In this document: in pieces, positions 1 through 32,602 of the stretch
Layout of the letters: every line of letters starts with the position of its first letter
How positions within the stretch are numbered: the first letter of the stretch is position 1
NCBI GenBank assembly: GCA_943359525.1
Contig: CALRHV010000010.1
Coordinates: 1-32,602 of the forward strand
Direction of reading: 5' to 3'
DNA length: 32,602 bases
Origin: Candidatus Uhrbacteria bacterium
GTDB taxonomy: Bacteria > Patescibacteriota > Patescibacteriia > UBA9934
Notes under the pieces: generated by a model
Databases searched by the model: none
Told to the model about the DNA's origin: nothing
The model's input: the letters and a program-made list of their open reading frames with translations, nothing else
Position numbers and translations under genes: made by a program

Positions 1-298
1 GATACGAACCACGATCAAATGTTACCGTGGTAACACCGAGTGCTTTTGCCGCAATTGCGAGCGCGTTGCCAACGTTGGCAGCACGAACAAGTGGCTTTTC
101 AGCCCTTGGCATTTTCACATCAGACGCGGAGCATAGCGTCTTGCCAATGTCGTCGTTTACGAGCTGAGCACTAATGTGCTTGCTTGAACGAAACACCGTC
201 AAACGAGGTCGCTCTGCAGTGCCATGAATTTTTGCGCGAGTACGGAGAGCACGGCGTTCTGCGCCATGACGTTTCGCGAGGATATTCTTTCGCAACAT
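1..298 (-). CDS. rplR: 50S ribosomal protein L18 (partial, runs off window start)
   Basis: Minus-strand translation MLRKNILAKRHGAERRALRTRAKIHGTAERPRLTVFRSSKHISAQLV...; correct operon position after L6. Confidence 0.93.
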   Translation of the reverse strand, partial: MLRKNILAKRHGAERRALRTRAKIHGTAERPRLTVFRSSKHISAQLVNDDIGKTLCSASDVKMPRAEKPLVRAANVGNALAIAAKALGVTTVTFDRGSY

Positions 299-306
299 AG
301 AGAGGA

Positions 307-858
307 TTATTCGCTCTTGGACGCCTTACCAGCCTTACGACGAATAATTTCGTCGGTATAGCGGAAACCCTTGCCCTTGTATGGCTCAGGCTTTTTCTCT
401 GAACGGATCTCTGCAGCGATCTTTCCAACAAGCGCAGCATCTGCTCCACTAATGGTGAGAACGTTCGCTTCGATTTTTGCAGCGATTCCTGCTGGCAACA
501 CGAATTTTACATCGTGTGAGAAGCCAAGAGAAAGCACCAACGTTGTTCCTTGCAAGTTCATCTTGAATCCGACACCGTTCAATTCCAGGGCCTTCACGTA
601 TCCTTCGGACACGCCCTTCACCATTTGTGCAATAAGCGCGCGCATGGTTCCCCAGATTGCACGGTCCTCACGATCAGGATCCATGACGGTAACGTTAATT
701 TGCGAAACACCTTCTTCCGTAGAAAGCGCCGCGGTGGCATGTGGGTGAAGTACGAGCGAAAGCTCGCCTTTTGGTCCTTTTGCGGACACGGTGTTCCCAG
801 CGATAGTCGCGGTCACACCAGCTGGCAAGAAGACTGGTTTTTTTCCAATGCGAGACAT
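307..858 (-). CDS. rplF: 50S ribosomal protein L6 (start trimmed to MSRIGKKP)
   Basis: MSRIGKKPVFLPAGVTATIAGNTVSAKGPKGELS...; operon context. Confidence 0.97.
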   Translation of the reverse strand: MSRIGKKPVFLPAGVTATIAGNTVSAKGPKGELSLVLHPHATAALSTEEGVSQINVTVMDPDREDRAIWGTMRALIAQMVKGVSEGYVKALELNGVGFKMNLQGTTLVLSLGFSHDVKFVLPAGIAAKIEANVLTISGADAALVGKIAAEIRSEKKPEPYKGKGFRYTDEIIRRKAGKASKSE

Positions 859-859
859 A

Positions 860-1255
860 TTAGTAGATTTCGCAGATAAGTTCACCGCCCAAGCGACGCT
901 TGTGCGCTTCTTTGTTCGTCATCAATCCGTTTGGCGTCGAAAGAATCGAGCACCCTTGTCCGGATCGGACGCTACGCAAGTTGTCCGCCTTCACGTACAA
1001 GCGAAGACTTGGCTTGCTCTTTCGGGTGATGGACGAGATTGTTGGCTCACCAGTCTCACGATACGCAAGACGAACACGCAGCATTGGCTTTGCGCCATCC
1101 TGGAACGTTTCAACGGCTACAAGATATCCCTCCTTTTCGAGGATCTTCGCCATTGCGAACTTCATTTTAGACATCGGCATCTCAACAGTCACCGCGCGCG
1201 TCATTGACGCGTTGCGGATTCGGGTGAGCATGTCGGAAATTGGATCGGTCATCAT
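860..1255 (-). CDS. rpsH: 30S ribosomal protein S8
   Basis: MTDPISDMLTRIRNA...; start at MMTDP (1255 or 1252). Confidence 0.96.
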   Translation of the reverse strand: MMTDPISDMLTRIRNASMTRAVTVEMPMSKMKFAMAKILEKEGYLVAVETFQDGAKPMLRVRLAYRETGEPTISSITRKSKPSLRLYVKADNLRSVRSGQGCSILSTPNGLMTNKEAHKRRLGGELICEIY

Positions 1256-1259
1256 AGGA

Positions 1260-1445
1260 TTACCAGCTTGCTTTTCGAATTCCCGGAATCTCACCTACGT
1301 TCGCAAGTTCACGGAAACAGATACGGCACAGGCCAAAGGCTCGCATGAAGAAACGCTTACGGCCACAGCGCCAGCATCGATGAACGACACGGGTGCTGAA
1401 CTTTGGCTTCTTCAGCGACTTTGCGATTTGATTCGTCGTTGCCAT
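1260..1445 (-). CDS. rpsN: 30S ribosomal protein S14, zinc-ribbon type (61 aa)
   Basis: CWRCGRKRFFMRAFGLCRICFRELA: two CxxC pairs. Confidence 0.96.
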   Translation of the reverse strand: MATTNQIAKSLKKPKFSTRVVHRCWRCGRKRFFMRAFGLCRICFRELANVGEIPGIRKASW

Positions 1446-1448
1446 AGC

Positions 1449-1997
1449 TTATTTCTGTTGCTTGGAAGCGAACGGAAATCCGATCGCCTTGAGAAGGGCA
1501 AGGCCTTCTTCGTGGTTCTTTGCCGTTGTGGTGATTGTCACCTGGAGCCCATGGAGCGATTCCACTTCATCTGGATGAATTTCTGGAAACGCGATGTGTT
1601 CCGTAAATCCATAGTTGAAGTTTCCCTGGCTGTCGACAGCAGACTCGGGAATACCACGGAAGTCACGAATACGTGCGAAAGCGATATTCGTGAGCTTCGT
1701 GAGGAAGTCCCACATACGCTTGCCGCGAAGCGTTGCCATAACCCCCACTACCATGCCTTCACGAACCTTAAAGCCAGCAATTGACTGCTTAGCCTTCGTG
1801 CGAACTGGCTGCTGGCCAGTAATGCGACGGAAGGTTTCCACCACGACATCAGCGAACTTGGCATCCTTTCCTTTCCCGAGCCCAGCGTTAAGCGTCACTT
1901 TCATGATCGCTGGCGTCTCGTGAATATTGGTATAGCCGAATTCCTTGCGGAGTGCTGGCCCAACGGTCGTCTTCATTTGTTCTTGGATATTCTGCAT
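1449..1997 (-). CDS. rplE: 50S ribosomal protein L5
   Basis: NIHETPAIMKVTLNAGLGKGKDAK...QQPVRTKAKQSIAGFKVREGM. Confidence 0.97.
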   Translation of the reverse strand: MQNIQEQMKTTVGPALRKEFGYTNIHETPAIMKVTLNAGLGKGKDAKFADVVVETFRRITGQQPVRTKAKQSIAGFKVREGMVVGVMATLRGKRMWDFLTKLTNIAFARIRDFRGIPESAVDSQGNFNYGFTEHIAFPEIHPDEVESLHGLQVTITTTAKNHEEGLALLKAIGFPFASKQQK

Positions 1998-1998
1998 A

Positions 1999-2322
1999 CT
2001 AGTCGATTTGTGTCACACCCTTCTTTGTTCGAAGAACGCGCACTTTGTGCTGTCGTCCGTCCTTGGCGATAAACGCATAGCCTACACGGCCCTTTACACC
2101 ACCTTCGCCCACAATGGCGACTTTCGATGCTTGAAACGGTGCATTGAACGTCACACGTTGCCCAACAGCAGTCTTGCCTTTTGCCTTGATGTGCTTCACT
2201 GCTTGGTTCACGCCATCAACGACGACGAGTCCACGTGCAGGAAATGTCTGCACAACCTTTCCCTCTTTTCCTTTATGTTTGCCCGCAATGACGCGAACAT
2301 TGTCTCCGGTTTTGATTTTCAT
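1999..2322 (-). CDS. rplX: 50S ribosomal protein L24 (start trimmed to MKIKTGDNV)
   Basis: MKIKTGDNVRVIAGKHKGKEGKV KOW motif. Confidence 0.95.
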   Translation of the reverse strand: MKIKTGDNVRVIAGKHKGKEGKVVQTFPARGLVVVDGVNQAVKHIKAKGKTAVGQRVTFNAPFQASKVAIVGEGGVKGRVGYAFIAKDGRQHKVRVLRTKKGVTQID

Positions 2323-2332
2323 AGGAGAGGAT

Positions 2333-2704
2333 TTAGAGGACTTCAGGAGCAAGAGACACGATCTTCGTGAACCCTTCCGCGCGCAACTCGCGAGCGATTG
2401 GTCCGAAGATACGCGTTCCTTTTGGTTCCTTTGAGACACGGTTAATGATGACGCCTGCATTTTCGTCGAAACGAATGTAGGAACCGTCCTTTCGACGGAC
2501 CTCTTTTCGTGTGCGAACAATCACCGCGTGGACCACGTCGCTCTTCTTCACCATTGTGTGTGGAGATGCTTTCTTCACTACAGCGGTAACAACGTCTCCC
2601 AAACGAGCGTACCGCTTTTTGTAGCCGCCGAGGACACGAATGACTTGGAGTAGGTTTGCGCCGGTATTATCAGCGACATTCATCATGGATCGATGTTGCA
2701 ACAT
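2333..2704 (-). CDS. rplN: 50S ribosomal protein L14
   Basis: [19 protein letters not shown]...FGPIARELR. Confidence 0.97.
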
Positions 2705-2715
2705 ACAAAGTCGGG

Positions 2716-3012
2716 TTACGCTTTTGGCGTTGAAACAACGCGGAAGCGCTTTCGAGCCGAAAGCGGACGCGTCTCTTCAATAGTCACCGTATCGCCCTCG
2801 TTTGCGACCATCGCCTCGTCATGCGCCATGAACTTGGTGCTGACAATGTAGCGCTTGCCGTATTTTGGGTGAACCTCAGTGCGGTCAATCCGTACGACAA
2901 TTGTTTTTGGCGTTTTGTGTGCCGAAACAACCACGCCAGTAAAGCGGCGGTGCATTTTTGCCTTCACAGCGGTTGGCTGTTCAGCTGTTGGTGTTGTCTT
3001 TTTGGTTGCCAT
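2716..3012 (-). CDS. rpsQ: 30S ribosomal protein S17
   Basis: [31 protein letters not shown]. Confidence 0.95.
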
Positions 3013-3014
3013 AC

Positions 3015-3209
3015 TTAGGAGGTTGTGATCGCGGAGCGTTGTGTCTCCAGGCGAGCAATACGTTTCTTGGTTTCACGAACGGTGCGAACCGCGCGCAATT
3101 GACCAACGGAAAGTTTCACGTTCATATCATGGAGCTTTGCGCGTTCCTCAGCAATCATTGCCAAGAGCTCTTTTGCGTTCTTACCCGCGAATTCGTTCTT
3201 TGTAGGCAT
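3015..3209 (-). CDS. rpmC: 50S ribosomal protein L29
   Basis: Small coiled-coil protein between S17 and L16: KELLAMIAEERAKLHDMNVKLSVGQL. Confidence 0.88.
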   Translation of the reverse strand: MPTKNEFAGKNAKELLAMIAEERAKLHDMNVKLSVGQLRAVRTVRETKKRIARLETQRSAITTS

Positions 3210-3213
3210 ATGC

Positions 3214-3627
3214 TTAGGTTTTGGTGACAATCTTGGTCTTCACTGGAAGTTTGTATGCTGCAAGGCGGAATGCTTCTTGAGCAATTTCCGGCGTCACACC
3301 ATCCATCTCAAACATCACGGTGCCGGCACGGACTGGTGTCATGTAGTAATCGACGCCACCCTTACCTTTACCCATCGGAGCTTCCGCTCCATGGTTGGTC
3401 ACTGGATGATCTGGAAAAATACGGATCCAGATTTTTCCACCACGCTTGATGGCACGCGTCATCGCGCGACGTGCTGCCTCAATTTGTCGGGCAGTCACCC
3501 ACGCTTCGGTAATGGCTTTGAGCCCATAAGAGCCAAAGGCAACATCCGTTTTTTGCGTCGCCAAGCGATCGCCGGCTGTCCGACGCTTGTGCCACTTGCG
3601 GTATTTCATTTTTTTCGGAAGCAACAT
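3214..3627 (-). CDS. rplP: 50S ribosomal protein L16
   Basis: [16 protein letters not shown]...[23 protein letters not shown]. Confidence 0.97.
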
Positions 3628-3643
3628 ACAAAGATATCAATTC

Positions 3644-4357
3644 CTATGACCGTGCGCCGCGGGAAGGTGCGGGACGATGCTCTGCGGACTCAGTTTGTGC
3701 CTGTGCCTCTACCGATGTGCCGAACACGTCGCCGCGATAGATCCACACTTTCACACCGATCACTCCGAAGATCGTGTTTGCACGCACGCGAGCAAAGTCG
3801 ATGTCCGCACGAAGGTTGTGCAGTGGAATACTGCCCTGAGCGATTGTTTCCGTTCGTGCAATTTCCGAACCGTTCAAACGACCGGAAAGTGTAAGTTTCA
3901 CACCTTTCGCGCCGCCCTTCATCACACGCTCGATTGCCATTTTCATGGATCGGCGGAATGGAAGACGCTGCTCAATTTCACGAGCGATCTGATCGCCAAT
4001 GATTTGTGCAGACATTGTTGGCCGAGAAACCTCCTCCACGTTGATGTTCAACGTGACGCGTTGACCGCGATAAAACTCTTTCGAGAGCTTCTTCTTCAAC
4101 TCTTCGATTCCTGCACCAGCACGACCGATGATCACACCTGGCTTTGCAGCACGGATCGTGATCGTAACGCGCTTTGGTGTACGATCGATTCCGATCGAGT
4201 CCAAACCGACGTCTCGGAGTGACTTACGCAAGTATTCGCGGATGTTTACGTCCTCTTTCAAAGAAGACACAAATTGCTTTCCGCGCGCGAACCACTTCGA
4301 GTCCCACGTGTAAATCGTGGAAAGACGGAAGACTTTTGGATTGACTTTATGGCCCAT
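3644..4357 (-). CDS. rpsC: 30S ribosomal protein S3
   Basis: MGHKVNPKVFRLSTIYTWDSKWFA...KH domain PGVIIGRAGAGIEELKK. Confidence 0.97.
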   Translation of the reverse strand: MGHKVNPKVFRLSTIYTWDSKWFARGKQFVSSLKEDVNIREYLRKSLRDVGLDSIGIDRTPKRVTITIRAAKPGVIIGRAGAGIEELKKKLSKEFYRGQRVTLNINVEEVSRPTMSAQIIGDQIAREIEQRLPFRRSMKMAIERVMKGGAKGVKLTLSGRLNGSEIARTETIAQGSIPLHNLRADIDFARVRANTIFGVIGVKVWIYRGDVFGTSVEAQAQTESAEHRPAPSRGARS

Positions 4358-4360
4358 AGG

Positions 4361-4702
4361 TTAGGTGGTGATTTTTGGCGAGACCACAACGTGGATGTGC
4401 GACATTCGATGACGAATTGGTGTCGCGCGACCCTGTGCACGTGGAGCAAACCGTTTAATCTTTGGACCTTCGTCGACCCACGTCTTTACGACGATAAGCG
4501 TTGTAGGATCGAGCTTTGCGTTATTCGTTGCGTTTGCAACAGCAGAGTTCAATGCCTTCAAGACTGTTCGTGCTGCGAGTTTTGGGGACACCATCAACTG
4601 ACGACGTGCCTCGTTCACCGACTTGCCACGAATCAACCCCACCACAAGACGAGTCTTGCGAGGTGCGATTCGGATAAATTTTGCGACCGCTTTGACTTCC
4701 AT
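4361..4702 (-). CDS. rplV: 50S ribosomal protein L22 (start trimmed to MEVKAVAKF)
   Basis: IRIAPRKTRLVVGLIRGKSVNEA...ATPIRHRMSHIHVVV. Confidence 0.96.
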   Translation of the reverse strand: MEVKAVAKFIRIAPRKTRLVVGLIRGKSVNEARRQLMVSPKLAARTVLKALNSAVANATNNAKLDPTTLIVVKTWVDEGPKIKRFAPRAQGRATPIRHRMSHIHVVVSPKITT

Positions 4703-4712
4703 AATATTTGGA

Positions 4713-5033
4713 CTAGCGAGCAAGTTTCTTTGCAGCCGGTGCTGCTGCCGGTGCCGCTGCAGGTGCCGCAGCCGCCGCCTTTCCTGCGTGACGAACGAAT
4801 TTTCGTGTGAGCGAGAATTCTCCAAGCTTGTGACCAACCATGTTTTCCACCACACGGACTTGAACGAATTCACGTCCGTTGTGCACACCGAAGGTAAAAC
4901 CTACCATTTCCGGAGTGATAGTCGATGCACGCGCCCATGTCTTAATCACTGTTTTGTCGCCAGCGCGAAGATTTGAAACCTTCTTTGCGAGCTTCGGGTC
5001 AATGTATGGACCTTTTTTGAGACTTCGTGCCAT
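4713..5033 (-). CDS. rpsS: 30S ribosomal protein S19 with Ala/Pro-rich C-terminal tail
   Basis: [19 protein letters not shown]... S19 core plus [21 protein letters not shown] tail. Confidence 0.96.
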
Positions 5034-5037
5034 AGGA

Positions 5038-5883
5038 TTATTTACGCTTCGCGTGCTGACGACGACGCACGATGAACGAGTTAGAAGGCTTCTTGCTCTT
5101 ACGCGTCTTCACTCCGAGCGCCTTCTTTCCAGTTGGCGTCTTTGGCGACGGCATACCAATGGAGTTTCGAGCCTCTCCACCTCCGTGTGGGTGATCCACT
5201 GGGTTCATGGCCTTTCCACGAACGGTTGGGCGAACGCTACGATGACGCATGCGTCCAGCCTTTCCCCATCGCACCAAGCGCCAATCTGGATTGGACACTG
5301 TTCCGATGGTTGCGAAACACGTTTTTGGCACCATGCGAACTTCACCGGACGGAAGACGGAGCGTTGCACGCTCGCCTTCGATTGCGAGAAGTTCTGCTGC
5401 GGCACCAGCACCACGAACCATCTTTCCGCCACGACCTGGCTCAAGTTCCACGTTGTGTACCTGCATACCAACCGGAATCTTCTCAAGCGGGAATCGGTTT
5501 CCCATCGCTGGCTCTCCGCGCTCAAGGGAAGACACGATCATCATGCCAACGGTGAGACCGAGTGGCGCAAGGACGTAACGCTTTTCTCCATCTGCGTAAG
5601 CAAGGAGAGCAATACGTGCACCACGGTTTGGATCGTATTCAATTGTTTGTACCTTTGCTGGGATGTCGTACTTGTCGCGCTTCCAGTCGATCACACGAAC
5701 ATGGCGCTTTGCACCACCTCCACGATGTCGAACGGAGATATGACCCGATGCACCGCGACCCGCCATCTGCTTTTGGGAAAGCACGAGCGATTTATGTGGC
5801 GACGTGGATGTCACGTCGGCGAACGACTGAACGCTCGACTTACGGCGTCCGGCTGTTGTTGGTTTGTATTGTTTAATTGGCAT
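5038..5883 (-). CDS. rplB: 50S ribosomal protein L2 (start trimmed to MPIKQYKP)
   Basis: [18 protein letters not shown]...[19 protein letters not shown]...[11 protein letters not shown]. Confidence 0.98.
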
Positions 5884-5887
5884 ACGC

Positions 5888-6247
5888 TTAGACAACAGGT
5901 GCAAAGACGTCGATCGTCGCTCCTTCTGGCAACGAGATCATCGCTTTCTTGAAACTCTTGATGTGTCCGTTGGATTTGGCAAAGTGCACGGCACGCGGAC
6001 GAACCGTAATGACGTTCACCTTTACTGGAGTAACGCCGTACAATTCTTTAAATGCCTGCTTTACTGCAACACGCGTTGCAGACAACGCAACACGGAAAAC
6101 CATAACGTTATTACCCGAAAGCATTGCGGTCTTTTCCGTCACCATTGGCGCAAGAAGCGTGTCGGTTGCAAAACGAGAAAGCGCTTTCAGTGCTGGAGCT
6201 GAAGTTTCCACGGCTGCCTTCTTCGATTCAGTTGATTTCTTTGGCAT
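5888..6247 (-). CDS. rplW: 50S ribosomal protein L23 with short N-terminal extension
   Basis: LLAPMVTEKTAMLSGNNVMVFRVA...VKQAFKELYGVTPVKVNVI. Confidence 0.94.
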   Translation of the reverse strand: MPKKSTESKKAAVETSAPALKALSRFATDTLLAPMVTEKTAMLSGNNVMVFRVALSATRVAVKQAFKELYGVTPVKVNVITVRPRAVHFAKSNGHIKSFKKAMISLPEGATIDVFAPVV

Positions 6248-6250
6248 ACG

Positions 6251-6883
6251 TTACGCGCTAAACGTTTGAACCATCGACGCGATGGCGGCTTGTGACGCAA
6301 CAATAGTTCGGTACTTCGCCACATCGCGAACGTTCAAGCTCTGGGCGTGAATCGTTGTCGTCTTTGGCAAGTTCTTTGCAGCACGCTTCATGAGAATATC
6401 GTCGGCGGTAACCACGATAAGTGCAGAACCACGAGCGCCAGGGAGTGCTGCGCGCATTTGCGCGACGAACTTCGTCTTTGCTTCTGGGAAACCGAAGTCT
6501 TCCACCGCAATGAACGCACCGTCCTGAAGCTTGTCGGTGAGCACCATCGCGAGCGCCGTGCGCTTCGTCTTCTTATTGAGCTTCACTGAGAAATTGCGCT
6601 CCGCAAGCGGACCATGTGTGACACCTCCACCCACCCAAATTGGTGAACGGGATGATCCGTGACGAGCACGACCGGTGCCCTTCTGCTTCCATGGCTTCTT
6701 TCCACCACCAGAAACCTGGCTACGATCCTTGGTATGCGACAACACCACACGTGAGTTCGCTTCTTGCGCAACAATAACCTCATGAATAAGGTTGCCGTTT
6801 GGTTCCACGGCAAACAATGCGTCTGGCAATGTGACCATGCCAGCGTCTGTTCCTTTCCAATTGTAGAGTTTTACTTGAGCCAT
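6251..6883 (-). CDS. rplD: 50S ribosomal protein L4
   Basis: KPWKQKGTGRARHGSSRSPIWVGGGVTHGP. Confidence 0.97.
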   Translation of the reverse strand: MAQVKLYNWKGTDAGMVTLPDALFAVEPNGNLIHEVIVAQEANSRVVLSHTKDRSQVSGGGKKPWKQKGTGRARHGSSRSPIWVGGGVTHGPLAERNFSVKLNKKTKRTALAMVLTDKLQDGAFIAVEDFGFPEAKTKFVAQMRAALPGARGSALIVVTADDILMKRAAKNLPKTTTIHAQSLNVRDVAKYRTIVASQAAIASMVQTFSA

Positions 6884-7494
6884 ACATTTCCTTCAGTTGC
6901 GAGAATAGTCACGAGGCTTCCACGGCTCCCAGGGACTGCACCCTTAATTCCGATAATGTTCTTCTCCGTATCAATCGTCATCACTTCGAGGTTCTTGACC
7001 GTGACACGATCGCTTCCCATTCGTCCGGCCATGCGCATTCCTTTGAACACGCGTTGAATGCCACCGGCACCAATGGAACCCGACTTACGCTCTTGGTCCT
7101 TGTGACCGTGCGTGCGTGGATGGCCATGGAATCCGTGGCGCTTCACGACACCTTGGAAACCGCGACCCTTTGAGGTGCCAACGATGTTCACGGTGTCACC
7201 GATGGTAAAGACCGAAACCGTGACAGCGGTGCCGCGCTCTGCGGTGTCACCGTCTGCAAGAGGAAACTCTCGCAATGTTCGAAATGTGCCAAGGTCTCCC
7301 GTTACTCCAGCTTCCGCCTTTGTGACGTTGGTTGTTTTGTCGAAACCGACTACGACAACCGACTGACCTTGAACTGTCTTGCGTACCGCGACGATCATCG
7401 ACGGCTCTGCCGCGATAAGCGTGACAGGTACAACCGACCCGTCTGGTCGGAACACCTGGGTCATGGCGATTTTCTTTCCGAGAAGAACTTTCAT
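6871..7494 (-). CDS. rplC: 50S ribosomal protein L3
   Basis: MKVLLGKKIAMTQVF...VVKRHGFHGHPRTHGHKDQERKSGSIGAGGIQRVFKGMRMAGRMG; overlaps rplD by 13 bp. Confidence 0.97.
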   Translation of the reverse strand: MKVLLGKKIAMTQVFRPDGSVVPVTLIAAEPSMIVAVRKTVQGQSVVVVGFDKTTNVTKAEAGVTGDLGTFRTLREFPLADGDTAERGTAVTVSVFTIGDTVNIVGTSKGRGFQGVVKRHGFHGHPRTHGHKDQERKSGSIGAGGIQRVFKGMRMAGRMGSDRVTVKNLEVMTIDTEKNIIGIKGAVPGSRGSLVTILATEGNVWLK

Positions 7495-7549
7495 AGAATC
7501 TTTCGTTCATGCGCAAGGCAGAGGAACGGTATTAAGGGCCCTTTGAACG

Positions 7550-7584
7550 AAAAAACCAGAAGCATCCATCAAAGGATCACTTCT
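7550..7584 (-). promoter_or_regulatory. Candidate attenuator/terminator hairpin in the rpsJ-rplC leader
   Basis: Minus strand: AGAAGtgATCCtttgatGGATgCTTCTggTTTTTT, imperfect stem followed by T6, upstream of rplC in a ~308-bp gap. Confidence 0.5.
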
Positions 7585-7802
7585 AGCCCAAAACAACAGA
7601 GCACATGGATCGCCGAAGCGAACCGGGAGTTGATTGAGTTTTCTTGTCGTTAAAAAGAGGTCTCCTGAACTCCGCACGAAGCGTCAAGAAGGTTTTCCAA
7701 AAGGATCTATCTTCTCGGTTCGATGTTGGAGCGACTGTGCAGTGGATACTGCGAGCAAATCATCTACAAGAGATGGTTTCTTCGCAATATCCACGGCGTG
7801 AA

Positions 7803-8138
7803 TTACATTTTGATTTCGATGTCGACACCTGCTGGGAGATTGAGACTCATCAAAGCGTCGATCGTTCGCTCTGTTGGACTGACGATGTCAATCAGGCGCT
7901 TGTGTACACGCATCTCGTACTGATCGCGTGATTGCTTGTCGATGAACGTTGAGCGGTTCACCGTGAAACGACGGATTTCCGTTGGCAATGGCACCGGGCC
8001 AAGGACCTCTGCTCCGCTACGTTCTGCAGTTTTGATGATGGTCTGTGTTGCGGCGTCGATCACTTTATGATCATACGCACGGATCTTGATACGAATCCGT
8101 TGCTTCACGTCTTCTTTTGTTTTGGCGGAGTCGGTCAT
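7803..8138 (-). CDS. rpsJ: 30S ribosomal protein S10
   Basis: [21 protein letters not shown]...[14 protein letters not shown]. Confidence 0.97.
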
Positions 8139-8166
8139 AGTGAAAAGGGCGATTTCTGAAACAGAG

Positions 8167-8195
8167 GAAGGCAGACGTTTTTGCGTTCTGCCTTC
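8167..8195 (-). terminator. Hairpin between tuf and rpsJ (weak terminator or processing site)
   Basis: GAAGGCAGA / TCTGCCTTC stem, no strong T-run downstream. Confidence 0.4.
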
Positions 8196-8212
8196 ATGTT
8201 CTTTTACAAGAA

Positions 8213-9400
8213 TTATTCAAGAATTTTGACAACGATACCTGCACCAACCGTTCGACCACCCTCGCGGATAGCAAAGCGCATCTTCTCTTCGAGTGCGACT
8301 GGGTTGATAAGGGTAACAATTCCGTTCACTTTGTCTCCTGGCATTACCATTTCTGTGCCTTCTGGAAGAGCAATTTCACCAGTTACGTCCGTTGTACGGA
8401 TGTAGAACTGTGGCTTGTAGCCCTTGAAGAATGGCTTGTGACGACCACCTTCTTCTTTGGTCAAGGCGTAAATTTCAGCCTCAAACTTTGTGTGTGGCTT
8501 TACGGATCCTGGCTTTGCAAGAACCTGACCACGCTGAACATCTTCCTTCTTCACACCGCGGAGAAGAATACCAGCATTGTCGCCAGCCATGCCCTTATCG
8601 AGGGACTTGTTGAACATTTCGATGCCGGTCACCGTCGACTTGACAGTGTCCGTAATTCCAACGATTTCAACTTCATCACCAACGTTACAGATACCACGCT
8701 CGATACGACCGGTTACCACGGTTCCACGTCCTTCAATAGAGAAGACGTCTTCCACTGGCAACAAGAATGGCTTATCAAGATCGCGAACTGGTTGTGGGAT
8801 GTAGCTGTCCAATGCTGCGAGCAAGTCGCGGATTGGCTGTGCGCCAGGACCGGTTGGGTCTTCAAGTGCCTTCACGGACGAGCCGCGAATGACTGGAACT
8901 TCGTCACCAGGAAAATCATACTTCTTCAAAAGGTCACGAACTTCTTGCTCAACGAGGTCGATAAGTTCTGGATCATCAACCATGTCAACCTTGTTCAAGT
9001 AGACGAGAATTGAAGGAACACCAACCTGCTTTGCGAGCAAAATGTGCTCACGTGTCTGTGGCATTGGACCGTCTGCTGCGGAAACCACGAGAATCGCGCC
9101 GTCCATCTGGGCGGCACCGGTGATCATGTTCTTCACGTAGTCAGCGTGTCCTGGACAGTCGACGTGTGCGTAGTGACGGTTTGCCGTCTCGTACTCACAG
9201 TGTGCCGTCGAAATGGTGATTCCACGTGCCTTGGATTCTGGCGCCTTATCGAGGTCGTTAATACCCTTTGCTTGCGCCTTGTTTCCCATCGCAGCAGCCA
9301 CTGCAAGCATTGCAGCGGTTGTGGTGGTCTTGCCGTGGTCGACGTGACCAATGGTGCCGACGTTCACGTGCGGCTTTGTCCGGTCAAACTGTTCTGCCAT
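8213..9400 (-). CDS. tuf: Elongation factor Tu
   Basis: [31 protein letters not shown]...[26 protein letters not shown]. Confidence 0.99.
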
Positions 9401-9479
9401 ACGAAGAAATTATGCGGGCATTCCGTGTGCGGAATACTCAGCGATTTAGGACTGCGTTTCGGTAAATAAATGTGGCGAG

Positions 9480-9508
9480 AGTGTAGCAAAACCAAGAAAA
9501 TCACGCAA
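9480..9508 (-). promoter_or_regulatory. Predicted sigma70-type promoter of tuf
   Basis: Minus strand TTGCGT (9503-9508), 17-nt spacer, TACACT (9480-9485), ~80 bp upstream of the tuf ATG. Confidence 0.55.
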
Positions 9509-9528
9509 GTCCGCTTGTGCACGCCGGC

Positions 9529-10008
9529 TTAATCGATAGCCTCCAGGTAGAACCCCTCTTCCCCACCATCACCCTTGTTTGACTTCTTTTTTAGCAGTTC
9601 CTGTGGCTTTTCGACGATTTTCTCCTCCTCCTTTCTTTCCTCAACTTCCACAGGCGTCTGCCAAAGACTCTTCAACGCCTCCTCGTCAATATCAGCCTCA
9701 TCCGCAGTCTCCTCAGCAATCTCGGCGATGACCTCATTGGACAGATCGATCATAGCCTCGGCCTCTTCCTCCTCGGGCTCGGCTTTCGGAATTGGCCTGC
9801 TCCGACCCTCTCCATACACTGGCACATCAATACCCCCATTCCCGAACACTTCCTCCCCCGGCCCAAACGCCTGGTCGATAAGCGCCTCGTACTCCTCCAA
9901 CGGCAAAATCACCATCGGTTCCCCTCCCCCAGCCTCGTCCGTCACAATCAACCGATCACCCGTTCTCCGAGCCAATCGCAGCAGTCGAGGAATGTGGTTC
10001 GTTGCCAT
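9529..10008 (-). CDS. Hypothetical protein with acidic C-terminal region
   Basis: MATNHIPRLLRLARRTGDRLIVTDEAGGGEPMVILPLEEYEALIDQA... then Glu-rich tail ending GFYLEAID; start trimmed to 10008. Confidence 0.75.
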   Translation of the reverse strand: MATNHIPRLLRLARRTGDRLIVTDEAGGGEPMVILPLEEYEALIDQAFGPGEEVFGNGGIDVPVYGEGRSRPIPKAEPEEEEAEAMIDLSNEVIAEIAEETADEADIDEEALKSLWQTPVEVEERKEEEKIVEKPQELLKKKSNKGDGGEEGFYLEAID

Positions 10009-10063
10009 ATACGACCATCTTAGGAAGTGTGAGGCCAAAGGGCAAGGAAACGACCCACACATT

Positions 10064-10095
10064 CAACCCTAAGGGTTGGTCAACGCTAAGGGTTG
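10064..10095 (+). repeat. 32-bp REP-like quasi-palindromic repeat, solo copy
   Basis: CAACCCTAAGGGTTGGTCAACGCTAAGGGTTG; 30/32 identical to the copy at 19097-19128. Confidence 0.85.
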
Positions 10096-10185
10096 AATAA
10101 CAAAATCCTCGACGAAACGTCAATTTCACTGTATTCTCACCAGGATAGTTTCACCATTCATCAACTCCGATCCCAGGAAATCACC

Positions 10186-10461
10186 ATGGTCGTTTTCACC
10201 AAAAACGCCGTCGATGCTGCCGTTCGCAAAATTCTCGTGAGCGCGCCTAGCCTCGCGGTCGCAAGAAAACAAGTGGAGGAGATGGTCAAACGAGAACTCC
10301 CGAAAGGGGCATACTCGTGCTTCACTCCGAGTGTCCTCTTTAAAAAGGACGGCACACGCACAACTCGCCTCACTCTTAGCGAGAGTAGGGATGCGAGCCT
10401 GGACCGACTCCTTCACATTTATGTGATCATCGCTCCCAGTGAAGTCTCCATCGGATCATGA
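10186..10461 (+). CDS. Small hypothetical protein (91 aa)
   Basis: ATG at 10186: MVVFTKNAVDAAVRKILVSAPSLAVARKQVEEMV...; followed by a strong terminator. Confidence 0.6.
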   Translation: MVVFTKNAVDAAVRKILVSAPSLAVARKQVEEMVKRELPKGAYSCFTPSVLFKKDGTRTTRLTLSESRDASLDRLLHIYVIIAPSEVSIGS

Positions 10462-10497
10462 TCGAGGTCACCACCACGCCTCGCCCCACGTGAGTCG

Positions 10498-10547
10498 ACA
10501 AACCCCAGCTCGAGGGCCGTCGTCTCAACGCGGGGTTTGTTTTTTTG
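10498..10547 (+). terminator. Rho-independent terminator
   Basis: ACAAACCCC ... GGGGTTTGT followed by T-run. Confidence 0.75.
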
Positions 10548-10584
10548 GGAGTATAGTAATCCACGGAGGAGACAGGAGGAACAA

Positions 10585-11076
10585 ATGGTCAATCTTCTGT
10601 CTTTAGGCGTCATCATCACACTCATCGGCTGCGGCCAAGGAGAAACGACGGATCACATCCGCGGAGATCGTTACGCGGGAGAGATCGAGGGATGGAGGCT
10701 CGCGGATAGCGTGAAGGAAATAGAGCCGTCAACGCTCACAGTGGATTTCTCCGCCTGCGATGGCAACGGGCAATGCGCAGAGATCAACTTTGACGGCGAA
10801 CTCACCGTCATTGGAATCACGGTTCGCGACAGTGCTGCGCAAATGGTGCACGACGTCATCGTCGATGGAGACGCGCTCTTCTGCGAAACGGAGGCGGGCG
10901 AGTTCACCTTGACCATCGATGGCACGTTCACCAGAGATCGCACCGCACTCGATGCATCGGTATCAACGCCGGTGTTTGGTCAACCGGTCTTCCTAGGCTC
11001 CGTACACCTGGTTCGTCAAGAACCCGAAGATACGACCGGCGACACGAGTAGCGACACTGGTGACAACACCGACTAA
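10585..11076 (+). CDS. Putative lipoprotein
   Basis: MVNLLSLGVIITLIGCGQGE: lipobox LIGC; SD GGAGACAGGAGGAAC; acidic Thr/Asp-rich C-terminus. Confidence 0.65.
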   Translation: MVNLLSLGVIITLIGCGQGETTDHIRGDRYAGEIEGWRLADSVKEIEPSTLTVDFSACDGNGQCAEINFDGELTVIGITVRDSAAQMVHDVIVDGDALFCETEAGEFTLTIDGTFTRDRTALDASVSTPVFGQPVFLGSVHLVRQEPEDTTGDTSSDTGDNTD

Positions 11077-11087
11077 CAACGCGACGA

Positions 11088-11134
11088 CGCCCGGCTCTCT
11101 CTTCACCGAGGGGGCCGGGCGCACTGTTTTTTTT
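11088..11134 (+). terminator. Rho-independent terminator
   Basis: CGCCCGGC ... GCCGGGCG then TTTTTTTT. Confidence 0.8.
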
Positions 11135-11203
11135 AAGAGCATACGAAACGCCGAATCCCTTTACAGAGATTCGGCGCGCGTCGTTGTGACCGAGAAGCAT
11201 TGT

Positions 11204-11536
11204 TTAGATCAGACCGAGTAGATGCTCAGCCGCAGTACACACGTAGTGACACAGCTGATCCTGCCAGATCTTTTTGATCGTCCCCCTTCCCTTCAAGTAA
11301 TCGACGAGCGCGTGGAGCGCCATGTGGATCACCAGTCCGTACCACGTGATGCGGAACCCGGGCACCGCCACGAGAAGCATGAACGGCGAGGCCTGCGTGA
11401 TGACGTGATAAAACAGCACCTCCCTGTCCTTCGCTTTTTCCATCGCCATCCACGCGCTTTGAAACGCGAAGTCGCCAATGTTGTGGCACGCGAAGAGCAC
11501 CGCGAGGTACTGCCAAAGTTCGAGTTGACCGGCCAT
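11204..11536 (-). CDS. DUF3307-like small membrane protein
   Basis: CHNIGDFAFQSAWMAMEKAKDREVLFYHVITQ...HMALHALVDYLKGRG...WQDQLCHYV resembles the H-GDF-Q / H-LIDY-K / DQ-H pattern of DUF3307. Confidence 0.6.
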   Translation of the reverse strand: MAGQLELWQYLAVLFACHNIGDFAFQSAWMAMEKAKDREVLFYHVITQASPFMLLVAVPGFRITWYGLVIHMALHALVDYLKGRGTIKKIWQDQLCHYVCTAAEHLLGLI

Positions 11537-11604
11537 GGAACACCTCCTGGATGAGTGTTCGATAGTGAGTATCTATCCACAACCACAATGTTCCGAGAGC
11601 ATCT

Positions 11605-11656
11605 GTCGGCGTACGCGACGACATCGTCGGCGTACGCGACGACATCGTCGGCGTAT
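11605..11656. repeat. 21-bp tandem direct repeat (2 full copies plus partial third)
   Basis: GTCGGCGTACGCGACGACATC at 11605-11625 and 11626-11646, then GTCGGCGTAT; each unit contains the palindrome GCGTACGC. Confidence 0.9.
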
Positions 11657-11715
11657 CTGTCGTCTATACGGACAACAGTTTGACTTCTGTACTCACAGCG
11701 CTATGGTGATGATGT

Positions 11716-12477
11716 ATGCGTATGTCATCCTCGAAAGAACTGAATCGTGCTCTTGTTGCATTCGGGTTCGACGATAAAGAAGCATTGCTCTACCTCGCAG
11801 GCATCGAACTTGGCGAAGCAACCGTGCTCGAACTTTCGCGGCTGACGAAGCTTCCACGAACCACGTTGTATCTGATGTTGGAAAGTTTGTGTCGTCGAGG
11901 ATATTTCCGATTGAAGAATCTGCAGGGAAGAAAAAAATTCGTCGCGAATCCTCCTGATCTTTTCGTGAAACATCTCGCGGATCGCCAAGAGAAGTTTCGC
12001 GAAATCCTTCCAATGTTCGAAGCGCTCAAAGCAAACGATCCCGGATCCGTTGGCGTGACCATCTACGAAGGCACCGAAGGGTTTAAACAGTTCTGGCAAC
12101 AAATTTTCCGATCGGGCGTAAAAGAATATTGCCTACTCACAACGGGTGTACACATGCTCGACTACGTCAAAGAACCGTATTTGATGAAACATATTATCGA
12201 CGAACGCTTACGACGTGGCATTCGCAGTCGTCAACTCGTCGTTGAAACCGCAGAATCGAAAAAGTTTGTACGGCGCGATTCCTCCGAGCTTCGCGAATCC
12301 CGATTCCTTCCACCGAACGCACAAATCCCCGCAACGATGCTGCTCTTCGGCAACGACGTTGCATTCATCACCACACGAAAAGAAAACTCAGTCATTCTCG
12401 TGACGAGTGGAGACGTGTCCGTCACACTTCGAACAATGTTCGAACTTTTGTGGAGCGGCGCAAGATTGACAGTCTAA
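11716..12477 (+). CDS. TrmB-family-like transcriptional regulator
   Basis: N-terminal wHTH (GFDDKEALLYLAGIELGEATVLELSRLTKLPRTTLYLMLESLCRRGYF) plus C-terminal TrmB-like region (IYEGTEGFKQFWQQIF...). Confidence 0.8.
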   Translation: MRMSSSKELNRALVAFGFDDKEALLYLAGIELGEATVLELSRLTKLPRTTLYLMLESLCRRGYFRLKNLQGRKKFVANPPDLFVKHLADRQEKFREILPMFEALKANDPGSVGVTIYEGTEGFKQFWQQIFRSGVKEYCLLTTGVHMLDYVKEPYLMKHIIDERLRRGIRSRQLVVETAESKKFVRRDSSELRESRFLPPNAQIPATMLLFGNDVAFITTRKENSVILVTSGDVSVTLRTMFELLWSGARLTV

Positions 12478-12536
12478 ATGAACGCACTGTAGGAAAAATA
12501 TCTTAAAACGAATTCGGAGTATCATTGTTTCATTAT

Positions 12537-13580
12537 ATGCTTTCAACATTCCAAAAATTCTTTGTAGGGGCGACCGTAATCACCATGGCAGTTACTGTGG
12601 GTATATTCGTATTTTTCAGCATGTCGCCACTTCCATCAAAAATAACCAACACCATTGTCGACGAAGCACCTGTAAATACAGACGATAACGACGGCACCAC
12701 AACGCTCACAGACAATGGGTCTGCCAGCATTCCTACCATTTATGTTTCCATAGTTACGCACGTTGAGGAACCAAACGGACAACCCATTCATCCCGATTTC
12801 ACGAAAAACAAAGAAGCATTCTTTACCTACCGCGATGCATTTGTGACATTTGCCGACATGCTGTACGACCTACACGTTTCATACGACTGGCAGTCGGACT
12901 GGAATCTTCTCCTTGCTGCAACAATGTTTGACAACGGCACACCATCTACAAATAATAAGAATTTCGTACAATATTTCTCTGAAAATCTTGGAATGCCCCT
13001 TAACCCTCACGCGCACGAAACGCAATACAACTATGCGGACGTTGCCGCGCTCATTGCAAAACTTGGCGTGGAACCAGGAGGTGTTGTTGGAGGCTATCTT
13101 GTCTCGCCACCAAGACTCTCAAAACTTGAATACTTACGCGCGCCAATTACCGGCAACTTCTACGACTACACATGGCAGGCAGAGATTCTCTGGGGCGGCG
13201 GCACACAGGGCCACGTCAACGATACAAATGCCTCTGGCGTTTGGCGCCCCACCAATACAAGATACATCACAACACACGACGAAAACGGAACGCTCCCGAA
13301 CGTTGGTACATACCTTTCCACCTGGAAAGGACTCGATGATCTCCTCGCCCTTCAAGCCGCAGGAAAACTCATCAAAGGACGCATCTACACCGCAACCGTC
13401 TTCGCACCACCGGCGGAAATTCTTATCGAAGAAGGACGAGAGGAGACCCGCGCGCACATTGCCGCACTCCAAAATGAAATCGCCGACGGCCGCGTCGTAT
13501 TCGCAAGCATCGAAGACGTCGTAAAAATCTGGGAAGAGCGATACGACGGCGAACCAAACGTGTATCAGGAACCGGAATAA
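12537..13580 (+). CDS. Membrane-anchored protein, possible polysaccharide deacetylase/glycosidase-like barrel
   Basis: N-terminal TM segment; THVEE and HAHE motifs in an alpha/beta-looking domain; start ATG 12537 (TTG 12525 in the track). Confidence 0.5.
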   Translation: MLSTFQKFFVGATVITMAVTVGIFVFFSMSPLPSKITNTIVDEAPVNTDDNDGTTTLTDNGSASIPTIYVSIVTHVEEPNGQPIHPDFTKNKEAFFTYRDAFVTFADMLYDLHVSYDWQSDWNLLLAATMFDNGTPSTNNKNFVQYFSENLGMPLNPHAHETQYNYADVAALIAKLGVEPGGVVGGYLVSPPRLSKLEYLRAPITGNFYDYTWQAEILWGGGTQGHVNDTNASGVWRPTNTRYITTHDENGTLPNVGTYLSTWKGLDDLLALQAAGKLIKGRIYTATVFAPPAEILIEEGREETRAHIAALQNEIADGRVVFASIEDVVKIWEERYDGEPNVYQEPE

Positions 13581-13599
13581 CTCTCCTCACGGTCTCCCA

Positions 13600-14406
13600 T
13601 TACTCCAACGATCGTTTAATTGCGCCTACTTTTTCCTCTTCTTCCCGTCGCCTTGCCATTCGGAGTGCCTCTTGCATGTCTTTCTCCGCCTTAATCTTCA
13701 CAACATTTTCTTCAGCGACTTCGTCAGCTAAGCGCTTTTGTTTTTCAGGATTTGATCCGATACTCAGAACTTTGAATCTCGATTTTTCTAGAATTTTTAC
13801 AGTGTCCTCAGATTCTTTAATGAGTTTTTTTATATTGTCTGCTATGTTAGGTTTTTGTAAATCAGTACTCAACAGCGTTATTTTGTCCTTCGCTGCCTTC
13901 AACGAGGCATCGATCATTGGCAGAAATTCATCACCAAATGTTTTATATAATTCCTCTACTCCGAGTTCTGCTACTCCCTCCGCGATCAAATAACCGTCTA
14001 TACTTGTTTTAAGCTGCTGTTCTCCTCGATCCCATGAGCCTTGGTGCCCATTCAAGCCTTCATCGATAGCTTTCGTCATGGATTCAACACACTCCTCAAA
14101 AGAATAGAACGAACCCCCTCTACTAGACGGGCGTTCCTCTTGCCCTGGCTTCAACTCTCTTTTCGCGAGTTTTCCTGCGAGCTCGTTCCAGCCTGTAAGC
14201 ACAAGACCGTCGCGTAATTCTTTTCCTAATTCATGCATCTTCTCGTGTCGTCTAACATCTAAACCCTCCTGGCGCGCGCGTTTCGTGCTCCCAACTAACG
14301 AGCCCTGTTCCTCAAGTTCGGCACTAGATAATGGAACTCGCCTTCCTACAAATGTATTGCCAGTTTCCGTGGCAGTTTTATCGATAACAATTTTATCAAA
14401 TTTCAT
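13600..14406 (-). CDS. Hypothetical protein, helical/charged
   Basis: Long ORF; ATG at 14406 (MKFDKIVIDKTATETGNTFV) more likely than TTG at 14451. Confidence 0.6.
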   Translation of the reverse strand: MKFDKIVIDKTATETGNTFVGRRVPLSSAELEEQGSLVGSTKRARQEGLDVRRHEKMHELGKELRDGLVLTGWNELAGKLAKRELKPGQEERPSSRGGSFYSFEECVESMTKAIDEGLNGHQGSWDRGEQQLKTSIDGYLIAEGVAELGVEELYKTFGDEFLPMIDASLKAAKDKITLLSTDLQKPNIADNIKKLIKESEDTVKILEKSRFKVLSIGSNPEKQKRLADEVAEENVVKIKAEKDMQEALRMARRREEEEKVGAIKRSLE

Positions 14407-14458
14407 AAATGCAACTTTTATTCTCAAGAATCTTTCAGTCTTTCTTTTCAATTATCCA

Positions 14459-14468
14459 CCCCCCCCCC
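14459..14468. repeat. Homopolymer tract C10 (G10 on the minus strand)
   Basis: ATTATCCA-CCCCCCCCCC-GCATTTCC. Confidence 0.9.
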
Positions 14469-14503
14469 GCATTTCCAGCAAACAGTTATGGGGATAACAA
14501 AAC

Positions 14504-14522
14504 CGACCTCACTTTGAGGTCG
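14504..14522 (-). terminator. Hairpin downstream of higA
   Basis: CGACCTCA-CTT-TGAGGTCG, minus strand followed by GTTTTG; related to the fusA terminator at 15200-15241. Confidence 0.6.
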
Positions 14523-14544
14523 ATGATGTGTATTTTTGTATAGG

Positions 14545-14850
14545 CTATGCGGAAATAAAGTCGAATCGCTGTATTTCTTTTTCAATACGCTTCCCCGATG
14601 CATCCTGTTCAAGAAGCAGCTCATATCGAGACTGAAGATTCGTCCAAAATTCTGCAGAAGTTCCGAAGTAGGCTGCGAATCGGAGTGCGGTATCTGCAGA
14701 AACAGAACGATTACCATGAACGATTTCATTGATTCGACGAGCGGGGACATTAATGTTTTTCGCAAGACGGTACTCAGTGATCGCTAATGGCTTCAAAAAT
14801 TCCTCACTGAGAACTTCGCCTGGATGAATCGGTGAGATTTTAGTGATCAT
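14545..14850 (-). CDS. higA: HigA-type XRE/HTH antitoxin
   Basis: MITKISPIHPGEVLSEEFLKPLAITEYRLAKNINVPARRINEIVHGNRSVSADTALRFAAYFGTSAEFWTNLQ. Confidence 0.93.
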   Translation of the reverse strand: MITKISPIHPGEVLSEEFLKPLAITEYRLAKNINVPARRINEIVHGNRSVSADTALRFAAYFGTSAEFWTNLQSRYELLLEQDASGKRIEKEIQRFDFISA

Positions 14851-14854
14851 ATAT

Positions 14855-15133
14855 TTAGTGATAATCCTCAATCTGAACTTCGTATGCATTTCCATCTTTC
14901 CAGGCAAAACAGATTCGCCACTGATCGTTAATCCGGATACTGTAATATTCCGATCGTTTTCCTTGAAGCTTCTCTAATCTATTTCCCGGAGGGATCTTGA
15001 GATCCGATATCGATATTGCCGCGTGAAGCATTTCCAATTTTCGCAAGACTATTCGTTCAAATTTCTCAAATATTTTTACGCGTTCTCGAAGGAATATCTT
15101 CTCCGTTTCATCATTCCCAAAAGTTTGAATCAT
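14855..15133 (-). CDS. higB: HigB/RelE-family toxin
   Basis: MIQTFGNDETEKIFLRERVKIF...LHAAISISDLKIPPGNRLEKLQGKRSEYYSIRINDQWRICFAWKDGNAYEVQIEDYH. Confidence 0.93.
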   Translation of the reverse strand: MIQTFGNDETEKIFLRERVKIFEKFERIVLRKLEMLHAAISISDLKIPPGNRLEKLQGKRSEYYSIRINDQWRICFAWKDGNAYEVQIEDYH

Positions 15134-15160
15134 ACGCAGACAAAAATCATTCCTTACCAG

Positions 15161-15189
15161 ATAGTAACGTATAACGTTACTATTGTCAA
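15161..15189 (-). promoter_or_regulatory. higBA promoter with 21-bp operator palindrome
   Basis: Minus: TTGACA (15184-15189), 17-nt spacer, TACTAT (15161-15166); TAGTAACGT-ATA-ACGTTACTA at 15162-15182. Confidence 0.75.
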
Positions 15190-15199
15190 TAGTTCTATC

Positions 15200-15241
15200 A
15201 AAAACATCACCGACCTCATTGCTGAGGTCGGTGATGTTTTT
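15200..15241. terminator. Bidirectional rho-independent terminator of fusA
   Basis: AAAAACATCACCGACCTCA-TTGC-TGAGGTCGGTGATGTTTTT: perfect 19-bp stem. Confidence 0.9.
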
Positions 15242-15258
15242 GACGAATAATTGATCAA

Positions 15259-17346
15259 TTATTTTCCCGTCCGTGCTTCGACAATTGTCTTTGCCACATT
15301 GTTTGGCACTTCCATGTACTGACCGAACTCCATGGAGTAGCTTGCTCTGCCCTGGGTCATCGATCGGAGTGATGTAGAGTAGCCGAACATTTCTGCGAGA
15401 GGAACAAGGGCCTTTACGAACTTGATGTTTCCGCGGTCTCCCATTTCCAGGATTTGTCCGCGCTTTCCGTTCAAGTCGCCCACGACGGATCCCATGAACT
15501 CGTCTGGAGTAACCGCTTCCACTTTCATCATTGGCTCAAGCAATACTGGCTTTGCTTCCTTGACGGCAGCTTGGAATGCCATGCTTCCTGCCATTTTGAA
15601 GGCTGCTTCGTTGGAGTCCACGTCGTGGTAGCTTCCGTCGAATACAGTAACTTTGATGTTGATGAGTGGGAACCCTGCAATCGCACCGCGGTCCATAGAT
15701 TCACGAGCGCCTTTTTCAATTGCTGGAATGTATTCGCGAGGGATGCTTCCGCCCTTTGTTTCTTCAAAGAACTCGAAGTTCTTTGCATCTTCCCCGGTAG
15801 CTGGCTCCACACGCAACCAACAATGTCCGTACTGACCACGTCCACCAGATTGCTTGATGTATTTTCCTTCACCTTCAGCTTCAGCACGAATCGTTTCGCG
15901 GTAGGCTACCTGCGGGCGACCAACGTTCGCTTCCACACCGTATTCGCGCTTCATGCGGTCCACCATAATTTCCAAGTGGAGTTCTCCCATTCCAGCGATA
16001 ATCGTCTGGTTGGAATCTGGATCTGTGTGCACGTGGAATGTTGGGTCTTCTTCCTTAAGCTTCTGAAGTGCCATGCCCATCTTTTCCTGATCGCTCTTCG
16101 TTTTTGGTTCAAGTGCCTGAGAAATAACAGGCTCAGGGAACGTAATCGATTCAAGCACTACCGGATGATCTGCGTCACAAAGCGTGTGGCCTGTTGTTGT
16201 GCTCTTCAAGCCAACGGCTGCAGCGATTTCTCCAGCGAACACCTCCTCTACGTCCTCGCGGCTGTTTGCGTGCAAACGAACGATGCGAGAAATACGCTCT
16301 TTTTCACCGGTTGCAGAGTTCAATACGTATGTTCCAGCCTTTACCGACCCTGAGTACACACGGAAGAACGCAAGCTTTCCCACAAATGGATCTGCTGCAA
16401 TCTTGAACGCGAGCGCCGCAAATGGAGCGCTGTCTTTTGGTGGACATTCAATAAGAATGTCATGATCATCTGGATCAAAACCACTGATTGGTGGGACGTC
16501 CAACGGCGACGGCAAGTAGTCGACAACTGCGTCAAGCATCTGTTGAACACCTTTATTCTTGAGAGCGGAGCCACAAAGAATTGGGAAAATTTTCAACGAG
16601 ACAACGCCCTTGCGAAGCGCAACCTTCAGTTCTGGCACTGGAATTTCTTCACCAGCGAAGAACCGGTCGAGCAAGGCCTCGTCTTCTGCGACGATAGCCT
16701 CAACCAAATTCTTACGATATTCCTCAGTCTTTTCTTTATACTCTTCTGGGACTTCAATTTCATCCACAACCTTTCCCATGTCGTCCTTGTAAATGAATGC
16801 CTTACGCAACAACAAGTCGATAATACCAACGAAATCACTCTCAACGCCGATTGGCAATTGAATTGGGTATGCATTTGGTGCCAAGCGCTTGCGAATAGAA
16901 TCGACGTCCTTGTAGAAGTCGGCGCCAGTACGGTCGAGCTTGTTGATGAAACATACGCGAGGAACATGGTACTTGTCGGCCTGGTGCCAAACCGTTTCAG
17001 ACTGTGGTTCTACGCCAGCAACACCGTCGAACACCGTTACGCCACCGTCGAGCACGCGAAGTGAGCGCTCCACCTCCACGGTGAAGTCCACGTGTCCAGG
17101 GGTATCGATGATGTTAATGCGATGATCCTTCCAGAAACATGTGGTCGCAGCAGCCGTAATGGTGATTCCACGTTCCTGCTCCTGTTCCATCCAGTCCATG
17201 GTTGCCTCACCTTCATGCACTTCACCAATTTTGTGTTTCTTTCCAGTGTAATACAACACGCGCTCCGTTGTGGTGGTTTTTCCCGCATCGATGTGCGCAA
17301 TGATTCCGATGTTCCGAACCCGTTCCAATGGATAATCACGGTTCAT
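15259..17346 (-). CDS. fusA: Elongation factor G (start trimmed to [10 protein letters not shown])
   Basis: [52 protein letters not shown]... Confidence 0.99.
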
Positions 17347-17364
17347 AATATAAAATGATTTTAC

Positions 17365-17489
17365 AGAGGGCTTCTCAGTTGCGACGAGTTTGGGTGCGCG
17401 GCAAGGAAAGTTTCCGAGACGTACTTCATGGTACGTTGAGGAAATTTCCGATGGCGCAAGCCCAAAATCGGCCAACTGAGGAAGCCTCT
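17365..17489 (-). repeat. Palindromic element A, ~125-bp imperfect hairpin between rpsG and fusA
   Basis: Arms AGAGGCTTCCTCAGTTGGCCGATTTTGGGCTTGCGCCATCGGAAATTTCC... with loop GTAC-CATGAA-GTAC on the minus strand; overlaps the rpsG stop codon. Confidence 0.85.
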
Positions 17490-17955
17490 ATCGGGCGAGG
17501 TGAGCAAAAGCGCGGTTCGCCTCTGCCATTCGTTGTACGTCCAATTTCTTCTTCACCGCATCTCCTTCATTCTTGGATGCTGCAATCAACTCTTCTGCGA
17601 GCTTCTCGCACATTGGGCGACCCTTTTTTCCACGAGCAGCAACAAGGATCCAACGATATGCCAAGGCATAACGGCGATCGCCACGCACTGGCATTGGCAC
17701 CTGGTAGTTTGCACCACCAACGCGCTTGCTCTTCACTTCCACTGCTGGAGTGACGTTCTTAATTGCGGTGTCGAACACTTCCAATGGATCAGCCTTGGTT
17801 TCTTCGGCAATGATGTCGAATGCGTCGTACACAATTCCGCGAGCAATGGACTTCTTTCCACTTTCCATGACGTAATTGACTAACTTAGCAACCAAAACGC
17901 TCCCGTATTTTGCATCAGGAGCTAAGTTGCGCTTAGGAGCGGCTTTACCACGCAT
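17488..17955 (-). CDS. rpsG: 30S ribosomal protein S7
   Basis: [46 protein letters not shown]... Confidence 0.97.
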
Positions 17956-17964
17956 ATTATATTG

Positions 17965-18087
17965 CGGATGAATCTATTTGGCCGATTTTGGACTTGCACC
18001 ATCGGAAACTCGCTCATCGTACCGTGAAGTACGTTTCGCGAGATTTCCTCGATGCGCATCCAAACTCGTCTCAAATATATTCATCCG
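17965..18087 (+). repeat. Palindromic element B, ~123-bp imperfect hairpin between rpsL and rpsG; same family as element A, opposite orientation
   Basis: CGGATGAATCTATTTGGCCGATTTTGGACTTGCACCATCGGAAACTCGC... with loop GTAC-CGTGAA-GTAC on the plus strand. Confidence 0.85.
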
Positions 18088-18096
18088 GTAGTTATC

Positions 18097-18134
18097 GATA
18101 CTGTTCTTCCCACGTGGGTGTGGTACTCAGTATC
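18097..18134. other. Additional hairpin in the rpsL-rpsG spacer
   Basis: GATACTG ... CAGTATC enclosing the palindrome CCCACGTGGG. Confidence 0.5.
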
Positions 18135-18153
18135 ATTAAATTAATTCCGAACC

Positions 18154-18600
18154 TTATTTCTTTTTCGCTGCACCTGCCTTTCCTGCCTTCGGACGCTTGG
18201 TTCCGTACAAAGAACGGGAACGGTTGCGGCCCTCCACGCCTGCGGCGTCGTATCGGCCACGAACAATGTGATAACGCACACCTGGCAAGTCCTTCACGCG
18301 TCCACCACGGATCATGACGATCGAGTGTTCCTGAAGGTTGTGACCTTCTCCTGGAATATACGCGGTAACTTCCGTTCCGTTCGAAAGACGAACACGGGCG
18401 ATTTTACGCAAAGCCGAGTTTGGCTTCTTTGGGGTCATGGTAGTGACCTTCACACAGACGCCGCGCTTGAATGGAGCGCCACGGCGAAGGATGGTTTTCT
18501 TGCGGTGCAAGGAATCCAAGGTGTACTGCATGGCCGGCGAAGCACTCTTGTTCTTGGCTTTTGTGCGGCCCTTGCGAATTAACTGGTTGATTGTTGGCAT
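18154..18600 (-). CDS. rpsL: 30S ribosomal protein S12
   Basis: [25 protein letters not shown]...[19 protein letters not shown]...[31 protein letters not shown]. Confidence 0.98.
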
Positions 18601-18645
18601 AGTCGTGCGTTCCTCAACGGGAACACCCTGTTAAAAAGTAGCAAA

Positions 18646-18674
18646 AGCCTACCACAAGCCAAAAAATGGGTCAA
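18646..18674 (-). promoter_or_regulatory. Predicted promoter of the rpsL (str) operon
   Basis: Minus: TTGACC (18669-18674), 17-nt spacer, TAGGCT (18646-18651). Confidence 0.5.
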
Positions 18675-18704
18675 CGGATTATGACGAATGAGTCGTCTTT
18701 TTAG

Positions 18705-18751
18705 TTGACAAAATGCAAAAATCCTTTATATTTTATGTTACCAGAGGTAAC
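18705..18751 (+). promoter_or_regulatory. Near-consensus promoter plus operator-like palindrome
   Basis: TTGACA (18705-18710), 16-nt spacer, TATATT (18727-18732), then GTTACC-AGA-GGTAAC (18737-18751). Confidence 0.7.
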
Positions 18752-18754
18752 GAT

Positions 18755-19042
18755 ATGGCCTTTCGTTCTAACAAACCCTTCACACTTCAAGTCTCACTGT
18801 CCGAAACGCTGGACCGTGTTGTGACAGCACTCAAACAAGCGAACCCCACGATGAGCGACGAGGCGCTCTCAGAAGCCTGCGGATGGAAGGCGACAACGAT
18901 TCAACTATTCCGCGACAAACGTCGGTATCCCGGAGGATCGCATCTGAAAAATCTCGAATCCGCAATCGAGAACGGGCGAGTAAATGGCTCGGCCTCAGCC
19001 ATCTACGACATCCGTTGCATCCTCGAGCATCCCATCTTCTAG
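18755..19042 (+). CDS. Small protein, possible HTH DNA-binding regulator (95 aa)
   Basis: ATG 18755, since the track start at 18713 lies inside the promoter: MAFRSNKPFTLQVSLSETLDRVVTALKQANPTMSDEALSEACGWKATTIQLFRDKRRYPGG... Confidence 0.6.
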   Translation: MAFRSNKPFTLQVSLSETLDRVVTALKQANPTMSDEALSEACGWKATTIQLFRDKRRYPGGSHLKNLESAIENGRVNGSASAIYDIRCILEHPIF

Positions 19043-19090
19043 GCCGCCGACCGACCGCTCACACGAAGAGTCGTCGCAAGGCGGCTTTTC
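19043..19090 (+). terminator. Terminator of the 18755 gene
   Basis: GCCGCC ... GGCGGC followed by TTTTCTGTTTT. Confidence 0.6.
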
Positions 19091-19095
19091 TGTTT

Positions 19096-19671
19096 TCAAC
19101 CCTTAGGGTTGGTTAACGCTAAGGGTTGGCTGTTTCCGAAGATTTCCCTTATTTCTTGCTCATCAAGAACTGGATCGTGAATCAACCCTTGGTAGTGACG
19201 ATAGCTCGACCACGGATATTCAAGAAGCTTCGCGTGCTGGTCCATCTCGTCAATTGATACAAAAAGCTCTTTGGCGTTCATGTGAATATAATCGACGAGA
19301 CTATGCAGGTATATATCGTCCTCAATGACCTTTGCTTTAAACGTTGATTCAAACAATCGGCCGGACCGTTCATTACGAAGATTAAAGTATTTTGTATAAC
19401 TGTTACCGAATCGCTCCATAAATAACGAGACTCCCCCATCCTCCAACTGACGAAGAAGAAAATGAAAATGGTTTGGCATCAACGAATACGCAATAACAGC
19501 AACGTCATGTCGTCGATCGTCGAGGTTGTGCATGCTCCTGAGCACCGAAGCAAGAAAGCGCTCATAATCCGAAACATCTGAAAAGATATTCCGTTTATCC
19601 GTTCCTCGATTATAGACGTGATAGTAGCCGCCAGTTGAGAATTCGAGCAATCGCATAGTTTGAATTTTCAA
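19096..19671 (-). mobile_element. RAYT / REP-associated Y1 (IS200-like) transposase; ATG at 19656, TTG at 19671 lies inside the repeat
   Basis: HUH motif NHFHFLL; YTKYFNLRNERSGRLFESTFKAKVIEDDIYLHSLVDYIHMNAKEL typical of Y1 transposases of RAYT type. Confidence 0.88.
19097..19128 (+). repeat. 32-bp REP-like repeat, copy at 3' end of RAYT
   Basis: CAACCCTTAGGGTTGGTTAACGCTAAGGGTTG; contains the last 10 codons and stop of the transposase. Confidence 0.88.
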
Positions 19672-19700
19672 CTCTTAGGGTTGGTCAACGCTAAGGGTTG
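19669..19700 (+). repeat. 32-bp REP-like repeat, copy at 5' end of RAYT
   Basis: CAACTCTTAGGGTTGGTCAACGCTAAGGGTTG; same orientation as the other copies. Confidence 0.88.
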
Positions 19701-19706
19701 ACCGAC

Positions 19707-20387
19707 CTACCCTCCAAAATACACCCCCAACAACCCACCGCAGGATGTGCCGATCAGCTGATCGCAACCAAAATAGGATGCAAGTTGAATAAAGTAGAAC
19801 GGATCGTACGACGTCATGAGAGCAATCATCACGAGGATGAGCATGATTCGTGGACCATTAATTTGCAGCCAGCGCGCAAACCATTCGTAGCCAGTGCGAT
19901 ACGTGACGACATCGACGAGCTTTGATCCGTCCAGTGGATGCACAGGAATAAGGTTGAACACCAAAAGTAAAAGGTTCACAAGAACAGAAAGCACAAGGAA
20001 TGCGCCGAGCATTGTGTCCATGCGAACGACGCCGGTCTCCAAGAAGATTCGGAAGAGACCTGCGGCAACCACGGCCATGATGAAGTTCGAGATTGGCCCG
20101 GCCAACGCGATCATTAATCCGTCTTTCAGTGGTGATTTCAAATTTTGCGGATCGAATGGCACAGGCTTCGCCCAACCGAAACCAACGGTGACAAGCATGA
20201 GAAATCCCAACGGATCAATATGCGCTAGCGGATTCAACGTGAGCCGACCGAACTTTTCCGCCGTGTCGTCACCACGCCACTTCCCCACCAACGCATGAGC
20301 AAACTCGTGCACCGTGAGCGCGATAATCAACGCCGTCAGCCAGACGAACGCGAGCATTGGCATGGTGAAAAAAAGTTGGAGAAGCAT
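19707..20387 (-). CDS. Site-2 protease family (peptidase M50) membrane protein
   Basis: ALTVHEFAHALVGKWRGDDTAEKFGRLTLNPLAHIDPLG...NLIPVHPLDGSKL. Confidence 0.92.
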   Translation of the reverse strand: MLLQLFFTMPMLAFVWLTALIIALTVHEFAHALVGKWRGDDTAEKFGRLTLNPLAHIDPLGFLMLVTVGFGWAKPVPFDPQNLKSPLKDGLMIALAGPISNFIMAVVAAGLFRIFLETGVVRMDTMLGAFLVLSVLVNLLLLVFNLIPVHPLDGSKLVDVVTYRTGYEWFARWLQINGPRIMLILVMIALMTSYDPFYFIQLASYFGCDQLIGTSCGGLLGVYFGG

Positions 20388-20402
20388 ATTCTAAGTCGAT
20401 CA

Positions 20403-21698
20403 TTATGACGCGGTCACGTTCGCCCCGACAGCCTTCAATTTGCCATACAGATCCTCATACCCGCGTTCGAGGTGTTCGAATCCGCTGAGCGTCGATTCTC
20501 CTTCGGCGACAAGTGCCGCGATGACGCAGGCCAAACCAGCACGAATATCGAGAAGTTCGGTAGTGACGGCGTGCAACGGCGTTGGACCTTTAATGATCGC
20601 GGAGTGTTTGTGGTTGTGATCCTTAAACCGGCAGACAACCTCGCCAAGACACGTGTCGAACAACGTGATATCTGCGCCCATCTCCTTCAACACATCGGTG
20701 TATCCGAATCGCTCCTCGTACACCGTTTCATGAATCACCGACGTGCCTTCCGCTTGTGTCATCGCCACAAGGAACGGCTGTTGCCAATCCGTCATGAATC
20801 CAGGATGCGTGTCGGTTTCGATTTGGATTCCTTTGTACTTCGCCGCGCCTTTGAACAGGATTCCATTATCACGGACCTCATAATCGCCGCCGATGAGACG
20901 AACCGCATTCAAAAATGTCACCATGTCGCGATGGACGGCACCTTCGCAGAAGATCTCTCCGCGTGTTGCCAACGCCATGCTTGCGAAGCTTGCGGCTTCC
21001 ATACGATCCGCAACCACTGTGTGTTCACAGCCATGCAATTTTTCTACTCCGATGATTTCAATATGACGACCAGCGCCGAGTTCGACGATTGCGCCCATCT
21101 TCTGGAGCATCATGATAAGTTCGATGATTTCTGGCTCGATCGCAGCGTTCTTGATGACCGTTCGACCCTTTGCGAGCACGCCAGCAAACAGTGCGGTCTC
21201 GGTCGATCCAACCGATGGATACGGCAAATCGATGATCGCACCCTTTAACCCATTTGGCGCCTTTGCGTGATAGCCCTCAGCATCGATTTCAATGATGGCG
21301 CCCATCTTTTCCAAAGTATCGATATGAAAATTGACGGGACGTGGACCGATCTTATCGCCACCGAGCGATGGCACGAATGCTTCACCGGTGCGATGAAGCA
21401 GTGGGGCAAGCGCCAAAATCGCGAGACGGTTCTTGCGTGATAACAACATCGCCGACGACGAGCCGATCGTTGCGACACGAATCGTCAATGTATGATCGAC
21501 GAGATCGGTTGTGGCTCCGAGCGTGGTGACGAGCTCACGAGCGATCTCCGATTCTTTCTGAAGCGGAATATTATGCAAAATCACTTCCCCGTCCGTCAGC
21601 AAGCTGGCAATAATCATTTTTGATGCCGCATTTTTTGCCCCCGCGATCTTCACCGATCCTTTCAAAGGTTTCCCGCCAACGATTTTCATCATGTTCAT
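20403..21698 (-). CDS. murA: UDP-N-acetylglucosamine 1-carboxyvinyltransferase
   Basis: MKIVGGKPLKGSVKIAGAKNAASKMIIASLLTDGEVILHNIP...ADRMEAASFA. Confidence 0.96.
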   Translation of the reverse strand: MNMMKIVGGKPLKGSVKIAGAKNAASKMIIASLLTDGEVILHNIPLQKESEIARELVTTLGATTDLVDHTLTIRVATIGSSSAMLLSRKNRLAILALAPLLHRTGEAFVPSLGGDKIGPRPVNFHIDTLEKMGAIIEIDAEGYHAKAPNGLKGAIIDLPYPSVGSTETALFAGVLAKGRTVIKNAAIEPEIIELIMMLQKMGAIVELGAGRHIEIIGVEKLHGCEHTVVADRMEAASFASMALATRGEIFCEGAVHRDMVTFLNAVRLIGGDYEVRDNGILFKGAAKYKGIQIETDTHPGFMTDWQQPFLVAMTQAEGTSVIHETVYEERFGYTDVLKEMGADITLFDTCLGEVVCRFKDHNHKHSAIIKGPTPLHAVTTELLDIRAGLACVIAALVAEGESTLSGFEHLERGYEDLYGKLKAVGANVTAS

Positions 21699-21709
21699 AG
21701 ATGGGGAAA

Positions 21710-21715
21710 GTGTAG
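21710..21715 (-). promoter_or_regulatory. Predicted -10 element of murA
   Basis: Minus: ATTTTCGACTACACTTTCCCC; shares TTTTCGACTACACT with the ndk promoter. Confidence 0.45.
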
Positions 21716-21724
21716 TCGAAAATC

Positions 21725-21770
21725 AAAAAAAACGAAACGCGACCCAGGATTTCTCCCAGGCCGCGCGTTG
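21725..21770 (-). terminator. Terminator of the 21787-23310 gene
   Basis: Minus: AACGCGcgGCCtGGGA-GAAA-TCCtGGGtCGCGTT then TTTTTTTT. Confidence 0.7.
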
Positions 21771-21786
21771 CGTCGTCTTTTTCTTT

Positions 21787-23310
21787 CTACTCGCCGATGT
21801 ACATACGAGCGTCGACTATCTCCCGCCCATCGCGCCGATACCAGCGCAACAGCGGGCCGTCGATCCGCAGCTGGAAGATGGCGTGTGCCGACTTCCCGAC
21901 CTCCTGCATCGAACGCCCTCGCTTTCCGAGCACGCACCATTGCCGCGCAACGTCACCCCGCTTCCGCGCGATCACGAACGTTTCCGACAGCCGCTCGTTC
22001 ACAATCAGGCTCTTCAAGTCCACGTCGTACTCTTCACTGAGCTCGACCGGGCCAGACATTCCCACGAATTCGTGACGACCAGCCTCGTTCCGCTCCATCA
22101 CGACTAGGGTACGCTTGAGTTTTCCGTGAAGCATATCCAGCCCCACGGCACAGAAGCCGCCCTCAATCACCTGGAACTTCTCGACGCTTCCGCTGAATTC
22201 CATGACGGGCCGCATGGTGCCATTACCAAGGTACTCGGCGACCTTCACGATTCCGCCGAACTCCTGGAAGAGCACGTACGGCTCGTGCACCGCGATGGGT
22301 GCTGCATGAAGCTTCGTCTCTGCTCCGCCGAATTCGTTCACGATCATCGTACCGTGTTCGCACAGCGCCCGCACCTTGGCGATGATCGCGCTGCCGTTTT
22401 CGATCTCCATCCGCACCGGATCAGATACGATGGCCCCGATCGCCAGCGGGACCTTTCCATTCGGAAAACCCACGACGAGTTGATCGTCGATCCGGAGGAA
22501 TACCACTCTGTTTGGCAACACGATTGGTGCCGAAATGTAGTGATGTGCCCCCGCGGACTGCCACACGAGCTTGCCATAACGAAGGACACGGAAGATGTAG
22601 GTGGCATCATCGCCTTCACCGAGCCGGAACACTACCGCAACCGTGTCGCTTGATTCCGCCACGGCGTGCACCGCTTGATCCGGGCGCATCGAGAATGAAC
22701 CGAGCGCGGTCCACGATGCCAGCACGTTGTGACGGTAGACGCCACCGTATTCAGTCAAGACGATCAATGATCCGTCTTGCGACGAGAGCAATGCGCCCTT
22801 CGGAGTTCCGTAGTCGGGACGAAATGGTTTAATCCCATCATCCGTCACGATGGATTCAGTCTCTTCGTTGTACCCGATGAACGGATTCCGCGAGAGCAGC
22901 TTCGTCGCCACGGTCGCTCCACTGAGCAGCCGAACCTGTCCATCGCCGTCCAGAAAGTGATCATACCTTCCGGTGCTCGGCAGGAACGGTCCGCCGTCGA
23001 GCTGGTCCACAAGGAGATTCTTTGGACCGAAATACGGACCAGAAGTCCAGTACCGATCGTCGTTCCGGACACCGTCCATGATGCAGCCGCAGACGTCACG
23101 CGGTACGCGAACCGAGTCCACGTTGACGTTCTTGGGAATGAGCTCGCCGAACTGACGTTCGAAGACCTCTCCGGGACGAAGCAGTCCCCACGGGTTCTCG
23201 ACAACCCGTTCCAACAGCTCCACGGGGAGATTCCCCGTTTCGACGTCGCGACAGATCTGACCGAGAACACCAGCGAGCCGCAGCCCGCTATTTTTTACCA
23301 ATCGTGACAT
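21787..23310 (-). CDS. Hypothetical 507-aa protein, possibly beta-propeller-like
   Basis: Single long ORF with SD-like GGGAGATG upstream and strong terminator downstream; repeated short beta-rich segments. Confidence 0.7.
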   Translation of the reverse strand: MSRLVKNSGLRLAGVLGQICRDVETGNLPVELLERVVENPWGLLRPGEVFERQFGELIPKNVNVDSVRVPRDVCGCIMDGVRNDDRYWTSGPYFGPKNLLVDQLDGGPFLPSTGRYDHFLDGDGQVRLLSGATVATKLLSRNPFIGYNEETESIVTDDGIKPFRPDYGTPKGALLSSQDGSLIVLTEYGGVYRHNVLASWTALGSFSMRPDQAVHAVAESSDTVAVVFRLGEGDDATYIFRVLRYGKLVWQSAGAHHYISAPIVLPNRVVFLRIDDQLVVGFPNGKVPLAIGAIVSDPVRMEIENGSAIIAKVRALCEHGTMIVNEFGGAETKLHAAPIAVHEPYVLFQEFGGIVKVAEYLGNGTMRPVMEFSGSVEKFQVIEGGFCAVGLDMLHGKLKRTLVVMERNEAGRHEFVGMSGPVELSEEYDVDLKSLIVNERLSETFVIARKRGDVARQWCVLGKRGRSMQEVGKSAHAIFQLRIDGPLLRWYRRDGREIVDARMYIGE

Positions 23311-23412
23311 GACATCTCCCCTACCACCGTGCCAAGCGGAGTGCTGAGCAGCCTTGGGTAGCCGGCCGAACCGGTACGCTCAGAGTACGAATTTACAGCG
23401 GGATCGTCAAAA

Positions 23413-23443
23413 CACAACGCCCCGAGAACATCGGGGCGTTGTG
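23413..23443 (-). terminator. Terminator of the secreted protein gene
   Basis: CACAACGCCCCGA-GAACA-TCGGGGCGTTGTG, minus strand followed by TTTT. Confidence 0.75.
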
Positions 23444-23457
23444 GTGAATCGTGAGAA

Positions 23458-24756
23458 CTAGAATCCGATAGTCGAGACCAACCACGCGTTCAACACCCAC
23501 GTTCTTGCTGGCATCACGCGCCAAGCGAGGACTCGGCCGGTGTAGGCGTCAACTGCAGCAACGCGCTTTCCGCCCGGAGCAACAACCACAAGGTATTGAG
23601 AATCTTTGTATACAGAAACCGTCGTAAGCTTCCGCGTATTTGGCATGCTAAACACTGGATAGTTCACCGTCGTGCCGTTGCCATATGTAACGAGAATCGC
23701 CCCATACGATGCGCCGGTTGCGGAAAAGTATGCACGAGAATCATCGAGATCGTTCGTGTTGGTGACGTAGCCCGATGGTGCGGTGGATGAACAGACCGCG
23801 GTCGATTCAATCGATGACCCGAGCGAATCCGCATCGGCATCACGATAATACGTTTGGAGCGATGAAACCGTCGCATCGGAATCGTTACAGTCGAGGTCGA
23901 CCACAACGCCATCATTGTCAGCGTCGATAGGCGCTGGTGGCGGAACAGGGACAGGAGTTGGTTCCGGAATCGGCTCAGGAACAACCGGACAGCTCACTGG
24001 GAAATTGTCGTAGCGATACACCGGACCAGTGTCGTTCGCAATGAAGAGCGAGGCGTTACCAGCAGCGCAATTCACTCGAAGCGCGACACCTTCTGGCTGA
24101 GGTTGGCTCGGCAATGCGTATTCCACATAACTGTGATCGGCGGCAAAAGCACGAAGCACACCGGCGCCCATCACATATAATTTGTCGTCGCCAGCGAAGG
24201 AGAGTGCAGAAAGTGTGGACAATCCCGTCGCCCAAGATGTCTCGAGAATTGGCGAACCGCTCGCGATGTCGAATTCATATACCGATCCGTTCGACTGCAA
24301 TCCAACAAACAATGTTGTGCCATCAATCGCGAGGCCCTCAATCCCCAGGTTATCGCTTCCCGCAATCCACGGTGAAAGATCATACGTCGCCAATCGGCTT
24401 CGCGTCTCCATATCGTACACATACACATCGCGATCTCGTTCATGAGCGATGTACAACGTGTTTCCGCTCACCGCAACGCCTTCAAGATCCGCACCACTCG
24501 CAACAAGCCATTCGGAAAGCCCTGTTCCGCCGTCGTTCATCGTCGCAACGTCGCCTTCGTCGGAAACGAGAACGATGCCGCTTGGAGTAACAGCGATGTC
24601 ACTCGGCTCAAAGACGCGGCCACTTGGTGGCAAGGTTGATTGCAGCGCGCTAGAAATGGTCGTCACCGTTTGCGTTGGCCATTGCTGTGCCGCACTCACG
24701 ATTGAAGGAACGAACAGAGATGCTACTACTGCTACTCGAAGAAGAGTGTTGCGCAT
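23458..24756 (-). CDS. Secreted propeller-like protein with Pro-rich linker and MopE-like metal-binding motif
   Basis: Signal peptide MRNTLLRVAVVASLFVPSIVSAAQ; propeller-like repeats; PEPIPEPTPVPVPPPAPIDADNDGVVVDLDCNDSDATVSSLQTYYRDADADSLGS. Confidence 0.7.
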   Translation of the reverse strand: MRNTLLRVAVVASLFVPSIVSAAQQWPTQTVTTISSALQSTLPPSGRVFEPSDIAVTPSGIVLVSDEGDVATMNDGGTGLSEWLVASGADLEGVAVSGNTLYIAHERDRDVYVYDMETRSRLATYDLSPWIAGSDNLGIEGLAIDGTTLFVGLQSNGSVYEFDIASGSPILETSWATGLSTLSALSFAGDDKLYVMGAGVLRAFAADHSYVEYALPSQPQPEGVALRVNCAAGNASLFIANDTGPVYRYDNFPVSCPVVPEPIPEPTPVPVPPPAPIDADNDGVVVDLDCNDSDATVSSLQTYYRDADADSLGSSIESTAVCSSTAPSGYVTNTNDLDDSRAYFSATGASYGAILVTYGNGTTVNYPVFSMPNTRKLTTVSVYKDSQYLVVVAPGGKRVAAVDAYTGRVLAWRVMPARTWVLNAWLVSTIGF

Positions 24757-24775
24757 ATGGAAGGAGCATACCAAA

Positions 24776-24802
24776 AACGCCGCCTCGATGCGAGACGGCG
24801 TT
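24776..24802 (-). terminator. Terminator of ndk
   Basis: Minus: AACGCCGtCTCG-CAT-CGAGgCGGCGTTTTT. Confidence 0.75.
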
Positions 24803-24811
24803 GATGATGTT

Positions 24812-25279
24812 TTAGATTCCTTCGCCAAAATGGAAACGATCGGTGAGCTTTTCATACATGAAGAGCTCGTCATCCGTGAAGAAACGCTTGATTTCAGTTG
24901 CGGCAGCATCAATAGAATCGGACGCGTGTACCATGTTGCTTGGAACATTCATGGAGAGATCGGCGCGAATGGTTCCGGCATCGGCCTTTCGTGGATTCGT
25001 CGCACCAACGACCTTGCGAACTTCGTCGATGATTTCAATGCCTTCGTACACGATTGCAACAACCGGAGTTGAGCGCATGTACTGCACCAGCGATGGGAAG
25101 AAAGGCTTGTCCTTAATATGACCGTAGTGCTCTGTGAGCGTTGCCTCGTCCAAGTGCGCCATTTTCATTGCCACCATCTTCAAGCCTTTGCGCTCGAATC
25201 GTGAAAGAACTTCGCCGACCAATTCACGCTGTAATGCATCTGGCTTAATGAGTACCAATGTTCGCTGAATATCTGCCAT
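24812..25279 (-). CDS. ndk: Nucleoside diphosphate kinase (start trimmed to MADIQRTL)
   Basis: RTLVLIKPDALQRELVGEVLSRFERKGLKMVAMKM...IRADLSMNVPSNMVHASDSIDAAATEIKRFF. Confidence 0.96.
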   Translation of the reverse strand: MADIQRTLVLIKPDALQRELVGEVLSRFERKGLKMVAMKMAHLDEATLTEHYGHIKDKPFFPSLVQYMRSTPVVAIVYEGIEIIDEVRKVVGATNPRKADAGTIRADLSMNVPSNMVHASDSIDAAATEIKRFFTDDELFMYEKLTDRFHFGEGI

Positions 25280-25304
25280 AGAATTTGGTCTAAGATTTGC
25301 GGAG

Positions 25305-25333
25305 AGTGTAGTCGAAAAGCGACAATCGGGCAA
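25305..25333 (-). promoter_or_regulatory. Predicted ndk promoter
   Basis: Minus: TTGCCC (25328-25333), 17-nt spacer, TACACT (25305-25310). Confidence 0.55.
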
Positions 25334-25335
25334 AT

Positions 25336-27696
25336 TTAGTGGACGACAACGGCGCCATCGGCAATATCGACGAGAATGTCGCCCGACTGATCGGTACGGA
25401 ATATCTGCGCGCCAACGGATTCCAATCGGCCGATCGTGAAAGGAGTCGGATGACCGTAATGATTATCGGCGCTCACGGAAATGACAGCAATCTTCGGCTG
25501 GAGCATTTCCAAGAAATCGAGGCTGGACGACGTATCACTGCCGTGATGACCGACCTTGAGGACGTCGATGTGGCCGATGGCACCGAGTTGTGCCTCGATA
25601 TCCGATTCAGCGTCACCGGTGAAGAGCATCTTCTTTTCGCCGACCTGAAGGAGCGCAATCACTGTTCGGGCATGGACGTTGCTCGCGGCAAGATCGGTGG
25701 TGGCGTCGGGAGGCCAGATGATATTGAGGGTTGCATCGGGGCTGAGACCCCAAGATTGCCGCGTCGCGATTACGCTCCTCGCAATGACGGAATTCGATTC
25801 TGATTTCGCGACATTAAATGCTTCGGCCGAGGGCGCTGCATATGCCATGCCGTTATCCACGATCTCGTCGATGGAATGCGTTTCGATGAGATTGATGAGG
25901 CCATTAACGTGATCGGCGTGCGGATGCGTGGCGATGATGGTGTCGATGTGGCGTTCCCAGGGGAATCGGACTGTTGAGAGCTTCTCCACCATGCCGAAGC
26001 GCGTTGGCCCGCCGTCGATGACGATGTCGCGATCGGCGCCGTCGAGATAGATGCCGTCGCCTTGGCCAACATCAAAAACCCACACGTGAACACCTTTGGT
26101 ATTCCATCGCTCGCCGTGGATTCCGATGATGCCGATGTTCACGATAAACAGGAGAATGAAGGCGCCGATGATGAATCGAATATGTTCCCAATGCCAGGAA
26201 TCGAGATCGCGTTCAAACACTGGGTGAAGTTTTCGAATCATCGACGCAGCGGTCGCCAATCCGATCACCGAAGCAACAATCGCGATCGACGGTGGGATCG
26301 GAACTGATGCAAAGGGCAAATGGGCAAATTGGGCAATAATCCCAGTCATCGTAACGAGCGACGTCCACGCCGGAAGCGCGATCCAAGTTCCGATCGAAGG
26401 AAGAATCGATGAAACAAGAATCGATCCGGCACCAAGCGCCATCGCAAACGGAATGAACGGCAACACGAGCATGTTTACGAATGGTGCGACGACCGAGAGT
26501 GATCCGAAGGAGACGAGCGTAATCGGCAGCGTCGAGATCGTCGCCGCGAGCGTTGAGGCGAGGGATTCGCGAACGCCGAATGATGTCGGAATCCGTTTCA
26601 GCATTGGAGCAATGCGATCGGTGAGCACGATCAACCCAATTGTGGCCGCCATCGAAAGCTGAAAGCCGACGTCGTCGCGCAACAATCGTGGTTCGACGAG
26701 AACCATCGCCGCAATCGTGAGCGCGATGATGTTTCGCGGCGACGTGTGGCGGCCGATGTGACGAGAAGTCAGCGCAAGAACACCCATCACTCCAGCACGA
26801 ATCACCGCAGCACCAGCACCGGCGATGATGACGAATCCGCCAATCATGAGGACAACAATCGGAAACGCTTGTCGGCGATACAATCCGAGCGTGACAAGGA
26901 GAATCAATGCCAAATCGGCAACCACGGCAACATTGTATCCGCTTGCTGCAACAATGTGACTCGTTCCCGTTTCCCGAAATATCGTCTTCCACGTTTCTGA
27001 AAACGCATTCTCCCCCATCAACAATCCAAGGAGCAACGTTGCTTGCGGCTCCGGCAGAATCGATCGAACCTTGTGATCAACGAACTCGTGAATTGCGCCG
27101 ATCGTCTTGTAAAATCTATCGCCAATCGACGGACTAACCGGAGCAAACGCAAACGGTGCACTCGATAGTCGACAGATTGCGTAAACGGATTTCGCCGCAA
27201 GAAACCGATCGTATGCAAAACCATCAAACGGCTGCGGCTCTTCCAAAACACACGACGCACGAATCCTGTCGCCAATCCTTCCCATCGAGGAGATCGGTGC
27301 GTCGATAAGAATACGATCAGTCCGCGCTGGATTCGACGGCGCTTCAATCGAAAGCAAATCAACCGTGTACGTCACGCCATCGTCCTTCAGATCGGCCCCG
27401 ATAATCCGCCCCTCAACAACAACATTCTTCCCAACTTCATTGGCAATCGAATTCGCCCCAGGCCCAACGCTCCAGTATCGCCCAACGCCGAGGAGGAGTC
27501 CGATCGTAAACACCCCAACCAAAAGCACCCGATCCCATTTAGGAATCGAGCGCATCAACCAAAACACTATTCCGAGACATACGATCGCAACGATCACGAT
27601 TGGAAGAGGCGACAACCACGATGCAAACCCGATTCCAGCACCAATACCAAGGCACGCGATGAAAACAATCCACGAAGGCGTCGCCGTCACGTTCAC
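25336..27696 (-). CDS. comEC: ComEC/Rec2 family competence protein
   Basis: Multi-TM competence domain (EPQATLLLGLLMGENAFSETWKTIFRETGTSHIVAASGYNVAV) plus metallo-beta-lactamase domain (ATHPHADHVNGL; VGHHGS); GTG start overlaps the leuS stop. Confidence 0.93.
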   Translation of the reverse strand: MNVTATPSWIVFIACLGIGAGIGFASWLSPLPIVIVAIVCLGIVFWLMRSIPKWDRVLLVGVFTIGLLLGVGRYWSVGPGANSIANEVGKNVVVEGRIIGADLKDDGVTYTVDLLSIEAPSNPARTDRILIDAPISSMGRIGDRIRASCVLEEPQPFDGFAYDRFLAAKSVYAICRLSSAPFAFAPVSPSIGDRFYKTIGAIHEFVDHKVRSILPEPQATLLLGLLMGENAFSETWKTIFRETGTSHIVAASGYNVAVVADLALILLVTLGLYRRQAFPIVVLMIGGFVIIAGAGAAVIRAGVMGVLALTSRHIGRHTSPRNIIALTIAAMVLVEPRLLRDDVGFQLSMAATIGLIVLTDRIAPMLKRIPTSFGVRESLASTLAATISTLPITLVSFGSLSVVAPFVNMLVLPFIPFAMALGAGSILVSSILPSIGTWIALPAWTSLVTMTGIIAQFAHLPFASVPIPPSIAIVASVIGLATAASMIRKLHPVFERDLDSWHWEHIRFIIGAFILLFIVNIGIIGIHGERWNTKGVHVWVFDVGQGDGIYLDGADRDIVIDGGPTRFGMVEKLSTVRFPWERHIDTIIATHPHADHVNGLINLIETHSIDEIVDNGMAYAAPSAEAFNVAKSESNSVIARSVIATRQSWGLSPDATLNIIWPPDATTDLAASNVHARTVIALLQVGEKKMLFTGDAESDIEAQLGAIGHIDVLKVGHHGSDTSSSLDFLEMLQPKIAVISVSADNHYGHPTPFTIGRLESVGAQIFRTDQSGDILVDIADGAVVVH

Positions 27697-29984
27697 ACCA
27701 CAAAGTTCACCAACTTCCCTTTCACGACGATTGTCTTTTTCGGCTCATCGATCACGTACTTCGCGACATTCTCATCAGCACGCGCCATTGTCACAATCGC
27801 TTCCTCAGTTTCATCGGAACCGACAACGATCGTTCCGCGAAGTTTTCCGTTCACCTGCACCGCAATCTCTACCGTGTCGTCCTTTAACATCGACGCGTCG
27901 GCAACAGGCCATTCCTGTTCTTCAACGAATCCTTCTCCGCCGAGATTCTCCCACATTTCGTTCGCCACGTGCGGCGCAAATGGAACAAGCACACGCAAAA
28001 ACGTCATCAGCGATTCTTTCGTGATCGATCCCTTCTCTTGAACCACATTCACAAACATCATGAGTTGCGCAACAGCGGTGTTGAATCCAAATCCTTCGAT
28101 GTCGTCGGTAATTTTCACGATCGTTTTATGCAACATCTTCGTCACCTCAGCATCTTCACGATCGGAGATTTTCTCCGTCATCTTCATCGCCTTATCCAGG
28201 AATCGTCGAACGCCAATAACACCGTTCGTATTCCAAGGCACCGGCTCGCTAAACGGACCCATGAACATTTCGTACATTCGGAGTGTGTCTGCGCCGTGTT
28301 CATTCACAATCTCATCGGGATTCACAACATTCCCCTTACTCTTACTCATCTTCGTTCCGTCCTCGGACATAATGAGTCCGTGACTCAAGCGTCGAGCATA
28401 TGGTTCACTCGTTGGAACATGGCCACGATCGAACAAGAATTTATTCCAGAACCGTGAATACAAAAGGTGGAGCGTGGTGTGTTCCATTCCTCCATTATAA
28501 ATATCTACCGGCATCCACTGTTTTAACGCTTCTTTTGAAGCAAACTCGTTGTCATTATGCGCATCGGCGTATCGAAGGAAATACCAACTCGATCCTGCCC
28601 AGTTCGGCATCGTATCTGTCTCACGCCTTGCTGCCCCGCCACACTGAGGACATTTTGTATTCACGAATGAATCAATGCTCGCCAATGGCGATTCACCGTT
28701 CTCGCTCGGCTGATATTTTTCGACGACAGGAAGAACGACAGGAAGCTGCTCGATCGGCACCGCAACCCAACCATCGACCTCACAGTGTACAAGTGGAATC
28801 GGCTCCCCCCAATATCGTTGACGAGAGAACACCCAATCACGGAGCTTGTATTGCACTTTCTTTCGCCCGCTAGTTTTCTCAACAGCTTCGTCGAACGAAA
28901 CAAGTGGCCGATCAACAATCGGCAAATTCATCGCCTCCGAGAAGGCCCGATCTCGATCATCGTGTTGCGGCACAGCCATCACCGCACCGGTTCCGTAGTG
29001 TCCAAGAACATAATCCGCAATCCAGACAGGAACTTTTTCATCGTTGGCGGGATTGATGACATAAGCGCCTGTGCATACGCCGGTCTTCGTTTTCGTTTCA
29101 TCACCGCGTTCAATGTCGGTTTTGGATTTCACCGACGCAGTATATTCATCGACCGCGCCGCGTTGTTCATCGGAAGCAATCAATACGACCAACGGATGCT
29201 CTGGCGCAAGCACAACATACGTCACACCAAAAATCGTGTCTGGTCGCGTAGTGAATACAGTGATCTTTTCCGATGAACCGTCGACCGCAAAATCGATCTC
29301 GGCGCCTTCGCTCCGCCCAATCCATTCTTCCTGCTGCTTCTTAATCTTCGGCAAATAATCAACCGTATCCAAATCGGCGAGCAGGCGATCCGCGTATTTC
29401 GTAATTGCAATCATCCACTGTGACTTCAGCTTCTTTTCGACGGGAGTTCCGCATCGTTCACACTTCCCCGCAATCACCTCCTCATTCGCAAGGCCGCATA
29501 AATCTTTCGGACACCAATTAATCGCCATCTCTGCTTTGTATGCCAATCCAGCCTTAAAAAACTCGAGGAACATCCATTGCGTCCATTTGTAATATGCAGG
29601 ATCGGTCGTGTTCACCTCGCGACTCCAGTCAAAACTAAATCCAAGAGATTGGAGTTGTCGACGAAACGTATTGATATTTTTCTCCGTAAACGTACCAGGA
29701 TGGTTCCCCGTCTTGATCGCGTAATTCTCCGCAGGCAATCCGAATGCGTCCCAACCCATTGGGAAAAGCACATTCTTCCCCTCCATCCTCTTTTTGCGAG
29801 CGACGATATCCATCGCCGTGTAACTTCGCGGATGGCCAACGTGGAGCCCATCCCCCGACGGATACGGAAATTCCACGAGCAGATAACACTTTTCTTTTGA
29901 AGAATCCTCCTTCGCCTCAAAAACCCCAGCATCCATCCACCGCTTCTGCCATTTTCCGTCGACCGACTTGTGATCGTAAGACAT
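27693..29984 (-). CDS. leuS: Leucyl-tRNA synthetase
   Basis: EFPYPSGDGLHVGHPRSYTAMDI, KMSKSKGNVVNPDEI, editing domain TTRPDTIFGVTYVVLAPEHPLV. Confidence 0.98.
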   Translation of the reverse strand: MSYDHKSVDGKWQKRWMDAGVFEAKEDSSKEKCYLLVEFPYPSGDGLHVGHPRSYTAMDIVARKKRMEGKNVLFPMGWDAFGLPAENYAIKTGNHPGTFTEKNINTFRRQLQSLGFSFDWSREVNTTDPAYYKWTQWMFLEFFKAGLAYKAEMAINWCPKDLCGLANEEVIAGKCERCGTPVEKKLKSQWMIAITKYADRLLADLDTVDYLPKIKKQQEEWIGRSEGAEIDFAVDGSSEKITVFTTRPDTIFGVTYVVLAPEHPLVVLIASDEQRGAVDEYTASVKSKTDIERGDETKTKTGVCTGAYVINPANDEKVPVWIADYVLGHYGTGAVMAVPQHDDRDRAFSEAMNLPIVDRPLVSFDEAVEKTSGRKKVQYKLRDWVFSRQRYWGEPIPLVHCEVDGWVAVPIEQLPVVLPVVEKYQPSENGESPLASIDSFVNTKCPQCGGAARRETDTMPNWAGSSWYFLRYADAHNDNEFASKEALKQWMPVDIYNGGMEHTTLHLLYSRFWNKFLFDRGHVPTSEPYARRLSHGLIMSEDGTKMSKSKGNVVNPDEIVNEHGADTLRMYEMFMGPFSEPVPWNTNGVIGVRRFLDKAMKMTEKISDREDAEVTKMLHKTIVKITDDIEGFGFNTAVAQLMMFVNVVQEKGSITKESLMTFLRVLVPFAPHVANEMWENLGGEGFVEEQEWPVADASMLKDDTVEIAVQVNGKLRGTIVVGSDETEEAIVTMARADENVAKYVIDEPKKTIVVKGKLVNFVV

Positions 29985-30052
29985 ATGCCGAGTATCGTAT
30001 CGAATTGTGAGAGATGTGGGAAGAAAGATGAACTTCTGCTATGCTCCCGCCC

Positions 30053-30955
30053 ATGTCCTTCTCTCTCCCCCAAGACCTTATCGACAGACTCGAAGAACAG
30101 TTTGGCGTTGCAAAAGCACGCCAGGCCGTGATGGGTATGACCAGCCGCAACGTAACCCTTCGCGTGAACACGCTGAAATCGACTGATGCCGCGATCATGG
30201 AAGTGTTCCGCCAGGAACTGATTCAGTTTGAACGTGCAAAAGGATTACCACACGCGTTCATCGTGAAGAATCGAAAAGCGAAGGAACTGCTGAATCATCG
30301 AATGTGCTTGGACGGCCTCGTCTATCTTCAGGGCCTCACCTCGATGTTGCCGCCGATTGTGCTCGATCCACAACCGAATGAATCGATCGCGGATTTTTGC
30401 GCGGCGCCAGGAAGTAAGACAAGTCAGATGGCAGCGATGATCGGTTCAACAGCGAATATCACCGCCTTTGAACCAAACTTTGTTCGATATCAAAAATTGC
30501 ACAACACGCTCAAAATCCAAGGAGCTGAGTTCGTCAAAACGCAACAAATCGACTCGATAAAACTTGGGGCAACTATGCCAGAGGCGTTCGACAAGATTCT
30601 CCTTGATGTTCCCTGCTCCGGAGAAGGTCGCATCGATGCCGACGACGACAGCTCCTTTGAAACGTGGAACGACGCAACGCATGCCGAGTACCCAGAACTC
30701 CAGCGCCGATTGTTCACCTCCGCATACATGGCGCTCAAACCCGGCGGAACCCTCGTCTATTCCACCTGTACTCTCGATCCGAATGAGAACGAACGCATCG
30801 TGAACTGGGCGATCAGCGAGTTTTCCGATCTCTTCGCCGAACCGATCGATCTCCCATTCCCAGGAATCCTCCACAAAGAAACAAAGTCCATCACCCTTTT
30901 GCCAACCAAACTCTACGAAGGCTTTTTCGTTGCGAAGTTGAGGAAAACCGCGTAA
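30053..30955 (+). CDS. NOL1/NOP2/sun-family RNA cytosine-C5 methyltransferase
   Basis: IADFCAAPGSKTSQMAAMI, LLDVPCSGEGRI, YSTCTLDPNENERIV motifs; alternative start 30041. Confidence 0.92.
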   Translation: MSFSLPQDLIDRLEEQFGVAKARQAVMGMTSRNVTLRVNTLKSTDAAIMEVFRQELIQFERAKGLPHAFIVKNRKAKELLNHRMCLDGLVYLQGLTSMLPPIVLDPQPNESIADFCAAPGSKTSQMAAMIGSTANITAFEPNFVRYQKLHNTLKIQGAEFVKTQQIDSIKLGATMPEAFDKILLDVPCSGEGRIDADDDSSFETWNDATHAEYPELQRRLFTSAYMALKPGGTLVYSTCTLDPNENERIVNWAISEFSDLFAEPIDLPFPGILHKETKSITLLPTKLYEGFFVAKLRKTA

Positions 30956-30985
30956 TTCGATACGATAGGCGCGAGGATCATTCTC

Positions 30986-31549
30986 ATGTTACGACAAGCA
31001 TGTCGCCGCGACGATCAAGAAGCCATCGGCATCGACAACCTTCTCAATGGAGAAATCGACATCTACTACTTGACCCGGGACACCCAGGCGTTGGGAGACG
31101 TAGTCAAACGCGAAATCGTCGGAACTCACGTGTTCACGTCGTTCACCACGAGCCTCGCTGCGCTCATCCAGCTCGCCAGCTTCATGAAGGCAGAGATCGT
31201 GGACAGTCCTCCGAATCTGCAGGAATGCTTCGACAGCGGTCGTTCCGTCGCCATCAGCATCTTTCCGAACGCCGACCCGAATGGACCAACGCAGGCCACG
31301 GCCGTGTTCATGCGACGACGCATTCCGGAAGACCCAAACGAACCCACAGAGCTCCTCGCGATCGCGGTCAGCCACCGCATCACCGACGACCACATCACGA
31401 TCAAGATGGGGCTGTCGAAGAACATCGCGTGGGCATTCGTGAGCGCTCTCTACGCGAAGGAGAACCTCGAAGAAATCGCTTCAGCGCTCCTGGGCATGTT
31501 CGCAGCCACAGAGAACGCGACGTTCGCGAGGCTGTCAGAAGAACCGTGA
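30986..31549 (+). CDS. Hypothetical protein (187 aa)
   Basis: Single ORF in an isolated cassette, hairpin downstream. Confidence 0.55.
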   Translation: MLRQACRRDDQEAIGIDNLLNGEIDIYYLTRDTQALGDVVKREIVGTHVFTSFTTSLAALIQLASFMKAEIVDSPPNLQECFDSGRSVAISIFPNADPNGPTQATAVFMRRRIPEDPNEPTELLAIAVSHRITDDHITIKMGLSKNIAWAFVSALYAKENLEEIASALLGMFAATENATFARLSEEP

Positions 31550-31567
31550 TGAACGCACGCAACGACG

Positions 31568-31602
31568 CGCCGCCAACCCCATCCTGTGGGCTGGCGGCGT
31601 TT
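31568..31602 (+). terminator. GC-rich hairpin after the 30986 gene
   Basis: CGCCGCCAACCCC-ATCCTGT-GGGCTGGCGGCG. Confidence 0.6.
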
Positions 31603-31674
31603 ACGCTTCATGTTGCCTCAACAGCAAAAATCCTGTGTAATCCTTGCGTCCACCAACACGGACAAGGAGAAAAG

Positions 31675-32067
31675 ATGTTCGATATCGAAAGGATCAAACA
31701 GCAGATGGCCGACGCGTTGCGCTCCGGGACGTCGATGATTGCGTCGTACAAGAACATCCGCACAGAAACCACCGGACGCGTCTCGATCGGCACGGCGCGG
31801 TGCGGAAGCGCCATCAATCAGGAAGAAGTGTCGTTCCTCGAGACACCGTTCCTCACAGTCGACGCCGACCCCACGTACGCGTTCTTCCTCCTGGTGCTCG
31901 AATCCGGCACCGGAGAGCAGGTAAAGGTGCGGGGCGACGGATATCACGCTGACTACGTACGGAGTTTTCGCATCACGGCGGACACACGCCGCGATGTGGT
32001 ACTCGCCGCTGTTACGGAAGAGGCCACGATCATGGGCATGCTGCGTCGCATCGCGGGACTGAACTGA
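31675..32067 (+). CDS. Hypothetical protein (130 aa)
   Basis: SD AAGGAG 6 nt before the ATG; MFDIERIKQQMADALRSGTSMIASYKNIRTETTGRVSIGTARCG...; in frame with, but shorter than, track ORF 31000-32067. Confidence 0.65.
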   Translation: MFDIERIKQQMADALRSGTSMIASYKNIRTETTGRVSIGTARCGSAINQEEVSFLETPFLTVDADPTYAFFLLVLESGTGEQVKVRGDGYHADYVRSFRITADTRRDVVLAAVTEEATIMGMLRRIAGLN

Positions 32068-32107
32068 CGTTGCGTGCGGAAACGCCGCCAACATGAACAC
32101 GCAACGA

Positions 32108-32140
32108 CGCGCCGTCGGCCCCTGTGGGCTGGCGGCGTTC
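32108..32140 (+). terminator. GC-rich hairpin after the 31675 gene
   Basis: CGCCGTCGGCCC-CTGT-GGGCTGGCGGCG; homologous to the 31568 hairpin. Confidence 0.6.
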
Positions 32141-32174
32141 CTGTTTCTGGGCACACGCCGTACAATCCTCACAT

Positions 32175-32602
32175 ATGGATCTCTTCGACTCTGTCATCAC
32201 CCAACCTTCCGCGAATACGCCGTTGGCCGAAAGAATGCGGCCGCGGACGCTCGAGGAATTCGAGGGTCAACAGGACGTTGTTGGGCCGGGATCGCCACTG
32301 CATACGGCGATCGTGAGCGATGATGTTCCCTCGTTAATGCTTTGGGGCCCGCCGGGAACGGGAAAGACAACGCTCGCCCGAATTATCGCAACAATGACGA
32401 AGGCACGATTCGTTCCCTTCAGCGCGGTCGGAGGCAGCGTGAAGGATGTACGAACCATCATCGACCAGGCCGAAACCGATCGGAAATTTTATAAACGGAA
32501 GACGATTTTGTTTGTTGACGAGATTCATCGATTCAATAAAGCGCAACAAGACGCATTTTTACCATCGGTGGAAAACGGCACGATCACCCTCATCGGCGCA
32601 AC
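32175..32602 (+). CDS. rarA: Replication-associated recombination protein RarA/MgsA AAA+ ATPase (partial, runs off window end)
   Basis: PLAERMRPRTLEEFEGQQDVVGPGSPL...SLMLWGPPGTGKTTLARIIA...ILFVDEIHRFNKAQQDAFLPSVE. Confidence 0.95.
   Translation, partial: MDLFDSVITQPSANTPLAERMRPRTLEEFEGQQDVVGPGSPLHTAIVSDDVPSLMLWGPPGTGKTTLARIIATMTKARFVPFSAVGGSVKDVRTIIDQAETDRKFYKRKTILFVDEIHRFNKAQQDAFLPSVENGTITLIGA

Follow-up and report, generated by a model that had tools for sequence, protein, structure and literature searches.

A probable REPtron-like element with direct palindromic ends in a Patescibacteria genome

Introduction

REPtrons consist of a transposase gene, RAYT or TnpAREP, situated between two dispersed palindromic REPs, with the flanking REPs in inverted orientation (Nunvar 2010, PMC2817692). 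In Escherichia coli TnpAREP, the guide-reading residues for GTAG are W94, Q95, E100, H101 and R104 (PMC6006769). TnpAY1 subclass 2.1 is characterized by the motifs NH[YF]H, W[EQ]/FQ and Y[IV]HLNP, and is described as lacking REP-like sequences and carrying GGGGWSAS inverted repeats (Quentin 2018, PMC6006769; TIRYT, Di Nocera 2013, PMC3733652). REPINs comprise two inverted palindromic units and a spacer, form one long hairpin and are thought to move as a unit (PMC3116915). REP/RAYT systems have been described from Proteobacteria and some other phyla; the genomes considered here are about 0.9 Mb in size. No paper on REP/RAYT systems in Patescibacteria was found in the open-access papers searched, and subscription papers may hold more.

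This study concerns a stretch of 32,602 nucleotides from a Candidatus Uhrbacteria bacterium (assembly GCA_943359525.1, contig CALRHV010000010.1), hereafter the window, in which a preliminary description had recognized a RAYT-type Y1 transposase gene bounded by a REP-like repeat. The Y1 genes of the bacterial family were collected together with 80 further loci from public genomes. Bracketing by a repeat common to both sides was scored against the 99% level of mismatched pairs, and 38 REP doublets from eight genomes were aligned. Relatives are referred to by genome number (G001 and so on).

The locus and its repeat copies

The transposase gene, the repeat copies and the neighboring features are as follows.

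18713..19042, + strand: small ORF, the left neighbor; relatives have different genes in the same interval
19065..19096, + strand: intrinsic terminator whose T-run abuts the REP, common to the empty site in G003
19096..19656, − strand: RAYT-like Y1 (HUH) transposase gene, 186 aa; Pfam Y1_Tnp; HUH motif N62-H63-F-H65; catalytic Y123 in YIHMNA
19097..19128, + strand: REP copy at the 3' end of the transposase gene
19669..19700, + strand: REP copy at the 5' end of the transposase gene, in the same orientation as the 3' copy
10064..10095, + strand: third REP copy, gene-less, also at the orthologous site in G002
19707..20387, − strand: M50-family peptidase gene, the right neighbor; a conserved flank that served to identify the empty site

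The two 32-bp copies flanking the gene lie in the same orientation, as the preliminary description had claimed, with 2/32 differences when read as direct repeats versus 6/32 when read as inverted. Its statement that they exactly bound the ORF does not simply hold for the left copy, which lies inside the minus-strand gene and supplies its ten C-terminal residues (QPLALTNPKG) and its TGA stop; the right copy lies 12 bp from the ATG at 19656. Similarly, the repeat sequence that it quoted stands as a consensus, from which the individual copies deviate (TAACGC in the left copy, CAACTC in the right). Only these two copies had been noted; the third full copy at 10064–10095 and a decayed doublet on contig 22 of the same genome (approximately 6024–6055) had been overlooked, and the genome total is three to four. 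Within the window, CAACSCTWAGGGTTG at up to two mismatches gave 12 strand matches versus 0.06 expected (15-mers together with their mirror matches). Across the whole genome of 865 kb, 13 matches were obtained at one mismatch, versus none for a reversed control pattern. An assembly artefact as the cause of the REP-gene-REP unit was ruled out, since the unit also occurs in an independent genome.

The interval between the S12 and M50 genes (window 18601–19706) is variable: the window and G003 each have unrelated small ORFs there, and G001 and G002 have a gene identified by eye as RdgB-like. The left-neighbor ORF had no match in Pfam. Elsewhere in the window, a HigB-like toxin gene is paired with an HTH antitoxin gene (14545–15133).

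Sequence, fold and distribution of the repeat

Among the 38 aligned doublets, conservation drops sharply at the edges of the 32 bp, with the exception of a preceding T and a following A. Almost every copy is a doublet, and most have a GT spacer (AC on the other strand). For the strand carrying the G:G mismatch, DNA folding predicts −10 to −14 kcal/mol, with z scores near −5 to −8; the fold of the opposite strand is clearly weaker. The predicted fold retains the 10-bp stem and G:G mismatch of the preliminary description, with an inner stem of 3 bp and a 4-nt loop in place of its 4-bp stem. Covariation of columns 7 and 24 (T-A/A-T) is seen in 28 of the 38 rows, with a shuffle p of 0.004 that is not controlled for relatedness. 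The comparison with the tetranucleotide foot of known RAYTs, proposed in the preliminary description, turned out negative: column conservation revealed no conserved flanking tetranucleotide, GTAG or other, in the 38 copies. A common CTWAG loop for all REPs of the family was considered and dropped, as the loops vary.

Each of the five species sampled in the genus has the doublet, as do three of the five sampled in the sister genus; a fourth sister-genus species has single 15-mers. The doublet is absent from 52 of the 60 genomes of the relative set, and in a 381-genome sample of the class, drawn without the REP-bearing genomes of the sister genus, it occurs only in the genus itself. Relative genomes carry 1–12 copies, far fewer than with classical REPs. 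Confinement of the repeat to this locus, which the preliminary description had named as grounds for refutation, is thus not seen, but its dispersal is modest. As an exact pattern, it was found in none of 2.9 million viral contigs, so phage carriage is not indicated.

Most REP copies are orphans, the cognate gene being present in only two of the eight REP-bearing genomes, so recent activity is at most conjectural. The transposase gene is absent from four of the five species of the genus, and G001–G004 keep REPs without it. The copy at 10064 is common to G002 and is not recognizable in G001 or G003; other sites are common to G003 and G004, and another to G001, G003, G004 and, in decayed form, G000. 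Several sites are thus common to different species and old. An intrinsic terminator lies within 70 bp of 8/38 REPs, compared with 2.6% of control positions.

Two side observations concern REP-associated content. In G001 (L173:1962-3016, G001:C19), a gene that by eye resembles a methyltransferase lies between two direct REPs and is possibly a REP-bounded cargo; the orthologous interval in G004 (L181, G004:C13) holds other content and different REPs. At L170 (G003:C5:33097), a small-gene insertion of about 430 bp directly adjoins a REP that stands alone in G001 and G004.

The transposase protein

The window transposase matches Pfam Y1_Tnp at 32.4 bits (cut-off 23). Its catalytic residues are intact: H63, H65, Y123 and N127 are invariant across 68 homologues. 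The family consensus YIHLNP reads YIHMNA in the window protein, with P replaced by A. The A1 consensus is NHFH, LFxG and YIHLNP, and the window protein (NHFH, LFES, YIHMNA) is a near match to the subclass 2.1 motifs. The AlphaFold2 model has a pLDDT of 93, with low confidence in the REP-encoded C-terminal tail; the REP can therefore act as a coding end without touching the fold.

In a fold search with this model, the top PDB match is 4er8, the structure of E. coli TnpAREP in complex with a REP hairpin, which ranks above IS608 and ISDra2. Identity to TnpAREP in the fold alignment is 13%; TnpAREP was reached only by profile and fold search, as plain phmmer against PDB returned nothing meaningful. 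Opposite the E. coli guide-reading residues W94, Q95, E100, H101 and R104, the window protein has F, E, A, K and E, in an alignment carried over by eye. The NCBI REP-associated model REP_Tyr_transpos matches weakly (44 bits, cut-off 80). The original designation as RAYT-type is thus borne out in the structural ranking, the class-2-type Y motif and the dispersed cognate repeat, but not in the foot, the guide contacts or the REP-specific profile, which falls far below its cut-off.

The window and G014 proteins are 62% identical. Their genes agree at 80% of codon position 2 versus 43% of position 3, which indicates that the transposase gene is under purifying selection. Synonymous divergence (dS) between the two genes is saturated. 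Host proteins of the two genomes are 50–90% identical (M50 50%, MurA 74%, S7 75%, S12 90%), so old vertical descent of the transposase is possible. The gene is present at one copy per genome, and no identical copies were found.

Y1 genes and cognate palindromes across the family

Short Y1 genes of the family are bracketed by common repeats in all 34 testable cases; the repeats agree better as direct copies in 13, better as inverted copies in eight and equally well in 13. All 16 long Y1 genes have inverted repeats, and 59 of 76 Y1 genes from other CPR bacteria passed the bracketing test. In the tree, the proteins of the window and G014 group together as a clade (100/99), and they have the same REP. 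The repeat sequence tracks the transposase lineage, each lineage having its own palindrome. A second RAYT in G003 fits this cognate rule: its own palindrome has 16 sites in that genome, and nine relatives have none. The true TIRYT type (280–310 aa), found in the same family, forms a separate clade; GGGGTCAGGTC inverted repeats occur only there and not at the window locus.

The preliminary description had regarded the direct arrangement as distinctive. It does depart from the inverted REPs of Nunvar 2010, but it is common in this family. The two ends of a Y1 element are both read on one strand, as established for IS608, and direct REP copies are accordingly what Y1 chemistry predicts.

Two features of the upstream regions were also recorded. 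An exact DnaA box, TTATCCACA, lies upstream of 12/36 short Y1 genes of the family (L240, L205, L191, L227, L226, L195, L203, L187, L197, L239, L234 and L164) and 4/16 long ones (L142, L155, L143 and L153). In the short genes, its usual place is between the 5' repeat and a −35 box of TTGAC type. It occurs 15 times in 14.4 kb of short-gene flanks versus twice in 67.6 kb of surrounding DNA, counts that come from related, hence not all independent, loci; 31.6 kb of Y1 gene flanks in other CPR contain none. These boxes suggest replication-linked control of the transposase. Furthermore, approximately 20 of 36 short genes, judged by eye, have a terminator- or attenuator-like leader hairpin between promoter and start codon (CTCCCC...GGGG followed by TTTTTAT, about 30–70 bp upstream of the start); this hairpin is absent at the window gene, where the leader is 12 bp.

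A relocated unit and a site with one REP

G014, which belongs to another genus, carries the same REP-transposase-REP unit with an identical spacing of 572 bp and the same relative orientation, among unrelated neighbor genes. The REP copies are again direct, and the REP encodes the gene tail in the same frame (QPLALTDPKG). L166 (G014:C5) and L204 (G017:C48) represent the same intergenic site in two species, occupied by two RAYTs of different clades with different palindromes.

The search for an empty site in close relatives, also proposed at the outset, succeeded in the sister species G003. There the window's site is recognizable on both sides, by the terminator on the left and the M50 gene on the right, and contains exactly one REP and no gene. 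In G001 and G002, another gene occupies the site. Between gain and loss as the source of the difference between G003 and the window, parsimony only slightly favors loss, since gene-less REPs persist in four species. None of the sites recovered was a clean, REP-only empty site whose boundaries match to the base.

Interpretation of the element

The element is real and resembles a RAYT in both architecture and fold, but departs from a canonical RAYT in that inverted copies and a GT[AG]G foot are both missing. We interpret it, with a probability of about 0.8, as a REPtron-like element of a Patescibacteria lineage, in which a Y1/HUH transposase gene has a cognate 32-bp REP at both ends and the transposase would spread the REPs. 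The observations in favor are the architecture, the dispersal, the lineage-level cognate specificity, the relocated unit, the site with one REP, the predicted hairpin with its covariation, the intact catalytic residues and the purifying selection; the low copy number, the many orphan copies and the old REP sites common to several species speak against it.

Three other readings were weighed. If the element were an ordinary IS200/IS605 insertion sequence, with subterminal hairpins that resemble REPs by chance, this would account for the Y1 domain, the end hairpins on one strand as in IS608 and the relocated unit in G014; this origin is nevertheless very improbable, given one copy per genome, a YIHxN-type Y motif rather than Y---Q, end repeats found mostly without the gene, and a fold search that ranks TnpAREP above IS200 transposases. 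Domestication of a TnpAREP-like protein for a cellular DNA-processing role, with REPs as binding sites rather than mobile ends, would agree with low copy number, purifying selection and the lack of identical copies. It appears improbable, because the gene is missing from four of the five species of the genus and the G014 locus holds a RAYT of a different clade in G017, which resembles turnover rather than conserved function.

The gene may instead be a static passenger, gained and lost by homologous recombination between REPs that are relics or host-maintained palindromes, for example transcript-end hairpins. Two direct 32-bp repeats are enough for a deletion of the RecA type or by slippage, which would leave a site like that of G003; REPs also lie near intrinsic terminators above the control level, and G001–G004 keep REPs without the gene. 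We regard this account as unlikely on the whole, though deserving of serious attention, since it leaves unexplained the near-identical 32-mers at many unrelated sites, the 572-bp unit found elsewhere, in G014, and the species-limited REPs that track their own gene.

For the REPtron-like element, we propose that the REP, when single-stranded, probably in the lagging-strand template and in step with replication, would form a hairpin with a bulge, made up of 10 bp, the G:G mismatch and 3 bp. We infer that the transposase would bind this hairpin and cut with Tyr123, thereby dispersing 32-bp REPs without the gene; movement of the entire REP-gene-REP unit would be rare. As the two ends have the same orientation, the gene could enter or leave a REP as one gene-plus-one-REP block, via the transposase or plain recombination. 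A more speculative and rather unlikely extension is that the REP serves as both end and target, with a gene-plus-one-REP single-strand circle being excised and re-inserted into another REP. If this were true, homing into a REP would leave the direct REP-gene-REP arrangement as its signature, and a single REP would be a restored empty site.

The significance of these observations is twofold. Throughout a whole family, Y1 genes are each bracketed by their own palindrome, and their motifs are those of a class described as lacking REP-like sequences. Moreover, with small genomes, few copies and a pair of occupied and empty sites, the origin and loss of REPs are easier to follow here than where copies number in the hundreds.

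Relation to known systems

Compared with IS200/IS605 elements (IS608, ISDra2), the window element is alike in its Y1 chemistry and in that one strand carries the hairpins of both ends, which makes them direct. It differs in lacking tnpB, a Y---Q motif and multicopy near-identical elements, being a single copy with YIHMNA, and in having end repeats that disperse without the gene. Like a REPIN, the repeat consists of two inverted palindromic units with a spacer and forms one long hairpin, but the spacer is only 2 nt, the units 15 bp, the total 32 bp and the copy number 1–12.

With subclass 2.1 and TIRYT, the element shares NHFH, LF instead of LW and the consensus YIHLNP, and repeats overlapping the 3' end of the gene have also been reported for TIRtrons; the window repeats differ in being palindromic, often direct and dispersed, rather than GGGGWSAS inverted repeats. 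With RAYT/TnpAREP, it has in common a lone Y1 HUH transposase of the same fold between two copies of a dispersed, lineage-tracking palindrome, here at low abundance, and a class-2 Y motif (Y---NP) represented by Y123 and N127, though with A for P in the window protein. It departs from that system in the missing GT[AG]G foot, the unlike guide residues, the few copies and the end copies, which are direct rather than inverted in both the window and G014.
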